From positions 2,009,501 through 2,073,500 of the forward strand of contig NZ_RBXO01000001.1 of the NCBI RefSeq assembly GCF_003634935.1: a stretch of DNA of 64,000 nt. The letters run 5' to 3'. This DNA comes from Saccharothrix australiensis. GTDB taxonomy: Bacteria > Actinomycetota > Actinomycetes > Mycobacteriales > Pseudonocardiaceae. Below are positions 1 to 64,000 of this stretch, in pieces (positions within the stretch are counted from its first letter, which is position 1; every line of letters starts with the position of its first letter). Both the position numbers and the translations under genes were made by a program. Below the pieces are notes generated by a model. That model was not told where the DNA came from, did no database searches, and saw only the letters and a list, made by a program, of their open reading frames with translations.

Positions 1-578
1 CGCCGCACCGGCCCGAGCGTCCACCGGACCAGGGGCAGCGCGGCCAGCACCGCCAGGGCCAGCACCAGCAGGCTCGCGCCGAGCAGCACGCCCCACCACA
101 TCAGCACCTCGGACCGGGTCTTGTCGGTGGGGGAGAACGTCACGACCGCGCCGCGCACCTCGCCGTCCACCAGCACCGGCTCCGCCAGCACCAGCTCCGC
201 CGAGTCCCACGGCATCAGCAGGTCGGGCGCCGCCGGCTGCCGTCCCGCCAGCGCGCCCCGGACCAGGTCGGACACCGGCTCCGAGGTGACCTCCACGCCG
301 GGTCCGGACGCCGCGACCACCAGCCCGGCCCGGTCCAGCAGCGCCACCTTGATCCCGTACAGGTCGTGGTAGCGGGCGAACTCGCGCTCGACCAGGGTGG
401 GCTGGTCGTCGGTCAGCGGTCGCTGCGCCACCGACGCGAACCGGGCGGTGTCGGTGAGCCGGTCGAGGAACATCTCCTGCTGCTCGGCGGCGGCCACCCC
501 GCGCCCCAGCGGCACGCCCATACCCACCAGCACCAGCACCACCAGCGTGAGCACGATGCCCAGCAGCCGCGACCGCAC
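1..578 (-). CDS. Sensor histidine kinase, N-terminal part (window-truncated), GluK-like
   Basis: Partial membrane sensor kinase; only its first 192 residues lie in the window. The GTG start directly follows the TGA of the response regulator gene, so the two are one operon. The visible protein has a first membrane segment at about residues 4-22, an extracytoplasmic loop of about 130 residues and a second membrane segment at about 160-180 (run of Leu/Ala/Val before a proline-rich juxtamembrane turn). HAMP and kinase domains lie beyond the window edge. A two-component pair beside gluABCD matches the GluR/GluK glutamate-sensing system described in Streptomyces; assignment to that system is by context only. 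Confidence 0.85.
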
Positions 579-1256
579 TCAGCCCCCGCTCGAACTCAAC
601 CGGTAACCGACGCCGCGCACCGTCTCCAGCAGCGCGGGCCGCCCCAGCTTGGTGCGCAGCGTGGCCACGTGCACGTCGAGGGTCCGGTTCGCGCCCGCCC
701 AGGTGCGGCCCCACACCTCGGCCAGGATGCGCTCCCGCGTGCACACCGCCCCGCCCGCCGCCATCACCAGCGCGAGCACCTGGAACTCCTTGCGCGAGAG
801 CGCCACCGGTTCACCCGCCACGGTGACCTCGTGCCGCTTGAGGTCCACCCGGACGTCCGCCGCCTCGAACACCTCGGTGCCGGTGCCGCCGAGGCCGACC
901 GGGTCGCCGCGCCGCCGCCGCACCGCGTGCACCCGCGCCACCAGCTCGCCCACGTCGTACGGTTTGACCAGGTAGTCGTCCGCGCCGGCGTGCAGGCCGA
1001 GGATGCGGTCGTCGATCTCGCCGCGCGCCGACACGACGATGATCGCCACGTCGCTGGCCGCCCGGATCTGCCGGCAGAGCGTGACGCCGTCGATGTCGGG
1101 CAGCCCGAGGTCGAGCAGCACGACGTCGACGCCGGCCAGCCGGTCGAGCGTCCCGCGCCCGGTAGCCTGGCGGTCGACCGTGAAACCGCGGCGGGCCAGG
1201 GCCGGGACCAGCGCTTCCGCGACGCGGTCGTCGTCTTCGACCAACAGCACCCGCAC
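579..1256 (-). CDS. OmpR-family response regulator (GluR-like)
   Basis: A 225-residue regulator. The receiver domain occupies about residues 1-115, with the acidic cluster E7-D8-D9, phospho-acceptor D49 (LLDLGLPD), switch residue S76 and invariant K98 (VKPYD). A winged-helix DNA-binding domain follows at about 130-222, ending in the family signature TVRGVGYRL. It is read with the adjoining sensor kinase and divergently from gluABCD, 135 bp away. In Streptomyces the equivalent regulator controls the glutamate transporter, so that operon is the obvious target. The intergenic region holds an inverted repeat GTTGAG (1296-1301) / CTCAAC (1315-1320). Confidence 0.9.
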
Positions 1257-1322
1257 CGGCGTCCTCCCGAGTTATCGTCGCCTGCCTGTGACAGAGTTGA
1301 GACCCTAAGTCTTGCTCAACCG

Positions 1323-1358
1323 CCTGGACTGGTGTGGTGGCGCACACCTAGGTTTCCG
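1323..1358 (+). promoter_or_regulatory. Candidate promoter of gluABCD
   Basis: CCTGGAC at 1323-1329 is followed after 17 nt by CCTAGGTTTCCG at 1347-1358. Within this, TGGACT/TAGGTT could serve as -35/-10. The same two blocks, spaced 16 nt apart, stand before the orphan binding-protein gene at 34.1 kb, which argues for shared regulation rather than chance. Confidence 0.5.
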
Positions 1359-1391
1359 CCAACGTCCGAGGAACCCCCACTGGAGGACTTG

Positions 1392-2147
1392 ATGACCGGC
1401 CCCACACCTGCTCCGCCGATGATCCGGATGGCGGGCGTGGACAAGTTCTTCGGGCCGCTCCACGTGCTCAAGAAGATCACGCTGGAGGTGCCGAAGGGCC
1501 AGGTCGTCGTCGTGCTGGGCCCGTCGGGCTCGGGCAAGTCGACCCTCTGCCGCACGATCAACCGCCTCGAACCGGTGGAGGACGGGACCATCGAGGTGGA
1601 CGGCCAGCCGCTGCCCGCCGAGGGCAGGGAGCTGGCGCGGCTGCGGGCCGACGTCGGCATGGTCTTCCAGTCGTTCAACCTGTTCGCCCACAAGAGCATC
1701 GTGGACAACGTGATGCTCGCGCCGGTGAAGGTCCGCAAGACGCCCGCCGCGCAGGCCCGCAAGACGGCGATGGAGCTGCTGGAGCGGGTGGGGATCGCCA
1801 ACCAGGCGGAGAAGTACCCCGCCCAGCTGTCCGGCGGGCAGCAGCAGCGGGCGGCCATCGCCCGCGCACTGGCGATGCGACCCAAGGTGATGCTGTTCGA
1901 CGAGCCGACCTCCGCGCTGGACCCGGAGATGGTCCAGGAGGTGCTGGACGTGATGACCACGCTGGCCAAGGAGGGGATGACCATGCTCGTGGTGACGCAC
2001 GAGATGGGCTTCGCCCGCAAGGCCGCCGACCGCGTGCTCTTCATGGCCGACGGCGAGATCGTCGAGGACTCGACGCCGGAGCAGTTCTTCTCCGCGCCGA
2101 AGTCCAACCGCGCGAAGGACTTCCTTGGCAAGATCCTGACCCACTGA
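1392..2147 (+). CDS. gluA: Glutamate ABC transporter ATP-binding protein GluA
   Basis: A 251-residue ATPase that drives uptake of glutamate or a related polar amino acid at the cytoplasmic membrane. Walker A is GPSGSGKST (residues 43-51), the ABC signature is LSGGQ (146-150), Walker B ends in D170-E171 ([10 protein letters not shown]) and the switch His is in VVTHEMGFA. The start at 1392 is chosen because GGAGGA lies just upstream; longer in-frame extensions run back through non-coding DNA. It is the first gene of gluABCD; 64 nt separate it from gluB. Confidence 0.94.
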
Positions 2148-2211
2148 AGTCCCCTGACCGCGGCGCTGAGCCTGGCGCCGCCAGACCCCGAGGAAGAGCA
2201 GGAGAAGCACG

Positions 2212-3099
2212 ATGAGGGTACGCACCCTTGCGGTGGCGCTGCTGGCGGGCGGCCTCGCCCTGACCGCTTGCGGCAAGGAGGGCACCCCCGGTGGGTCGGC
2301 CGCGGCTCCGACGCAGCAGGTCGCGAGCGACGTCAAGGTCGAGGGCTCCAAGACGTTCGAGGCCATGACCAAGCGCGGCAAGGTCGTCATCGGCGTCAAG
2401 GACGACCAGCCGGGCCTCGGTGTCCGGGACGCGACGACGAACAAGTACAGCGGTTTCGACATCGAGATCGCCAAGCTCGTCGCCGCGCGGCTCGGCTTCG
2501 ACGACACGAAGATCGAGTTCAAGGCCATCGCGTCCGCGGGCCGCGAGCAGGCGCTGATCAACGGCGACGTGGACTACTACGTCGGCACGTACACGATCAA
2601 CGCCGGCCGCAAGGAGAAGGTCGGCTTCGCCGGCCCGTACTTCACCGCGGGCCAGGACCTGCTCGTGCGCAAGGACGACAACTCCATCACCGGCCCGGAG
2701 ACCCTGAAGGGCAAGAAGGTCTGCTCGGTCACCGGCTCGACCCCGATCAAGAACGTGAAGGAGCAGGGGCTCACCGAGGCGGAGAACATCAGCGAGTACC
2801 AGAACTACTCGCAGTGCGTCGCCAAGCTCGCCGAGGGCGCCATCGACGCGGTGACCACCGACGACGCGATCCTGAAGGGGTACGCGGCCGAGGAGCCCGA
2901 CAAGTTCAAGGTCGTCGGCAAGCCGTTCTCCAACGAGCCCTACGGCATCGGCCTGGCCAAGGACGACAAGCCGCTGCGCGACAAGGTGAACGACATCCTG
3001 GAAGCCGCGATCAGCGGTGGCGACTGGCAGAAGGTCTACGACGCCACGCTCGGCAAGTCCGGTTCCCCGGCGAAGAAGCCCGTGATCGACCGCTACTGA
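2212..3099 (+). CDS. gluB: Glutamate-binding lipoprotein GluB
   Basis: A 295-residue periplasmic-type binding protein tethered to the outer face of the membrane. The signal sequence ends in a lipobox with lipid-acceptor C20 (LALTAC). The body is the SBP family 3 fold, with segments typical of glutamate/glutamine receptors: DDQPGLG, YSGFDIEIAKLVA, YTINAGRKEKVGFAGPYF and TTDDAILKGYA. An AGGAGA ribosome site precedes the ATG. It is followed by a 122-nt gap with two hairpins before the permeases. A related 274-residue protein without its own permeases is encoded at 34107-34931. Confidence 0.94.
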   Translation: MRVRTLAVALLAGGLALTACGKEGTPGGSAAAPTQQVASDVKVEGSKTFEAMTKRGKVVIGVKDDQPGLGVRDATTNKYSGFDIEIAKLVAARLGFDDTKIEFKAIASAGREQALINGDVDYYVGTYTINAGRKEKVGFAGPYFTAGQDLLVRKDDNSITGPETLKGKKVCSVTGSTPIKNVKEQGLTEAENISEYQNYSQCVAKLAEGAIDAVTTDDAILKGYAAEEPDKFKVVGKPFSNEPYGIGLAKDDKPLRDKVNDILEAAISGGDWQKVYDATLGKSGSPAKKPVIDRY

Positions 3100-3130
3100 T
3101 CGCGGCACCGCGTCCCTGATCCAGCCGGAC

Positions 3131-3190
3131 GCCACCGATCAGCACTGATGGTGGCCGGTGACCTCGCCCCCCGCGGCGGGTCGCCGGCCA
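3131..3190 (+). other. Two stem-loops between gluB and gluC
   Basis: The first pairs GCCACC..ATCA (3131-3141) with TGAT..GGTGGC (to 3155). The second pairs TGGCCGG (from about 3151) with CCGGCCA (to about 3190). Neither has a T tract. Hairpins after the binding-protein gene often stabilise its mRNA or lower expression of the permeases; that role is inferred here. Confidence 0.5.
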
Positions 3191-3221
3191 CTCCCGTGAC
3201 GTCCCTCGGCGAGGAAGTCCC

Positions 3222-3869
3222 ATGAGCGTCCTTTCCACCTACTCCGACCTGTTCCTCAGGGCATTCGGCACGACGATCCAGCTGTTCCTGTTCTCCGCGG
3301 TCGGGTCGCTGGTGCTGGGCACGTTCCTGGCGATGCTGCGGGTCAGCCCCGTGCCGGTGTTCCGCGCGGCGGGCGCGGTCTACGTGACCCTGGTCCGCAA
3401 CACCCCGCTGACCCTGGTCTTCTTCTTCTTCGCGTTCGCCTACCCGCTGCTCAAGATGCTGCGGCTGGAGCCGTTCCAGGGCGCGGTGGTCGCCCTGACG
3501 CTGTACACCTCCGCGTTCATCTGCGAGGTGGTCCGGTCGGGCATCAACACGGTGCCGGTCGGGCAGGCGGAGGCTTCCCGCGCCCTGGGCCTGACCTTCG
3601 GGCAGATGTTGTTCAACGTGGTGCTGCCGCAGGCGCTGCGCACGGTGGTCCCGCCGCTGGTGAGCACCCTCATCGCGCTGCTGAAGAACACCACCATCGC
3701 GGCCGGCTTCTCGGTGTCCGACGCGGGCTCGATCAGCTACGTGCTGTCCGAGGAGGGCGCGAACATGCTCGTCGGCCTCTCCTGGGTGGCGTTCTTCTTC
3801 GTCCTCCTGGTGATCCCGTTGACCCTGGTGCAACGCGCCCTTGAGAAGCGCTGGAGCGTGGCCCGATGA
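3222..3869 (+). CDS. gluC: Glutamate ABC transporter permease GluC
   Basis: A 215-residue inner-membrane permease of the HisMQ/GltJK type with about five membrane segments. The cytoplasmic EAA loop, which docks to the ATPase, is seen as GQAEASRALGLTFGQ followed by LPQALR. LVRNTPLTL near residue 50 is another hallmark of the amino-acid permeases. The last four bases (ATGA) overlap the start of gluD, so the two permeases are translationally coupled and probably form a heterodimer. Confidence 0.93.
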   Translation: MSVLSTYSDLFLRAFGTTIQLFLFSAVGSLVLGTFLAMLRVSPVPVFRAAGAVYVTLVRNTPLTLVFFFFAFAYPLLKMLRLEPFQGAVVALTLYTSAFICEVVRSGINTVPVGQAEASRALGLTFGQMLFNVVLPQALRTVVPPLVSTLIALLKNTTIAAGFSVSDAGSISYVLSEEGANMLVGLSWVAFFFVLLVIPLTLVQRALEKRWSVAR

Positions 3870-4735
3870 GTTCCGTCCTGTTCGACGTGCCCGGACCGAA
3901 GGCGCGGCTGAGGCACCGGCTCCTGGCCGTGGTGGGCGTGCTCGCGGTGGTGGGCGTCGTCGGCTTCATCGGCTACCGCTTCTACGACAGCGGCCAGTTC
4001 GAGCCGCGGCTGTGGGAGTGGCTCCAGTACGAGACGGTCCAGCTGGAGCTGCTCGCGCGGCTGGGCAACACGCTGAGGGCGTTCGCGGTGGCCGCCGTGC
4101 TGGCGGTCCTGCTCGGCGCGGTGCTGGCGGCAGGCCGGCTGTCCGACCACGCGGTGTGGCGGGTGCCCGCCACGGTCGTGGTCGAGGTCTTCCGCGCCAT
4201 CCCGCTGCTGATCATGATCTTCATCTTCTACTTCGGCCTGCCGACGGTGGACATCAAGCCGTCGCAGTTCGTCGCCGTCGTCGCCGGCCTGACCCTGTAC
4301 AACGGGTCGGTGCTGGCGGAGGTGTTCCGCGCCGGCGTGCTGTCCCTGCCGCGCGGGCAGGCCGAGGCCGCGTACGCGCTGGGCATGCGCAAGACGCAGG
4401 TCATGGTGCAGGTGCTGCTGCCGCAGGCGCTGCGGGCGATGCTGCCGACGATCGTCAGCCAGCTCGTGGTGCTGCTGAAGGACACCGCCCTCGGCTTCAT
4501 CATCAACTACAAGGAGCTGCTCGACTACGCGAAGTACCTCGGCACGCAGGGCCAGTTCGGCCGCCCGCTGGTGCCGATGACGATCGTGGTCGCCGCGGTC
4601 TACATCGCGATGTGCCTGCTGCTGACGTGGGTGGCGGTGTCGCTGGAGAAGCGCAACCGGCGCAACAAGAAGATCGTGGAGCCGGAGAACCGGGCCGCCG
4701 AGCAGGTCGTCCTGTCCAACGCGTCCGGCGTCTGA
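3866..4735 (+). CDS. gluD: Glutamate ABC transporter permease GluD
   Basis: A 289-residue permease, partner of GluC. It has an N-terminal cytoplasmic stretch and a first membrane segment at about residues 17-37, then the core of the family with VEVFRAIPLL and the EAA loop GQAEAAYALGMRKTQ / LPQALR. The C-terminus is charged (RNRRNKK). It is longer than GluC, as usual for this pair. It overlaps gluC by four bases and ends just before a strong palindromic terminator. Confidence 0.93.
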   Translation: MSSVLFDVPGPKARLRHRLLAVVGVLAVVGVVGFIGYRFYDSGQFEPRLWEWLQYETVQLELLARLGNTLRAFAVAAVLAVLLGAVLAAGRLSDHAVWRVPATVVVEVFRAIPLLIMIFIFYFGLPTVDIKPSQFVAVVAGLTLYNGSVLAEVFRAGVLSLPRGQAEAAYALGMRKTQVMVQVLLPQALRAMLPTIVSQLVVLLKDTALGFIINYKELLDYAKYLGTQGQFGRPLVPMTIVVAAVYIAMCLLLTWVAVSLEKRNRRNKKIVEPENRAAEQVVLSNASGV

Positions 4736-4737
4736 CG

Positions 4738-4789
4738 GCGTACGCGAAGGGGGGCGCACCCGGCCGGGTGCGCCCCCCTTCGCGTACGC
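4738..4789. terminator. Perfect 52-nt palindromic bidirectional terminator
   Basis: Arms 4738-4761 and 4766-4789 are exactly complementary around GGCC. The feature lies between the converging ends of gluD (4735) and the baeRF gene (4797). There is no T tract on either strand, which is usual for actinobacterial terminators. Confidence 0.85.
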
Positions 4790-4796
4790 GAGGTCG

Positions 4797-5882
4797 TCAG
4801 TGGCGCAGCAACGCGCCCACGCCCTCCCACAGCTTCGTCTCGTCGGTGACGAGGACCTGCGCGCCGGTCGCCGTGGCCGCGCCGGTCAGCGCCTCGTCGG
4901 CGGGCAGCTCGTCCACGTGGTCGACGCCGAGCGCCCGCAGGTCGGCCTCCCGCACCGCGACCATCGCCGGGTCCTCGGCCGCCCACACCGTGCGGCGGCC
5001 CAGCGCCTGGTCGGACACCAGCAGCGTGGCGACGTTCGCCTCGCGCAGCGCCGCCACGACGCGCTCCATGCCCTGCACGGCCCGTCCCTCGTCCCGGCCG
5101 GACTCGGCGGTGAACTCCTCCACCACGTCGTTGTCCAGGTCGTGCTGGTACTGGGCCACGAGCGACCGCACGGCCGCGTCGAACGAGTCGTCGTCGGCCC
5201 CGTCGGCGAGGCTGCCGCTGTCGACCTCGATCAGGACGTCCCGGCAGCGGGCGCTCAGCTCCTCGCGGACGTCCGTGCGGGCCTGCACCTCGCCGCCGAG
5301 CACCAGCAGCCGCGCGTTGAGCGTGGTCACCAGCCGGTCGACGGCCTCGGCGACCAGCGCGGCGTTGCGCTGGGCGGTCTCCTCGACCTTGTTCTGCATC
5401 CGGCGGTGCGACCAGCCGCCCGCGCGCACCTTGTGCAGCGGGTGCGTGTCGCCCTGCACCTCGGTGGCGACCTCGCCGTGGCCGTCGTAGCCGTGCAGGT
5501 CCGCGCCCGCGCGGTCGACGACCACGACGACGTGCGGCAGCGCCGTGCCGAGCAGGTTCGCCAGCGGCAGCAGGTGCGGCAGCCGCGACCAGCGCGCCGT
5601 GTCGGCGGCGGGTGGGCGGGGCAGCACGCGGTTGAGCAGCAGCTGCCCGTGCGCCGCGATGAGTGCCCGGCCGGCCTTGCCCACCGCCGGCTCCAGGGCC
5701 GCCGCGTCGAGGGCGGCGAGCGTGTCGCCGTCCGCACCCTGCCGCGCCAGGTTCTCGCGCAGCCCGCGCCAGCGCAGCTCCAGCGCCTTGGCCGCGTCCT
5801 CCGTGTCGTGCGAGGCGTCCAGGTAGACCGAGGCGAACGGGCCGCGGTCCCGGACGAGCTCTCCCAAGGTGGACATGTCCAT
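4797..5882 (-). CDS. baeRF-type (Rv2629-like) eRF1-domain protein
   Basis: A 361-residue cytoplasmic protein resembling the bacterial/archaeal eRF1-like group that includes mycobacterial Rv2629. The recognisable pattern is an N-terminal domain beginning DMSTLGELVRDRGPFASVYL, a central VVVVDRAGADL strand and GGWSHRRMQNKVEE motif, and a C-terminal domain with LLVLGGEVQART and VLVTDETKL. Family members are linked to ribosome or stress functions, but the biochemical role is unsettled. A second ATG two codons downstream is an equally good start. Transcribed alone, converging on gluD. Confidence 0.75.
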   Translation of the reverse strand: MDMSTLGELVRDRGPFASVYLDASHDTEDAAKALELRWRGLRENLARQGADGDTLAALDAAALEPAVGKAGRALIAAHGQLLLNRVLPRPPAADTARWSRLPHLLPLANLLGTALPHVVVVVDRAGADLHGYDGHGEVATEVQGDTHPLHKVRAGGWSHRRMQNKVEETAQRNAALVAEAVDRLVTTLNARLLVLGGEVQARTDVREELSARCRDVLIEVDSGSLADGADDDSFDAAVRSLVAQYQHDLDNDVVEEFTAESGRDEGRAVQGMERVVAALREANVATLLVSDQALGRRTVWAAEDPAMVAVREADLRALGVDHVDELPADEALTGAATATGAQVLVTDETKLWEGVGALLRH

Positions 5883-5924
5883 GCCTCACGGCTACCCGCG
5901 TCGTCCCCGCGTAATCTCGGACCC

Positions 5925-6644
5925 ATGGCCGAGGAACCCGGTGCACTGGTGCAGGCGCGACAGAGTGCGGTGGACCACCTGCTGCGGGTGGGCATCGAGG
6001 GGTTCGGACCGTTCAAGAGCGCCCAGCAGATGGCCCGTGACCTGCTCGAAGACGGTTTGACGCGGGACGAGGCGGTCCGCGTCCTCGTCCGCAGGCACGT
6101 GGCGGCGGCCGGCATCCAGGGCTTCGCGACGAACCTCGGCGGCCTCATCACGCTGCCCGTGACGCTGCCCGCGAACGTCGCCGCCGCGTACCTGGTGCAG
6201 ACCCACCTGATCGCGTCCATCGCGGCCGTGCACGGGCACGACCTGGAGAGCGACGAGGTGCGCACGGCGATCCTGGTGTGCCTGCTGGGCAACGCGGGAA
6301 CCGAGCTGCTCAAGAAGGCGGGCATCAAGGCGGGCTCGAAGCTCACCATGAACCTGATCCAGCGCATCCCGGCGCAGCTGATCCGGGAGGTCAACAAGCG
6401 GGTCGGGTTCACGCTGCTGGCGAAGTACGGGACGTCGCGGGCGAGCATCACGCTGGCCAAGGGGGTGCCGCTGGTGGGCGGCGTCATCGGCGGCGGGTTC
6501 GACGCGGTGACCACGCGCGCGGTCGGCGGTTTCGCGCGGCGCTTCTTCGCGTCGCCGCCGGCGGCCCCGGAGGTGGTGGAGGGCCGGGTCGTGGAGCGCG
6601 AGGTGCTCGACGGCGAGGTCCTCGACGTGACCGAGCACGACTGA
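5925..6644 (+). CDS. EcsC-family protein
   Basis: A 239-residue protein of the EcsC family. It opens with helices that carry the RVGIEGFGPFKSA and AAGIQGFATNLGGLITLP stretches and has a glycine-rich segment VPLVGGVIGGGFDAVTTR at about residues 180-197. This last, with the hydrophobic segment around LPVTLPANVAAAYLV, may contact the membrane. The acidic tail (VVEGRVVEREVLDGEVLDVT) looks disordered. Divergent from the baeRF gene by 42 bp. Molecular function unknown for the family. Confidence 0.7.
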   Translation: MAEEPGALVQARQSAVDHLLRVGIEGFGPFKSAQQMARDLLEDGLTRDEAVRVLVRRHVAAAGIQGFATNLGGLITLPVTLPANVAAAYLVQTHLIASIAAVHGHDLESDEVRTAILVCLLGNAGTELLKKAGIKAGSKLTMNLIQRIPAQLIREVNKRVGFTLLAKYGTSRASITLAKGVPLVGGVIGGGFDAVTTRAVGGFARRFFASPPAAPEVVEGRVVEREVLDGEVLDVTEHD

Positions 6645-6771
6645 TCGCCGGGCGAGCCGGGGCTTCGCACGCGGGATCGCCGTCCGCCGGCGCGGTGGCG
6701 TCGGGGATCGCGCCCGCACCGTCCTGAGTGGACGGTGCGCCGCGCTGTGGTGTCGATCTCCGGGAAAACCC

Positions 6772-6800
6772 TTGGCAGCGCCGGTGGGACGCGCTAATGT
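6772..6800 (+). promoter_or_regulatory. Strong promoter giving a leaderless transcript
   Basis: TTGGCA (6772-6777), exactly 17 nt spacer, TAATGT (6795-6800). This is the closest match to the vegetative consensus that I noticed in the window. Seven bases after the -10 comes the ATG at 6808, so transcription should start at or next to that A. Confidence 0.75.
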
Positions 6801-6807
6801 CATCGGC

Positions 6808-6831
6808 ATGTTCTTCCAGATCTACTCCTGA
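6808..6831 (+). CDS. Seven-codon leader peptide MFFQIYS
   Basis: ATG TTC TTC CAG ATC TAC TCC TGA. The start sits where the promoter at 6772-6800 should begin transcription, so it would be translated from a leaderless mRNA. Downstream lie hairpins (6854-6876 and 6914-6942) and then two small genes with good ribosome sites. This is the arrangement of ribosome-mediated attenuation. Two Phe and one Tyr among seven residues could sense aromatic charging, or the peptide could stall on a drug; the sequence does not decide. I know no named family for it. Confidence 0.6.
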   Translation: MFFQIYS

Positions 6832-6853
6832 GGACTTCTTCCTCTGCTGCGCC

Positions 6854-6942
6854 GCACCCGGCCGTTGAGCGGGTGCCGAGCGCTCATTCCCTGGTGGCCC
6901 TAGCGGCTCTTTGACGACCCCCTTTTTCTGCTACGGGGTCGT
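6854..6942 (+). promoter_or_regulatory. Attenuator-like hairpins after the leader peptide
   Basis: Hairpin 1 pairs GCACCCG (6854-6860) with CGGGTGC (6870-6876). GAGCG (6868-6872) can instead pair with CGCTC (6881-6885), giving a competing fold. Hairpin 2 pairs ACGACCCC (6914-6921) with GGGGTCGT (6935-6942); five T lie in its loop and CCTTTT follows closely. The set could terminate or mask translation depending on ribosome position. Confidence 0.5.
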
Positions 6943-6983
6943 ATGCCTTTTGCACGCCTCGAAAATTTCCAGGAGGCGGTCGT

Positions 6984-7127
6984 ATGCCCACCATGCGCAC
7001 TGAACCACCCGGCGACGGTCAGCCGAACAACCGGCGAGCCCGGCGTTCGCACGGCGCGTCCCAGCCGCGATTCGGCGGCGGACGAGCTGTCGTCAACCCG
7101 CGCCACTACGCCATGCGGCGTCGCTGA
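6984..7127 (+). CDS. Small arginine-rich protein, 47 aa
   Basis: Unrecognised small protein starting at an ATG 7 nt after a perfect AGGAGG (6971-6976). It is Arg/Gly/Asn-rich and very basic: NNRRARRSHG near residue 16, RFGGGRAVVNPRHY near 29, and an RRR C-terminus. No membrane segment or Cys. The composition suggests binding to nucleic acid or the ribosome. It is followed after 32 nt by a second small basic protein with its own strong ribosome site; the two share a trend (disordered acidic/polar N-part, basic C-part, RRV/RR ending) but are not clear paralogues. Both lie behind the leader peptide. Confidence 0.6.
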   Translation: MPTMRTEPPGDGQPNNRRARRSHGASQPRFGGGRAVVNPRHYAMRRR

Positions 7128-7159
7128 CCAGCGACTTCGCCCACCTCAGGAGGGGTCCG

Positions 7160-7342
7160 ATGATCAACCAGCAGAACGTTCCCGGTGACGACGAGCAGCC
7201 CGAACCGGAGCAGCGCGTCGTCCAGAACCGCCGCGAACGCCGCGGCCACGCCAAGAAGAACGCCGGCGTGAACGTGATCCCCGGCCGGCCGCACCAGGCG
7301 AATTTCGTCGGGCGCAGGGTGTTCCGCCGCACCGGCGGCTGA
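7160..7342 (+). CDS. Small basic protein, 60 aa
   Basis: Unrecognised. ATG preceded by AGGAGGGG. The N-terminal third is acidic and Gln-rich (GDDEQPEPEQR), the middle is strongly basic (NRRERRGHAKKN), and the end reads VIPGRPHQANFVGRRVFRRTGG in outline. Second gene of the leader-peptide operon; a pair of hairpins follows. The highly charged, compact layout resembles ribosome-associated or RNA-binding small proteins, but no family can be named. Confidence 0.6.
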   Translation: MINQQNVPGDDEQPEPEQRVVQNRRERRGHAKKNAGVNVIPGRPHQANFVGRRVFRRTGG

Positions 7343-7423
7343 ATCCCGCCGCGATTCCGGCGCCGCGACATCGCGCGGTGCCGGTGTGCGCGGAATTCCC
7401 GGCCGCTCGCGGCCGGCCTTCCC

Positions 7424-7494
7424 CTCACCGTCGGCGCCGTGCCGAGTCGCGGCGTCGACGGTGAGTTCGCCGTGCCCACCGTTTCGCGGTGGGC
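7424..7494 (+). terminator. Tandem hairpins ending the small-protein operon
   Basis: First stem 7424-7439 with 7450-7465 (16 bp, one mismatch). Second stem GCCCACCG 7474-7481 with CGGTGGGC 7487-7494 around TTTCG. The rest of 7343-7642 shows no gene I can support. Confidence 0.6.
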
Positions 7495-7642
7495 TACCGG
7501 CGTTTCCGGCTTTCCCTTCCGGGTTCCGGGTCGTCCGGGTGCCGGCGGGTGTCGGCCCGGTGGGTTCCGGGCCCTGCCGCCGGGGCCGCGCGCGAACTAG
7601 CCTGGGGCGGGTAGCACCTGGCCGAGCTCGGGGAGGCGCCGC

Positions 7643-8071
7643 ATGAGGATCGCGGACGTGTTGCGGAACAAGGGTTCGGCGGTGGCCACGGTCGGGCCGG
7701 GGGCCACCGTGGCGGACCTGGTGGCGGGGCTGGCGGAGCACAACGTGGGCGCGCTGGTCGTCGTGGGCCCGGACGGCGTCGCCGGGATCGTGTCGGAGCG
7801 GGACGTCGTGCGCCACCTGCGCGACCGCGGCGCGGACCTGCTGGGCGCGCCGGTCGCGGAGATCATGACCACCGAGGTGCGCACCTGCTCGCCGCAGGAC
7901 TCGGTGGACAGCCTGACGGTCCTGATGACCGAGCGCAGGATCCGCCACGTGCCGGTCGTGGCGGACGGCGAGCTGGTCGGCATCGTCAGCATCGGTGACG
8001 TGGTCAAGAGCCGCATCAGCCAGCTCGAAGAGGACCAGGACCAGCTCACGGCGTACATCGCGCAGGGCTAG
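7643..8071 (+). CDS. CBS-domain-pair protein
   Basis: A 142-residue protein made of two CBS motifs and nothing else: the first at about residues 8-62 (VADLVAGLAEHNVGALVVVG, GIVSERDVVRHL), the second at about 75-130 (TVLMTERRIRHVPVV, GIVSIGDVVKSRI). Such modules bind adenine nucleotides and are widespread in actinobacteria as stand-alone sensors; the partner is unknown. Its stop overlaps the end of the convergent CGNR gene by four bases. Confidence 0.85.
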   Translation: MRIADVLRNKGSAVATVGPGATVADLVAGLAEHNVGALVVVGPDGVAGIVSERDVVRHLRDRGADLLGAPVAEIMTTEVRTCSPQDSVDSLTVLMTERRIRHVPVVADGELVGIVSIGDVVKSRISQLEEDQDQLTAYIAQG

Positions 8072-8604
8072 CGCTCCCTCTCCCGCTTGCGGTAGTGCCT
8101 GCTGACCCTCGCCCGGTTGCCGCACGAGGGCTTGCACCACTGCTGCTGCGGGTGCGCCTTGACGAAGTACCTGATGCACCGGGGAGCGGGGCAGGCGCGC
8201 AGTGCTGCCCGCTCCTCGCTCGCCAGGAACTCGATCACGGCCGTCGCGAGGTCGGCCAGGAGCCGCTCGCCCGGCGTCGCCGAGTCGACGTAGCGCACGC
8301 GCGGTTGCCCGTCCCACTCCAGCCGCGCCACCCTGGGCACTCGCGCCGCCGCCCCGTTGACCAGGCGCAGCGCCTCGTCCGGCGGCACGAGGTGCGGGGT
8401 GTCCATCCGCTCGCCCGCCGCCGCCGCCCGCGCGAACAGCGACCGGACGGCCCAGCGCAGCGCCACGACCTCCTGCCACAGCTCCTCGCTCGCCGCGTCG
8501 AGGCCCGCCCACTCGGCCAGGCCCGCCGGGGTGGCGAGGTCGTCGGCCAGCCCGCCGTGCCCGTCGTGGCGGACGGTGCTCGCGAAGTCCAGCGCCCGGT
8601 TCAT
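8068..8604 (-). CDS. CGNR zinc-finger / ABATE-domain protein, putative regulator
   Basis: A 178-residue protein with an N-terminal ABATE region (about 1-130, starting RALDFASTVR and a WAVRSLFARAAA helix) and a C-terminal CGNR zinc finger. Zinc ligands are C138, C143, C157 and C161, with CGNR itself at 161-164 and a basic tail. The family is predicted to be transcriptional regulators. The divergent intergenic DNA to the MDMPI-like gene contains three copies of CCTAAYGG, a plausible binding site for this protein. Confidence 0.8.
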   Translation of the reverse strand: MNRALDFASTVRHDGHGGLADDLATPAGLAEWAGLDAASEELWQEVVALRWAVRSLFARAAAAGERMDTPHLVPPDEALRLVNGAAARVPRVARLEWDGQPRVRYVDSATPGERLLADLATAVIEFLASEERAALRACPAPRCIRYFVKAHPQQQWCKPSCGNRARVSRHYRKRERER

Positions 8605-8612
8605 CCCGGCAT

Positions 8613-8678
8613 CCTAATGGACTTCACCCGATCACCCCGCTACTCTCCCTAACGGACTGAGCTACGTAAACCATTAGG
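8613..8678. promoter_or_regulatory. Three CCTAAYGG sites between divergent genes
   Basis: CCTAATGG at 8613-8620, CCTAACGG at 8648-8655 and the inverted copy CCATTAGG at 8671-8678. The last two also form an imperfect inverted repeat with flanking CTC/GAG. The cluster spans the whole regulator/enzyme intergenic region and is a candidate operator. Confidence 0.5.
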
Positions 8679-8685
8679 GGGAGTC

Positions 8686-9354
8686 TTGCTGACCGACCAC
8701 GACGTGACCGCCGCCGCGCTCGACGCGCACCGCAGGCTCGCCGAGGCCATCGCGGGGTTGACCGACGAGCAGGTCGCCGGCCCGTCCGCGCTGCCGGAGT
8801 GGACGCGCGGGCACGTGCTGGCGCACGTCGCGAACGTCACCGCCGCGATGGCCAGGCAGGCCGAGCACGAGGGCACGAAGATCGAGGTCTACGAGGGCGG
8901 CAGGCCGGCGCGCAACGCCGCCATCGAGGCCGGCGCGGGCCGCTCGGCCGCCGAGCACCGCGCGGCGATCGAGGCCGCCGTCCGCCGGCTGACCGCGGCG
9001 TGGGAGGGCGTGCGCGACTGGGGCTCGCCGATCGCCTACCGCGACGGCACGCTCCTGGACACCGCGTACGTGGTCTGGCGGGAGGCGGAGATCCACGCCT
9101 CCGACCTCGACCTCGGGCCGTTCCCGTGGCCGCCGGCGTTCCACGACCACGTGGTGGACTTCCTGTCCTCGCGCGTCCCGGACGGGGTGCGGCTCACCCT
9201 GGCGTCCACCAGCGACAGTCGTGAGTGGACGATCGGGTCCGGCGCGCCCGTCGTGCTCCGGGGCCGGTCCGACGACCTGGTCGCGTGGCTCGCCGGCCGC
9301 ACGCCGAAGGGCGAGCTGACCGGCGAGCCGCCCGCGCTCAACCCGTGGCCGTGA
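8686..9354 (+). CDS. Maleylpyruvate isomerase-like, mycothiol-dependent family (MDMPI/DinB fold)
   Basis: A 222-residue protein of the MDMPI group, a four-helix DinB-type fold that uses mycothiol and a metal. The diagnostic pieces are LPEWTRGHVLAHVANVTAAM (putative metal His in the H-x3-H) near residues 37-57, the RNAAIEAGAGRSA linker, and VVWREAEIHASDL near 138-150. A smaller C-terminal domain follows. Starts with TTG just after an AGGGGGA ribosome site. Substrate not predictable. It overlaps the convergent NAT gene by 17 bases. Confidence 0.75.
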   Translation: MLTDHDVTAAALDAHRRLAEAIAGLTDEQVAGPSALPEWTRGHVLAHVANVTAAMARQAEHEGTKIEVYEGGRPARNAAIEAGAGRSAAEHRAAIEAAVRRLTAAWEGVRDWGSPIAYRDGTLLDTAYVVWREAEIHASDLDLGPFPWPPAFHDHVVDFLSSRVPDGVRLTLASTSDSREWTIGSGAPVVLRGRSDDLVAWLAGRTPKGELTGEPPALNPWP

Positions 9355-10117
9355 CCGGCAGTTCGAGGCCGAAGTCCTCGCGCAGCGCGGTGGCCAGCTC
9401 GTCGGGGGTCAGGCTGCGCTTCTCGGACCCGCCGTGCGGGGTGGCCACCGTCAGCTGGTGGTCGGTGATCGCGTAGCGGGCGCGTTCGTCGGTGCGCTGC
9501 ACCAGCAGCCTGCCGACGAACGCGCTCGCCGGGTTGGTCGACAGGTAGTAGCTGAGGATCGCGTAGTCGGCGGGCGTGCGCGGGTCCTCGGTGAAGGCGT
9601 ACAGCGACACCCACTCGCCGCCCTGGAACGACTTCAGCGTCCAGACGTCGTCGTCGAGGTCGAGCCGGAACGTCCAGTCGCCCTGCTGCTCGAAGGCGCC
9701 CTGCGCCAGCGGCAGCGGCGTCAGCAGCCCGCCGCCGCCGAAACCCACGTCCACCAACCACTTCCGGTCGACGCGCAGCAGCGCGTGGGTGCGCGGGATG
9801 TCGCCCTCCCGGCCCAGCAGCACCCGCGCGGCCAGTCCCGTGACCTCGTGGCCCAGCCGCTCCAGCACCGCCGCGAACAGCAGGTTCTGCTCGAAGCAGT
9901 AGCCGCCGCGCCGGCGGCGCACCATCTTGTCCTGGAGCGACGGCACGTCCAGCGCGAGCGACGCGCCCGCGCCGATGTCCGCGTTCTCGAACGGGATCGC
10001 GCCGAGGTGGGCGCGATGCAGCTCCCGCAGGGTGGTCGCCGGGTCGGCCTCCGGGTCGAGCCGGTGGCCGACGCGTTCCAGGTAGGCGTCGAGGTCGAGC
10101 AGTTCACCGTTCCACAC
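9338..10117 (-). CDS. nat: Arylamine N-acetyltransferase
   Basis: A 259-residue cytoplasmic enzyme that transfers acetyl from acetyl-CoA to arylamines or arylhydrazines. The catalytic triad is visible: C74 in RRGGYCFEQN, H111 in RTHALLRV and D123 in LVDVGFGG. IPFENADI near residue 41 is another family mark. The length matches bacterial NATs (about 255-280). It is transcribed alone, diverging from the Tat-exported protein. Confidence 0.92.
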   Translation of the reverse strand: MWNGELLDLDAYLERVGHRLDPEADPATTLRELHRAHLGAIPFENADIGAGASLALDVPSLQDKMVRRRRGGYCFEQNLLFAAVLERLGHEVTGLAARVLLGREGDIPRTHALLRVDRKWLVDVGFGGGGLLTPLPLAQGAFEQQGDWTFRLDLDDDVWTLKSFQGGEWVSLYAFTEDPRTPADYAILSYYLSTNPASAFVGRLLVQRTDERARYAITDHQLTVATPHGGSEKRSLTPDELATALREDFGLELPVTATG

Positions 10118-10187
10118 CCGGCCAGCATGTCAGCTCGCGGTCGGCGCGGCGGATGCGCTGGATCACAGGTGCGCCCGTGCCGGACCG

Positions 10188-10217
10188 TTGACAGTGCTCG
10201 GTGCGCGGTGGTCTGAT
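10188..10217 (+). promoter_or_regulatory. Candidate promoter of the Tat-exported lyase-like gene
   Basis: TTGACA (10188-10193), 18-nt spacer, TCTGAT (10212-10217), giving a leader of about 60 nt before the GTG at 10288. Confidence 0.4.
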
Positions 10218-10287
10218 GCGTGCGATTGGCAGGTGTCTTGCCGAACCGCCGCCACTGCCCGGTCCCTCGCGGTGGAAGGAGCACGAC

Positions 10288-11058
10288 GTGGGCATCACCC
10301 GTCGTTCGATCTTGGCGGGCGCGGCGACCGCGCCGCTGCTCGTCGGTGCGGGCGGCGTCGCCTCGGCCGCCTCGTGGCGGCCCAAGTGGCGCGCCCGGCC
10401 CGACGTCGACGGCCTCGGCGCGTTCGAGAGCGTCGAGGACGACCGCGCGGACTCGCACCCCGGTGTCCGGCACATCCACGCGCAGGGCGCGCACTACCGG
10501 TTCGACATGCACACGCGCGACCGCGACACGTCGACCGACCGGCAGCGCAACGAGGTCGCGGGCATGAGGACCGACGGCGCGGCCGTCGTGCTGCGCGAGG
10601 GGGAGCGGTGGCGCTTCACCTACTCGATGTTCATCCCGTCCAGCCTGCGCGCCACCTCGACGTTCACCCACGTCATGCAGACCAAGATGCCCGGCGTGGG
10701 CTCGCTGCCGGTCACCGTGATGTCGTTGCGCCGCACCGGCGGCGCGTCGCGGGTCGAGTTCAAGGTGGTGGAGGGCGACGTGCTGGTCGGCGCGACCGAC
10801 CTGGCCCCGCTCCAGGACCGGTGGATCGACACCTCGGTCGAGATCCGGATCGGTGACGGCTCGGCGGGTCGCGTCCGCTGGGTGGTGCGCGACGGCGGCA
10901 CGACCGTGCTGGACAAGACCAAGTCCGGCGTCGACACCTGGCTGGGCGACCGGTTGCGCCCCAAGTGGGGCATCTACCGCTCGCTCGGCGACACCTCCGG
11001 CGCTCTCCGCGACTGCCACCTGCTGCTGCGCGACCTGCGGGCGGACAAGTTCGAGTGA
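10288..11058 (+). CDS. Tat-exported polysaccharide-lyase-like protein
   Basis: A 256-residue secreted protein. The GTG at 10288 is preferred over upstream in-frame starts because GGAAGGA precedes it and the product then begins with a twin-arginine signal (ITRRSILAG, Ala-rich core, AxA-type site near residue 28). The mature part resembles the heparin-lyase-like jelly-roll family seen in actinobacteria: FTYSMFIPSSL, THVMQTKMPG and KWGIYRS are the conserved patches. Binding or cleavage of a polysaccharide is likely, the target unknown. Confidence 0.6.
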   Translation: MGITRRSILAGAATAPLLVGAGGVASAASWRPKWRARPDVDGLGAFESVEDDRADSHPGVRHIHAQGAHYRFDMHTRDRDTSTDRQRNEVAGMRTDGAAVVLREGERWRFTYSMFIPSSLRATSTFTHVMQTKMPGVGSLPVTVMSLRRTGGASRVEFKVVEGDVLVGATDLAPLQDRWIDTSVEIRIGDGSAGRVRWVVRDGGTTVLDKTKSGVDTWLGDRLRPKWGIYRSLGDTSGALRDCHLLLRDLRADKFE

Positions 11059-11110
11059 TGCCGCACCAGGTCGCCGAGGCCACCCGCGGCCTGCCGGGGG
11101 TGGGGCGCCG

Positions 11111-11743
11111 GTGACGCCCGAGGAAGCGGTGGCCGAGCAGGAGCGCCTGCGGCCCCTGGTGCGGACGACGACCGATCCGGAGCTCGTGGTGCGGCACGTG
11201 GCCGGGCTGGACGTGTCCTACGCCGACGACGACCGGCTGGCGGCCGCCGTCGTGGTGCTCGACGCGGCGACGCTGGAGACGGTCGACTCCGCGGTGTTCC
11301 TGGGCAAGGCCGAGTTCCCGTACCTGCCGGGGCTGTTCGCGTTCCGGGAGCTGCCGCCGCTGCTGGTCGCGCTGGACCGGCTGGCGGTGCCGCCGGACCT
11401 GCTGGTGTGCGACGGGCAGGGGCTGGCGCACCCCAGGCGGTTCGGGCTGGCCTGCCACCTCGGGGTGGTGACCGACCTGCCGAGCGTCGGGGTGGCGAAG
11501 ACGCCGATGGGGCGGTTCGACCAGCCCGCCGACGAGCGGGGCGCGACCACGGACCTGGTCGAGGACGGCGAGGTCGTGGGTCGGGCGCTGCGGACGCGGG
11601 TCGGTGTGAAGCCGGTGTTCGTGTCCGTCGGCCACCGCGTCGACCTCGACCGGGCGTGCGCCGAGGTGCTGCGGCTGTGCGTCACGCGCCTGCCGGAGAC
11701 GACCCGCCGCGCGGACGCGTTGGGGCGTGCTCAGCTCAGGTAG
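11111..11743 (+). CDS. nfi: Endonuclease V (deoxyinosine 3' endonuclease)
   Basis: A 210-residue DNA repair nuclease that nicks near deoxyinosine. Motifs: GLDVSYADD (metal Asp), PYLPGLFAFRE (damage-wedge PYIP type), LVCDGQGLAHPRRFGLACHLG (second metal Asp) and SVGVAKTPM. The GTG at 11111 is chosen because the next upstream codons belong to a non-coding extension. Its last 13 bases overlap the end of the convergent GH4 gene, so both stop codons lie inside the neighbour's reading frame. Confidence 0.9.
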   Translation: MTPEEAVAEQERLRPLVRTTTDPELVVRHVAGLDVSYADDDRLAAAVVVLDAATLETVDSAVFLGKAEFPYLPGLFAFRELPPLLVALDRLAVPPDLLVCDGQGLAHPRRFGLACHLGVVTDLPSVGVAKTPMGRFDQPADERGATTDLVEDGEVVGRALRTRVGVKPVFVSVGHRVDLDRACAEVLRLCVTRLPETTRRADALGRAQLR

Positions 11744-12951
11744 GCCAGTCCGGGGTGCCGTCGGACGTAGGTGTCGAGCAGGCTCCGGGCGGCCGCCAGC
11801 GAATCGACCAGGGGGTGCACCGCGAACGCCTTCAGGGCCGAGCGCCGGGTGCCTTCCATGACCAGCCGGTCCACGGCCTTGACCGACAGCACGAGCCCGG
11901 CGGCGTGGTCGGGCAGCGGGCTCACCGGCAGCGGTGTCGCGCCGGTCGAGTCGACCGTGCACGGCACTTCGACGACCGCATCGGCGTCCAATGTGGACAG
12001 CGTGGAGCCGTTGCGGACGTTGAGGATCAGCGTCGCGCGCTCGTTGTTCGCGATGGCGTGCATGAGTCGGAGGGCGACGTGCTCGTACCCGCCGCCCTCC
12101 AGCGTGTCGCGGTCCTGCTTCATGTACGTCGCCTCGCGCTCCAGCCGCGTGGTCTCCCAGTCGACCTCGCCGTCGTAGAAGCGCTGCTGCTGCCGCAGCA
12201 GGTACGCGCCCCGGTCGCCGCCCAGCGCGTCCCGCGTGTCGTAGTAGTAGTGCAGGTACTCGTTCGGGATCACACCCAGCGCCTGCAACCACTCCACCCC
12301 GAACAGCCGGCCCTCCTCGAACGACCCCAGCGCCACCGCGTCGGCGAGCAGTCGGGGCAGCAGGTCCTCCCCGTCCCGGTGGACGCCCTGCAACCAGCCG
12401 AGGTGGTTCAACCCGGCGTAGTCGAACCGGGCGTCCTCGACGCCCAGGGCGCCGGCCACGCGGCGGCACAGCCCGACCGGCGAGTCGCAGATGCCGATCA
12501 CCCGCGGGCCCAGGTGCTCCGCCATGACCTCGGTGATCAGGCCGGCGGGGTTGGTGAAGTTGATGACCCACGCCTCCGGCGCGAGCCGTGCGACCCGGCG
12601 GGCGATGTCGCGCGCCACGGGCGCGGTGCGCAGGCCGTACGCGATGCCGCCCGCGCCGACCGTCTCCTGGCCGAGCACGCCGTGCTGGTGCGCGACCTCC
12701 TCGTCGATCGCCCGCCCGGCGAGCCCGCCGACCCGGATGGCCGAGAACACGAAGTCCGCGCCGCGCAACGCCTCGTCCAGGTCGGTGGTGGTCTCGACGC
12801 GCGGCCCGCCGCGCAGCACCGACCGGATGGCGGCGAGCCGCGCCGGGTCGACGTCGTGCAGCACGAGTTCGGCCACCCGCCCGTCCGCCACCAACGCCCT
12901 GTGCACCAGCGGCACGCGGAACCCGCCGCCGCCCAGGATCACCAGCCTCAT
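11731..12951 (-). CDS. Glycoside hydrolase family 4 (6-phospho-beta-glucosidase-like)
   Basis: A 406-residue NAD- and metal-dependent glycosidase. The Rossmann nucleotide loop is at the N-terminus (LVILGGGGFRVPL). NFTNPAGLITE and GICDSP (metal Cys) around residue 160 and GLNHLGWL around 190 (metal His) are GH4 signatures. The start at 12951 is preferred because it makes an ATGA overlap with the LysR gene stop; another ATG lies three codons upstream. Usually acts on phosphorylated disaccharides in the cytoplasm. Cotranscribed with the LysR regulator. Confidence 0.85.
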   Translation of the reverse strand: MRLVILGGGGFRVPLVHRALVADGRVAELVLHDVDPARLAAIRSVLRGGPRVETTTDLDEALRGADFVFSAIRVGGLAGRAIDEEVAHQHGVLGQETVGAGGIAYGLRTAPVARDIARRVARLAPEAWVINFTNPAGLITEVMAEHLGPRVIGICDSPVGLCRRVAGALGVEDARFDYAGLNHLGWLQGVHRDGEDLLPRLLADAVALGSFEEGRLFGVEWLQALGVIPNEYLHYYYDTRDALGGDRGAYLLRQQQRFYDGEVDWETTRLEREATYMKQDRDTLEGGGYEHVALRLMHAIANNERATLILNVRNGSTLSTLDADAVVEVPCTVDSTGATPLPVSPLPDHAAGLVLSVKAVDRLVMEGTRRSALKAFAVHPLVDSLAAARSLLDTYVRRHPGLAYLS

Positions 12952-13814
12952 GCGTCCCATCCTGCCCCGACGAGCAACCCGATGAAGGCCGACGTCAGCG
13001 GATCGGGGTCCTTATGGCAGTACGCGACGAGTTCCCGCCGCACCGGCGGGTCCGGGCGCAGCACGACACCGTCGAACCGCTCCGGGAGCACGTTGCGCGG
13101 CACCAGCGCGGGCCCGAGGCCGGCCGCGGCCAGCACCGGCACCGTCGCGGTCTGCTCCGTCCGCACCGCCGCCCACGGCTGGAACCCGCGTTGCCGGCAC
13201 GCCTCGTCCACCACGTCCGCGAGCCCGTTGTCGGGTGCGTAGTGCACCCAGCCCTGGTCCGCGAACGCCCGCAGGTCGACCGGACCCTCGTGCGGCGAGT
13301 CCGGCGGCAGGACCAGCACGAACTCTTCCACGCCCAGGCGCCGGACGAAACCGGGCCAGCCCGCGGGCGACGGCCCGATGGCGACGTCCGCCTGGCCCTC
13401 GGCCATCGCCTCCCGCAGCTCGTCGGCGTGCCGGTGCTCGAACAGCCTGATCCGCACGTCCGGGTGCCGGGCGCGCCACGCGCTCAGCACGGGCGGCAGC
13501 GCGCCGAGGGTCAGCGAGTACACCGTCGCGACGTGCAGCTCACCGCACTCCAGGCCGCCGGCCCGCCGGGCCGCCGTCAGCGCGCGGTCGGCGTCGGCCA
13601 GCGCGGCTCGGGCGAACGGCAGCCAGGCGCGCCCGGCGGGCGTCAGCCGGACGGCGCGGGGCAGCCGGTCCAGCAGCGGCGTGCCGACCGCCCGTTCGAG
13701 CGCCCGGATCTGGTGGGACAGCGCGGGTTGCGTGACGTGCAGCAGCTCGGCGGCGCGGGTGAAGGAACCCTCGTCCACGACCGTGACCAGGTACTCGAAC
13801 TGCCGAAGTGTCAT
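12948..13814 (-). CDS. LysR-family transcriptional regulator
   Basis: A 288-residue regulator. The N-terminal winged helix is at about residues 1-60 (TLRQFEYLVTVVDEGSFTRAAELLHVTQPALSHQIRALE in outline), followed by the effector-binding domain. It is coupled by a four-base overlap to the GH4 gene and divergent from the esterase/MFS pair. An inverted repeat TGCTT-N5-AAGCA lies in the 70-bp gap, the position expected for a LysR activation site. Confidence 0.88.
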   Translation of the reverse strand: MTLRQFEYLVTVVDEGSFTRAAELLHVTQPALSHQIRALERAVGTPLLDRLPRAVRLTPAGRAWLPFARAALADADRALTAARRAGGLECGELHVATVYSLTLGALPPVLSAWRARHPDVRIRLFEHRHADELREAMAEGQADVAIGPSPAGWPGFVRRLGVEEFVLVLPPDSPHEGPVDLRAFADQGWVHYAPDNGLADVVDEACRQRGFQPWAAVRTEQTATVPVLAAAGLGPALVPRNVLPERFDGVVLRPDPPVRRELVAYCHKDPDPLTSAFIGLLVGAGWDA

Positions 13815-13826
13815 GAGTGCAGTTTA

Positions 13827-13841
13827 TGCTTCCAACAAGCA
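13827..13841. promoter_or_regulatory. LysR-type inverted repeat
   Basis: TGCTTCCAACAAGCA, a 5-bp inverted repeat with a 5-bp centre, 13 bp upstream of the regulator start and 44 bp before the esterase gene. Confidence 0.45.
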
Positions 13842-13884
13842 ACATGTCTTGGACTTATGGACCGGTCCGGCCGACGATCGTTTC

Positions 13885-14787
13885 ATGGCACTGAACGAGC
13901 AAGCCCGCGCGGCGCTGGAGAAGATGGCGGGCGCGCCACCCGTGGAGGAGTCGACCGTCTACGACGCGCGGCAAGCCTTCCTGGGCTACAAGGAGTTCCA
14001 GAGCGAGCCGCTGCCGACCAGGATCGAGCACCTGTTCGTGCCCGGACCGACGGCCGACCTGCCCGCGCGCGTCTACTACCCGCCGGGTGACGGTCCGTTC
14101 CCGGCCATCGTGTTCCTGCACGGCAGCGGTTTCGTGATCGGGAACCTCGACGTGTACGACGTGCCGCTGCGGGCGTTGGCGCACGCCACCGGGCACGTGG
14201 TGTTCGCGGTGAACTACCAGAAGGCGCCCGAACACCCGTTCCCGGTCCCGCTGGACGACTGCTACGCGGCGACCCGGTGGTTCGTCGACCACGCGCGCGG
14301 GCTGGGCGTCGACCCCGGGCGCGTCGGCATCGCCGGTGACAGCGCGGGCGGCACCCTCGCCGCGGCGGTGGCGGTGAAGGCGCGCGAGGAAGGCCCGGCG
14401 CTGGCGTTCCAGGTGCTGGTGTACCCGCCGCTGGACACGGACTTCACCACGGAGTCCTACGTGGACGAAGGTGGCGGGTACGGGTTGTCGCGCGAGGGGA
14501 TGCGCTGGTCCTGGTCGCACTACCTCGCCGGCCGGGAGCCGACCGCGCTCGCCGCGCCGCTGCGCGCGTCGGCACACGGGTTGCCGCCCGCGTTCGTGGC
14601 GCTCGCGGAGCACGACCCGGTGCGCTCGGACGGCGAGCGGTACGCCGAGCGGCTGGCCGCGGCGGGTGTCCCGGTGCGGGTGCGGCGCTTCGCCGGGACG
14701 ATCCACGCGTTCATGCTGATGGACGCGGTGCTGGACGAGTACTCGGTGCTGCTCGGCGAACTCGCGGCCTGGCTGGGTGACCTCTGA
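13885..14787 (+). CDS. Alpha/beta hydrolase, HSL-family esterase
   Basis: A 300-residue carboxylesterase of the hormone-sensitive-lipase group. Catalytic residues: S153 in GDSAGG, D244 in AEHDPVRSDG and H274 in GTIHAFML; the oxyanion loop is HGSGF (79-83) where the family usually has HGGG. No signal peptide. Its stop overlaps the MFS start (TGATG), so the two are cotranslated; the esterase may act on a compound that the exporter handles. Divergent from the LysR gene, a likely regulator. Confidence 0.85.
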   Translation: MALNEQARAALEKMAGAPPVEESTVYDARQAFLGYKEFQSEPLPTRIEHLFVPGPTADLPARVYYPPGDGPFPAIVFLHGSGFVIGNLDVYDVPLRALAHATGHVVFAVNYQKAPEHPFPVPLDDCYAATRWFVDHARGLGVDPGRVGIAGDSAGGTLAAAVAVKAREEGPALAFQVLVYPPLDTDFTTESYVDEGGGYGLSREGMRWSWSHYLAGREPTALAAPLRASAHGLPPAFVALAEHDPVRSDGERYAERLAAAGVPVRVRRFAGTIHAFMLMDAVLDEYSVLLGELAAWLGDL

Positions 14788-15935
14788 TGCCGCCGGCGCT
14801 GGTCGCGCTGGCCGTCGGGGCGTTCGGGATCGGCACCACCGAGTTCGTGATCGTCGGCCTGCTGCCGCAGGTCGCGGCCGACCTCGGCGTGTCGATCCCG
14901 TCCGCCGGGCTGCTGGTCTCGGGCTACGCGCTCAGCGTGGTCGTCGGCGCGCCACTGGTCACCGCCGCCGGCTCCCGGTTGCCGCGCAAGCGTTTGCTGG
15001 TCGGGCTGATGGGGTTGTTCATCCTCGGCAACGCGGTGTCGGCGGTCGCCGACGGCTACGCCCTGCTGATGGTCGGCCGGGTGGTGGCGGCCCTGTGCCA
15101 CGGCGCCTTCTTCGGCGTGGGCGCGGTCGTGGCGGCCGGGCTGGTCGCGCCGGACCGGCGGGCGCGGGCGATCGCCCTGATGTTCACCGGGTTGACGGCG
15201 GCGAACGTGCTCGGCGTGCCGATGGGCACGGCGCTGGGGCAGGGGTTCGGCTGGCGGTCGACGTTCTGGGCGGTCGCGCTGCTCGGTGTCGCGGGGCTGG
15301 TCGGGATCGTCGCGCTGGTGCCGCCGCAACCCGCGTCCGACGGCCTGCGCGGCGAGCTGGCGGTGTTCCGGCGGCCGGGCGTGTGGCTGGCGCTGGCCAC
15401 CACGGCGCTGGGCTTCGGCGCGGTGTTCGCGTCGTTCACCTACCTCGCGCCGATGATGACCGAGGTCGCCGGGTTCGCGCCGGGCGCGGTGACGTGGCTG
15501 CTCGTGCTGTTCGGGGCGGGGCTGTGCGCCGGGAACGTGCTCGGCGGGCGGGCGGCGGACCGCGACCTGCTACCGAGCCTGTACGCGATCCTGGCCGTGC
15601 TGGTGGTCGTGCTCGCGGTGTTCGCGTTCACCGCCGGGTGGCAGGTGTCGGCCGCGATCACCGTCGCTCTGCTGGGGGTGGCGGGGTTCGCGACCGTCGC
15701 GCCGTTGCAGACCCGTGTGCTGCAACAGGCCGAGGGCGCTCCGGCGCTGGCGTCGGCGGCGAACATCGCGGCGTTCAACCTGGGCAACGCGGTGGGCGCG
15801 TGGCTGGGCGGTGTCGCCATCGACGCGGGGTTCGGCTACACCTCGCCGAACTGGGTCGCGGCGGCGATGGCGCTGGCGGCGCTCGGCGTGGCGGTGGCCG
15901 GCGGCCGGGTCGGGATGCCCGCTCCGGCGCGGTGA
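14787..15935 (+). CDS. MFS transporter, DHA1/Cmr-type drug or sugar efflux
   Basis: A 382-residue, about 12-helix major facilitator. The N-terminal GTTEFVIVGLLPQVAADLG is the hallmark of the AraJ/YdhP/Cmx efflux subgroup; a second-half repeat and RAADRD loop at about 250 follow. Cmx-type members export chloramphenicol, others arabinose or unknown substrates. Starts at the TGATG junction with the esterase gene, so it is coupled to it. Confidence 0.85.
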   Translation: MPPALVALAVGAFGIGTTEFVIVGLLPQVAADLGVSIPSAGLLVSGYALSVVVGAPLVTAAGSRLPRKRLLVGLMGLFILGNAVSAVADGYALLMVGRVVAALCHGAFFGVGAVVAAGLVAPDRRARAIALMFTGLTAANVLGVPMGTALGQGFGWRSTFWAVALLGVAGLVGIVALVPPQPASDGLRGELAVFRRPGVWLALATTALGFGAVFASFTYLAPMMTEVAGFAPGAVTWLLVLFGAGLCAGNVLGGRAADRDLLPSLYAILAVLVVVLAVFAFTAGWQVSAAITVALLGVAGFATVAPLQTRVLQQAEGAPALASAANIAAFNLGNAVGAWLGGVAIDAGFGYTSPNWVAAAMALAALGVAVAGGRVGMPAPAR

Positions 15936-15943
15936 TCGCGGGG

Positions 15944-15976
15944 GAGGGGCCCGGTCCTGTGCCGGCCGGGCTCCTC
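15944..15976 (+). terminator. Terminator-like hairpin after the MFS gene
   Basis: GAGGGGCCCGG pairs with CCGGGCTCCTC across a short GC-rich loop. The remaining intergenic DNA to 16254 holds no gene I can support; it contains the promoter listed next. Confidence 0.5.
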
Positions 15977-16186
15977 GCCGGGCGCGCGGCGTGTTCGGGA
16001 TCGTCGGTGTGGGGACCAGGGGCCTCCCGCGAGGCTTACCCGTCCCAGTGAACGTGTGGCTCCGCCCGGCGGTGAAGCGGTGATGGGCCCACGCGGGGGC
16101 GTGGGAGTCTGCATGCCCCGTCGACGCTGGTCAAGGGCCGATCGGCGGGTCTTCCGGGCCGGTCCACAGAGGACTTTCACGACCAC

Positions 16187-16216
16187 TTGACACATCTTGC
16201 GGGGTCGGGGAAGGGT
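16187..16216 (+). promoter_or_regulatory. Candidate promoter of the X-Pro peptidase gene
   Basis: TTGACA (16187-16192), 18-nt spacer, AAGGGT (16211-16216). The -35 is perfect, the -10 weak. Confidence 0.4.
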
Positions 16217-16254
16217 CTGCACAAACCTGTCCTGGACATGATGGGGGAACACCC

Positions 16255-18102
16255 GTGAAGCGTGTTCGGAGAGCCGTGGTGCTGGCGGCCCTGGCCACCC
16301 TGCCGCTGGGCGTGCTGCCCGCGGCGGCCACGGCCGCACCGGAGGGCCCGGTGTTCAAGGATGGCGAGGCGCAACCCGTCTTCGACCCGAAGGACGTGGT
16401 GAAGGAGAGCGTCTGGGTGCGCGCGCCGGTCGACAGCGACCGCGACGGGCGTGACGACGAGGTCTACACCGAGGTGGTGCGGCAGAAGGCCACCGACCGG
16501 GGCCTCAAGGTGCCGGTGGTGTTCCTCAACAGCCCGTACTTCTCCGGCGGCAACGACGTGGCGAACCACAACGTCGACGTCGAGCTGTACGTGCCGAACA
16601 AGCGCGGCGGCCACGACAAGCGCGACGGGTCGGTGTTGAAGGCCGAGGCGGACGAGCGGATCGCGGCGGCCGTCGGTCCCCACGCCGGTCCCATCACCTC
16701 GACGCGGTACGAGTCCTACTTCATCCAGCGCGGGTTCGCCGTGGTGTACGGGGAGTCGCTGGGCACCGGCAAGTCGTCCGGCTGCCCCACCTCGGGCGGG
16801 CGCAACGAGACCATCGGCTCCAAGTCGGTCGTGGACTGGCTCAACGGCCGCGCCACGGCGCGTGACGCGTCCGGCGCCGCGGTGGCGGCCTCGTGGTCCA
16901 CCGGCAAGGTCGCCATGATGGGCGTGTCGTACAACGGCACCCTGCCCAACGCGGTGGCTTCCACCGGTGTCGAGGGCTTGGCGGCGATCGTGCCGATCGC
17001 GGCGATCTCCAGCTGGTACGACTACTACCGGGCCGACGGCGCGGTGGTCGCGCCCGGCACGTTCCAGGGCGAGGACCTGGACGTGCTCGCCGAGTACGTG
17101 TACACGCGGTCGGATCGGGAGATCTGCAAGCCGGTGATCGCGGAGGTCGCGCGGAAGCAGGACCGGGTCACGGGTGACTACAGCGAGTTCTGGGACGAGC
17201 GGAACTACGTGAAGGACGCCTCCAAGGTGCGTGCGGCGGTGCTCGCCGTGCACGGGCTGAGCGACTGGAACGTCAAGACCAAGCACGTGGCGCAGTGGTA
17301 CGAGGCGCTGCGGCGCAACGGGGTCGAGCACAAGATCTGGCTGCACCAGTCCGGGCACACCGACCCGGACACGCTGCGGTCCGCGGAGTGGCGGCGCACC
17401 CTCAACCGGTGGTTCAGCCACTACCTGTACGGGATCGACAACGGCATCGAGAAGGAGCCGAAGTCGACCATCCAGCGCGAGGACAAGACCACGTGGGTGG
17501 ACGAGGCCGACTGGCCGGCTCCCGGTGCCGCGACCGCGCGGCTGCACCCGTGGGCCGGTGGTTCGGCCAAGGGCGCGCTGCGGTCGTCGTCGGTGCCCGG
17601 CCGTCCCGTGGTGGAGTCGTTGCGCGACGACTCGTCCAAGCTCGCCGAGGACCTGATCGACCTGCCGAGGTCCGGCAACCGGCTGTCTTACGCGACCCGT
17701 GCGTCGGCCACGCCGCTGCGGCTGTCCGGGACGCCGCGGGTGGAGCTGGCGGTGTCGTTCGACCAGCCGGCGGCGAACGTGACGGCGCTGCTGGTGGACC
17801 GTGCGCCGGACGGGACCAGCCACGTGATCACGCGCGGGTGGACCGATCCGCAGAACCGGGTCGACCCGGCCAAGACCAAGCCGATCGTTTCGGGGCACAC
17901 GTACCGGATCGACGTGGAGCTCCAGCCGCAGGACTACGTCGTGCCCGCCGGGCACTCGCTGGAGTTCGTGCTGATCTCCAGCGACTACGACTACACGCTG
18001 CGGCCCAAGCCGGGCGCGGGCCTGTCGATCGACCTGACGTCGACGGTGGTGGAGCTGCCCGTGGTCGGTGGGCAGCCGGCGTTGCGCCGTTCGGTTGGTT
18101 AG
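16255..18102 (+). CDS. Secreted Xaa-Pro dipeptidyl-peptidase / CocE-NonD hydrolase
   Basis: A 615-residue exported serine hydrolase of peptidase family S15. The GTG start follows GGGGGA. The signal peptide is residues 1 to about 28 (KRVRR, hydrophobic core, AATAA). The catalytic triad is S225 in GVSYNGT, D337 in LSDWNV and H368 in QSGHTDP. The C-terminal half is the jelly-roll Xpep domain (about 410-610). Such enzymes remove N-terminal X-Pro dipeptides from extracellular peptides. It precedes a secreted M23 peptidase, but a separate AT-rich promoter region (18103-18195) makes cotranscription uncertain. Confidence 0.88.
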   Translation: MKRVRRAVVLAALATLPLGVLPAAATAAPEGPVFKDGEAQPVFDPKDVVKESVWVRAPVDSDRDGRDDEVYTEVVRQKATDRGLKVPVVFLNSPYFSGGNDVANHNVDVELYVPNKRGGHDKRDGSVLKAEADERIAAAVGPHAGPITSTRYESYFIQRGFAVVYGESLGTGKSSGCPTSGGRNETIGSKSVVDWLNGRATARDASGAAVAASWSTGKVAMMGVSYNGTLPNAVASTGVEGLAAIVPIAAISSWYDYYRADGAVVAPGTFQGEDLDVLAEYVYTRSDREICKPVIAEVARKQDRVTGDYSEFWDERNYVKDASKVRAAVLAVHGLSDWNVKTKHVAQWYEALRRNGVEHKIWLHQSGHTDPDTLRSAEWRRTLNRWFSHYLYGIDNGIEKEPKSTIQREDKTTWVDEADWPAPGAATARLHPWAGGSAKGALRSSSVPGRPVVESLRDDSSKLAEDLIDLPRSGNRLSYATRASATPLRLSGTPRVELAVSFDQPAANVTALLVDRAPDGTSHVITRGWTDPQNRVDPAKTKPIVSGHTYRIDVELQPQDYVVPAGHSLEFVLISSDYDYTLRPKPGAGLSIDLTSTVVELPVVGGQPALRRSVG

Positions 18103-18195
18103 GAATTATTTCACCATCTCAAAACCTGGTTAGTCTTCCACCTCGACGGCTGGGCGTGGTCCGATCACCACACCAGTCGTCAAGGAGGTTGGCAG

Positions 18196-18951
18196 ATGCG
18201 CCGCGTGCTCGTCACGGTCCTCGTCACGCCGCTGTTCGGCCTCGTCCTTACGCAGGGCGAGGCGTCGGCGGCGCCGAACTTCCAGCTGCCGTTCCCGTGC
18301 AACCAGGTGTGGGAGGGGCAGACCCGCACCAACCACAGCCCCGCGAACTCGGTCGACTTCAACCGCGCGAACGACGACGGCGACCCGGTCGTCGCGTCCG
18401 CCGCGGGCACCGTGACCAGGGTCGCGAACGAGGGTGGCACCAGTTACGGCCGTTGGGTGGAGATCGACCACGGTGGCGGCTGGCGGACCCGGTACGCGCA
18501 CCTGTCCGCGCAGCGGGTGACCGTCGGGCAGTCCGTCCGGCTCGGGCAGCAGATCGGCAACGTCGGCACCACGGGCGGATCGACCGGGCCGCACCTGCAC
18601 TACGAGCAGCGGCTCAACGGCGCGGACCGGAAGGTCGTGTTCAACGGTGCCGGGGCGTACTACTGGGGTACGCGCAGCTACACGAGCCGCAACTCGTGCA
18701 GCGGGGTCACCGGGACCGTGGGGACCGACAGCGGGTCGTCGGTGACCGTGCGGTCGGGGCCCGGCACGGGTTACGCGGCCGTGGGTTCGGTGGCGAACGG
18801 CTCGTCGGTGACGATCCGCTGCCAGGTCAAGGGGCAGAGCGTCACCGGCAAGTACGGCACGACGGCCTTGTGGGATCAGATCGGGTCCGGCTACATCTCC
18901 GACGCGTACGTGTACACCGGTTCCGACGGTCAGGTCGCGCCTGCCTGCTGA
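18196..18951 (+). CDS. Secreted M23 peptidase with C-terminal SH3-like domain
   Basis: A 251-residue exported cell-wall endopeptidase. Signal peptide to about residue 26 (GEASAA). The LytM-type M23 domain has zinc ligands H47, D54 and H135 (HLHYE), with catalytic H102 and H133. After about residue 165 an SH3b-type domain (VTVRSGPGTGY) probably binds the peptidoglycan; four Cys in the mature chain may form disulfides. AAGGAGG ribosome site. Followed by an intrinsic terminator. Confidence 0.88.
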   Translation: MRRVLVTVLVTPLFGLVLTQGEASAAPNFQLPFPCNQVWEGQTRTNHSPANSVDFNRANDDGDPVVASAAGTVTRVANEGGTSYGRWVEIDHGGGWRTRYAHLSAQRVTVGQSVRLGQQIGNVGTTGGSTGPHLHYEQRLNGADRKVVFNGAGAYYWGTRSYTSRNSCSGVTGTVGTDSGSSVTVRSGPGTGYAAVGSVANGSSVTIRCQVKGQSVTGKYGTTALWDQIGSGYISDAYVYTGSDGQVAPAC

Positions 18952-18965
18952 CTTAGCGTCCTTCA

Positions 18966-18999
18966 CGCCTCCTTACGGACTCCGTAAGGGGGCGCTTTT
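18966..18999 (+). terminator. Intrinsic terminator after the M23 gene
   Basis: 13-bp stem 18966-18978 with 18982-18994 (one G-T pair) and a three-base loop, followed by CTTTTCC. Confidence 0.85.
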
Positions 19000-19097
19000 C
19001 CTTATACGGCACCACCCGAACGGGTGACCGGCCTGAGTTATCCACATTTTCCGATCCGCCAGTGGCCCCTCCACCCACCCCAACCCAAGATCGACCC

Positions 19098-20690
19098 ATG
19101 ACATCCCTCACCGCCCCTACCAACCGCCTCCACACGCCGGGCGACCTGGTCGCCGCACTGCCGTACCTGCTGGGCTTCCACCCCGTCGACTCGCTGGTCC
19201 TCCTGCTGCTGGAGAACGGGACGATCGCGCAGACGCTCCGCGTCGACCTGCCCCCTGAACGCAACGACCGCAGGGTCGCCGAAGAACTGGCCGCGCCGCT
19301 CGAAGGCCAGTCCCACTTCCGGGTGGTGGCGTTGGTCATCGGCGGCGGGCGGGGCGACCCACCCGAGGAGTTGCCCCGCGAGCACCTCGTGGCGCACCTG
19401 GTGGCGGCCCACGCCTGCGCGGGCGTTGCCGTGACGCGCGCCGTGTGGTGCCCGGCCACCGCCAAGGGCGCGCGGTGGTTCGACTACCACGACCTGGGGG
19501 AGACCGGAGCCGTGCCCGACCCGATGGCCACGGCCGTCGCCGCCAAGGCGGTGGCGCGCGGGTACGTCACCCACCGGGACCGGGAGGCGCTGGCCGCCAC
19601 CCTCGCACCGGACTCGGAGGAGTCGCTGTCGCGGAGGTCCGCCCTGCTCGACCACGTGGTGGCGGAGGCGGAGGCGCACGACTACGACGACCCCGGAGTC
19701 ATGGTCCGCCACCGCGAGCTGGTCCGGCGGGAGGTGGCGAGGGCGCAGGAGCGGACGTGCCCGCTGACCGATCGCGAGATCGTCGACCTGGCCTACGCGC
19801 TGTCCGACCCGTGGGTGCGCGACGCCAGCCTGGCCGAGGCGATCGGCGGGCACGCCCTGGGCGCCGAGCGGCTGTGGACGGAGCTGACGAGGGCGACACC
19901 GCACCCGGAGATGGCGGAGCCCGCGGCGCTGCTCGCGTTCACCGCGTACATCAGGGGAGACGGTGCGCTGGCGCGGATGGCCCTGGACCGGGCACAGGAG
20001 GCCCTGCCGGGCCACCGGCTGTCCGTGCTGCTGCGCATGGCCCTGGACAACGGCATGCCCCCGTCCACCGTGCGCAACCTCGCCGAACGAACCGCCGACG
20101 CACCGTGGTTCCCCACCACCCCCACTCGACCCCCAACACCCACACCCACCCCGCCGTCCACACCACCCGCACCCGCTGCACCGACGCCGCCCGCAACGTC
20201 AACGCCGCCCTCGGTGCCGCCGCCTCCTGCCGCTCCGCCGCCGTCCTCGGCATCGACGCCTCTCACCGCTCCGCCACCCCCTGCCGCTCCGCCGCCTCCC
20301 GCTGCGGCAATGCCGACCGGTGCATCGCCGACACCCACCACCGCCCCCGCTACAACCACTGCCTCCACCACGACCAGTGCCCCGGCGACGGCCCCTGATC
20401 ACACCCCGACGACAACACCGACCCCAGCCACCGCGCACATCCCAACGAGCGCGCACCACCCACCGGACAACCGCCACCACCCCGCCGCTCCACCGGCGGT
20501 CACCAACTCGACCTCAACTGACTCTGGCGCGAACACCGACACCACCACCGAGGCCGCGACCGCAACGGAGAAAGGCGCGACCAAGGCACCCTCCGCTCCC
20601 ACCACCAACCCATCAGTCAACCCCGCCCCGACCCCGGCCAACCCCGCCTCCACCCCGAACGCTGCCGGTGAGGAGCCCCAAGCCACCTGA
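19098..20690 (+). CDS. DUF4192 protein with a long Pro/Thr/Ala tail
   Basis: A 530-residue protein. Residues 5 to about 335 form the actinobacterial DUF4192 domain (LHTPGDLVAALPYLLGFHP, DSLVLLLLENG, AVWCPATAKGARWFDY, DAPWFP at its end), of unknown function. From about 338 to the C-terminus the chain is almost only Pro, Thr, Ala and Ser and must be disordered; it has no signal peptide, so a wall-spanning role is unlikely. The tail coding DNA has relaxed third positions compared with the domain, suggesting rapid expansion. A strong hairpin follows the stop. Confidence 0.8.
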   Translation: MTSLTAPTNRLHTPGDLVAALPYLLGFHPVDSLVLLLLENGTIAQTLRVDLPPERNDRRVAEELAAPLEGQSHFRVVALVIGGGRGDPPEELPREHLVAHLVAAHACAGVAVTRAVWCPATAKGARWFDYHDLGETGAVPDPMATAVAAKAVARGYVTHRDREALAATLAPDSEESLSRRSALLDHVVAEAEAHDYDDPGVMVRHRELVRREVARAQERTCPLTDREIVDLAYALSDPWVRDASLAEAIGGHALGAERLWTELTRATPHPEMAEPAALLAFTAYIRGDGALARMALDRAQEALPGHRLSVLLRMALDNGMPPSTVRNLAERTADAPWFPTTPTRPPTPTPTPPSTPPAPAAPTPPATSTPPSVPPPPAAPPPSSASTPLTAPPPPAAPPPPAAAMPTGASPTPTTAPATTTASTTTSAPATAPDHTPTTTPTPATAHIPTSAHHPPDNRHHPAAPPAVTNSTSTDSGANTDTTTEAATATEKGATKAPSAPTTNPSVNPAPTPANPASTPNAAGEEPQAT

Positions 20691-20701
20691 CCCACCCCGA
20701 G

Positions 20702-20739
20702 GCCCGGCCTCGCGGCTTCCCCCATCCGCGAGGCCGGGC
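20702..20739 (+). terminator. Terminator hairpin after the DUF4192 gene
   Basis: Perfect 14-bp stem 20702-20715 with 20726-20739, ten-base loop. Confidence 0.7.
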
Positions 20740-20848
20740 AGTCCCCAGGACGTGGGCATGCGAGGTGGGGCCTTGGCCCTGGATGTCGGACACCGGGCAC
20801 ACTCCGATCCGGACGATCCGGGTGGACAGGAGTCCCGTTCAGACGGCG

Positions 20849-21145
20849 ATGAAGCACCATCCGCCGGAGTTCAAGGCCGAGGCGGTTGTGCTCTACCGGT
20901 GCCGCCCCGGCGCGGCGACCACATCGGTGGCCGACGACCTCGGGATCAACCACGAGACGCTGCGCAACCGGATTCGCCTCGGCGATGCACGATGCACCGG
21001 CCCCCACACCGCCGTGGCCGTGTCGCCGTCGGGTTCACCGGAGGACGAGAACGCCGCGCTGCTCAGGCGCATCCGCGAACTGGAGAAGGAGCGCGACATC
21101 CTGTGCAAGGCGGCCCGGCACTTCGCGGGCGAGACGCGCTGGTGA
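20849..21145 (+). CDS. IS3-family transposase OrfA
   Basis: A 98-residue OrfA: an N-terminal helix-turn-helix (HPPEFKAEAVVLYRC, SVADDLGINHETLRNRI) and a C-terminal leucine-zipper-like helix (ENAALLRRIRELEKERDIL) ending KAARHFAGETRW, the usual IS3 OrfA end. The frame is open and looks intact. It overlaps the GTG of the truncated orfB by four bases. Without OrfB it cannot move the element but could still bind DNA. Confidence 0.8.
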   Translation: MKHHPPEFKAEAVVLYRCRPGAATTSVADDLGINHETLRNRIRLGDARCTGPHTAVAVSPSGSPEDENAALLRRIRELEKERDILCKAARHFAGETRW

Positions 21146-21563
21146 GCCGCTTCCAGTTCGTTGACGATCACTGGCACCACCACGGCGTGGAGCGGTTGTG
21201 CCAGGTCATCGGCCTCGCCCGGTCCAGCTACCACCGCTGGAAGGCCACCGCGCCCGATCGAGCTGGCCGAGCCGCCGCCGACGCGCGCCCGGCCGCCCGC
21301 ATCCGGGTGATCCACCGCGAGTCGGCCGGCACGGACGGCGTCTCGCGGATCACCGCCGAACTGCACCACACCCGACACCGCGTCAACCACACACAGGCCG
21401 CCCGCGTGATGCGCGAGGTCGGCCTGGCCGGGGTGCGGCTGCGCCGCCGGCACCGCACCACCCGCCGGAGTTCCGGGCCGAGGCGGTCGCGCCCTTCCGG
21501 TCCCGCCCCGGCGCGACGATCACATCGGTGGCCGACGACCTCGGGATCAACCACGAGACGCTG
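20920..21563 (+). repeat. 43-bp identical direct repeat within the two IS3 copies
   Basis: 20920-20962 and 21521-21563 are identical and encode the same TSVADDLGINHETL segment of OrfA, 601 bp apart. The flanks have diverged, so this is a residual block of homology between two element copies. Confidence 0.85.
21142..21461 (+). pseudogene. IS3-family transposase OrfB, 5' fragment
   Basis: About 107 residues of OrfB: start SRFQFVDDHWHHHGVERLCQ, SSYHRW, the HTH_21 region (IHRESAGTDGVSRITAEL) and ARVMREVGLAGVRLRRRHRT. It then runs into the orfA-like start of a second copy, and the DDE catalytic core is absent. Confidence 0.8.
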
Positions 21564-21835
21564 ACAACCGAATCCGGCTCGACGATGCGCAAAGCACCGG
21601 ATCGTCGATCGCACCTCAGACCGTGCCGCCGTAGGGCATTGCGCGGGAGAGACGTGCTGGTGAACCGCTTGCAGTTCGTTGAGATCATCGGCGCCGTCAC
21701 GGCGTCAAGCGGCTGTGCCGGGTCATCGGGGTCGCACTGGGTACCGCGTCAACCACAAGCGCATCGCCTGGGTCATGCGCGGCATCGGCCTGGCGCTGCC
21801 GCTGCGCTGCCAGCACCGCCGACGGCACCTGCCTT
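21459..21835 (+). pseudogene. Second, decayed IS3 copy (orfA' and orfB' pieces)
   Basis: Starts HHPPEFRAEAV and keeps SVADDLGINHETL but loses the rest of OrfA. At about 21658 orfB resumes (VNRLQFVE), is frameshifted by small deletions, and jumps internally to the RVNHKRIAWVMRGIGLA segment. No usable reading frame is left. Confidence 0.75.
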
Positions 21836-21977
21836 CACCTGTGCGGTGGAGGCCCCAACGCCGCGAACCAACACGCATCCGCCGCGAACGGCATCAACCC
21901 TGGACCGAGCACGTGCGGCCTGACCAACCCGGCGGACGTCCCTGGCCACCGACCAAGAACGTTCACCCGGAACGGCG

Positions 21978-22040
21978 AACCGACCAGGCGGCACCCGCTC
22001 CAAGGCCGTGCTCACCGACGTCGGTCCGGTGCAGATCGAC
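21978..22040 (+). pseudogene. IS256 (Mutator)-family transposase fragment
   Basis: One short frame reads GGTRSKAVLTDVGPVQID, which matches the characteristic N-terminal segment of IS256-family transposases (NGTRSKTVLT-x-VGPV-x-I). Nothing recognisable lies on either side. A remnant from a different element than the IS3 copies. Confidence 0.6.
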
Positions 22041-22121
22041 CAGTTGACCACCGGAAGGCTGAGCGGTCGACGTGCGATTCATGAAGCGGTCTGGCCGGCC
22101 TGTCGACGGGTGCTGTCCGAG

Positions 22122-22667
22122 CTACCCGTCGGAATTGATGCGTTGGTGGCTTGCGGCCAGTACCGCGTCGGCCAATTCGGCCGGGGTGAGCCGGTCCGAG
22201 CGCAGTACGAGCGTCCCGGCCGGCTGGCGGGCCGCAGCGGCCGGGTCCAGGCGGCTCAGGGCCCACTCCAGGGCCGACGAGCCCGACTGCGGGTTGCCGG
22301 GGATCGGTGCGCGGGCGGTGATTCGCTTTTTCAGCACGTCGGCGTCCGCTTCCAGGAAGACGTGCAGGATTTCCTCGCCCGCGTCGGCCAGGCCGCCGAG
22401 GATTTCGGCCCGGTAGGCGTCGCGGAGGAGCGACATCGGCACGATGAGCGTCTCCGCGTGGTGCCTGCGCAGCGACAGCGCCGTCGCGACGACCAGCTCC
22501 CGCCAACTCGGCAGGTCCTGGAAGTCGTCGTTGGGCGGCACCCACTTCCACAGCGTGATGCCCAGGTCTTCCGGGTCGTACACGACCGCGGTCGGGAGTC
22601 GCCGGTGCAGTTCCTGCGCCAGCGTCGTCTTTCCCGCCCCGAACCCACCGTTGAGCCAGATGATCAT
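22122..22667 (-). CDS. TmrB-like P-loop ATP-binding protein
   Basis: A 181-residue P-loop protein, start chosen at 22667 because the family begins directly with the nucleotide loop (MIIWLNGGFGAGKTT, loop at 7-14). VVYDPEDLGITLWKWVP, DDFQDLPSWRELV, LIVPMSLL and DADVLKKRI follow the pattern of TmrB of Bacillus, which gives tunicamycin resistance. TmrB has an amphipathic C-terminal helix; here the C-terminus (LTPAELADAVLAASHQRI) is shorter. Stands alone next to the IS remnants. The substrate here is not known; a general small-molecule kinase role is possible. Confidence 0.7.
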   Translation of the reverse strand: MIIWLNGGFGAGKTTLAQELHRRLPTAVVYDPEDLGITLWKWVPPNDDFQDLPSWRELVVATALSLRRHHAETLIVPMSLLRDAYRAEILGGLADAGEEILHVFLEADADVLKKRITARAPIPGNPQSGSSALEWALSRLDPAAAARQPAGTLVLRSDRLTPAELADAVLAASHQRINSDG

Positions 22668-23037
22668 CCCGGCAACGTATCCAGATCGTCCGCGACACCG
22701 CCACCTTCTCCCGACGTCCGCCACGCCCGGACGCCTTTCGCGCGTCCGCCGGGAATACGGGCGAGAGCAGGCGGGAACGGGCATTGGGGTTCGGCGGCGT
22801 GGCGGATCGAGGGATCGTTGTTCAGGATGGGCGGGTCTCGCGCTCTGCCGGGTGGTGGAGCCCTGAGGCCGCCCACCTCGCGTGGTCACGGGGTCCACGT
22901 GGTGGGCGGCCGTCGGAACGTGCCGCGTGGCTGTCGGCGCAGGTCTCCGCTGGGGTGACCGGCCACCGCTGAGGCAACCGATCACCGCTGGGACAGCCGG
23001 TGGCCGGTGTGGTGACCGGCCACCGGCTGATCGCCTG
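22668..23037. other. Intergenic region without a supported gene
   Basis: GC-rich, about 370 bp, with repeated GACCGGCCACCG-type words near its right end and the hairpin listed next. I see no gene with a convincing start. Confidence 0.6.
22996..23027 (-). terminator. Terminator hairpin of the S9 peptidase gene
   Basis: Perfect 13-bp stem 22996-23008 with 23015-23027, six-base loop, starting 11 bp beyond the S9 peptidase stop on the minus strand. Confidence 0.7.
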
Positions 23038-25071
23038 TTAGACGAGGTCCGGGCGTTGCCAGGGCTCGCCCAGCACGTGCTCCGCCAGGAACGCGTAGAT
23101 CGTCTCGTACCAGACCTTCGCGTTGCCGGGGGTCAGGATCCAGTGGTTCTCCGTCGGGAAGTACAGGAACTTCGCCGGCACGCCGTGGCGCACCAGGTCG
23201 AAGTACAGGCGCTGACCCTCGCTGATCGGCACCCGGTAGTCCTTGTCACCGTGGATCACCAGCATCGGCGTCTTGATGTCGGCCACGCCCAGGTGCGGCG
23301 AGTTCGCGCTGAGCTGCTCGCGCTGCCGCAGCGGGTCGCCCATCTCGCGGATCCAGTAGTACGAGTCGTCCGTCGTGCCGGTGAACGCGTCCAGGTGCCA
23401 CAGCGACGCGTGGGTCACGATGGCCTTGAAGCGGTCCGTCCTGGTCGCGATCCAGTTCGCCATGTACCCGCCGAACGAGCCGCCCATCGCCGCCGTCCGG
23501 CTGTCGTCGATGTCGTCCCGCCGCACCGCCACGTCCGTGATCGCCATGAGGTCGGTGTACGGCTTCGCGCCCCAGCTGCCCCAGCCCTCCCGGATGAACT
23601 CGGGGCCGTACCCGGTCGACAGGGCCGGGTCCGGCATCAGCACCGCGTAGCCGCGCGCCGCCATCAGCCACGGGTTCCAGCGCCAGCTCCAGCCGCTCCA
23701 GCTCATCACCGGGCCGCCGTGCACCCACAGCAGCAGCGGCGCGGGCTGGTCCGCCGAGCAGCCCGTCGGCAGCACCAGCCAGGCGCGCACCGTCCGGCCG
23801 TCGGCGACCACGGTCTCGATCTCGGTCAGCGTGCCGGGCAGCGACTCGACGACGCCCGGCGCGGGCAGGGCCACGGCCTCCTGGTCGGGCTCGGCCAACG
23901 CCAGGCGCACGGGCTGCGCGGGCTGGTCGACCGCGTTGCGCAGCGCGTAGACGTGGTCCCGGCCCACCTGCACGTCGGTGTACGCGCCGGTCGCCGTCAG
24001 CTTGATCAGCTCACCCGACGCGAGGTCCAGCCGCCAGATCGGCTGGTGGCCCCGGTACGAGCTGGTGAAGTACACCGCCGCGCCGTCCGGGCTGACGACC
24101 GGGTGCTCGGCCTCCTCCGCGAAGTCCGGCGCGAGTTCGGTGATCGCGCCGTCCAGGGAGATGCGCACCAGCGCGTTGCGCCACGGCAGGCTGGGTGTCG
24201 AGTCGAACGAGCGGATCGCGATCACGCCCGACGAGTCCGGCAGGAACGCCACCTGCGTGAACGAGTGCCCCTCGGCGTCGGCCAGCACCCGGCTCGACGA
24301 ACCGTCCGCGGCGGCCACCCGCAGCCGCACCCGCGGGCCGTAGGCGGCGCTGACGTCCACCCGCTCGGTGTGCACCACCCACCGGCCGTCGGGGCTGATG
24401 ACCGCGGGGTCGTCGAGCCTGGTCGCCGCCTCCGGCGTCAGGTCGACCAGGCCGGTCGCGTCCAGGCGCTCGGCGTCCGGGTCGAACGAGCCGGTGAGCA
24501 GCCGCGGGTAGGTCGGGCCCAGGTCCACGTCCCAGTACCGGGTCGGGTACGACTCGTACAGGATCGCGGTGACGCCGGCGTCCTCGCGGGCCTTGCGCAG
24601 CGCCTCGTCGGCCTCGCCGAACTCCGCCGTCGGGTGCGCGCCCGCCGTCAGCAGCAGCGTCCCCGCGTCCCGCGCCACCGCCACCCGCTCGACACCGCGG
24701 GTCGGGCGGCACAGCTCGCGGGCCTCGCCGACCGGCGGCAGCACCCACAGCGCCGTCCGGTCCTTCTTCTTGCCCTCGTCGGGTTTCGCCGCCTGGTCCG
24801 GCCGCGCCGACAGGAACAGCAGCGAACCGTCCGGGGTGAACACCGGGTTCGACTCGCCCTTCGCCGCGCGGGTCAACCGACGCGCCGGGCGCACCCCCGC
24901 CGGGTCGACCTCCCACAGCGCGCCCTGCCACGCCTTGCCGTCCGGTGTCAGCTCCGCCACCACGGTCACCAGCCGCGTGCCGTCCGGTGACAGGGCGAGC
25001 GACCCCAGACGGGGCAGCGCGGCGTACGCGGACAGGTCGGCGAAGTCGGTCGCCTGGATCGTGCCGCTCAT
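23038..25071 (-). CDS. S9-family prolyl oligopeptidase-type peptidase
   Basis: A 677-residue cytoplasmic serine peptidase or acylaminoacyl-peptidase. The N-terminal part is a seven-bladed propeller of DPP-type repeats (LALSPDGTRLV, PVFTPDGSLLFLS, AVISPDGRWVV and others). The C-terminal hydrolase domain has S532 in GGSFGGYM, D611 in HGDKDYRV and H643 in TENHW. The ATG at 25071 sits in a TGATG overlap with galE and has GGAGG upstream, so it is translationally coupled to galE. Confidence 0.9.
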   Translation of the reverse strand: MSGTIQATDFADLSAYAALPRLGSLALSPDGTRLVTVVAELTPDGKAWQGALWEVDPAGVRPARRLTRAAKGESNPVFTPDGSLLFLSARPDQAAKPDEGKKKDRTALWVLPPVGEARELCRPTRGVERVAVARDAGTLLLTAGAHPTAEFGEADEALRKAREDAGVTAILYESYPTRYWDVDLGPTYPRLLTGSFDPDAERLDATGLVDLTPEAATRLDDPAVISPDGRWVVHTERVDVSAAYGPRVRLRVAAADGSSSRVLADAEGHSFTQVAFLPDSSGVIAIRSFDSTPSLPWRNALVRISLDGAITELAPDFAEEAEHPVVSPDGAAVYFTSSYRGHQPIWRLDLASGELIKLTATGAYTDVQVGRDHVYALRNAVDQPAQPVRLALAEPDQEAVALPAPGVVESLPGTLTEIETVVADGRTVRAWLVLPTGCSADQPAPLLLWVHGGPVMSWSGWSWRWNPWLMAARGYAVLMPDPALSTGYGPEFIREGWGSWGAKPYTDLMAITDVAVRRDDIDDSRTAAMGGSFGGYMANWIATRTDRFKAIVTHASLWHLDAFTGTTDDSYYWIREMGDPLRQREQLSANSPHLGVADIKTPMLVIHGDKDYRVPISEGQRLYFDLVRHGVPAKFLYFPTENHWILTPGNAKVWYETIYAFLAEHVLGEPWQRPDLV

Positions 25072-26033
25072 CAGACCTCCTCCCTGGACTGGGTGAACTC
25101 CCACGCGTCGCGCACGATGCCGGCCAGGTCCACGCGCTCCGGCTTCCAGCCCAGCTCGGTCCGGGCCTTCTCGCTGGACGCGACCAGCACGGCCGGGTCA
25201 CCCGAGCGGCGCGGCGCGACGTCGGCCGGGATCGCGTGGCCGGTGACCTCGCGGCACGCGTCGATCACCTGGCGGACGGAGAAGCCGAGACCGTTGCCCA
25301 GGTTGTAGATCCGGTGCGTGCCGCCGCTCGTGTGCGCCAACGCCTTGAGGTGCGCGTCCGCCAGGTCCGCCACGTGGATGTAGTCGCGTACGCAGGTGCC
25401 GTCCTCGGTCGGGTAGTCGTCGCCGTACACGGCGACCTTCTCCCGCTTGCCGGACGCGACCTGGAGCACGATCGGGATCAGGTGCGTCTCGGTCGTGTGC
25501 CGCTCGCCGAACCGCCCGTACGCGCCCGCGACGTTGAAGTACCGCAGGCTCACCGCGGCCAGGCCGTGCGACGTGGCGTAGCCGGTGATGGCGTGGTCGA
25601 TCGCGAGCTTCGTCGCGCCGTAGGTGTTGGTCGGCCGGGTCGGCGCGGTCTCCACGATCGGCGACCCGTCCGGCTCGCCGTAGACGGCGGCGGTGGAGGA
25701 GAACACCAGGCGCGGCGTGCCGTGCTCGCGCATCGCGTCCAGCAGGCGCAGGGACGTGACGACGTTGCCCTGCCAGTACTTGGCCGGGTCCTGCTGCGAC
25801 TCGCCGACTAGCGACTTGGCGGCGAAGTGCAGGACGCCGTCGAACCCCTCGGCGAGCACCGACCCGATCGCGTCGTCGATGTTCTCCGCGATCAGGCGGA
25901 CGCCGTCGGGGACCGCGTCCGAGTGACCGGTGGACAGGTCGTCGAGCACGACCACCTCGTGCCCCGACTCGACCAGTCGGGCCGCGCACACGCTGCCGAC
26001 ATACCCCGCACCGCCCGTGACGAGCAGCTTCAC
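25071..26033 (-). CDS. galE: UDP-glucose 4-epimerase
   Basis: A 320-residue extended short-chain dehydrogenase that interconverts UDP-glucose and UDP-galactose. NAD loop GGAGYVGS (7-14), catalytic FSSTAAVYG (S112 region) and Y138-x3-K142 (TYGATK), then [11 protein letters not shown] and [11 protein letters not shown]. The GTG at 26033 is chosen because the Rossmann strand (VKLLVTGG) should open the protein; longer starts add an Arg/Pro-rich non-coding tract. A 249-bp region of GTGCGCG-rich repeats separates it from galK, so it may have its own promoter. Confidence 0.9.
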
Positions 26034-26282
26034 CGTGATCCCCGCTTTCGTTTGTGCCTGGCTTCTTCCGTGCGCTTGCTGTGGTCGTGCCGGTCGGCGT
26101 CGGCCCCGCCGCCCTCCGCGTGGGCCGGGGCTCGCGTTCACCGCGTCCCGGTGCGCCGTGACCCGGTGCGCGGCGTCCCGGCGCGTCGCCGCCGGGTGCG
26201 CGTGGCCCCGGTGCGCGTGAACCCCGTGCGCGGAGGTCCGGCGCGCGAAGGTCCGGCGCGCGGGCTGCTCCGGGGCCGCGGG

Positions 26283-27455
26283 TCAGGCGTCCCGACCCGC
26301 GCCGGCCGACGGCACGGCCGGGAACGTCCTGGGTGTGGGCCAGCCGCGCTCCGCGTACGTGGACCGCACCCGGCGCACCACCGCGTCGTGCCGGTCCACG
26401 GGCACCAGCGCGATGGCCGACCCGCCGAACCCGCCGCCGACCATCCGCGCGCCCAGCGCGCCCTCGGCCAGCGCCGACCCCACGGCCACGTCCAGCTCCG
26501 GGCACGACACCCGGTAGTCGTCGCGCAGGCTCTCGTGCGAGGCGAGGAGCAGCGGCCCGAGGTCGGCCACCGCGCCGGCGCGCAGCGCGTCGACCGCGCG
26601 CAGCACCCGCTCGTTCTCCGTCACCACGTGCCTGACCAAAGGGCCCAGCTCCGCGGGCAACCGGGCCAGTGCGCCGGGCAGCTCCCCGCCGGTCACGTCG
26701 CGCAGCGCGGGCACGCCCAGCAGCGCGGCGGCCCGCTCGCAGCCCGCCCGGCGCGCCGCGTAGCCGCCGTCGGTGTTCGAGTGGCTCGCCCGCGTGTCGA
26801 TCACCAGCACTTCGAGGCCCTGCGCGGCGGCGTCGAACGGCACCTGCTCGGACTTGCCCGACCGCACGTCCAGGAACAGCACGTGCGCCTCGGTGCACAG
26901 CAGCGAGGCCGTCTGGTCGAGCAGCCCGGTCGGCGCGCCCACGAAGTCGTTCTCCGCCCGCTGCACCCAGCGCGCGATCTCCGGCCGGTCCTCCGGCACG
27001 TCGGCCAGGCCCAGCAGCGCCAGCGCCACCGCGCACTCCAGCGCGTGCGACGACGACAGGCCCGCGCCCGCCGGCACGTCGCCCGCGACGACCAGGTCCG
27101 CGCCGCCGGTGACGCCCTGCGCGCGCAACGCCCACGCCACACCGGCCGGGTACGCGGCCCAGCCGCCCACCCGACCCGGTTCGAGGTCCGCGACGGCGAC
27201 CGGGTCGGCGTGCCGGAACTCGCCGTCGTCGCCCAGCGTCGACACCGCCAGCACGCCGTCGGCGCGCGGCGACGCCGCCACCGCCGTGCGGTGGGGCAGC
27301 GCGAACGGCAGCACGAACCCGTCGTTGTAGTCGGTGTGCTCCCCGATCAGGTTGACCCGACCGGGCGCCGACCACACGCCGCGCGGCGCGCCGCCGTGCA
27401 GCCGGGCGAAGGCGTCCGCGGCACGCCGGGCCTGGTCGTCGCGGCCCGGACTCAC
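26283..27455 (-). CDS. galK: Galactokinase
   Basis: A 390-residue GHMP kinase that phosphorylates galactose at C1. Signature [14 protein letters not shown] at 32-45, phosphate loop GAGLSSSHA at 131-138, catalytic region [14 protein letters not shown], and C-terminal [12 protein letters not shown]. Its GTG start overlaps the ideR stop (GTGA), so galactose catabolism is translationally tied to the iron regulator. Confidence 0.93.
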
Positions 27456-28147
27456 CTGGCCTGCACCAGCACCGCGTGCGCGACCGACGGCTCCAACTGG
27501 GCCGTCGCGCCGGTGCCGCCGCGCACCTGGACGACCCTCGCCCCGGCCAGCGCGTGGACCTCCACGGTGTTGCCCGGCACCACGCCGGCCGCCTTCAGCT
27601 CGGCCATCAGCTCCGGGTCGAGCTGCACGTGCTCGGCGATCCGCCGCACCTCGACCTTGCCGCCACCGCGCCGCGCCACCTCGTCGACGCGCACCAGGTC
27701 GGCCTCGGCGGGCGGAGCGGGCTCGCCGTCGCCCAGCTTGTCCAGACCCGGAATGGGGTTGCCGTAGGGGGACGTCGTGGGGTTGCCCAGCAGCTTGACC
27801 AGCTTGCGCTCGACGGCCTCGCTCATGACGTGTTCCCAGCGGCACGCCTCCATGTGGACCTGCTCCCACTCCAGGCCGATGACGTCGACCAGGAGGCGCT
27901 CGGCGAGCCGGTGCTTGCGCATCACGGCGATGGCCAGGCCGCGCCCCTGCTCGGTCAGCTCCAGGTGGCGGTCGTCGGCGACGACCACCAGGCCGTCGCG
28001 CTCCATCCGGCCCACGGTCTGGCTCACCGTGGGCCCGCTCTGGCCCAGCCGTTCCGCGATGCGGGCGCGCAGCGGCACGACGCCCTCTTCTTCCAGTTCG
28101 TAGATCGTGCGGAGGTACATCTCAGTGGTGTCGATGAGGTCGTTCAC
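27452..28147 (-). CDS. ideR: Iron-dependent repressor, IdeR/DtxR
   Basis: A 231-residue metal-dependent repressor, the same length as mycobacterial IdeR. Winged helix at about 1-60 ([34 protein letters not shown]). Dimer and metal domain at about 70-140 with [16 protein letters not shown] and [14 protein letters not shown] (metal Cys, Glu and His). SH3-like C-terminal domain at about 150-231. The GTG at 28147 gives the family's N-terminus. First of the ideR-galK-galE-S9 series. In Corynebacterium dtxR is next to galE, so this synteny is old. Confidence 0.92.
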
Positions 28148-28209
28148 ACCCGCTCCCCTTACGTATGGTGCCAATGCTAGTCGCCCGTTGACGGGTGCAG
28201 GATGGTGCC

Positions 28210-29085
28210 GTGCATCCACTGATCAGCACTGAAACCCTGGCCGCCGCGCTGGCCGGCGCCGTTCCCCCGGTGGTGGTGGACGTCCGCTGGCGCCTGGGCG
28301 GACCTCCGGGACGTCAAGACTACGAGGTCGGGCACCTGCCCGGTGCGCACTACCTCGACCTGGACACCGACCTGTCGTCCGCGCCGGGCGCGGGAGGGCG
28401 CCACCCGCTGCCGTCCGCCGAGCACCTGCAGCGCGTCCTGCGCTCGGTCGGCGTCCGCGAAGGTCACCCGGTCGTGGCATACGACACGGGTGACGGGTCG
28501 GTCGCCGCGCGGCTGTGGTGGCTGTTGCGGTGGGCGGGCCACACCGAGGCCGCGGTGCTCGACGGCGGGTTCGCCGCGTGGGTCGCCGAGGGTCGCCCGG
28601 TGACCACCGAGGTGCCGTCGGCGGAGGCGGGTGACGTCGTGGTGCGGCCCGGCGGGATGCCCGTGGTGGACGCCGAGGAGGCCGCCGCGCTCGCCCGCGA
28701 CGGGGTGCTGCTGGACGCCCGCGCGCCGCAGCGGTACCGCGGGGAGGTCGAGCCCGTCGACCCCCGTGCCGGGCACATCCCCGGCGCGTTGAACGCGCCC
28801 TCGTCCGGGCACGTGGACGGCGGGGGCCGCTGGCTCGGGCCGGCCGCGCTGGCCGAGCGGTTCCGGGAGATCGGTGTGCGGCCCGGTGCGCGGGTGGGCG
28901 CCTATTGCGGGTCCGGGGTGACGGCGTCGTCGGTCGTGCTCGCGTTGGAGGTGGCGGGGGTCACGGGGGTCGACCGGCCGGCGGAGCTGTACGCGGGGTC
29001 GTGGTCGCACTGGTGCGTCGATCCGGCTCGGCCGGTGGCGACTGGGGATGGTGTTGAAGGGGGCGGCGAATCGGAGCGGTCCTGA
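28210..29085 (+). CDS. sseA: 3-Mercaptopyruvate-type sulfurtransferase
   Basis: A 291-residue two-rhodanese enzyme. The N-terminal inactive rhodanese is at about 1-130 ([24 protein letters not shown]), the active one at about 145-285. Catalytic C233 lies in CGSGVTA, the loop of mercaptopyruvate sulfurtransferases rather than the CRKGVT type of thiosulfate rhodaneses. GTG at 28210 is favoured by an AGGA upstream; a GTG at 28195 adds five residues. Divergent from ideR by 62 bp. Confidence 0.85.
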
Positions 29086-29112
29086 AGTGAGTTGATGCAG
29101 GAAGAAAAGAGG

Positions 29113-29290
29113 GTGCTCGCCGCTGGGCAGGCCGCCGGGGGAAAGCGAAAAGCGCCGCGTTCTCCCCGTATGGCCTGGTCTGAAGACCAGCGCACTTGGT
29201 CGGGCAGGTCGAGCGGAAAAGCGTGCTCGACCCGCCCGGCCGAACGCGGTTCCCTGCGGGCGGCCATACGGGAGAACGCTCTGCCGGAGG
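29113..29290 (+). repeat. Long-hairpin repeat element, copy A
   Basis: GCTCGCCGCTGGGCAGGCC (29115-29133) leads into a structured segment: outer stem 29157-29175 with 29262-29279, a small hairpin GGTC-TGAA-GACC (29177-29188), and an inner stem 29191-29214 with 29225-29248. Two related copies lie as an inverted pair at 44.46-44.95 kb. It fills the space between two converging genes. Confidence 0.8.
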
Positions 29291-29324
29291 TGTGGTGTGG
29301 GATGGCCGCGTTTCGTGCGGGGTT

Positions 29325-29948
29325 TCAGGCGTTGGGGATTTTCTCGAAGCCCTTGGTCGCCAGTTTGAGGGCTACTTCGCACGGGTCGAAGGAGTCGATC
29401 GGGGTCACGCTGGCCAGGAAGGCGGGGGTGATCTCGGACGGGTCGTCGGTCAGCATGACGACGACCGAGCAGTCGCCGCCCTTCTCCTTCACCTCGTACG
29501 CGGTGTTGCCGCCGACCTCGATCTCGCGCGCCTCGCCCTCGTACTCGGCGAACGTCACCATGAACAGCACCACCGCGAACGGGCTCTCCGTGCTCTGCAC
29601 GCAGCCCTTCTCGCCGGCCTTCTGCGCGCCGATGGCGCCGGCCACGTCCTCGGGGGACAGGATGTCGCAGTCCTCGTAGCCCGAGGTCTTCTTCTTGGTG
29701 CCGATCTTGACCTTGCCGGCGGGCTTGGTGCTGCCGGACTCGGGCGCGCCCTTGGTCGAGGTGTCCTTCCGGTCGCCCGTCGACGACGGCTTGGTCGACG
29801 TGGGCTTGCCCGAACCGGTCCGCTCGCCGGTCGCGCCGCCCGCCACCGGCACCGCCGAGCCGGTCACCGTCGTGGCGCACGCGGAGAGGCCGAGCGTGGC
29901 GGCCAGGGCCAGCACGGCCGTCAGGGCGGAGGCTCGTCGCAGGTGCAT
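29325..29948 (-). CDS. DUF3558-type lipoprotein
   Basis: A 207-residue exported lipoprotein; signal peptide with lipobox LSAC, lipid-acceptor C24. A disordered Ser/Thr/Lys/Gly linker (about 25-85) leads to the DUF3558 domain, which begins YEDCDILSPEDVAGAIG and holds paired Cys (CDIL, GCVQS, CSVV, CEVA) likely in disulfides. Function unknown; such proteins are abundant in Pseudonocardiales. Monocistronic, converging on the sulfurtransferase across repeat copy A. Confidence 0.8.
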   Translation of the reverse strand: MHLRRASALTAVLALAATLGLSACATTVTGSAVPVAGGATGERTGSGKPTSTKPSSTGDRKDTSTKGAPESGSTKPAGKVKIGTKKKTSGYEDCDILSPEDVAGAIGAQKAGEKGCVQSTESPFAVVLFMVTFAEYEGEAREIEVGGNTAYEVKEKGGDCSVVVMLTDDPSEITPAFLASVTPIDSFDPCEVALKLATKGFEKIPNA

Positions 29949-30110
29949 GTCTGTCTGACCCCGTTCCGACGCGCGGGGTTCCATCCTCGATGGCCGCAAC
30001 CTGGCCCGCCTCGTCCAACCAGACTCTAAGACCTCCCGCGCGGGTGGTCCGCGCGCGTCCACCAAGCTGTGATCACACCACCGGGCGTGCCTTGGGTTAG
30101 GTTGCCGGAC

Positions 30111-31298
30111 ATGGGCGTCGAAACCGGTCCCGAAGCCGCTGTCGTCTGGGACGAGTCGTTCCTCGCCTACGACCTGGGCGGCGACCACCCGCTCAACCCC
30201 GTCCGGCTGGACCTCACGGTGCGGTTGGCGGGTGCGCTGGGCGTGCTGGACGGGGTGGGGCTGGTGTCGCCGTCGCCCGCGCCGGACGCCGAGATCGAGC
30301 GCGTCCACGAACCGTCCTACCTGTCGGCCGTGCAGGCCGCGCCGCTGGCCGGCTGGGACGTCGGGCACGGCCTCGGCACGTCCGACAACCCGGTGTTCGC
30401 CCGGATGCACGAGGCGTCCGCGCTGGTCGTCGGTGGTTCGCTGGTCGCCGCGCGGCAGATCGCGTCCGGCGCGGCGCGGCGTGCCGTGAACATCGCGGGC
30501 GGGCTGCACCACGCCATGCGCGACCACGCGGCGGGCTTCTGCGTCTACAACGACTGCTCGGTGGCGATCTCGTGGTTGCTGGACAACGGTTTCGACCGGA
30601 TCGCCTACATCGACACCGACGTGCACCACGGTGACGGCGTGCAGGACGCGTTCTACGACGACCCGCGCGTGCTCACCGTGTCGCTGCACCAGAACCCGCT
30701 GAGCCTGTGGCCGGGCACCGGACGGCCCTCGGAGCTGGGCGGCCGGGGCGCGGAGGGCACGGCGGTCAACGTCGCGCTGCCGCCCGGCACCCGCGACCCC
30801 GGCTGGCTGCGGGCGTTCGACGCGGTGGTGCCGTCGCTGCTGCGGGCGTTCCGGCCGCAGTTGCTGGTCACCCAGTGCGGGGTGGACACGCACCGGGAGG
30901 ACCCGCTGGCGGACCTCGCGCTGTCCGTCGACGGGCACCGCGAGATCTACCGCACGCTGCGCGCGCTGGCCGAGGAGGTCACCGACGGGCGGTGGCTCGC
31001 CCTGGGCGGTGGTGGGTACGAGCTGCTGCGCGTGGTGCCCCGTTCCTGGACGCACCTGCTCGCGACCGTGCTGGACCGGGACGTCGACCCGCGCACCCCG
31101 CTGCCCGCCGACTGGGTGGCGCACGCGTCCGGCCGCGCGCCGGACTGGCCGCTGCCGACCACCATGTCCGACGACGCCGACGTGGCCTTCGAGCGGTGGG
31201 ACGGCGACGCGCGGTCGCCGTTGGACGTCGCCGTGCGCGAGACGCGCCGCGCGGTGTTCCCCCTGCACGGCCTGGACCCCGACGACCCGAGGGACTAG
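30111..31298 (+). CDS. acuC: AcuC-type lysine deacetylase
   Basis: A 395-residue zinc hydrolase of the histone deacetylase superfamily. Active-site blocks: NIAGGLHHAMRDHAAGFCVYND (charge-relay His pair) and IDTDVHHGDGVQDAFY (zinc Asp and His), LALGGGGYE near 310. AcuC removes acetyl groups from acetyl-CoA synthetase and other proteins. The ATG at 30111 lies 7 nt after a TAGGTT -10-like box, which suggests a leaderless message; a GTG at 30069 is an alternative. Only two bases separate it from the acetyltransferase gene. Confidence 0.85.
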   Translation: MGVETGPEAAVVWDESFLAYDLGGDHPLNPVRLDLTVRLAGALGVLDGVGLVSPSPAPDAEIERVHEPSYLSAVQAAPLAGWDVGHGLGTSDNPVFARMHEASALVVGGSLVAARQIASGAARRAVNIAGGLHHAMRDHAAGFCVYNDCSVAISWLLDNGFDRIAYIDTDVHHGDGVQDAFYDDPRVLTVSLHQNPLSLWPGTGRPSELGGRGAEGTAVNVALPPGTRDPGWLRAFDAVVPSLLRAFRPQLLVTQCGVDTHREDPLADLALSVDGHREIYRTLRALAEEVTDGRWLALGGGGYELLRVVPRSWTHLLATVLDRDVDPRTPLPADWVAHASGRAPDWPLPTTMSDDADVAFERWDGDARSPLDVAVRETRRAVFPLHGLDPDDPRD

Positions 31299-31300
31299 CG

Positions 31301-33958
31301 GTGGACCCCTACGACTACCCCCGGCACTGGGAGGCCGACGTCGTGCTCACCGACGGCGGCACCGTCCACCTGCGACCCATCACGCCGGACGACGCGGAGA
31401 AGCTGCTGGCGTTCCACGGCCGCCTGTCCGAGCGCACCCGGTACTTCCGCTACTTCGGCCCCTACCCCCGGATGCCCCGCCGGGACGTCGAGCGCTTCAC
31501 GACCGTCGACCACGCCGACCGGGTGGCGTTCACCGCGCTGCTCGGCGACGACATCGTGGCCGTCGGCCGCTACGACCGGCTGGGCGGCGGCGGCTCCGCC
31601 GAGGTGGCGTTCGTCGTGGAGGACGCCCACCAGGGGCGCGGCCTGGGCTCGATCCTGCTGGAGCACCTGGCGGCCGCGGCGCGCGAGCGCGGCCTGAGCC
31701 GGTTCACCGCCGAGGTGCTCGCCGAGAACGGCCAGATGGTGCGGGTGTTCCGGGACGCGGGCTACTCGGTGAGCCGGGCGTTCGAGGAGGGCGTGCTGCA
31801 CCTGGAGTTCGACATCGACCCCACCGACGAGTCGGTGGCCGTGGCGCGGGCGCGGGAGCAGGCCGCCGAGGCGCGCAGCGTGCACAACCTGCTGCACCCC
31901 CGGTCGGTGGCGGTGATCGGCGCGTCCACCGACCGCACCAAGATCGGGCACGCGGTGCTGACCAACCTGCTGGCCGCCGACTTCCACGGCCCGGTGTACC
32001 CGGTGAACGCCGAGCACCGGTCCGTGCGCGGGGTGCGGGCCTACCCGTCGGTGCTGGAGATCCCGGACGACGTGGACCTGGCCGTGGTCGCGGTGCCCGC
32101 CGCGAGCGTGGACGAGGTGATGGACGCCTGCCTCGCCAAGGGCGTGAAGGCGCTGGTGGTGGTGACGTCCGGGTTCGGCGAGACCGGGCCGGGCGGGCTG
32201 AGCGCCGAGCGGCGGCTCGCGGCCGAGGCGCGGGCGCACGGCATGCGCGTGGTGGGCCCGAACGCGCTGGGCGTGCTGAACACCGACTCCGCCGTGCGGC
32301 TCAACGCGACCCTCGCGCCGAGCCTGCCCAGGCGCGGCCGGACGGGGTTCTTCTGCCAGTCCGGCGCGCTGGGCACCGCCATCCTCGCCACCGCCGCGTC
32401 GCGCGGCCTGGGCCTGTCGACGTTCGTGTCGGCGGGCAACCGGGCCGACGTCTCGGGCAACGACCTCCTGCAGTACTGGGAGACCGACCCGGCGACCGAC
32501 GTCGTGCTGCTGTACCTGGAGTCGTTCGGCAACCCGCGCAAGTTCGCCCGCCTGGCGCGCAGGCTGGGCCGCACCAAGCCGATCGTGGCGGTGAAGTCCG
32601 GGCGGCACGCGGTGACGCCCGCGCTCGCGGCGACCTCCGTGCCGGTGGACGAGTCCAGCGTGCAGGCGCTGTTCGAGCAGGCCGGCGTCATCCGGGTGGA
32701 ATCGCTGGCGCAGCTGTTCGACACCGCGCTGCTGCTGGCGCACCAGCCGCTGCCGTCGGGGCCGCGCGTCGCCGTGGTGGGCAACTCGACGGCGATCGGG
32801 CTGCTGGCCGCCGACACCGCGCTGGCGCAGGGCCTGGAGCTGGCCGGCGACCCGGTGGACGTGGGCGCGCAGGCCGGGCCGGAGGCGTTCGCCGAGGCCG
32901 TGCGGGAGGCGCTGCGCAACCCGGACACCGACGCGCTGGTGGTGGTGTTCGTGCCGCCGCTCGCGGTGCCGGGCGCGGCGTTCGCGCGGGCGCTGCGGGA
33001 CGTGGCGGGCACCAAGCCGATCGTGTCGACGTTCCTGGCGGTGGAGGGCGTGCCCGACGAGCTGGCCGTGCCGGGACCGGGCGGCGTGCCGGGCCGAGGG
33101 TCCGTGCCGTCGTACCCGAGCCCGGAGCGGGCCGTGCTGGCGCTGGCGCGGGCCACCCGGTACGCGCGGTGGCGGTCCGCGCCGCAGGGGCGCTTCACGC
33201 GGCCGGACGGCATCGACACCGCCGCCGCGCAGGCGCTCGTCGACTCGCTGGAGCCGGCCCGCGACGGCGAGGTGCGCGCGGACGACGACACCGCCGTGCG
33301 GCTGCTGTCCTGCTACGGCGTGGAGGTCGTGCCGTTCCGGGTCGTCTCGTCGGCCGAGGCCGCGGTGGCCGCGGCGGCGGAACTGGGCTACCCGGTGGCG
33401 GTGAAGTCCACCGACGAACGGCTGCGCCACCGCACCGACCTGGTGGGCGTGCGCCTGGACCTCACGGGCGACGACGCGGTGCGCGCGGCGTTCGAGATGC
33501 TCGCCGAGGTGTCCGAACGGCCCGACGTGTACGTGCAGCGCATGGCGCCCAAGGGCCTCTCCTGCGTCCTCGGGCTCCAGGACGACCCGTCGTTCGGCAC
33601 GCTGGTGTCGTTCGGCCTGTCCGGTGTCGTCAGCGACCTGCTGGGCGACCGCGCCTACCGCGCGGTGCCGCTCACCGAAACCGACGCGAAGGCGTTGGTC
33701 CGCGCGCCGAAGGCCGCGCCGCTGCTGGCGGGCTACCGCGGTGGCGAGTCCGCCGACCTGCCCGCGCTGGAGGACCTCGTGCTGCGGCTCGCGGCCCTCG
33801 CCGAGGACCTCCCCGAGGTGCGGGAGCTGGCGCTGGAGCCGGTGCTGGCCAGCGCGGCGGGCGCGTACGTCAGCAGCGCCCGGCTCACCCTGGGCCCGCC
33901 GCCGTCCCGGCACGACACGGGTCCGCGCCGACTCCGGTCACCCGGCGCACCGCGCTGA
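31301..33958 (+). CDS. pat: Protein lysine acetyltransferase, GNAT fused to acyl-CoA synthetase-like domains (Pat)
   Basis: An 885-residue fusion. The N-terminal GNAT domain spans about 20-172 with the acetyl-CoA loop QGRGLG (111-116) and putative catalytic E101. From about 197 come the CoA-binding domain (SVAVIGASTDRTKIG), the succinyl-CoA-ligase-like domains (CQSGALGTAI, SAGNRADVSGND) and a C-terminal ATP-grasp (about 640-870). This GNAT-first order is the actinomycete type; in Salmonella Pat the GNAT is last. The NDP-forming part usually lacks synthetase activity and senses metabolites. The preceding gene encodes the deacetylase, so the pair should set reversible lysine acetylation. Confidence 0.88.
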   Translation: MDPYDYPRHWEADVVLTDGGTVHLRPITPDDAEKLLAFHGRLSERTRYFRYFGPYPRMPRRDVERFTTVDHADRVAFTALLGDDIVAVGRYDRLGGGGSAEVAFVVEDAHQGRGLGSILLEHLAAAARERGLSRFTAEVLAENGQMVRVFRDAGYSVSRAFEEGVLHLEFDIDPTDESVAVARAREQAAEARSVHNLLHPRSVAVIGASTDRTKIGHAVLTNLLAADFHGPVYPVNAEHRSVRGVRAYPSVLEIPDDVDLAVVAVPAASVDEVMDACLAKGVKALVVVTSGFGETGPGGLSAERRLAAEARAHGMRVVGPNALGVLNTDSAVRLNATLAPSLPRRGRTGFFCQSGALGTAILATAASRGLGLSTFVSAGNRADVSGNDLLQYWETDPATDVVLLYLESFGNPRKFARLARRLGRTKPIVAVKSGRHAVTPALAATSVPVDESSVQALFEQAGVIRVESLAQLFDTALLLAHQPLPSGPRVAVVGNSTAIGLLAADTALAQGLELAGDPVDVGAQAGPEAFAEAVREALRNPDTDALVVVFVPPLAVPGAAFARALRDVAGTKPIVSTFLAVEGVPDELAVPGPGGVPGRGSVPSYPSPERAVLALARATRYARWRSAPQGRFTRPDGIDTAAAQALVDSLEPARDGEVRADDDTAVRLLSCYGVEVVPFRVVSSAEAAVAAAAELGYPVAVKSTDERLRHRTDLVGVRLDLTGDDAVRAAFEMLAEVSERPDVYVQRMAPKGLSCVLGLQDDPSFGTLVSFGLSGVVSDLLGDRAYRAVPLTETDAKALVRAPKAAPLLAGYRGGESADLPALEDLVLRLAALAEDLPEVRELALEPVLASAAGAYVSSARLTLGPPPSRHDTGPRRLRSPGAPR

Positions 33959-34036
33959 TCGCCCAGTGTCAGACCAGGCGGGCCGGCATTGCGCCAGGTG
34001 CCGAGCTGAACCGATCCCGGTCGCGCGATGTTGTCC

Positions 34037-34076
34037 GTTTCCCTGGACGGAAACCTTGTCGGAGCCTAGGTTTCCG
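34037..34076 (+). promoter_or_regulatory. Candidate promoter of the orphan binding-protein gene
   Basis: CCTGGAC (34042-34048), 16 nt, then CCTAGGTTTCCG (34065-34076), as before gluABCD. GTTTCC occurs at 34037-34042, inverted at 34049-34054 and again within 34070-34075, giving an inverted repeat around the -35 area. Confidence 0.5.
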
Positions 34077-34106
34077 GCATCTTACGAGGACCCGAAAAGG
34101 GGAAGA

Positions 34107-34931
34107 ATGGCACTGGCATCGCTGCGCGCCGCGGCTGCGGCGGTGTGCTCCACCGCGCTGGTCCTCGCCTCCTGCTCACCGGGCGACGACACGACCGTCC
34201 TCGGCAAGGCCCGCGCCGACCGGTTGGTGATCGCCGTGAGCTACGACCAGCCCGGCCTCGGCGTGCGCCGGCTCGACGGCGTCTTCAAGGGGTTCGACGT
34301 CGACGTGGCGCGGTACGTGGCCAGGGAGCTCGGCACGGAGAACGTCACGTTCGTGGAGGCCACCCCGTCCCAGCGGGAGAAGTTGCTCACCGAGGGCCGC
34401 GCGGACCTGGTCGTCTCCACCTACTCGATCACCGACAAGCGCAAGGAGGTGATCGACTTCGTCGGGCCGTACTTCGTGGCGGGCCAGGACCTGATGGTCA
34501 GGCTCACCGACACGCACATCACCGGTCCGGAGTCGCTCACCGCGGGCGTGAAGCTGTGCTCGGTGGAGAACACCACCTCGGCGCAGCACGTGAAGGACCG
34601 GTTCGCCCAGTCCGTGGAACTGGTGAATTACCCGAACTTCAGCGACTGCGTCACCGCCCTGCTGGCCGAGCAGGTGGACGCGATGACGACCGACGACGTG
34701 ATCCTCGCGGGCTACGCGGCGCAGAACCCCGAGCTGCTGCGAGTCGTCGGGAAGCCGTTCAGCGAGGAGCGGTACGGCATCGGCCTCCGCCGCGGCGACG
34801 CCGCCGGGAAGGCGAAGGTGACCGCGGCCGTCCAGAAGATGATGGATTCCGGCGAGTGGCGCAGGTCACTGGAGGAGAACGTCGGCCAGTCGGGCTACGC
34901 CATCCCCGACGCGCCCAAGATCGTCCCGTGA
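34107..34931 (+). CDS. Orphan glutamate-type ABC binding lipoprotein (GluB paralogue)
   Basis: A 274-residue SBP family 3 lipoprotein; lipobox LASC, lipid-acceptor C23. It shares with GluB the segments YDQPGLGVR, GFDVDVARYVA, STYSITDKRKEVIDFVGPYF, AGQDL, TTDDVILAGYA and KPFSEERYGIGL. AAAGGGGAAGA precedes the ATG. There are no permease or ATPase genes beside it, so it probably delivers its ligand to GluCDA; the shared promoter sequence supports that. It could instead be a sensor-type receptor. Confidence 0.85.
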   Translation: MALASLRAAAAAVCSTALVLASCSPGDDTTVLGKARADRLVIAVSYDQPGLGVRRLDGVFKGFDVDVARYVARELGTENVTFVEATPSQREKLLTEGRADLVVSTYSITDKRKEVIDFVGPYFVAGQDLMVRLTDTHITGPESLTAGVKLCSVENTTSAQHVKDRFAQSVELVNYPNFSDCVTALLAEQVDAMTTDDVILAGYAAQNPELLRVVGKPFSEERYGIGLRRGDAAGKAKVTAAVQKMMDSGEWRRSLEENVGQSGYAIPDAPKIVP

Positions 34932-34988
34932 CGCGCGACCACCCCGATAGCGGTCTGACCGGCGCGTTCGAGGTCGTAGGCTCGCCGG

Positions 34989-35765
34989 GTGCCTGCTTCT
35001 CACTTCGTTCCCCAGTACCGCGCGGACGGGCCGGTCCGCGCCGGTATCCCCGAGCACGGCCGGATACCCCGCTACTACGCGGTGAAGACCGAGTTGTTGT
35101 GGTTGATCGAGGCACTGGGGGAGGGCACCGCCCTGCCGTCCGAGCGGGAGCTCGCCGAGCGGTTCTCGGTGTCCCGCGTGACGCTGCGCCAGGCGGTGGG
35201 CGAGCTGGTGCTGGAGGGCAAGCTCCAGCGCCGCCAGGGCAGCGGCACCTACGTCGCGCCCCCCAAGCTGGTGCAGCCGCTGTCCCTGGTCAGCTACACG
35301 GAGGGGATGCGGCGGCAGGGCGTGGCCCCGGCGCGCAGCGTGATCACCGTCGAGCACCTGCCCGCGGACGACGTGCTGGCGCGCGACCTGCGCATCACCC
35401 GCGGCGACACGGTGGTGCACCTCGAACGCGTGCTGCTCGCCGACGACGAGCGGGTCGGCCTGGAGTCGACCTACCTGCCCGAGGCGCGCTTCCCGACGCT
35501 GGTGGAGGTGTTCGACCCGACGACGTCGCTGTACGCGTGCCTGACCGACCGGCTCGGCGTCGTGTTCGCCGAGGCGGAGGAGCGGGTGGAGACGGTGCTG
35601 ACGACACCGCGCGAGGCGTTGCTGATCGGCACGAACCCGGCGCTGCCGATGCTGCTGCTGCACCGCGTGTCGTACGACGAGGACGGCGCGCCCATCGAGC
35701 GCGTGCGGTCGCTGTACCGGGGTGACCGGTTCAGCTTCGTCGCGCGACTCCGCGCGGAGGCATAG
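34989..35765 (+). CDS. GntR-family (HutC/UTRA) regulator of the phosphonate operon
   Basis: A 258-residue repressor-type regulator. Winged helix at about 28-95 (LPSERELAERFSVSRVTLRQAVGEL in outline, RRQGSGTYVA). UTRA effector domain at about 105-255 (TRGDTVVHLERVLLAD, ESTYLPEARFP). It stands directly upstream of, and in the same direction as, genes for aminoethylphosphonate uptake and breakdown; GntR/UTRA proteins (PhnR type) regulate such operons in other bacteria. A perfect 20-bp palindrome follows the stop. Confidence 0.85.
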   Translation: MPASHFVPQYRADGPVRAGIPEHGRIPRYYAVKTELLWLIEALGEGTALPSERELAERFSVSRVTLRQAVGELVLEGKLQRRQGSGTYVAPPKLVQPLSLVSYTEGMRRQGVAPARSVITVEHLPADDVLARDLRITRGDTVVHLERVLLADDERVGLESTYLPEARFPTLVEVFDPTTSLYACLTDRLGVVFAEAEERVETVLTTPREALLIGTNPALPMLLLHRVSYDEDGAPIERVRSLYRGDRFSFVARLRAEA

Positions 35766-35769
35766 CTTC

Positions 35770-35789
35770 CGACGTTCGGCCGAACGTCG
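35770..35789. promoter_or_regulatory. 20-bp perfect palindrome upstream of the phosphonate operon
   Basis: CGACGTTCGGCCGAACGTCG. It starts 5 bp after the GntR stop and lies 72 bp before the oxidoreductase ATG. It could be the terminator of the regulator gene or the regulator's operator. TCTAGTCCAC at about 35819-35828 resembles half of a known PhnR-type site. Confidence 0.5.
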
Positions 35790-35861
35790 GGCCGAACAGG
35801 TCACGGACCGGTAACCCATCTAGTCCACATCTCCAGTTCACTTCCGCGTCGCAGTGGGGAC

Positions 35862-37016
35862 ATGGTCGGTTCGTCACGACCACGCACCGTTCGCGGCGTG
35901 CGAGTGCTCATCGTTGGTGGTGGCGTGCTGGGGACCATGCACGCCTGGCAGGCCGTGGAACGCGGCCACGAAGTGGTCCAACTGGAACGGGAACCCGAGG
36001 CGCGAGGGGCCTCGGTGCGCAACTTCGGCCTCGTGTGGGTCGGCGGGCGCGCGGCGGGCGCGGAACTGGACGTCGCGCTGCGCGCCCGCGAGCTGTGGGA
36101 GCGGATCGGGGAACGGGTGCCCGCGCTCGGGTTCCGGGCCAACGGCTCGCTGACCGTGCTGCGGACGCCCGCGGAGGTGGCCGTCGCGGAGGAGACCGCC
36201 GCGCGGGCCGACGCCTCCGAGCGCGGCCTGAAGCTGCTCGACCCCGCCGAGGTCCGGGCGCTGAACCCGGCGGTGCGGGGCGACCTGCTGGCGGCCCTGT
36301 GGTGCGAGCGCGACGGCGCCGTCGAGCCGCGCACCGCGCAGCCGGCGCTGCGGGCCGCCCTGGAGGCGTCCGGCCGCTACACGTGGCTGCCCGGCCGCGA
36401 GGTCCGGTCGGTGTCCGCCGGCCGCGTCCGGGACGACCGGGGCGACGAGCACCGCGCCGACGTGGTCGTGCTGTGCACGGGCGCGTGGCTCGGCGGCGTG
36501 GTCCGCGAGCTGACCGGCGGCGTGCCGGTGCGCCGGGTGCGGTTGCAGATGATGCAGACCGAGCCGCTGGGCGAGCCGTTGACGACGTCCGTCGCGGACG
36601 GCGACAGCCTGCGCTACTACCCGGCCTACCGGGGTGCGGCGCTGGACGCGTTGAACAGCGGCCAGCCCCAGCCCGACGTGGCCCGCGAGCACGCCATGCA
36701 GCTCCTGGTGGTGCAGCGCCTCGACGGCGGGCTGACCATCGGCGACACCCACGCGTACGACGAGCCGTTCCCGTTCGACACCGAGGACGCGCCCTACGAC
36801 CACCTCGCGGCCGTCGCCGAGCAGGTGCTCGGCCGGCCGCTGCCCCGCGTCGCCCGCCGCTGGGCGGGTGTCTACGCGCAGTGCCGGGACACCTCGCGGG
36901 TCGTGCACCGGGAGCAGGTCGAGCCGGGCGTGTGGCTGGTGACCGGCCCCGGCGGGCGCGGCATGACGTGCTCGCCCGCCATCGCGTCCGACACGGCCGA
37001 CGAGGTGGGCCTGTGA
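35862..37016 (+). CDS. FAD-dependent oxidoreductase of phosphonate operons (TIGR03364/HpnW type)
   Basis: A 384-residue (or 372 if started at the GTG at 35898) DAO-family flavoenzyme. FAD loop VLIVGGGVLGTMHAWQAVERGHEV in outline, then ARGASVRNFGLVWVGGR, the substrate region LQMMQTEPLG, and the C-terminal VTGPGGRGMTCSP. This family sits beside phosphonatase-like genes; some members oxidise aminoethylphosphonate or its N-methyl form to phosphonoacetaldehyde. The stop overlaps the next start (GTGA). Confidence 0.82.
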   Translation: MVGSSRPRTVRGVRVLIVGGGVLGTMHAWQAVERGHEVVQLEREPEARGASVRNFGLVWVGGRAAGAELDVALRARELWERIGERVPALGFRANGSLTVLRTPAEVAVAEETAARADASERGLKLLDPAEVRALNPAVRGDLLAALWCERDGAVEPRTAQPALRAALEASGRYTWLPGREVRSVSAGRVRDDRGDEHRADVVVLCTGAWLGGVVRELTGGVPVRRVRLQMMQTEPLGEPLTTSVADGDSLRYYPAYRGAALDALNSGQPQPDVAREHAMQLLVVQRLDGGLTIGDTHAYDEPFPFDTEDAPYDHLAAVAEQVLGRPLPRVARRWAGVYAQCRDTSRVVHREQVEPGVWLVTGPGGRGMTCSPAIASDTADEVGL

Positions 37017-37660
37017 CCTCCCTGGTGGTGTTCGACATGGCCGGTACGACCGTGCTGGACGACGGGCTGGTGGAACGCGCGTTCCGGCGGGCGCTGCCGG
37101 GCGCGACGCCCGGCATGGTGGACTACGTCCGGGCCACGATGGGCCAGTCCAAGATCGTCGTGTTCCGCGCGCTGCTGCACGACGAGGCCGCCGCGCAGCG
37201 GGCGAACGCGGCGTTCGAGGAGGCGTACGCGGCGCTGGTCGCGGAGGGGCGCTGCGCGCCCGTGCCCGGTGCGGCCGACGTGATCGCCGACCTTCGCTCG
37301 AAGGGCGTGAAGGTCGCCTTCAGCACCGGCTTCTCGCGCGCCACGCAGCACGTCATCCTCTCCGCCCTCGGCTGGACCGACCTGGCGGACTTCACGACCA
37401 CCCCGGCCGAGGCGGGTCGGGGCAGGCCGTACCCGGACATGGTGCTCGCCGCCGTGCTCGGCCTGGGCCTGCCCGACGTCCGCGAGGTCGCCGTCGTCGG
37501 CGACACGCCCTCGGACGTGCTGACCGGCCTGCGCGCCGGCGCGGGCGTCGTGGCCGGCGTGCTCACCGGCGCGGGCACGCGCGCCGAACTGGCCGCCGCG
37601 GGCGCGACCCACGTCCTCGACTCCGTGCTCGACCTCCCCGCCGTCCTCGAAGGGTTGTGA
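37013..37660 (+). CDS. Phosphonatase-like HAD hydrolase (TIGR03351 type)
   Basis: A 215-residue HAD enzyme. Nucleophile D8 lies in FDMAGTT, the same D-x-A-G-T-T as phosphonoacetaldehyde hydrolase PhnX. MGQSK (43-47) supplies K47 at the place of the PhnX Schiff-base lysine. STGFSR and VGDTPSDV are the later HAD motifs. Expected to cleave the C-P bond of phosphonoacetaldehyde to acetaldehyde and phosphate. Coupled on both sides by GTGA overlaps. Confidence 0.85.
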   Translation: MTSLVVFDMAGTTVLDDGLVERAFRRALPGATPGMVDYVRATMGQSKIVVFRALLHDEAAAQRANAAFEEAYAALVAEGRCAPVPGAADVIADLRSKGVKVAFSTGFSRATQHVILSALGWTDLADFTTTPAEAGRGRPYPDMVLAAVLGLGLPDVREVAVVGDTPSDVLTGLRAGAGVVAGVLTGAGTRAELAAAGATHVLDSVLDLPAVLEGL

Positions 37661-38706
37661 CGACAGTGTTCCCGAAGGTCCCCGGCATCCCGAAGGTCCG
37701 GGGCGTCCGCGCGCTGCCGGCCGTCGGCCTGCTCCTGCTCACCACCGCCTGCGGCGGCACGGCCGGTGGCGGCACGGCCGACGACCGGACCGTCACCGTC
37801 TACACCGTCGACGGGCTCGCCGGCTGGTACGGCAAGCGCGCCGCCGAGTTCGAGGCCAGGACCGGCATCGCGGTCCGGCTCGTGGAGAGCGGTTCCGGCG
37901 AGGTCGTGACCCGCGCCGAGCGGGAGAGGGCCAACCCGCAGGCCGACGTGCTGGTGACGCTGCCGCCGTTCATCCAGCGCGCCGAGGCGGCCGGGCTGCT
38001 CGCCGAGTACGCGCCCGCCGGCGCGGACCGGGTCGCCGAGCGCACCGGCCGGTACACCGCGATCGTCGACAACTACCTGGGCTTCATCCGCAACCCGAAG
38101 CTCGCCGTGCCCGCGCCCACGACGTGGCAGGACCTGCTCGACCCGCGGTTCCAGGGCAAGCTCCAGTACTCCACGCCCGGTCAGGCCGGTGACGGCACGG
38201 CGGTGTTGTTGCAGCTCAAGCACGTCTACGGCGACCAGGGCGCGCTGGACTACCTGGCCAGGCTGGAGAAGAACAACGTCGGGCCGTCGTCGTCGACCGG
38301 CAAGCTCCAGCCGAAGGTCTCCAAGGGCGAGATCCTGGTGGCCAACGGCGACCTCCAGATGAACCTCACCTCGATCCGGGACGACAAGTCCGAGTTCGAG
38401 GTGTTCTTCCCGGCCGACGAGCGGGGCGTGCGCTCGACGTTCGCCATCCCGTACTCCGCCGGGCTCGCCACCGGCGCGCCGCACGCGGACAACGGTCGGA
38501 AGTTCCTGGACTTCCTGCTCTCGCCCGAGGTCCAGCGCACCGTCGCCACCGACGCGATGGGGCTGCCCACCCGCTCCGACGTGCCCGCCGAGGGCCCGAT
38601 CGCGGAGCTGCTCGCCGGCGTCGAGGTGTGGCAGCCGGACTGGACGGCCGTGGTCGCGACCCTGGACGCCGACCTCGCGGCGTACGCCAAGGCGGTCGGC
38701 CGGTGA
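37657..38706 (+). CDS. phnS: 2-Aminoethylphosphonate ABC transporter, binding lipoprotein
   Basis: A 349-residue exported lipoprotein; the lipobox LTTAC places the acceptor at C32 with the GTG start used here. The mature part is an iron/AEP-type (family 1) binding protein: VTVYTVDGLAGWYGKRAAEFEARTG in outline, SGEVVTRAERERANPQADV, NNVGPSSSTGK and FLDFLLSPEVQ. It begins inside the stop of the phosphonatase-like gene and ends inside the start of the ATPase gene. Confidence 0.85.
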   Translation: MTTVFPKVPGIPKVRGVRALPAVGLLLLTTACGGTAGGGTADDRTVTVYTVDGLAGWYGKRAAEFEARTGIAVRLVESGSGEVVTRAERERANPQADVLVTLPPFIQRAEAAGLLAEYAPAGADRVAERTGRYTAIVDNYLGFIRNPKLAVPAPTTWQDLLDPRFQGKLQYSTPGQAGDGTAVLLQLKHVYGDQGALDYLARLEKNNVGPSSSTGKLQPKVSKGEILVANGDLQMNLTSIRDDKSEFEVFFPADERGVRSTFAIPYSAGLATGAPHADNGRKFLDFLLSPEVQRTVATDAMGLPTRSDVPAEGPIAELLAGVEVWQPDWTAVVATLDADLAAYAKAVGR

Positions 38707-39746
38707 CGCCGGCCGTCGAGCTGCGCGGCGTATCCGTCCACTTCGGACGGACCGTCGCGCTGCACGGCCTGGACCTAGCGGTGGCGCCGGGTGAGACCCT
38801 GGCGCTGCTCGGCCCGTCCGGCTCCGGCAAGTCGACCGCGCTCAAGGCCGTGGCCGGGTTCCTCCGGCCCACGTCCGGGCGGGTGCTGCTGGCCGGGCGG
38901 GACGTGACGGACACCCCGCCCAACCGCCGCGGGCTCGGGGTCGTCGTGCAGAGCTACGCGCTGTTCCCGCACCTGAAGGTCGCCGACAACGTGGCGTTCG
39001 GGCTCCGGGCCCGGCGCATGCCGCGCCGGGCCGTCGCCGAGCGCGTGGAGGAGGTGCTGGACCTGGTCGGCATGGCGGGCTTCCGGGACCGCTACCCGCG
39101 CCAGCTCTCCGGCGGCCAGCAGCAGCGGGTGGCCATCGCCCGCGCGCTCGCGATCCGGCCGCCCGTGCTGCTGCTGGACGAGCCGCTGTCGGCGCTGGAC
39201 GCGGCGCTGCGCGAGGAGATGGTCGCCGAGCTGCTGCGGCTGCGGTCGGAGCTGCCCGACACCGCGATCGTGCACGTGACGCACGACCAGGGCGAGGCGC
39301 TGGCGCTGGCCGACCGGATCGCCGTGATGCGGGACGCGCGGCTGGTGGAGGTGGGGCCGACCGAGTCGCTCTACCACCGGCCGGCCGAGGCGTTCACCGC
39401 GTCGTTCCTCGGCGCGTCGAACCTGCTGCCGGTGGAGGTGGTGGACGCGGACACGGTGCGGCTCGGCGACGTGCGGCTGGCCGCGTCGTCGGGCGGGCTG
39501 CCGCCGGGCGAGGCCGTGGCGCTGGGCGTCCGGCCGCACCGGGTCGGGGTGCGGGAGTTCACCGGGCACGGGCTCGCGGCGCGGCTGGTCGCCGTGCAGT
39601 GGCGCGGCACCGGTTTCCGCCTCGACCTGGACTTGGAGCTGGGGCACCGGCTGCGGGCGGAGGTGCCCGCCGTCGAGGGCCTGGCCGTGGGCTCCCGCGT
39701 CGAGGTGTCCATCCCGGACGGTTGTCCGCTGGTGCGGGTGGCGTGA
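38703..39746 (+). CDS. phnT: 2-Aminoethylphosphonate ABC transporter, ATP-binding protein
   Basis: A 347-residue importer ATPase. Walker [10 protein letters not shown] (37-45), Q-loop [14 protein letters not shown], signature QLSGGQQQR, Walker [12 protein letters not shown], switch VTHDQGEAL. After about residue 240 comes a TOBE regulatory domain ([14 protein letters not shown]), as in PotA/FbpC-type ATPases. Starts with GTGA overlap to phnS and ends with TGATG overlap to phnU. Confidence 0.88.
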
Positions 39747-40564
39747 TGCGGCGGTTGGTCTGGCTGCTGCCGCCGGTCGCGGTGCTGGTGGTGTTCTTCG
39801 GCTACCCCCTGGCGCTGGTGCTGCACCAGTCCTTCGTGGCCGACGACGGCGCGATCGGCCTGGCGACCTGGCGGGAGGTGCTGACGTCGGCGGAGTTCGG
39901 GCGGGCCCTGGGTCGGACGGCCCTGCTGGCGGTCGCGGCGACCGTCGGGTGCCTGGTGCTGGGCGTGTTCCTGGCCCTGGTGATCGCGTTCGCGCCGTTC
40001 CCCGGCGCGCGGGCCGTCTCGCGGCTGGTGGACGTCGTGCTGGCGTTCCCGTCGTTCCTGATCGCCCTGGCGTTCACGTTCCTGTACGGCAGCGCGGGCG
40101 TGCTCAACGCCGCGCTGGGCAGCGGGTCGGTGGACTTCCTGTACTCGCCGTGGGGCGTGCTGCTCGCCGAGATCACGTTCTACACGCCGTTCGTGATGCG
40201 GCCCGCGTTGGCGGCGTTCAGCCAGGTACCGGGCGCGCAGCTGGACGTGGCGGCCAGCTTGGGCGCGTCGCCGTGGCGGGTGCTGCGGCAGGTGGTGCTG
40301 CCCGAGGCGCTGCCCGCGCTGGCGTCCGGGGCCTGCCTGACCCTGCTGCTGTGCATGAACGAGTTCGGGATCGTGCTGTTCGTCGGGGCGAAGGACGTCA
40401 TCACGCTGCCGATGCTGGTGTACACCAAGGCGATCGTGACGTTCGACTACCCGGCCGCGTGCGTCGTCGCCGTGGTGAACGTCGTGTTCTCCGGCGCGCT
40501 GTACGCCCTGCACCGGTGGGTGTTCGCGAAGGGAGCGGGCCGTGCTGCTGTGGACGCGGCGTAG
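39746..40564 (+). CDS. phnU: 2-Aminoethylphosphonate ABC transporter permease 1
   Basis: A 272-residue membrane permease with about six helices. The ATPase-contact loop is QLDVAASLGASPWRVLRQVVLPEALP in outline (EAA-type AASLGAS). GYPLALVLHQSF near the N-terminus is typical for PotB/PhnU permeases. Overlaps phnT by one base and phnV by 23 bases, so expression is tightly coupled. Confidence 0.85.
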   Translation: MRRLVWLLPPVAVLVVFFGYPLALVLHQSFVADDGAIGLATWREVLTSAEFGRALGRTALLAVAATVGCLVLGVFLALVIAFAPFPGARAVSRLVDVVLAFPSFLIALAFTFLYGSAGVLNAALGSGSVDFLYSPWGVLLAEITFYTPFVMRPALAAFSQVPGAQLDVAASLGASPWRVLRQVVLPEALPALASGACLTLLLCMNEFGIVLFVGAKDVITLPMLVYTKAIVTFDYPAACVVAVVNVVFSGALYALHRWVFAKGAGRAAVDAA

Positions 40565-41339
40565 TCGCGCGCTGGCCGTGGCGGTGTTCGCGGTGCTGTT
40601 CACGGTCGTGGTGGTCGCACCACTGGCGATGATCGTGCTGGCGTCGGTGGCCGGGTCGTGGAACGGCGTGCTGCCCGCGGAACTCACCGGCGCGCACCTC
40701 GCCTCCGCCGTCCGCGGCGACGCCGTGGCCAGCGCGGTGGTGAGCGCCCAGACGGCGGTGATCGCGGCGTTGGCGGCGGTCGTGCTGGGCACGTGGTTGG
40801 CGCTGGGGTCGGAACGCGCGCCCGGTCCGGTGCGGCGGGTGGTGGACGCGGCGGCGCACCTGCCGCTGGCCGTGCCGTCGGTGGTGGTCGGGTTGGGTCT
40901 GCTGGTGGCGTTCAGCCGGCCACCGCTGCTGTTGAACGGCACGCGCTGGATCGTGCTCGTCGCGCACCTGGTGATCCTGCTGCCGTTCACCTTCAGCGTC
41001 GTGTCCGCGGCGCAGCGGCGCGTGGACCCGCTCGTGGCGGCCGTGGCGGCGAGCCTCGGCGCGTCACCGGCGCGCGTGCTGTGGCAGGTGCGGCTGCCCG
41101 CGCTGCTGCCCGCGATGTCCGCGTCCGCGTCGCTGGGGCTGGCGCTGTCGATGGGCGAGGTGGGCGCGACGATCATGCTGTACCCACCGGACTGGCGGAC
41201 GCTCCCGGTGAGCGTGTTCGCGCTGACCGACCGGGGCCAGGTGTTCGCGGCGTCCGCGTCCACCGTGCTGCTGCTGGGCATCACGCTGGTCGGGTTGGTG
41301 GCCCTGGGTGCGGTCCGGTCCCGCGCGGCGGAACGCTAG
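40542..41339 (+). CDS. phnV: 2-Aminoethylphosphonate ABC transporter permease 2
   Basis: A 265-residue permease, partner of the preceding one. Membrane helices at about 13-35, 65-90, 100-120, 130-150, 185-205 and 235-258; the contact loop is AAVAASLGASPARVLWQVRLP in outline. GEVGATIMLYPPDWRTLP is conserved in AEP permeases. The GTG start at 40542 lies inside phnU. Last gene of the phosphonate operon; a small hairpin (41398-41417) lies downstream. Confidence 0.85.
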   Translation: MLLWTRRSRALAVAVFAVLFTVVVVAPLAMIVLASVAGSWNGVLPAELTGAHLASAVRGDAVASAVVSAQTAVIAALAAVVLGTWLALGSERAPGPVRRVVDAAAHLPLAVPSVVVGLGLLVAFSRPPLLLNGTRWIVLVAHLVILLPFTFSVVSAAQRRVDPLVAAVAASLGASPARVLWQVRLPALLPAMSASASLGLALSMGEVGATIMLYPPDWRTLPVSVFALTDRGQVFAASASTVLLLGITLVGLVALGAVRSRAAER

Positions 41340-41493
41340 CGACGCGGAACGCCGTCGGCGCGGAACGTTAGCGAAGCGTGAGGTGATAGCGGCCATTGGC
41401 AGGCACTGCGGCCTGCCCTTGCGGTAGTACCGTTGGTGCTCGGGAAGTGAGTCCTCCTCACCCGCAACGGCGCGGGGGAAGCGGGGGTGCGCC

Positions 41494-41820
41494 GTGACGT
41501 TCAAAGAGGAGTTCCTGGCGGAACTCGAAGACTGCCTGCGCGGCTACGGCGCCGTGCCGGTGTGCGACCCCGGTGCCGTCGCCCGGTTCATCGACTACGT
41601 GCGGCGGCTGCCCGAGGACGACCAGCGGCTGCGGTGCCTCGCGGGCGTCGACCAGGGCTCGGGCTCGTTCTGGAACAACCCCGCCGTCTGGTGGGAGCAG
41701 GTGCCGAGGTTCGGTGTCGCGGCGCACGACTGCTCCGACCTGCTCGACCGGATGCTGGACGAGGCGATCAGCGACGAGATCGACGTGCTGGAGATGGAGA
41801 TCCGGGAACTGCCCGGCTGA
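41494..41820 (+). CDS. Hypothetical protein, 108 aa
   Basis: Not recognised. A soluble, acidic, mostly helical small protein with two Cys near the N-terminus (ELEDCLRGYG, VPVCDPG), a WNNPAVWWEQVPRFG aromatic patch in the middle and an acidic C-terminal helix (DEIDVLEMEIREL). The GTG has GCGGGGG upstream and codon use matches the neighbours, so it is probably real. Transcribed alone; a 16-bp terminator follows. Confidence 0.6.
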   Translation: MTFKEEFLAELEDCLRGYGAVPVCDPGAVARFIDYVRRLPEDDQRLRCLAGVDQGSGSFWNNPAVWWEQVPRFGVAAHDCSDLLDRMLDEAISDEIDVLEMEIRELPG

Positions 41821-41832
41821 GCGCGGAAACCA

Positions 41833-41868
41833 CCCGTGGTGCGTCCGGGTCGCCGGACGCACCACGGG
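41833..41868. terminator. Bidirectional terminator hairpin
   Basis: Perfect 16-bp stem 41833-41848 with 41853-41868 around GTCG, between two converging genes. Confidence 0.8.
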
Positions 41869-41873
41869 GCGTC

Positions 41874-42470
41874 TCACACCGACAGCAGGCGGTCGAAGAA
41901 CGAGCGGTAGCGCCGCAGCGCGAGCCTCAGCTCCTCGGTGTCGGCCTCCCCGCCCGCCTGCCACTGGCCCTCCAACGAGCGCTTGTGCTCGGCGAACGTG
42001 GTCGCCAGGCTCTGGATCACCTGCGCCACCAACTCGTCCGCGCGGCGCACCGCGTCGCGGGGGTCGTCCACGAAGTCGGCTTGCAGGGCACGCCACTCGC
42101 CCTGGAAACCGTCCGCTTCCCCGGTGGTGAACAGGGGTTCGTCGTCATCGCCGCGCGGCGCGGCACCCGTTCCGGGAGCGGTCGCGTCCCGGTTCTCCGC
42201 CGTCCTGTGGTGCCCGGCGGTGGCGTCGGCGGGCTCCGCCGCACCCGTCGTGGTTCCGGCCGTGTCGGTGGTCCCGGTCGCGTCCGGGGAGCCGGACGTC
42301 CGCGCATCGGCGTCGTGCTCGTCCACGACCCGCTCGGGCCGGTCCTCGTCCGTGACCCGGTCGGCGGCGCCCATACCCGTCGGGTCGGGGAACCGTTCGC
42401 CCGTCGGGGATTCACGGTGACCGCGCTTCTCCGGCGGCACGAAATCGTCGGTGGTGAGGCGATCGGTCAT
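41874..42470 (-). CDS. Hypothetical protein, disordered N-terminus plus C-terminal helical domain
   Basis: A 198-residue protein without a known family. Residues 1 to about 115 are Asp/Thr/Ala/Gly/Pro-rich and likely disordered. The C-terminal 80 residues form a helical domain ([49 protein letters not shown]) that is clearly paralogous to the C-terminal domain of the next gene upstream. Its ATG overlaps the stop of that gene (TGATG); a GTG one codon earlier is also possible. Confidence 0.65.
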   Translation of the reverse strand: MTDRLTTDDFVPPEKRGHRESPTGERFPDPTGMGAADRVTDEDRPERVVDEHDADARTSGSPDATGTTDTAGTTTGAAEPADATAGHHRTAENRDATAPGTGAAPRGDDDEPLFTTGEADGFQGEWRALQADFVDDPRDAVRRADELVAQVIQSLATTFAEHKRSLEGQWQAGGEADTEELRLALRRYRSFFDRLLSV

Positions 42471-43048
42471 CACCGCGCTCCTTCCGCGCGGTCCCGTCGA
42501 CCGGCGTCGCGGTCGTCCGCGCTGTTCACCAACAGGTCCTCGAACAGGGTGCGGTAGTGCACCATCGCCGTCCGCAGGTCTTCCGTGGACGCCTCACCCC
42601 GGTCCTGGCGCTGGGAGATCGCGTGCGCCTCCCGGTAGTGGTCCAGGGTGTTCGCGTGCTCCACCGAGAGCAGCGAAGCCTGGTGCTCGTACCCCTCGGT
42701 GGGGTAGCCGCGCTCGGCCATCAGGTCGGTGACCAACCGGTCCGCCTGGGCGACCGCGGTGGTCGGCGCGTCCACGAACTGCTCCTGGATGCGGGTCCAG
42801 TTCCGCGCGTAGCTCTCGCGCGTCACCGGGGTCAGCGGGCGGAGTTCGAGCTTCGCGTGCTCGCGCTCCCGCTCGACGAGCTCGCGCTCCGCCGCCATCC
42901 GGTTGTCGCTGCGCGCCAGGGCACGGTCGTACTCCGGCCCGAACTTCGTACGCAACCTCTTGCGCTGCAAGAGGAATCGCAGCAGCACGATCGCCGCCGC
43001 GACGACCAGCACGACGACGATGACGCCGATGATGGTGCCGGTGGACAT
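42470..43048 (-). CDS. Hypothetical membrane-anchored protein, paralogue of its neighbour
   Basis: A 192-residue protein with one N-terminal membrane helix (about 5-25), a basic stop (QRKRLR), a charged helical stretch rich in Glu/Arg (about 45-70, coiled-coil-like) and a C-terminal domain NWTRIQEQFVDAPTTAVAQAD ... LRTAMVHYRTLFEDLL in outline. That domain matches the C-terminal domain of the following gene in the W..iQ..FVD.P..AV..AD.LV and LR.A...YR..F..LL patterns. GAGGAGG ribosome site. Function unknown. Confidence 0.7.
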   Translation of the reverse strand: MSTGTIIGVIVVVLVVAAAIVLLRFLLQRKRLRTKFGPEYDRALARSDNRMAAERELVEREREHAKLELRPLTPVTRESYARNWTRIQEQFVDAPTTAVAQADRLVTDLMAERGYPTEGYEHQASLLSVEHANTLDHYREAHAISQRQDRGEASTEDLRTAMVHYRTLFEDLLVNSADDRDAGRRDRAEGAR

Positions 43049-43109
43049 CTGTGCCTCCTCGGGCTTGGCTGTCCACCGGGTTCCCTTGCCGCGCAGGGAC
43101 AAACCTGCC

Positions 43110-44264
43110 CTAGCCCTTGACGCACACCACCTGCTTGAGCCTGGTCACGACCTCGACCAGGTCGCTCTGCCGCGCGATCACGGCGTCCAAGTCCTTGTAC
43201 GCGCCCGGAATCTCGTCCACGACGCCGACGTCCTTGCGGCACTCGACGCCCGCCGTCTGCGCCGCCAGGTCGTCGGCGGTGAACGTCTTGCGCGCCTTGG
43301 TCCGCGACATCCGCCGCCCCGCGCCGTGCGACGCGGACTCGAACGAGTCCGGGTTGCCGAGACCGCGCACGATGTACGAGCCGGTGCCCATCGAACCGGG
43401 GATGATCCCCAACTCGCCCTTCCGCGCGCGGATCGCGCCCTTCCGGGTCACCAGGACGTCCTCCCCGAAGTGGTGCTCCTCCGACACGTAGTTGTGGTGC
43501 GCGCTGATCGGCTCGTCGAACGTCACGTGCGGGAAGTGCGCGCGCAGCACGTCGCCGACCAGGTCGGTCATCGCCGCCCGGTTCCGACGGGCGTACTCCT
43601 GCGCCCAGTACAGGTCGTGCCGGTAGGCGGCCATCTCCGGCGTGCCCGCGAGGAACACCGCGAGGTCCGGGTCGGGCAGCTCGGCGTTGTGCGCCAACTC
43701 CCGCGCGACCGCGATGTGGTGCTGCGCCAACTGGTTGCCGACACCGCGCGACCCGGAGTGCAGCATCACCCAGACCCGGCCGTCGGTGTCCAGGCAGATC
43801 TCCAGGAAGTGGTTGCCGCCGCCGAGCGTGCCGACCTGCCGCACCGCCTTGTCCAGCTTGAGGGACGGCGTCAGCCGGTCGAACGCGTCCCAGAACGCGT
43901 CCCGCGCCACGACCGGCTCCTCGTGCATGGCGAACCCGACCGGCACCGCGGCCTCCAGGGCGGTGCGCAGGGGCAGCAGGCTGGCCGGCAGGTCCTCGGC
44001 GGTGAGCGAGGTCTTCACCGCCGTCATGCCACAACCGATGTCCACACCGACCGCGGCCGGCGACACGGCGTCCTTCAACGCGATGACCGACCCGACCGTC
44101 GCACCCAACCCGTAGTGCACGTCCGGCATGACGGCGACGTGCTTGACGGCCCAGGGCAACGAGGCGATGTTGCGCAACTGCCGGAGAGCCTGCTCCTCGA
44201 CCTCGGCCGGGTCGGCCCAAAGACGGATGTCGACGCGCGCGCCGGAAATCGTGGTAGCAGTCAT
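43110..44264 (-). CDS. rtcB: RtcB RNA ligase
   Basis: A 384-residue GTP- and Mn-dependent ligase that joins 2',3'-cyclic phosphate or 3'-phosphate RNA ends to 5'-OH ends, used in RNA repair. Conserved blocks: MPDVHYGLGATVGSV, GVDIGCGM (metal Cys), GTLGGGNHFLE, HSGSRGVGN, SAHHNYVSEEHHFG and SHGAGRRMSR (guanylylated His). It is the short form common in actinobacteria. No RtcA or RtcR nearby. Upstream of its start lie short tandem repeats and the long-hairpin field. Confidence 0.93.
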   Translation of the reverse strand: MTATTISGARVDIRLWADPAEVEEQALRQLRNIASLPWAVKHVAVMPDVHYGLGATVGSVIALKDAVSPAAVGVDIGCGMTAVKTSLTAEDLPASLLPLRTALEAAVPVGFAMHEEPVVARDAFWDAFDRLTPSLKLDKAVRQVGTLGGGNHFLEICLDTDGRVWVMLHSGSRGVGNQLAQHHIAVARELAHNAELPDPDLAVFLAGTPEMAAYRHDLYWAQEYARRNRAAMTDLVGDVLRAHFPHVTFDEPISAHHNYVSEEHHFGEDVLVTRKGAIRARKGELGIIPGSMGTGSYIVRGLGNPDSFESASHGAGRRMSRTKARKTFTADDLAAQTAGVECRKDVGVVDEIPGAYKDLDAVIARQSDLVEVVTRLKQVVCVKG

Positions 44265-44334
44265 GGCACAAATGCTAGGTCCAGGCCACTCGACACGCGA
44301 TCCGATTTACCCGGCCACACATCCCGGCCAAGCA

Positions 44335-44411
44335 CACACCGAACAGGCACCACCCCTGCTCACGCCGAACAGACCCCGACCCCTGCTCATGCCGGACAGA
44401 CCAAGACCCAC
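44335..44411 (+). repeat. Short tandem repeat upstream of rtcB
   Basis: Units of 26, 27 and about 24 nt at 44335-44360, 44361-44387 and 44388-44411, sharing CAC-x-CCGAACAG and CCCCTGCT. Degenerate; no coding sense. Confidence 0.6.
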
Positions 44412-44460
44412 CGCACCGCGCAGCACAGACCTGGTCCCTGCACCGCGCCGCGCAGACTTC

Positions 44461-44640
44461 TGGTCTCGTGTTCTCCCCGTATGGCCTGCCCGCAGGGCAA
44501 CCACAGTCGGTCAGGGGGCGCAAGCACGCTTCACCGCTTGCGCCCCCTGACCGACTGTGGTGGTCTTTGACAGGCCATGCGGGGAGAACACGACGCCTTT
44601 AAAGCTTTTCCTCCCCGGAGGTCTGCCCAGCGGCGAGCGC
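44461..44640 (-). repeat. Long-hairpin repeat element, copy B (inverted)
   Basis: On the minus strand it reads GCGCTCGCCGCTGGGCAG, then a spacer, then GTGTTCTCCCCGCATGGCCTG and the hairpin. The outer stem is 44467-44488 with 44571-44592 (22 bp, one G-T). The inner stem is 44500-44525 with 44536-44561 (26 bp, perfect) with loop ACGCTTCACC. A mini-hairpin GCCC-GCA-GGGC sits on one side. Opposite in orientation to copies A and C. Confidence 0.85.
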
Positions 44641-44712
44641 TTCTTTAAAGCTTGTGCGGGCGCCTTCCGCGCGGAGGTTCTTCGGTTTGAGCGGGTCAAA
44701 GCTTAAAGAAGG

Positions 44713-44945
44713 GCGCTCGCCGCTGGGCAGGCCACCGAGGATGGGGGCAAAGCTTCTTCGAAGCTTTGCAAGCTTTTCACGCTGCGCGTGAAAAGCTTTG
44801 GCTGCGTGTCATCCCCGTACGACCTGTCAAAGACCACCACAGTCGCCGAAGGGGCGCAAGCGGTGAAGCGTGCTTGCGCCCCTTCGGCGACTGTGGTCGC
44901 CCTGCGGGCAGGTCGTACGGGGATGACACGCAGCCGCCCGAGGTG
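44713..44945 (+). repeat. Long-hairpin repeat element, copy C
   Basis: Begins GCGCTCGCCGCTGGGCAGGCC (19 bases identical to copy A). The outer stem is 44800-44826 with 44909-44935 (27 bp). The inner stem is 44836-44861 with 44872-44897 (26 bp), loop GGTGAAGCGT, the exact complement of the copy B loop. Together copies B and C form a head-to-head pair, and their GCTCGCCGCTGGGCAG ends make a further large palindrome (44601-44653 with 44698-44754). Confidence 0.85.
44748..44798. other. Two A/T-rich perfect hairpins inside copy C
   Basis: CAAAGCTTC (44748-44756) pairs with GAAGCTTTG (44760-44768). A second 13-bp stem, 44770-44782 with 44786-44798, follows with a TGC loop. The AAAAGCTT words make this the most AT-rich spot in the area. 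Both could act as terminators. Confidence 0.7.
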
Positions 44946-44970
44946 TGCCCAGCGGGCGCACCTCGGGCGG
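44934..44970 (-). terminator. Terminator hairpin of the DrrAB operon
   Basis: 12-bp stem 44934-44945 with 44959-44970 plus inner GCCC/GGGC and loop AGC, 12 bp beyond the permease stop on the minus strand. It contains TGCCCAGCGGGCG, echoing the repeat-element end. Confidence 0.7.
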
Positions 44971-44982
44971 TGGTGTCCGGTG

Positions 44983-45786
44983 TCAGCGGCTGACCGCCTT
45001 GCGGTACTGGCGGGTCGCCAAGGGGACGAAGACGACCAGGAAGATCACCACCCAGATCAGGGTGGTGAGCACGGGGTGCTGGAGGGACCACACGTCGGGC
45101 GGCGGGAACGCCGGGTTCGTGTTGCCGAACAGTTCTCGGGCCGCCTGGGTGACCGCCGAGACCGGGTTCCACTCGGCGAACGTCTTCAGCACGCCGGGCA
45201 GCTTGCTCTCCTGCACGAACGTGTTCGCGATGAACGTCAGCGGGAAGATGGCGATGAAGCTGGCGTTGTTGAACACCTCCGGGCTGCGCACCATCAGGCC
45301 CACGATCGCCATGCCCCACGACACGGCGTAGGCGAACAGCAGCAGCAGCGCGAAGCCCGCCAGCGCCTCGAAGAACGACGAGTTGATCCGCCAGCCCACG
45401 ATGAGACCGGTCACCGACATCACCAGGATGACGATGACGTTGTTCGCCAGGTCCGACGTCGTCCGCCCGATGAGCACCGCCGAGCGCGCCATCGGCAGCG
45501 AGCGGAACCGGTCGATGACGCCCTTCTGGATGTCCTCCGCCAGGCCGCTGCCGGTGATGGTCGCGCCGAACACCACGGTCTGCGCGAAGATGCCCGCCAT
45601 CAGGAACTCGCGGTAGTCCATGCCGGGGATCTGGATGGAGCCGCCGAACACGTACGCGAACAGCAGCACGAACATGATCGGCGACAGCGTGGAGAAGACC
45701 AGCAGGTCCGGCACGCGCTTGATCTTGATCAGGTTGCGCTTGGCGACGACCGCGCCGTCACCCAGCGCCTGCACGATGGTGCTCAT
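44983..45786 (-). CDS. ABC-2 type exporter permease, DrrB-like
   Basis: A 267-residue membrane protein with about six helices (from about 28, 60, 110, 145, 175 and 240). The cytoplasmic EDIQKGVIDRFRSLPMARSAVLIGRT is the ABC-2/DrrB signature (GxxxRFRSLP). TFIANTFV and FAEWNPVSAVTQAARELF are the conserved C-terminal half. Starts inside the stop of the ATPase gene (ATGA). DrrAB-type exporters pump antibiotics or lipids; substrate not predictable. Confidence 0.88.
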   Translation of the reverse strand: MSTIVQALGDGAVVAKRNLIKIKRVPDLLVFSTLSPIMFVLLFAYVFGGSIQIPGMDYREFLMAGIFAQTVVFGATITGSGLAEDIQKGVIDRFRSLPMARSAVLIGRTTSDLANNVIVILVMSVTGLIVGWRINSSFFEALAGFALLLLFAYAVSWGMAIVGLMVRSPEVFNNASFIAIFPLTFIANTFVQESKLPGVLKTFAEWNPVSAVTQAARELFGNTNPAFPPPDVWSLQHPVLTTLIWVVIFLVVFVPLATRQYRKAVSR

Positions 45787-46757
45787 TCCCCCTGCTCCTC
45801 CTGCTTCTCCTCGGCCGCGTGCCCGGTCAGCGCGAGGAACACGTCGTCCAGCGTCGGCCTGCGCAGGCCGACGTCGAGCACCTTGATCGCTTCCGCGTCC
45901 AGCCTGCGGATGCCGTCCACCAGCACCTCGGAGCCACCGGAGACCGGCACGGTCAGCCGGTGGCCCCGCTCGTCCACCACGAACTCGCCGATCGCCAGCG
46001 GGGCCAGCACTTCCCGCGCCCGCGCCACGTCCTGCGCCGAGCCGAGCGACAGCTCCAGCCGCTCGCCGCCGACCTGCGCCTTCAGTTCGTCGGCCGTGCC
46101 GAGCGCGATGACGTGGCCGTGGTCGATGACCGCGATCTTGTCCGCCAGCCGGTCGGCCTCCTCCAGGTACTGCGTGGTCAGCAGGAGCGTGGTGCCGCCC
46201 GCGACGAGTTCCTCGATGACGTCCCACATGCCGAGCCTGCTGCGCGGGTCGAGGCCGGTGGTCGGCTCGTCCAGGAACAGCACGCTCGGCTTCGCCACCA
46301 GCGCGCCGGCGAGGTCGAGGCGGCGGCGCATGCCGCCGGAGTAGCCCTTCACCGGCCGGTCGGCGGCGTCGACGAGGTCGAACCGGTCGAGCAGTTCCCG
46401 CGCCCGTTCGCGGGCGCGCTTCTTGCCCAGGTGGTAGAGCCGCCCCACCATGTCGAGGTTCTCGAAGCCGGTCAGGTTCTCGTCGACCGCCGCGTACTGG
46501 CCGGACAGGCCGATCTTGCGGCGCAGCGCCTTGGCGTCGGCGACGACGTCCAAGCCCGCGACCGTGGCCCTGCCCTCGTCGTGCTCCAGCAGCGTGGTGA
46601 GCACGCGGACCGTTGTCGTCTTGCCCGCGCCGTTGGGCCCCAGCAGGCCCATGATGGTGCCCTCCGGCACCACGAGGTCGAGCCCGTCCAGGGCGACGAC
46701 CGACCCGTAGCGTTTGACCAGTCCTTCGGCCACGATTGCGTCTGCCATGACGGTCAT
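45783..46757 (-). CDS. ABC exporter ATP-binding protein, DrrA-like
   Basis: A 324-residue ATPase of the daunorubicin-resistance type. Walker A GPNGAGKTT (40-48), signature YSGGMRRRLDLA, Walker B VLFLDEPTTGLD, switch LLTTQYLEEAD. The C-terminal extension carries the DrrA-specific ALxVxxRxPTLDDVFLALTG ending. It forms an operon with the permease and diverges from a GNAT gene; no regulator of the TetR type is next to it. Confidence 0.9.
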   Translation of the reverse strand: MTVMADAIVAEGLVKRYGSVVALDGLDLVVPEGTIMGLLGPNGAGKTTTVRVLTTLLEHDEGRATVAGLDVVADAKALRRKIGLSGQYAAVDENLTGFENLDMVGRLYHLGKKRARERARELLDRFDLVDAADRPVKGYSGGMRRRLDLAGALVAKPSVLFLDEPTTGLDPRSRLGMWDVIEELVAGGTTLLLTTQYLEEADRLADKIAVIDHGHVIALGTADELKAQVGGERLELSLGSAQDVARAREVLAPLAIGEFVVDERGHRLTVPVSGGSEVLVDGIRRLDAEAIKVLDVGLRRPTLDDVFLALTGHAAEEKQEEQGE

Positions 46758-46909
46758 GATGGACCTCGGGTACGACAGTCACGCGGCAAATATCACTCTT
46801 CCAGCGGAAGTTTTCCCGTGACCAGCGCTTTTCGTGACGCTGGGACACCCCTCGACGTCCCCCGCCCGGCGCAACGCGACCGGAACAAGTTGCGGCGTGA
46901 AGGCAAACG

Positions 46910-47353
46910 GTGTGCGCTGCGTGGGTGACGATCCGCCGAGCATCCACATCGGACCTCCCCGCGATCCTGCCCCTCGTGCGCGAGTTCTACGGCGTGGACG
47001 GGCACGACTACGACGAGGAACGCGTGACGGCCGCCCTGGGGCCGCTGCTCGCGGACGACCGGTACGGCCAGGTGTGGCTGTTCGACACCGGCTACGCCGT
47101 GGTGACGTGGGGCTACTCGCTGGAGTCCGGCGGCCGGGACGCGCTGCTGGACGAGTTCTTCGTGCGCAACCGGGGCGGCGGCGTGGGCGGGCGGGTCATC
47201 GCCGAGCTCGTGGCGGCGTGCCGGGCGGCGGGCGCGCGGAAGGTGTTCCTGGAGACCGAGGCGCCCAACGACGCGGCGCGCCGCTTCTACCGGCGGCACG
47301 GCTTCGAGCCGGAGGCGTCCACCTGGATGAGCCGGGTGCTGTCAGACCAGTAA
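46910..47353 (+). CDS. GNAT-family N-acetyltransferase
   Basis: A 147-residue acetyltransferase. N-terminal TIRRASTSDLPAILPL, acetyl-CoA loop RNRGGGVGGRVI (Q/RxxGxG/A variant), C-terminal ETEAPNDAARRFYRRHGFEPE. Substrate unknown. The GTG at 46910 has GAAGG upstream; a GTG at 46925 would start directly at VTIRRA. Its end overlaps the convergent HNH gene by 12 bases. Confidence 0.8.
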   Translation: MCAAWVTIRRASTSDLPAILPLVREFYGVDGHDYDEERVTAALGPLLADDRYGQVWLFDTGYAVVTWGYSLESGGRDALLDEFFVRNRGGGVGGRVIAELVAACRAAGARKVFLETEAPNDAARRFYRRHGFEPEASTWMSRVLSDQ

Positions 47354-48076
47354 GCGGTCCCGCAGTTCGCGGTCGCGCAGCAGGGACAGCACGGGCTCGT
47401 CCAGCACCCGCGCCGCGCCCGGCATCAGGGCCAGCCGCAGCATCGACTGGCACACGTCGGCGAACGGCTGCCACCGCACGGTCAGCACGGCCTCGCGCAT
47501 CTCGTCGGCCGCGCCGCGGTCCCGTCCCCGCGCCCACCGCAGCAGGCTCGCCACCACGACGCGGCGCGCCTGCTCGCGACCGCGCGTCAGCACCGGCCGG
47601 TTCAGCCCGCACACGTCGATGGTCGCCTGCCCCTTGGGCGTCAGCGCCACGTACGTGCCGAGCGCGAGCGTGAGCAGCAGGTGGTCGAACGGGTCCTCGG
47701 CGGTCGGGTCGACCAGGAGCGGGGTGCCGTCGCCCGCCAGCGGGAACCGGTCGCGCTTGAGGTTGCTGTTGCACGTCGAGCAGGCGAGCAGGTGGTTGAG
47801 CCAGTCGAAGGTGCGCAACGGGTTCCGGGACAACGGCTCGAAGTGGTCGATGTCGGTGCCCTGGCTGTCACCGCAGTACATGCACCGCTGGTGGCCGGGC
47901 GCCATGTCCTCCAGCAGCCGCCGCAGCGGCGCGTGCACCGAACGCCGCACCGCGGCCCGCTTCCACGCCGCCCGCGCCGTCCGCACCCGGTCCGGCGCGG
48001 CGGTGATCTCGTCGGTCAGCGGGACCAGCCGGCCCGCGAGGTCGTCCGGCAGCGCGGTCCGGGACAGCCGGATCAC
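47342..48076 (-). CDS. HNH endonuclease, PtuB-like component of a Septu-type system
   Basis: A 244-residue nuclease. A zinc-bound HNH core is clear: C65-x2-C68 (RCMYCGDS), catalytic D77-H78 (DIDHFEPL), N94 (DWLNHLL) and C99-x2-C102 (ACSTCNSNLK). The preceding 60 residues are helical and basic; the C-terminal 110 residues are helical without known motifs. It starts inside the stop of an AAA ATPase gene (four-base overlap). ATPase plus HNH in this order is the layout of Septu (PtuA-PtuB), an anti-phage system. No reverse transcriptase is present, so this is not a retron-Septu hybrid. Confidence 0.78.
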   Translation of the reverse strand: MIRLSRTALPDDLAGRLVPLTDEITAAPDRVRTARAAWKRAAVRRSVHAPLRRLLEDMAPGHQRCMYCGDSQGTDIDHFEPLSRNPLRTFDWLNHLLACSTCNSNLKRDRFPLAGDGTPLLVDPTAEDPFDHLLLTLALGTYVALTPKGQATIDVCGLNRPVLTRGREQARRVVVASLLRWARGRDRGAADEMREAVLTVRWQPFADVCQSMLRLALMPGAARVLDEPVLSLLRDRELRDRLLV

Positions 48077-49413
48077 GGCTCCTCCCGCGCGATGCGGGTC
48101 AGCACCTCGTGCGCCCGCGCCACCGGCGAGCTGGTGAGCATCCGCTTCAGCTTCTCGTAACGGCGCACGGCGCGGGCGTCGGCCGTCCCGCCGAGCACGG
48201 CGACCTCCAGCGCGACCAGTTCCGCGCGCAGCCGCTCCGCCCGTTCGGAGTAGGGCGTGTCGAGCCCGAACAGCTCGGACAGCACGGCGTCGTCACCGCT
48301 GCCGTACACGATCCGCTCGTGCAGCGCCCGGTCGACGACCCTGGGCGGCTCCTGCTGGTCCGGGCCGGGCAGGCGGACGAGGCCGCCCGGATCGGCCGCC
48401 TGGCACAGGTACGGGCTGTGCGTGGTGACGATGAACTGCACGTTCGGGAAGTGCTCCTTGAGCCACCCGCCGATCCGCTTCTGCCACGACACGTGCAGGT
48501 GCGCGTCCGCCTCGTCGATGATGACGACGCCGGGCGCGGTCAGCGCGAGCCCGCCCGCCTTCGTGGGCTCGGTCCGCAGCGCGCCGTAGGACTCGTAGAG
48601 CTGCTTGATGAGGTCGACCACGAGCGAGGCCACCGTCCGGTAGCCGTCGCTCATCTCGCGCAGCGGGAAGCGGTGGTCGCCGTTGTGCACCCACAGGCCG
48701 TCCGAGTCGACGCCCTCGATGCGGTAGTCGTCGGGCAGCAGGCCGTCGGACAGGACCGCGAGCGCGACCGTCTTCAGCTCCTCAGCGCCCTGCCTGCGCT
48801 CCAGCGACCGCAGGTGCTGCTCGATCAGCCAGCCGACGCCCTCGGCGAGCGAGGCGTCCTCGTGGAACAGGGTGGCCAGCCGGGACACGGGGCCGGAGTT
48901 CGACATCAGCCGCTGGGCGTCGTTGGTGGCGCCGACCATGCGCCGGAACGGCCCGTAGGCGGCGCAGAACCAGCCGGTGGGGTTGTCCTGCCACGGACCG
49001 CGCGTCGCGGCCGTCCTGCTGCCCTCCAGCTTCTCCCTCAGCGACGGCTGGAGGCCGCGCCGGTAGCCGCGCGGCTCGTCGTCCGGCATCGTCCAGACCA
49101 GGCCGGCCCAGAACTCGCCGGACGGCCGCCTGCCCTTGCCCGACCAGCGCTCGGCGTGCTCGTCGCGGGTGAACCGGACCTGGGCGACGGCCTCGCGCCG
49201 GCCCGCGGTCACCCAGTTCTCGAAGTCCGGGACCAGGTTGCGGGCCACCGCCGGACCGCCGAGCGCCAGGGCGATCGCGTGCAGCAGGGAGGTCTTGCCG
49301 GAGCCGTTGCGGCCGGCGATCACCGTCCAGCCGGGCGCGGTGAGCTTGAGGTCCACTTCGCGGGCGCCGTGAAATCCCTTGATGTTCCGCAGCCGGACCT
49401 GCGAGATGTACAT
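48073..49413 (-). CDS. SMC/RecF-like AAA ATPase, PtuA-like component of a Septu-type system
   Basis: A 446-residue ABC-type ATPase. N-terminal YISQVRLRNIKGF and Walker A GRNGSGKTS (34-42). The middle carries REMSDGYRTVASLV, equivalent to the ABC signature. Walker B is GVVIIDEADAHLH (D300-E301), followed by the switch FIVTTHSPYL (H332). No TOPRIM domain follows, which separates it from OLD nucleases. The C-terminal part (about 395-446) is a charged helix. First gene of the pair with the HNH nuclease. Septu ATPases of this kind are thought to sense nucleotide state and control the nuclease. Confidence 0.8.
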   Translation of the reverse strand: MYISQVRLRNIKGFHGAREVDLKLTAPGWTVIAGRNGSGKTSLLHAIALALGGPAVARNLVPDFENWVTAGRREAVAQVRFTRDEHAERWSGKGRRPSGEFWAGLVWTMPDDEPRGYRRGLQPSLREKLEGSRTAATRGPWQDNPTGWFCAAYGPFRRMVGATNDAQRLMSNSGPVSRLATLFHEDASLAEGVGWLIEQHLRSLERRQGAEELKTVALAVLSDGLLPDDYRIEGVDSDGLWVHNGDHRFPLREMSDGYRTVASLVVDLIKQLYESYGALRTEPTKAGGLALTAPGVVIIDEADAHLHVSWQKRIGGWLKEHFPNVQFIVTTHSPYLCQAADPGGLVRLPGPDQQEPPRVVDRALHERIVYGSGDDAVLSELFGLDTPYSERAERLRAELVALEVAVLGGTADARAVRRYEKLKRMLTSSPVARAHEVLTRIAREEP

Positions 49414-49516
49414 GCCGCCGACTGTAGTGGGGAGGGGGGTGGCTACCGTCGGCGTCGCGGGCCGGTGGGGCCGTACGGCGTGGCATGCGTCGCGGGCGCC
49501 CGAACCCGCGACCGCG

Positions 49517-49534
49517 CAGCCCCACCGGCGGGGC
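49517..49534. other. Hairpin in the ATPase / XRE-gene intergenic region
   Basis: AGCCCC pairs with GGGGCT around ACCGGC. It lies upstream of both divergent genes, so it is not a simple terminator. Confidence 0.4.
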
Positions 49535-49565
49535 TCATCTTATCGGGTGAGTATGCACCTTATGA

Positions 49566-49577
49566 ACGTTCGAACGT
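49566..49577. promoter_or_regulatory. Palindrome upstream of the XRE gene
   Basis: ACGTTCGAACGT, a perfect 12-bp palindrome 69 bp before the XRE ATG, in an unusually AT-rich stretch. A candidate operator. Confidence 0.4.
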
Positions 49578-49645
49578 GTGAACCGGGAAAGGGTGCGCGC
49601 GCCCACTAGGGTGTTCGCAGTTCTTTTCAGCGAGGAGCGATCCGA

Positions 49646-50500
49646 ATGGCAGCTGTCCAAACCCGACGCAAGCGCAAGCTCGGGCAGTTCCTCAACGCGC
49701 TGCGCAAGCGCGCGGGCAAGACCGAGATCGACTACCACGCGTTGACCCGCAAGACCCAGTCGACCCTGTCGCGTATGGAGAACGGGTACATCAGTCCGAG
49801 TTGGACCGAGCTGGGCGCGCTGCTCGGGCTCTACGGCGCGACAGACGACGAGCGGCGCGAGGCCGAGGCGCTGTGGGAGGACGCGAAGCAGGACAGCACG
49901 AGGTTGGCCAACGCCGCCGCCTTCACGCCCGAGGCGCGCACGTACGCGCGCCAGGAGGCGGACGCGGCGGAGGTGCTCACGATCGAGATGATCGTCATCC
50001 CCGGACTGCTCCAGACCGCCGCGTACGCCGCCGCCGTCCGCCTGGCGGGCCGGCGGTTCCTGGACCCGTCGGTACCGGTTGACCAGGCGGTCGCGGCGCT
50101 GGCGAGCCGCCAGCGCCGGCTGCCCGGACTGCGGCTGCACGCGGTGATCGACGAGGCGGCGCTGCACCGCGCCGTCGGCGGGCGCGAGGTCATGCTCGAC
50201 CAGTTGTCGCACCTGCTGGAGATGGCCAAGCAGCCCAACATCACCATCCAGGTGATCCCGTTCGGCGCAGGCGCGTACGGGACCATGTCGGGCGGCGGCG
50301 CGACCGCGCTCAGGTTCGACGCGGGTGATCCCTCCTCCGTGTACCTGGAGTACGCCGGTGGAGGCAAGTGGGTGGACAATCCCGCCGATGTGGAGAAGTA
50401 CCTGCTTCACTTCGAGGACATGGCAAGCGAGGTCGCTCTGTCGCCCAAGGAGTCGGCTTCACTGATCAGAAAACTGGCAACCGCACTGAAGGAAACATGA
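49646..50500 (+). CDS. XRE-type regulator with DUF5753 (Scr1-family)
   Basis: A 284-residue protein. HTH_31 helix-turn-helix at about 10-70 (LGQFLNALRKRAG, KTQSTLSRMENGYISPSW), then the DUF5753 domain at about 95-280 (IPGLLQTAAYA, GREVMLDQLSHLLEMA, PNITIQVIPFGAG). Such regulators pair with a downstream DUF397 protein throughout actinomycetes and influence development and antibiotic production. Its stop overlaps the DUF397 start (ATGA). Divergent from the Septu-like genes. Confidence 0.88.
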   Translation: MAAVQTRRKRKLGQFLNALRKRAGKTEIDYHALTRKTQSTLSRMENGYISPSWTELGALLGLYGATDDERREAEALWEDAKQDSTRLANAAAFTPEARTYARQEADAAEVLTIEMIVIPGLLQTAAYAAAVRLAGRRFLDPSVPVDQAVAALASRQRRLPGLRLHAVIDEAALHRAVGGREVMLDQLSHLLEMAKQPNITIQVIPFGAGAYGTMSGGGATALRFDAGDPSSVYLEYAGGGKWVDNPADVEKYLLHFEDMASEVALSPKESASLIRKLATALKET

Positions 50501-50673
50501 ACACGACTAAGACGTGGCGTAGAAGCTCTCATTCAGGCGCGGGCAACAACTGCGTCGAGCTGGCCGTCGACCGCGCGGTCACCGTCGTTCGTGACAGCAA
50601 GCGTCCCGGCCCCGAGCTGGCCTTTGCGGACCGTCCTTTCCGCGCGTTCCTCACCGCACTGCGGCATACCTGA
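50497..50673 (+). CDS. DUF397 (Scr2-type) small protein
   Basis: A 58-residue DUF397 protein: TWRRSSHSGAGNNCVELAV, VVRDSKRPG and FADRPFRAFLTAL, the complete family pattern. It is cotranslated with the XRE/DUF5753 gene. These small proteins are thought to act with, or against, the partner regulator in a manner likened to toxin-antitoxin pairs. Confidence 0.9.
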   Translation: MNTTKTWRRSSHSGAGNNCVELAVDRAVTVVRDSKRPGPELAFADRPFRAFLTALRHT

Positions 50674-51306
50674 CCGGCTCACCCCTCCCGCCGACCGCCC
50701 GCGGTGCCGCGACCACGCGTCCCGCGGAGCGGGCGGCCCGCACAGTGGACGGTGCCGGCACACCGGCGTCCCGTCCGCGTCCCGTAGGACCGCCCACCTG
50801 ACCCGGGGGCGGTTTTCCCCGGCCGGTGCCGGTTCCGTCCGGCGACGACGTACCCGGCCGACCGCCCGCGTGGTCGCGCCGACGGCGTCGTCGGGGGCAT
50901 CCCGCGCCGGGTCGCCGGCGACCGCGGTCGGTTCGAGGTTCCGCAGGACCTCGACGGCCGTGGCGTCGGCCCCGGAAGGCCGAGGCGGGGACCGGACCCA
51001 CTCCGCGTGACGTCGGACCGCGCCCCGATGGGCCGTTCGTGGCGCGCGTCGACCCCGATGGCTCCGCGCCGCCCGGCGTCCGCCGACGCGCCCGGTCGGG
51101 TGATCGCCCCTTCGCCCGGCGCCCCGACGGCCGCGATCGGCTTACCCCACGCCATCGCGAGGACTGCTCGCATCAAAGGGCGTGCGCCGTCGCGGTGTAC
51201 CCGTTGTCGTCCACAGTGGACTCCGGATCGGTCGGCGGGACGGCGCCGGCCACGGCCCGGTGCCCGCCGAGCGTTCCCGGTGCGCGCGAGGTGGTATGGG
51301 TGAGCG
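50674..51306 (+). other. Long intergenic region with a terminator
   Basis: 633 bp of very GC-rich DNA. A terminator-like hairpin pairs ACCGCCC (50789-50795) with GGGCGGT (50807-50813) and runs into TTTCCCC. Several long frames are open on both strands but only as shadows of base composition; none has a convincing start or family. I find no gene here. Confidence 0.55.
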
Positions 51307-54057
51307 GTGCACGACGAGCAGCGGGCCGGGACGCCCGGCGGAGGCGGCGGGCCGGCCGGGCGCGCCCGCGGCGTGCCGCCCGCGCCGCTCACCTCGGTCG
51401 CGCCGCCGCTCAAGCGCCTCACCGGTCCGGTGCGCGGACGTGCCGACCTGGTCGCCGCCGTGACCGCCGTGCGCGGCGGCGCGGTCGCGGTGCTGTGCGG
51501 CGCGGGCGGTTTCGGCAAGACCACGGTCGCGCTGGAGGTGGTGCGCGGGCTGCCGGACGTCTGGTGGGTGGACGCCTCCTCGGCGGGCAGCCTGTCGGCG
51601 GGCCTCGCGGAGGTCGCGCTCCAGGCGGGCGCGGACCCGACCGGCGTGCGGGCGGCCTGGTCCGGCGGTGGCGGTTCGGCGATCGAGCTGCTGTGGCGGC
51701 ACCTGGACCACCTGACCCGCGACTGGGTGCTCGTGCTCGACGGCGCCGACGACCCCCGGGTGCTCGCGGCGGACGGCCACCGCGTCGGCGACGGCAACGG
51801 GTGGCTGCGCACCCCGGACGCGCACGGCACGATCCTGGTCACCAGCCGCGCGAGCGCCGGCTGGCCGCCCGACGCGAAGGTGTTCCCGGTGCGCGGCCTG
51901 CCGCCCGCGGACGGTGCGCGGGTGCTGCTGGACCTGGCCGACGCGGGCTCGGCCGCGGACGCCGAGGAGCTGTCCCGCCGGCTGGGCGGCCTGCCGCTGG
52001 CGCTGCGGGTCGCCGGGTCCTACCTGGCGGTGGCGGCGTCGGCGCTCGCGCTGCCCGGCCTGGAGGCGCCGACGACGTTCCGGGACTACCGGGCGAGGTG
52101 GGAGGAGCGGTTCGCCGAGCTGGCCGACGACGAGACCGCGCCGGCACGGGAGTCGCCCGCCCGCACGTGGGAGATGTCGGTCGACCTGCTCGCCGACCGG
52201 GGCCGGCCGCAGGCCCGACCGCTGCTGCGGCTGCTGTCGACGTTCGCCGACGCGCCGGTGCCCGCGTTCCTGCTGGACGCGACCGTGCTCGCCGAGTCGG
52301 GGCTCCTGCCCGGTGTGACGGCGGCCAGGCTGTCCGTGCTGCTGCGGGCGCTACAGGAGGTCGGCCTGCTGGACGTGGTCGCGGAGCCGGCCCAGTGCCT
52401 GCTGGTGCACCCGGTGATCCGCGAGGCCAACCGGCACCGGCCCGACTACGCCGAGCACCGGGCGCGGTACCGGGGCGTCGCGGTGGACGTGCTGGCCCGC
52501 GCGGTCGAGCCGCTGGTCGACGGCGACCCGGCCGCGTGGCCGCGCTGGCACCTGCTGCTGCCCCACGTGGCGGCGCTCGCGCCCGTCGACGACCCCGCGC
52601 GCGACCTGGCCGCCGCGGCGCTGCTGAGCCGGGGCGCGGACTTCTGCGCCGAGGTCGGCCGCACCGCCGTCGCCGAGTCGCTCTACCGGCGGTCCATCGC
52701 GCTCGGCACGGCGGCGGCCGGCGTCGACCACTGGCACGTGTCGAGCGCCCGCCACGCGCTGGGCCACGTGCTCAAGGCGCGCGGCGACCCGGCCGGCGCG
52801 GAGCGCGAGCTGCGCGCGCTGGCCGCCGACCAGGCCGAGCGGCTGGGCGCGGCCGACGCGGCGACCCTCAACACCCGCAACTGCCTGGCCAGGGCGGTCC
52901 AGGACCAGGGCAGGTGGGACGAGGCGGAGGCGGAGTACCGGCAGGTGCTGGCCGAGCGGGAACGGGTGTTCGGCCCGACCTCGCCCGCCGCCCTGTCCAC
53001 CCGGCACGACCTGGCGCACCTGCTGGAGGACCGGGGCGACCTCGCGGGCGCGGAGGCCGAGCAGCGCGTCGTCCTCGCGGCGCTGCGGCGGCGGTGCGCC
53101 GAGCACGACGCCGAGGTCGTGTCGGCGCGGTCGCGGCTGGCGGACCTGCTACGCCGGCGCGGCCGGTGGGACGAGGCGGAGGCCGAACTGGTCGACCTGC
53201 TCGCGCTCTCGCGGTCGGTGCGCGGCGCGGAGCACCCCGACACGCTCGGCGTGCTGCTGGGACTGGCGGCCCTGCTGCGCGAACGCCGCCGGGTGGACGA
53301 CGCCGAGCGGCACTACCGCGACCTGCTGGCGGCGTGCACGCGCGTGTTCGGCCCGGAGCACCCGCGCACGCTGACCGCGCGGCACGGCCTGGCGCACCTG
53401 TGCCAGGAGCGGGACGACCCGGCGGGCGCGGAGGCGGGGCACCGCGCGGTGCTCGCGATCCAGGAGCGGACGGCGGGCGCGGGCGACCCGGCGACCCTGC
53501 GCACCCGGAGCTGCCTGGCCCGGCTGCTGGTGGCGCGGCGGCGGTTCGCCGAGGCGGAACGGGAATTCCGGGCGGTGCTGGAGCACCGCGAACGCGCCTA
53601 CGGCCCGCGGCACCTGCTCGTCCTCGCGGTGCGCCACCAGCTCGCGCACGTGGCGGAGGCGCGCGGCGACCTCGCGGCGGCCGAGGCCGGGCACCGCGCG
53701 GTGCTGGCGGACCAGTCGGCGGCGCTCGGCCCGCTGCACCCGGAGACGCTGATGAGCCACTTCTGCCTGGCGGGCCTGCTGCGCGAGCGCGGGCGGCCGG
53801 TGGAGGCGGAGGCCGCGTTCCGCGCGACCGTCGAGCTGGAGACGCGGGTGTACGGGGCGGAGCACGCCAACACCCTGGTGAGCCGCCGCTCGCTGGCCGG
53901 CGCGCTGGCCGACCTCGGACGGCACGAGGAGGCGCTGGACGCGTACCGGGAGGTGCTGGCCGCGCAGGAGCGCACACTGGGTGCGGACCACCCGCAGACG
54001 GCGCGCACCCGCGACCAGTTGGCGGCCCTGCGCGACCAGGGCGGCGCGCCGGCCTGA
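51307..54057 (+). CDS. NB-ARC (STAND) ATPase with C-terminal tetratricopeptide repeats
   Basis: A 916-residue signal-transduction ATPase. After a disordered Gly/Pro-rich N-terminus (1-28) comes the NB-ARC domain: P-loop GAGGFGKTT (65-73), Walker B DWVLVLDGADD, TILVTSR sensor, GLPLALRVAGSYL. From about residue 445 to the end run roughly ten TPRs of the kinesin-light-chain type, with repeating A..L.ER.GR..EAE...R..L and FGPEHP..L..R..LA patterns. No N-terminal effector domain is recognisable. Such proteins act as regulators or as sensors in anti-phage defence; the neighbourhood fits either. Confidence 0.82.
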   Translation: MHDEQRAGTPGGGGGPAGRARGVPPAPLTSVAPPLKRLTGPVRGRADLVAAVTAVRGGAVAVLCGAGGFGKTTVALEVVRGLPDVWWVDASSAGSLSAGLAEVALQAGADPTGVRAAWSGGGGSAIELLWRHLDHLTRDWVLVLDGADDPRVLAADGHRVGDGNGWLRTPDAHGTILVTSRASAGWPPDAKVFPVRGLPPADGARVLLDLADAGSAADAEELSRRLGGLPLALRVAGSYLAVAASALALPGLEAPTTFRDYRARWEERFAELADDETAPARESPARTWEMSVDLLADRGRPQARPLLRLLSTFADAPVPAFLLDATVLAESGLLPGVTAARLSVLLRALQEVGLLDVVAEPAQCLLVHPVIREANRHRPDYAEHRARYRGVAVDVLARAVEPLVDGDPAAWPRWHLLLPHVAALAPVDDPARDLAAAALLSRGADFCAEVGRTAVAESLYRRSIALGTAAAGVDHWHVSSARHALGHVLKARGDPAGAERELRALAADQAERLGAADAATLNTRNCLARAVQDQGRWDEAEAEYRQVLAERERVFGPTSPAALSTRHDLAHLLEDRGDLAGAEAEQRVVLAALRRRCAEHDAEVVSARSRLADLLRRRGRWDEAEAELVDLLALSRSVRGAEHPDTLGVLLGLAALLRERRRVDDAERHYRDLLAACTRVFGPEHPRTLTARHGLAHLCQERDDPAGAEAGHRAVLAIQERTAGAGDPATLRTRSCLARLLVARRRFAEAEREFRAVLEHRERAYGPRHLLVLAVRHQLAHVAEARGDLAAAEAGHRAVLADQSAALGPLHPETLMSHFCLAGLLRERGRPVEAEAAFRATVELETRVYGAEHANTLVSRRSLAGALADLGRHEEALDAYREVLAAQERTLGADHPQTARTRDQLAALRDQGGAPA

Positions 54058-54103
54058 CTCCCGGCCGAAATCCCCATGACCGTCCTCGGTGGACGGTGCG
54101 AGG

Positions 54104-54886
54104 TCAGTGGCCGACCCGGCGGAGCAGTTCGGTGACGGTGCGCGCGCCGTGCAGGAGCGCGTCGACGACCCTCCGCTCGTGCTCCGGGTCGAGCCTGCTC
54201 AGCGGCACCGAGCAGCTCATGGCGTCGAGGACGGGGGAGCGGTAGGGCAGCGCCACCGCGAAGCAACCCACGCCCGGCGTGTTCTCCTCGCGCTCGTGGG
54301 CGTAACCGGCGGCGCGGACGTCCGCGAGCTGGGCGTGCAGCGCCTGGTGGTCGACCACGGTGCCGGGGGTCAGCGCCGTCAGGCGCGCGGGCAGGATCGC
54401 GTCCACCTCCTGCGGCGTGCGCGCCGCGAGCAGCGCCTTCCCCGGCGACGTCGAGTGCGCGGGCAGCCGCCGGCCGACCCGCGAGACGGCCCGCAAGTGC
54501 TGCTCGGACTCCCGGCCGGCGAGGTAGACCACGTCGGAGCCGTCGAGCCGGGCGAGGTGGACGGTCTCGTCGACCTCCCGCCGCACCTGCTCCATCACCC
54601 GCGTGGCGACCCGCACGACCGGGTCGTGGTCGAGGTAGGACGTGCCGACGAGCAGCGCGCGGACACCGATGCCGTAGGCGCCCCGCACGGGGTCGGGCTC
54701 GACCCAGCCGCGGGCGACGAGGGTCTGCACCAGCATGTAGAGGCTCGACTTCGGGTAGCTCAGCCGCCGGTGCAGCTCGGTCAGCGTCAGCGGGCGGTCG
54801 GACGCCGACAGCACTTCGAGCAGCTCCACGGTCCGGTCGGCCGATTTGACCGCGTTCGGCCGGGCGGGTGGCGCGGGGTCGGTCAC
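54104..54886 (-). CDS. IclR-family transcriptional regulator
   Basis: A 260-residue regulator. Winged helix at about 10-70 (RTVELLEVLSASDRPLTLTELHRRLSYPKSSLYMLVQTL in outline). Effector domain at about 80-255 with TVHLARLDGSDVVYL, SPGKALLA and GVGCFAVALPYR. GTG at 54886 is chosen because GGAGG precedes it; an in-frame ATG at 54922 would add 12 residues. Divergent from the lipoprotein gene; the shared 240-bp gap carries repeated inverted motifs. Confidence 0.85.
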   Translation of the reverse strand: MTDPAPPARPNAVKSADRTVELLEVLSASDRPLTLTELHRRLSYPKSSLYMLVQTLVARGWVEPDPVRGAYGIGVRALLVGTSYLDHDPVVRVATRVMEQVRREVDETVHLARLDGSDVVYLAGRESEQHLRAVSRVGRRLPAHSTSPGKALLAARTPQEVDAILPARLTALTPGTVVDHQALHAQLADVRAAGYAHEREENTPGVGCFAVALPYRSPVLDAMSCSVPLSRLDPEHERRVVDALLHGARTVTELLRRVGH

Positions 54887-55029
54887 CGGTCCTCCACGGG
54901 GATGTCGGGCGGCTGAGGACACGTCGCTGTGACGATCCTGACAGCGCCGTCCCGAGGTTCACAACCACGCCGCGCGTTCAGGTACGTGAAGGCGGAAGGG
55001 ATCTTCCGCCGGCCCGTCACCACGGCCGT

Positions 55030-55074
55030 CCCGTTCGCCTGAACGGGTAAACCCGCGTTCGCCTGAACGGGTAA
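55030..55074. repeat. Direct repeat of an inverted motif upstream of the lipoproteins
   Basis: CGTTCGCCTGAACGGGTAA occurs at 55032-55050 and 55056-55074. The first copy extends to CCCGTTC-GCCT-GAACGGG, a hairpin. A nearby hairpin GGCGGAAG/CTTCCGCC (54991-55010) lies in the same gap. Candidate operators or attenuating structures. Confidence 0.55.
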
Positions 55075-55125
55075 CTGTCAAAAGGGCGGGGCAACCCCGC
55101 CGCGCGGTGGCTCCGTCCTCACCAC

Positions 55126-55608
55126 ATGAGAAGCCTAGGAACCGCGATCGGTGCCGGTGCGCTGCTGCTCGTCGTGCTGACCGGCTGCGCCTCGACCCAG
55201 CCCTCGCTCGACGCGGGCAGCGGCGGTCCGACGCTGACCACCGCACCGTCCAGCCCATCGCCCACCACGGAACCGGAGTTCGAGAGCCCCGTGCCGCCGG
55301 GCGCCAAGGAGGTGCCCCCGGACAAGCTCGACGCCTCGGCCGTCCCCGAAGGCACACCGCGCACGGTGTGGAGCGAGGGCGACGGCAGCACGCTGGGCCT
55401 GATCGGCCAGGAAGGCGGCTGCGGCAAGGCCGGCGTCGAGATCGCCGAGCAGGGCCCGCAGACCGTCAAGCTCGTCATGGTGGAGACCACGCCGGCGGAC
55501 GCGGAGGTCTGCACGATGGACATCCGCTACCCGCCGCTGACCGCGCAACTGGACGCGCCGCTGGGCGAGCGCTCCGTGGTGCTCAGCACGCGGCAGGACA
55601 CCAGGTAG
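55126..55608 (+). CDS. Putative lipoprotein, 160 aa
   Basis: Exported lipoprotein; lipobox VLTGC with acceptor C21, then a Ser/Thr/Pro linker to about 55 and a small domain (PDKLDASAVPEG, GGCGKAGVEIAEQGPQTVKLVMVETTPADAEVC in outline) ending LDAPLGERSVVLSTR. Two Cys in the domain may pair. Not a recognised family, but it is clearly related to the next lipoprotein: same order PxDxxDAxAl, GGC, TTPADAEVCT/TYYPASGEVCT and LDAPLGER-xx-VL. Confidence 0.7.
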   Translation: MRSLGTAIGAGALLLVVLTGCASTQPSLDAGSGGPTLTTAPSSPSPTTEPEFESPVPPGAKEVPPDKLDASAVPEGTPRTVWSEGDGSTLGLIGQEGGCGKAGVEIAEQGPQTVKLVMVETTPADAEVCTMDIRYPPLTAQLDAPLGERSVVLSTRQDTR

Positions 55609-55703
55609 ACGTTCACCCCTCCCCCCGGTGCCCGGTCGGCCTGCCCCGTCGGCCGGGCACCTCCCCGTGCAACCACCGGGCGCGGCAGTACCGTCCTACC
55701 GCT

Positions 55704-56213
55704 ATGAGGAACGTCAGAGCCGCTGTGGTCCTCGCGGCGCTCGCCGTGGCGGGGTGCGGTGGCGACGGGTCGCCCTCGGCCCCGCCCCCGTTCTCGCCCA
55801 GCCCGTCGTCCACGCCGTCGGCCGCGCTGCCGACATCGTTGTCACTGCCCGGCGTGCCGACGGCCCAGCCACCGCCGCAGTCGACCGCGCCGCCGTTGCC
55901 GCAGGCCAGGCAGGTGCCCGCGGACCGGGTCGACGCCGGCGCGCTGTCCGACGCCTACCGGCGCGACGTCTCGGTGTCGGCGGACGGCCGCACCGTGCAG
56001 GTCTTCAGCGTGTCCGGCGGGTGCAAGCGGGCGTCGGCGGAGGTCGAGGCGCAGTCGGCGGACCAGGTGCTGATCACGCTGGTGACGACGTACTACCCGG
56101 CGAGCGGCGAGGTGTGCACGGAGGAGCTGTTCGCCGTGCCGGTGGACGTGGTGCTGGACGCGCCGCTGGGTGAGCGCCGGATCGTGCTGGAGGCGCGTGA
56201 GCGGACCGGGTGA
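55704..56213 (+). CDS. Putative lipoprotein, 169 aa, paralogue of the preceding gene
   Basis: Exported lipoprotein; lipobox AVAGC with acceptor C18 and a long Pro/Ser linker to about 75. The C-terminal domain (QVPADRVDAGALSDAYRRDV, SGGCKRASAEV, SGEVCTEELFAVPV, LDAPLGERRIVLEAR) aligns with that of the gene 95 bp upstream, so the two arose by tandem duplication. A TACCGT at 55689-55694 lies close to the ATG, compatible with a short or absent leader. Function unknown. Confidence 0.7.
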   Translation: MRNVRAAVVLAALAVAGCGGDGSPSAPPPFSPSPSSTPSAALPTSLSLPGVPTAQPPPQSTAPPLPQARQVPADRVDAGALSDAYRRDVSVSADGRTVQVFSVSGGCKRASAEVEAQSADQVLITLVTTYYPASGEVCTEELFAVPVDVVLDAPLGERRIVLEARERTG

Positions 56214-56351
56214 CCGGTCGGGCGCGCTCCTCGCCGTGCGGCACCACCGTTCCCCGGACGGCGGCGCCGTTTCCCGGAAAGCCGGTCGGTGCGGGAAGCC
56301 GGTCAGCGCGGGGAAGCCGGTCGGTGCCGGGAACCCCGCCGCACCCGGACA

Positions 56352-56453
56352 CCGCCGCGCCGAATCCACCGCCGCGTCGAATCCACCGCCGCGTCGAATC
56401 CACCGCCGCGTCGAATCCACCGTCGCACCGAATCCACCGCCGCGCCGAAACCC
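56352..56453 (+). repeat. 17-bp tandem repeat (minisatellite), six units
   Basis: Unit CCGCCGCGTCGAATCCA. Units begin at 56352, 56369, 56386, 56403, 56420 and 56437; units 2-4 are identical, the first differs at one base, the last two are degenerate. A looser 18-bp repeat GGAAGCCGGTCGGTGCGG lies just before (about 56275-56335). The whole 56214-56605 interval has no gene I can support. Confidence 0.85.
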
Positions 56454-56605
56454 GTCCGGTCCGCCGAAGCCGGGCCGAAGCTCCTCCGGCCCGCCGAAAC
56501 CACGCCGGAAGACTTCGGCACGACCCGACGTCGCCGGAATTGTCGGTACCCCCGTGGGACAATGGAAACCGGGGGCCGGAGGCCGACCCCCGCTGCCCCG
56601 AACCC

Positions 56606-58267
<1,662 letters not shown>

Positions 58268-58746
58268 GTCGCGGGCTCCCTTGCGCGCGTTCGGGTTCCG
58301 ACGAACCTATACCGCGCGGTGCCGTCCGACGTGCCGGCCGGGGTGTGATTCGCGTCGTGGTCGACCCCGGCGCGACGCACCCGCGCGCACGGGGGTTCCC
58401 GCCCGCCGACGCGGCTCGCGGGGGCGGGTGAACGCGGAAGGCCGGGCCGGCCCCCGACCGCCCCGACCTTCCTCAGCGTGCGACGACCTCCACGTGATGG
58501 GGTGGAGGAGGTCGCATGGCTCGTGTAACACGCGACCGTGCCGTGAGCGCGGTCACAAGTCAATCCGGCCGAACGGGTGAAGCGACGCCGACCCGCGACG
58601 CCGACCCGCGGCCCGGCGCGTCCCCGGTCCGCCGACCCGGTCGACCCGCGAACCCGGCGGCCCGGTCAGCGCACGCGGCCGCTGGCCCGTGACCCGGCGC
58701 GGGCGCGGAGCCCGGCGGCCCGGTCGACCGGCGCGACCGCGACCCG
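58268..58746. other. Intergenic region, low-complexity GC
   Basis: 479 bp without a supported gene. Contains a hairpin CGACCTCC/GGAGGTCG near 58485-58515, a direct repeat CGACGCCGACCCG near 58585, and CCCGGCGGCCCGGTC at 58653-58667 and again at 58711-58725. The right part is dominated by CCCGGC and GACCCG words. Confidence 0.6.
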
Positions 58747-59739
58747 TCAGCTGGCGTAGGCGCGCAGCTTGGCGGCCCGCTCACCCTGCCGCAGCTTGGA
58801 CATCACCTCGCGCTCGATCTGCCGCACCCGCTCGCGGGACAGGCCGAACTGCTTGCCGATCTGGTCCAGCGTGCGCGGCTGCCCGTCCTCCAGGCCGTAG
58901 CGCAGCCGGATCACCGCCTGCTCGCGCGGCTCCAGCGTCGCCAGCACGCGGCGCAGGTCGTCCTGGAGCAGGCCGGAGATGACGGCGCTCTCGGCGTCGG
59001 TGGCGTCCGAGTCCTCGATGAAGTCGCCCAGCGGGGCGTCCTCCTCGGTGCCGACCGGCATGTCCAGGCTCACCGGGTCGCGGGCGTGGTCGAGCAGGTC
59101 GGACACCTTGTCCGGCGTCAGGCCGGATTCGCGGGCCAACTCGTCGTGCGTCGCCTCGCGCCCCAGCTGCTGGTGCAGGTCGCGCTTGATCCGCGCCAGC
59201 TTGTTCACCTGCTCGACCAGGTGGACGGGAAGGCGGATGGTGCGGCCCTGGTCCGCCATTCCCCGGGTGATCGCCTGCCTGATCCACCACGTCGCGTAGG
59301 TCGAGAACTTGAAGCCCTTGGTGTAGTCGAACTTCTCGACCGCGCGGATCAGACCCAGGTTGCCTTCCTGGATCAGATCCAACAGCGGCATTCCACGGCC
59401 GGTGTATCGCTTGGCCAGCGAAACGACCAGCCGCAGATTCGCTTCGAGAAGGTGGTTCTTTGCCACGTGGCCGTCGCGGACCAGCGCGCGCAGTTCCTCG
59501 CGGCGCGTCGCGGACAACCCGGAACCCGTCTCCAGCATGTGCTGGGCGAAGACCCCCGCCTCGATCCGCTTGGCGAGTTCCACTTCCTCGGCCGCGGTGA
59601 GCAGCGCTGTCTTGCCGATCCCGTTCAGGTAGACCCGAACCAGGTCGGCGGCCGGTCCCTGGGCGTCGAGGTCCAACTCGGCGCTCGTGGTGGTCGTCTC
59701 GTTCCCGACCTCGCGGTCGAGGACCTTCGGGACGGTCAT
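58747..59739 (-). CDS. sigB: RNA polymerase sigma factor, SigB/HrdB-like (group 2 sigma-70)
   Basis: A 330-residue sigma-70 factor without the long N-terminal region 1.1 of the primary factor, as in mycobacterial SigB. Region 1.2 [21 protein letters not shown] in outline, region 2 [25 protein letters not shown] and [17 protein letters not shown], region 3 ([15 protein letters not shown]), region 4 LRYGLEDGQ and [19 protein letters not shown] in outline. The ATG at 59739 follows GGGAG; longer in-frame starts exist. It should recognise promoters close to the housekeeping consensus. Confidence 0.9.
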
Positions 59740-59934
59740 GGAGCTCCCTCCCCCTTGTCGCGGGCTGGCAGTGCGGTCACGCTTCCCGCGCTGCGCCGCG
59801 CGGCGTCGCCTTTCGGCCCCTGTCACTGGGGGAAACGTCGACCGGATCGAAATGGTTCCCGTCTCCCAGCACTGAAGACGTCACTGCCGTCACAGCGGTT
59901 GCGCCGCGAATCCTGAGGATTGGCTGAGAAGGAC

Positions 59935-60360
59935 CTAGAGTTCGACCAACACGGTGAACGGACCGTCGTTCGCACTCCGCACGGACATCATCGCGCCGAA
60001 CCGCCCCGTTTCCACTCGCGCGCCCTTCCGGCGCAGTTCCCGCACCACCGCCTCGACCAACGGTTCGGCGTCCTCGGGCCGGGCGGCGGCCGTCCAGGAC
60101 GGCCGCCGCCCCCGGCGCGTCTCGCCGTAGAGGGTGAACTGGCTGACGACCAGCAGCGGCGCGCCCGTCGTGGCGCACGACTGCTCGTCGCGCAGGACGC
60201 GCAGCTCGTGCAGCTTGCGGGCCATCAACGGGGCCTTCTCCGCCGTGTCCTCGACGTGGATGCCGAGCAGCACCAGCAGGCCCGGCTCGTCGATGGCGCC
60301 GACCCGCTCGCCGTCGACGGTCACCTCGGCCTCCGTGACGCGCGCCACGACCGCCCTCAC
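59935..60360 (-). CDS. dtd: D-aminoacyl-tRNA deacylase
   Basis: A 141-residue enzyme that hydrolyses D-amino acids (and glycine) from mischarged tRNA. The active-site SQFTLYG (about 84-90) and the cis-Gly-Pro motif region NDGPFTV near the C-terminus are present; GRRPSWTAAARPE lies between. Length typical (about 145). Its GTG overlaps the stop of the methyltransferase gene (GTGA), so it is the second gene of a two-gene operon. Confidence 0.92.
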   Translation of the reverse strand: MRAVVARVTEAEVTVDGERVGAIDEPGLLVLLGIHVEDTAEKAPLMARKLHELRVLRDEQSCATTGAPLLVVSQFTLYGETRRGRRPSWTAAARPEDAEPLVEAVVRELRRKGARVETGRFGAMMSVRSANDGPFTVLVEL

Positions 60361-61841
60361 GCGGGGACCACCATGCCGTGCCGCACCAGCTCGCGGACCA
60401 CCGGCAGCGCCGCGCGGGCCAGCGCGTCGGCGTCCAGGTCCTGGGCGTACGCGAGCAGCGTGACCAGGTCCGCGAGCGGCAACGCGCCCCGGAACCCCGC
60501 CAGCAGCCGGGCGGCGGTCTCGTCCAACTCGTGCTGCCAACCGGGCCCGTCGGTGCGGTGCAGGCGGCGCACGACCGGCTCCCAGCCCTCGTCCGACGGC
60601 GCGGAGACCTCCTCCAGCAGCACGCTCCCCGGCACGGTGAACCGGGTGGCCAGCAACTGCTCGTCGTCGTGCTCGCGCAGCCACCGCACGCGGTCCAGCC
60701 ACGCGGCGGACTCCGGGCCCAGCGGGTCGTCATAGGCGTGGCGCAGGTCCTCGCACACCACCTCGGGGTGCGCGACGTCGGTGCGGCGCAGGGTGACGAA
60801 CCCGAAACCGACGCCCTCGACGTCGTTCGCGGCGAACCAGTCGAGCCACGCGTCGGCCTTCGCCCGGCCCTCGGCCGACCGGGGGTCCACGCCCGCGTCC
60901 CGCAGCCACGTCCCGACGTACAGCGCGGGGTCGGCCACGTCCCGCTGCACGAACCACGCGTCGACGTGCTTGGGCAGCCACCCCGACACCCGGTCCGCCC
61001 AGTCCTCGCCCTTGCGGTGCAGCCAGGACGCGAGCAGCTGGCCGACGCCGCCCTCGTTCAGGAACGCGGGCAGCTGCCGCACGACCAGGGCGCTGGCGTC
61101 GTCGCCGCTCAGCCCCGAGTCGCGGTAGACGTAGTCGACGCGCGGCGGGCCCACCACGAACGGCGGGTTGCACACCACCTGGTCGAACGACCGGTTGCGC
61201 AGCGGCGCGAACCACTCGCCCCGCCGCAGCTCGACGTCGACCTCGTTGAGCCGGAAGGTGCCCTGCGCGAGCCGCAGCGCCCGCTCGGACAGGTCGGTCG
61301 CGGTGATCCGCTCGGCGTGGCGGCTCGCGTGCAGCGCCTGGACGCCGCAGCCGGTGCCCAGGTCGAGCAGCGTGCCCACCGGGCGGCGGGAGGTGGCCCT
61401 GGCCAGGCTGATCGACGCGTGGCCGACGCCGAGCACGTGGTCGGCGGGCACCGGTCCGCCGCGCTGGTCGGCGTCCAGGTCGGCGACCACCCACCACGAG
61501 CCGTCGTCGTCGCCGTACGGGCGGATGTCCAGCCCGGCCCGCAGCCGGTCGCCGGACCGCACGAGCACCTGCGCCGCCAGCGCCCGCTCGACGTCCAACC
61601 CGTCCAGGGCGGCGGCGACGTCGGCGGGCCGCTCGGCGTCGCCGAGCAGGAACAGCCGGATCAGCGTGCCCAGCGCGCCGGCGTCCCGCGAGACCCGCCG
61701 GGCGGCCTCCGGCTCGCCCCGGCCCAGGGCGGCGTGGGCCTGCGGCCCGAGCACGCCCACCACCCCGTCGGCGTGGTACCCGGCGGTCAGGAATGCGTCG
61801 CGCAGCCGCGCGGTCAGCTCAGTGGAGAGATCAGGAAGCAC
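60357..61841 (-). CDS. Class I SAM-dependent methyltransferase, HemK/RlmG-like
   Basis: A 494-residue protein with an N-terminal domain of about 150 residues, a Rossmann methyltransferase core and a C-terminal winged-helix-like part. SAM loop LLDLGTGCG (158-166), and NPPF (225-228), the motif of enzymes that methylate amide or amino nitrogens of protein Gln or nucleic-acid bases. The start at 61841 is chosen for its GGGAGGA. Coupled to dtd, which suggests a translation-related target such as rRNA or a ribosomal or release factor; not proven. Confidence 0.78.
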   Translation of the reverse strand: MLPDLSTELTARLRDAFLTAGYHADGVVGVLGPQAHAALGRGEPEAARRVSRDAGALGTLIRLFLLGDAERPADVAAALDGLDVERALAAQVLVRSGDRLRAGLDIRPYGDDDGSWWVVADLDADQRGGPVPADHVLGVGHASISLARATSRRPVGTLLDLGTGCGVQALHASRHAERITATDLSERALRLAQGTFRLNEVDVELRRGEWFAPLRNRSFDQVVCNPPFVVGPPRVDYVYRDSGLSGDDASALVVRQLPAFLNEGGVGQLLASWLHRKGEDWADRVSGWLPKHVDAWFVQRDVADPALYVGTWLRDAGVDPRSAEGRAKADAWLDWFAANDVEGVGFGFVTLRRTDVAHPEVVCEDLRHAYDDPLGPESAAWLDRVRWLREHDDEQLLATRFTVPGSVLLEEVSAPSDEGWEPVVRRLHRTDGPGWQHELDETAARLLAGFRGALPLADLVTLLAYAQDLDADALARAALPVVRELVRHGMVVPA

Positions 61842-61902
61842 AGCCAATCCTCCCGCGCCCACCCGCCCGTCGCCGGCGAGGGTGGCCGCGCGCCGCCACC
61901 GG

Positions 61903-63423
61903 TCACCCGGCGGCCGAGGGGCGGCGCGCCCCGATCGCCAGCGTGATCGCCATCGCCAGCCGCTGGTCCGGGTCGTCCAGCGGCAGCGAGGTCACCTCGG
62001 CCATCTTCTGCATCCGGTACCGCAGCGTGTTGGGGTGCACGGACAGCGCCTTCGCCGCCTCCCTGGCGTCGCCCTGCGCGGCCAGCCACGCCTGGAGCGT
62101 CATCGCGTACTGCGTGCCGAACGCCCGGTCGTGCCGCACCAGGTCGGCCACCGGCCCCCGGCCGGGCAGCCGCCCCGACTCGGCCACCGCCGCGAGCCTG
62201 CGCAGCAGCACCTGCGCCCACGCCTGGTCGTAGACGACGGGCTCACCGGACGCCAGCGCCAGGCACTCGTCGGCCTCGTGCCGGGACGCGGGGAGCTGCG
62301 CCGCGTCGGCCCGGCCACCGATGCCGGCCGCCACGACGGCCTCCGCGGGCAGCTCGCGGATCAGCGACCGCACCCACTCGACCGCGATCACCGGGTCCTC
62401 GCCGCACGGCAGCACCGTGTAGAGGACGTTGCCGAACAGCGCGCTGCGCCCCGGCCGCGACCAGCCGAACCCCGCCGTGGCCCGCTCGAACGCGAGCAGC
62501 GCCGCGCCGTGCTCGCCCTCGCCCGCGTGCGCGTGCACCGCGATCACCCGCAGACCGGTCGACGGCAGCCCGAGCCTGGTGAGGTTGGCCGGCACGCCCT
62601 GGTCCAGGACGCTGATCACCAGGTCGGCCTCGGCCTGCCGTTCGAGGTCCGCGCCCGCCCGCGCGCGCAGCAGGTGGAGAGCGGCGGTCCGCGCGCCGTC
62701 CTGGAGCGCGGCGTGGCGGCCCGCGTCGACGTCGGCCTCCACCTCGACCCAGATCGAGCCGAGCAGCTCCCGGCCCGCCCGGACGGCGACGACCAGCCGA
62801 CCGCCGAGCTGGTCGGTGAGCTTGGGCACGAACAGCGGCTCGTCGCTGCGGGTGAGGTGGGTGAACACGCCGTAGTCGTCCAGCGCCTGCCGGGCCTCGT
62901 CGGGCACCCGGCGGCCGAGGATGGTCTGCACGCGCACCTGGTCGACGCCCTGCTGCCGGTAGGAGTAGGCCAGCACGCGCGACTGCTGGTCCTCGATCGT
63001 CACGGGGCCGCCGACCACGGCCGCGATGGCGTCGGCCACGGCGAACAAATCGCCCGAGCCCTCCCGCTGCCCGCTGAGCACCAGCGTGTGCGCGACGTTG
63101 GCCAGCTGGCCCCACGGCACCGACGGGTCCACCAGCAGCACCGCCGCGCCCGACCGCCGGGCCGCCGCGACGATCCGCTCGTCCAGCGGGGGAGCGCCGT
63201 GCAGCACCACGGCCGCCGCGTTCGTCGACCCGACCAGCCGGGCCGCCGCGGCGGGCGAGGGCACGCCGAGGCCGAGCAGCACGTCGTCCGGTGCGACGGT
63301 GGTGTGCTCGGTCGGGTCGTGCAGGGCGACACCGCGCAGCTCGACGTCCCGGCCGCGCGGCGCGCAGCTCAGGTGCGTGCCCAGGCTGCCGAGCACGTCC
63401 ACGAGCCGATCAAGGGCCACCAC
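61903..63423 (-). CDS. PucR/CdaR-family transcriptional regulator
   Basis: A 506-residue regulator. The N-terminal part (about 1-130) is a PucR-type ligand domain variant (GVALHDPTEHTTVAPDDVLLG), the middle a GGDEF-like GAF region (about 150-380), and the C-terminus the HTH_30 domain (WLAAQGDAREAAKALSVHPNTLRYRMQKM in outline, about 445-485). Members control purine, amino-acid or sugar-acid catabolism; no catabolic operon adjoins, so the target is unclear. Divergent from the DUF3099 gene. Confidence 0.85.
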   Translation of the reverse strand: MVALDRLVDVLGSLGTHLSCAPRGRDVELRGVALHDPTEHTTVAPDDVLLGLGVPSPAAAARLVGSTNAAAVVLHGAPPLDERIVAAARRSGAAVLLVDPSVPWGQLANVAHTLVLSGQREGSGDLFAVADAIAAVVGGPVTIEDQQSRVLAYSYRQQGVDQVRVQTILGRRVPDEARQALDDYGVFTHLTRSDEPLFVPKLTDQLGGRLVVAVRAGRELLGSIWVEVEADVDAGRHAALQDGARTAALHLLRARAGADLERQAEADLVISVLDQGVPANLTRLGLPSTGLRVIAVHAHAGEGEHGAALLAFERATAGFGWSRPGRSALFGNVLYTVLPCGEDPVIAVEWVRSLIRELPAEAVVAAGIGGRADAAQLPASRHEADECLALASGEPVVYDQAWAQVLLRRLAAVAESGRLPGRGPVADLVRHDRAFGTQYAMTLQAWLAAQGDAREAAKALSVHPNTLRYRMQKMAEVTSLPLDDPDQRLAMAITLAIGARRPSAAG

Positions 63424-63634
63424 GGTCGGATCCTACGGTCGGCGCGGTGCCGGCGCGGTCGAGTGGGACCGATCGTGGGCACGCGTCGCGCGGCGGGCGA
63501 CGGGCCCACCGGGATCGCGCGGGTGACAACGGCTTCCGCGACGGCTTCCGCGACCCGCCGCCGACCGTGTGGCCGGTCACCGCGGGCGGAATACCTCGCC
63601 CGGCAGGTGTCGCCCGCGACCGCGGAGTGGGACG

Positions 63635-63958
63635 ATGGAACACATGGTCGACCACGAGCGCGACGGGGCACCGGTGCTCATCACCGAAGCGGCGCCTTCC
63701 TACGAGGACCAGCACGCCGCGCGCAAGCGCAAGTACGCGATCATGATGGGCGCCCGCATCCCGTGCCTGGTCCTGGCGATGGTGTTCTACCAGACCTGGT
63801 GGCTGGCACTGGCGTTCCTCGTGCTCTCCGTGCCGCTGCCGTGGATGGCGGTGCTCATCGCGAACGACCGCCCGCCCCGCAAGGCGGAGCAGGCCAACCG
63901 GTTCGTCAAGGAGCGGCGCGCCCTGGAAGCCAGGGGCCATCAGGTCATCGAGGGCTGA
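63635..63958 (+). CDS. DUF3099 membrane protein
   Basis: A 107-residue actinobacterial membrane protein with two helices (about 35-55 and 57-78; RIPCLVLAMVFYQTWWLALAF in outline) and basic cytoplasmic ends. N-terminal VLITEAAPSYEDQHAARKRKY is the DUF3099 signature. A second in-frame ATG three codons on is possible. Function unknown. The remaining 42 bp of the window show no feature. Confidence 0.85.
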   Translation: MEHMVDHERDGAPVLITEAAPSYEDQHAARKRKYAIMMGARIPCLVLAMVFYQTWWLALAFLVLSVPLPWMAVLIANDRPPRKAEQANRFVKERRALEARGHQVIEG

Positions 63959-64000
63959 GCACCCACCGCGGCCACGGCCCGCGCCGCCGCCGTCACCCCG

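Follow-up and report, generated by a model that had tools for sequence, protein, structure and literature searches.

A family of extragenic palindromes scattered through Pseudonocardiaceae genomes and its possible role as a two-way 3'-end element

Intrinsic terminators, in which a short hairpin is followed by a T-run, lie beside gene ends and form facing pairs between convergent genes, and dispersed hairpins with compensatory stem changes are known from fungal mitochondria as the double-hairpin elements, which are organellar and smaller. Close counterparts among bacterial repeats are the REP/BIME (REPIN) sequences with their RAYT transposases, as presented in parts of two accounts (PMC2817692, PMC3733652), and these resemble the family described here in being dispersed extragenic palindromes that occur singly or as inverted pairs, in tens to hundreds of copies and with species-specific sequence. 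Two further systems bear on it, each through part of one paper: the single-strand origins of rolling-circle and integrative elements, including sso1 of ICEBs1, which are stem-loop regions (PMC4595007), and the hairpins treated by Monttinen and Loytynoja, in which template switching leaves marks in both arms (PMC8794818).

Here we describe an element at positions 44461-44970 of a 64,000-nucleotide stretch (the window) of the Saccharothrix australiensis genome (G000; 7.86 Mb in 3 contigs). It is a composite of two modules, copies B and C, with their terminator-like halves facing each other, and each module holds, in reading orientation, an outer stem arm (P1), a mini-hairpin (P4), the inner stem (P3), a second mini-hairpin (P2), the returning P1 arm, a linker, a short hairpin with a GGCGA loop and a T-rich run. 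The features, in window coordinates, are as follows.

29105-29281, minus strand: copy A, single and diverged, with palindrome 29158-29281 and terminator-like half 29105-29145 (covariance model match C1:2038655-2038781)
43110-44264, minus strand: RtcB family gene whose start faces the composite (gene caller, Pfam PF01139)
44326-44457, no strand: imperfect CA-rich tandem repeats with units of ~27 bp, flanking B on its outside (repeat families D1, D6), with related repeats at this place in other S. australiensis composites
44466-44593, plus strand (reading orientation): palindrome of B (inverted repeats I3, I6; covariance model match C1:2053966-2054093)
44466-44488/44571-44593: P1 of B, 22/23 pairs, one non-Watson-Crick
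44488-44498 and 44563-44571: mini-hairpins P4 and P2 of B
44500-44525/44536-44561: P3 of B, 26/26 bp, loop 44526-44535
44612-44646, plus strand: terminator-like half of B, CTCCCCGGAGGTCTGCCCA, with GC/GC stem, GGCGA loop at 44632-44636 and T-rich tail
44647-44703, no strand: central linker (composite alignment, read by eye)
44704-44744, minus strand (towards the linker): terminator-like half of C, CATCCTCGGTGGCCTGCCCAGC, with GGCGA loop and T-rich tail, forming inverted pair I5 with the B half
44748-44798, no strand: two additional small hairpins within C, between its halves (inverted repeat I8)
44800-44935, minus strand (reading orientation): palindrome of C (inverted repeats I2, I4; covariance model match C1:2054304-2054431)
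44800-44826/44909-44935: P1 of C, 27/27 bp
44826-44834 and 44899-44909: mini-hairpins P2 and P4 of C
44836-44861/44872-44897: P3 of C, 26/26 bp, loop 44862-44871
44934-44970, no strand: 17-nt inverted repeat (I7; 94%, 3-nt loop) in which C's outer end meets its own reverse copy
44983-45786, minus strand: ABC-2 type permease gene, stop 48 nt from C's P1 (gene caller, Pfam PF01061)

Much of what the sequence-only reading had said of these stems was borne out: the inner ones are indeed 26 bp long and fully paired in B and C, the loops ACGCTTCACC / GGTGAAGCGT are exact complements, and the common end GCGCTCGCCGCTGGGCAG builds a further palindrome (a 29-nt inverted pair, 90%). Its outer-stem lengths of 22-27 bp also stand, with one non-Watson-Crick pair in B, and the perfect pairing it claimed holds for both inner stems and for C's outer stem and breaks at that pair of B and in the imperfect inner stem of copy A. 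Between B and C, 4 of the 26 inner-stem pairs have changed, all of them on both sides as that reading had said. With the covariance model, copies A, B and C scored 79, 137 and 139 bits, and RNA folds of 44461-44655 (plus) and 44700-44940 (minus) gave z = -13.4 and z = -16.5; of the 200 dinucleotide shuffles made of each, 0 folded as well. Energy folding favours a rod over the branched form for B and C, and 3-bp mini-hairpins are frequent in shuffled segments too (counts below), both of which speak against the branched form; it is our own reading of recurrent stems with 3-nt loops. In the alignment of other composites, the right arm of the 44934-44970 inverted repeat is unconserved, and this reverse copy of C's outer end is possibly a template-switch product; C's two additional small hairpins are shorter or missing elsewhere (e.g., L010, L019 and L025). 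A promoter scan at the window element found none.

The earlier reading had recognised no named repeat family, and we likewise obtained no match in the window to Rfam 15 at gathering score, with only sub-threshold matches, mostly to microRNA hairpins, at E up to 5. Membership in REP/BIME with RAYT was considered and rejected because two defining features, the small tagged unit and the RAYT, fail. REP/BIME units measure 20-40 bp with stems of 5-13 bp, whereas stems here are 23-27 and 26 bp in units of ~130-200 nt, and the GTAG or CGTC tag is inconsistent (GCGTC precedes P1 in B and not in C). The terminator-like half, the copies on integrative elements and the lack of a detected RAYT in S. australiensis or S. 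algeriensis (G006) set the family apart further.

Across the family, the P1 arms read CCCCGTAYGGCC ... GGCCRTACGGGG in reading orientation, the commonest P4 forms are GCCC-GCA-GGGC, GCCC-GGA-GGGC and GGGC-GCA-GCCC, P3 loops are for example ACGCTTCACC or ACGCTTTTC, P2 is most often GTC-TTT-GAC and next GCC-TCC-GGC, and a stretch such as CCTTGGCGGCCTGCC lies between linker and GGCGA hairpin. Of the 90 units retrieved by a regular expression that requires CTCGCCG upstream, 88 have a good P3. Several variants were also seen. The central linker is reversed in 4 of 21 S. australiensis composites (L003, L008, L018, L019; alignment by eye), and the P3 loop is flipped in L129 and may be in L248. Outer-side repeats vary by species, being CA-rich and ~27-30 bp in S. 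australiensis and hairpin-like units of ~40 bp in S. algeriensis (L219-L238), while L263-L268 of genome G021 carry 22-bp tandem arrays (CGWGTC...) of ~10-14 units, ~60 bp beyond P1, that differ in order and number; flanks of L194 and L196 hold short purine-rich or GCGC-rich tandem repeats, e.g., GAAGAGCGAA, that often adjoin the terminator-like half. Three loci of one genus (L247, L248, L256) have long hairpins with P3 loop GAAAAGCGT or its reverse and no terminator-like half, and may be a separate hairpin family.

Evaluating copy number revealed that the three-copy element first described was a large undercount. Searching the genome with the DNA of copy C gave 122 matches, and a covariance model built from 24 units gave 130 over both strands, which come down to 65 places and these to 44 sites, namely 21 inverted pairs and 23 single or partial copies (six short). 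The paired starts lie 299-349 bp apart, always minus-then-plus (21/21), and none of the 21 pairs encloses a gene. At E <= 0.001 the model has matches in 22 of the 25 genus genomes, S. australiensis itself included; S. algeriensis and G016 hold at least 139 matches each and G007, G008 and G024 none at this threshold; at E <= 1e-5, matches occur in 32 of 150 Pseudonocardiaceae genomes and 11 of 46 genera. The covariance-model search of genome and relatives, put forward as a check with the sequence-only reading, thus returned many extragenic copies with strongly covarying stems. Because such a model rewards any long hairpin, we sought an independent motif, C[TC]GCC-N-GGCGAG. In 28 of 35 loci it occurs no more than 170 nt away, with the strand and side that were expected, and in 0 of 35 on the wrong strand; it is missing in L211, L244, L246, L247, L248, L254 and L256, with a variant visible by eye in L244. 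A shallow literature search, mostly without subscription papers, found no description of the element family.

As for distribution beyond the Pseudonocardiaceae, an exact 22-nt pattern was run over 394 genomes of the class and matched S. australiensis and G208, G288, G366 and G419; so strict a pattern cannot demonstrate absence elsewhere. We took these four others as chance, since three fall within predicted genes, the fourth (L291) follows one at a distance of 42 nt, and no palindrome was visible. Along the S. australiensis chromosome, where the full site list was used, 35 of 44 sites fall in the dnaA-proximal half (p = 1e-4) and contig C1 has no element in 2.74-5.09 Mb (2.35 Mb opposite dnaA). 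Among the matches listed for other genomes, the same bias appears in G009 (19/23), is weak in S. algeriensis (40/67, KS p = 0.01) and is not significant in G004, G012 and G021.

We then come to the terminator-like half and its placement, which the sequence-only account, for all its detail on the stems, did not include, nor did it have the link to integrative elements described below. Across 64 unique sites the GGCGA loop stays constant while the adjoining stem varies (GC/GC 21, GTCC/GGAC 20, CGTCC/GGACG 11, CGCC/GGCG 4, GCGC/GCGC 4, one or no pair 4), and 25 of the 64 stems have only 0-2 Watson-Crick pairs beside the loop. TTT follows within 12 nt of the stem in 48 sites and TTTT is present in 36, with 16 lacking TTT, and mean T content is 4.4 in 10 nt versus a background of 15%; a generic terminator scan listed neither of the window's two sites. 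None of 55 elements (35 from S. australiensis, 20 from S. algeriensis) overlaps a gene predicted by a codon-usage gene caller. They occupy 21 convergent, 32 tandem and 2 divergent gaps, compared with 23, 84 and 36 among 143 gaps taken as background, which measure 60-2000 bp and come from 11 stretches of Saccharothrix DNA including the window (chi-square p = 1.5e-6). The palindrome-side gene reads into the module in 62 of 90 oriented units (31/42 in S. australiensis composites, 22/34 in S. algeriensis composites, 9/14 in single units) and does not in 28; three single S. algeriensis units (L228, L230, L232) are counted in the 55 and left out of the 90.

What the sequences show directly is how the unit is built, how many copies there are, that the stems covary, that copies sit outside genes and away from divergent promoters, that some sites are common to two species and that some copies lie on integrative elements. 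Our tentative reading of it, drawn from sequence comparison, is a dispersed extragenic palindrome family of Pseudonocardiaceae, REP/BIME-like without being REP, that may act as a two-way 3'-end or terminator element. Each module, read from the end of the neighbouring gene, would present a branched palindrome, a linker, the GGCGA terminator-like hairpin and a T-run and would thereby terminate or protect transcripts, and because the modules of a composite face each other, a transcript arriving from either direction would run first into a long hairpin and next into a terminator. The GGCGA loop with its T-run, the absence of gene overlap, the scarcity of divergent gaps and the 62 units that are read into support this reading. 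So do the 65 places with their uniformly oriented pairs and, as described below, the covariation well beyond shuffles, the six sites in two species, the excess of GU over AC and the template-switch marks. Against it stand the 28 units that are not, the blank generic scan and the 16 sites without TTT; the Watson-Crick purity of the stems and the mini-hairpins with 3-nt loops fit a DNA structure equally, the GU excess described below is partly shared descent, and the energy fold is a rod. At several G021 sites, native terminator-like hairpins persist between gene and unit (by eye), so that a second terminator is not obviously needed there. The hairpin with T-run and the placement after genes are shared with intrinsic terminators, from which the family differs in the long conserved branched palindrome that comes first, the fixed GGCGA loop and its dispersed copies with probable concerted evolution.

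To follow sites between species, we compared the flanking genes of sampled copies in ten genomes, which revealed six sites with a unit in two species and both flanking genes in common (L004/L232, L008/L225, L111/L212, L123/L268, L272/L135, L273/L264), the weakest flank identities being 63% and 72%. Single copies with just one common gene (L114/L271, L115/L132) or with two that both flank the same side (L126/L191, L128/L237) were left out of the six. At the window site itself, S. tamanrassetensis has a composite (L031) and the 16 others of 17 relatives have none; spacers there do not align, so the empty-site comparison across these 17 gave no readable boundary. The ABC ATPase adjoining the composite is 94% identical to its S. 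tamanrassetensis counterpart and 93% to that of S. algeriensis. Although sites are common to species, copies resemble the paralogues of their own genome; L264 and L268, for example, belong to six near-identical G021 copies, though their sites are common with G009 and G000. Copies therefore probably evolve in concert, the alternative being repeated insertion at favoured sites. Losses were also visible in S. australiensis as remnants (L128, L292, L293, L296) in which the terminator-like half survives and the palindrome is gone. In L292 and L296 a P1 arm is joined to the terminator-like half via the repeat GGCCTGCCC, which looks like a deletion of the palindrome between two GGCCTGCCC copies, and L128 and L293 lost theirs in another way.

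These site comparisons bear on a somewhat unlikely alternative, that the family is a non-autonomous, MITE-like mobile element inserted beside gene ends by an unrecognised recombinase or transposase, with the terminator-like features serving for targeting or being incidental. The near-identity of six G021 copies whose flanks are mostly unrelated would fit it, as would copies beside native terminator-like hairpins, the uneven copy numbers within the genus (from 0 in G007, G008 and G024 to at least 139 in S. algeriensis and G016) and the copies on integrative elements and a plasmid. However, no target duplication or clean empty site is readable: the G021 copies have a sharp left edge and no target duplication that we could read, and occupied sites cannot be aligned with those lacking a unit. 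The six sites common to two species and the preference of S. australiensis sites for the dnaA half, with the 2.74-5.09 Mb interval avoided, also speak against it. A search for mobility genes that covered PF01797 and PF00078 detected neither the Y1 transposase nor reverse transcriptase in S. australiensis or S. algeriensis. The RAYT-type Y1 transposase (PF01797) occurs in 5 of 25 genus genomes, one copy being in G023, and is absent as well from G009, G010, G011, G016 and G021. Spread by a reverse transcriptase (retron, group II intron or SINE-like) was a candidate that we rejected, as PF00078 was not detected in S. australiensis, S. algeriensis, G009 or G021; it does occur in 10 of 25 genomes, including the copy-rich G010, G011, G016 and G023.

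How both stem arms change was assessed in an alignment of 24 units, where 97.1% of 1324 cells are paired and 28 of 59 pairs have two-sided changes. Two-sided cells number 150 versus 44.5 in shuffles (0 of 500 as high), and slid structures pair at 34-38% only. The sequence-only reading took such joint change to indicate selection on the fold, which by itself it does not establish, as P3 diversity is near that of the linker and two-sided transversions outnumber transitions. Diversity of P3 is 0.081 for S. australiensis B, 0.212 for its C, and 0.200 and 0.066 for the left and right S. algeriensis units, compared with 0.018-0.052 in the remaining palindrome and 0.147-0.149 in the linker, which here includes the terminator-like halves (L007 was omitted from the S. 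australiensis sets, L130 and L111 also from its C set, and L237 from that of S. algeriensis). Distinct P3 versions number 10 in C and 3 in B across 21 S. australiensis composites, and 14 in the left and 4 in the right unit of 16 S. algeriensis composites. Selection against mispaired intermediates should make P3 lag well behind the linker, which in two of the four sets it does not. P3 mismatches are also far rarer in the 18 loop-side pairs (12/900) than in the 8 basal ones (38/398; p = 2e-11). Differences between versions 1-4 positions apart were two-sided transversions in 101 cases, two-sided transitions in 77 and one-sided in 41, counted over overlapping, non-independent comparisons of 42 types, limited to 26-bp arms with 9- or 10-nt loops. 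Of the six version pairs one position apart three are one-sided, which indicates that intermediates exist. Mismatch and change counts leave out units whose loop starts with AC, as opposite-strand readings or flipped loops. Template switching during replication would thus explain the P3 pattern at least as well as selection does, and the sequence conservation of P1, mini-hairpins, loop and terminator-like half is a better sign of selection than paired change. The hairpins of PMC8794818, in the part of that paper we draw on, likewise change in both arms together and were inferred from rRNA trees, whereas ours are dispersed paralogues with 26-bp stems.

Pair composition touches on whether RNA or DNA is the form that matters. 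P3 in 54 arm pairs has 1338 Watson-Crick pairs, 25 GU, 9 AC and 30 other, and GU exceeds AC in reading orientation in both P3 (25 versus 9) and P1 (41 versus 17), a hint towards RNA of which much is shared descent at few columns. Quite unlikely, in our judgement, is an element that works at the DNA level, as a cruciform or folded single strand bound by protein in replication, supercoiling or nucleoid organisation and independent of transcription. The almost purely Watson-Crick P3 pairs, the origin-proximal bias in S. australiensis and G009, and the mini-hairpins, whose 3-nt loops are often GNA in reading orientation, are what such an element would lead one to expect. The 3-bp mini-hairpins are present in 108/114 and 111/114 units versus 75% and 64% of shuffled segments, a background that weakens this point, and the bias is not significant in G004, G012 and G021. 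A one-sided terminator-like half with T-run and the placement at gene ends argue against it as well.

Linking the family to mobile DNA, we found seven copies on pSAM2-type integrative elements. In two other genera, four genomes have one strong match each, inside or beside such an element (RepSA was confirmed by Pfam at 2 of these 4 loci, and the other two are close DNA relatives), and G108 has a second, diverged copy there. Among genus genomes with few matches, G002, G013 and G022 have their best match on such an element at 6-7 kb from its RepSA gene (the Tra-like protein of L307 received no Pfam name), and in G015, G018 and G019 the best match is not near RepSA. The module is on the integrase-distal side in 7 of 7 RepSA elements, each picked for a nearby match, with the integrase of L258 outside its stretch. 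In most comparisons the conserved block begins within ~6 nt of the P1 base, and in L258/L260 it begins 172 nt further out. The frame of L209 (first plus last 46 nt) is 90-91% identical to chromosomal L201, L203 and L207 of related species. Among the matches listed, the copy nearest to RepSA is at least 28 kb away in S. australiensis and G009, 21 kb away in G004, and 15 kb from a partial RepSA in S. algeriensis. A related module lies on the 16-kb Streptosporangium sp. plasmid NZ_CP109466.1 from another order (L286, 2260-2540), between a ParA operon and small genes. The integrative-element module matched one plasmid record and no phage, the window's own element matched neither plasmids nor phages, and two exact patterns had no match in viral contigs.

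One speculative history joins these observations, and we give it little weight: an origin- or transfer-like module of integrative elements would have escaped to chromosomes, been copied to dozens or even hundreds of gene ends by rolling-circle-type replication or its single-stranded products, and become a host-wide two-way 3'-end set whose palindromes are rewritten by template switching into private perfect stems. That the module simply is the origin or transfer site of RepSA elements (a single-strand origin, or clt-like), with chromosomal copies as relics, we consider very doubtful. The seven integrase-distal copies, block starts ~6 nt from the P1 base in several comparisons, the frames at 90-91% identity, the plasmid copy and the stem-loop nature of known single-strand origins in the consulted part of PMC4595007 do agree with it, and, as with sso1 of ICEBs1, the module is non-coding, has several stem-loops and lies on an element whose replicase is of the rolling-circle type. 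Most family copies, unlike sso1, are chromosomal, and they keep their structure as relics would not; G023 has 95 matches without RepSA, G007, G008 and G024 have RepSA without matches, only 3 of 6 genus genomes with 1-5 matches have the best one near RepSA, and L258/L260 depart from the block boundary. Functionless, neutral palindromes kept perfect solely by template switching are hardly credible, for although P3 changes at about the linker's pace and palindrome-less remnants exist (L128, L292, L293, L296), P1, mini-hairpins, loops and GGCGA vary at 0.018-0.052 versus 0.147 for the linker and recur across genera.

Returning to the two-way 3'-end reading, within-genome likeness would arise by gene conversion, the perfect P3 arms would largely be kept by template switching during replication, selection would hold P1, the mini-hairpins, the loop and the terminator-like half, and integrative elements may have helped to spread the family. 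Because each genome has many paralogous hairpins of ~26 bp with common surroundings and differing stems, stepwise compensation and template switching can be counted directly against each other. Within this group of antibiotic producers, the family also forms a link between the ends of chromosomal genes and integrative conjugative elements, and two-way termination would give it a plain, testable function.
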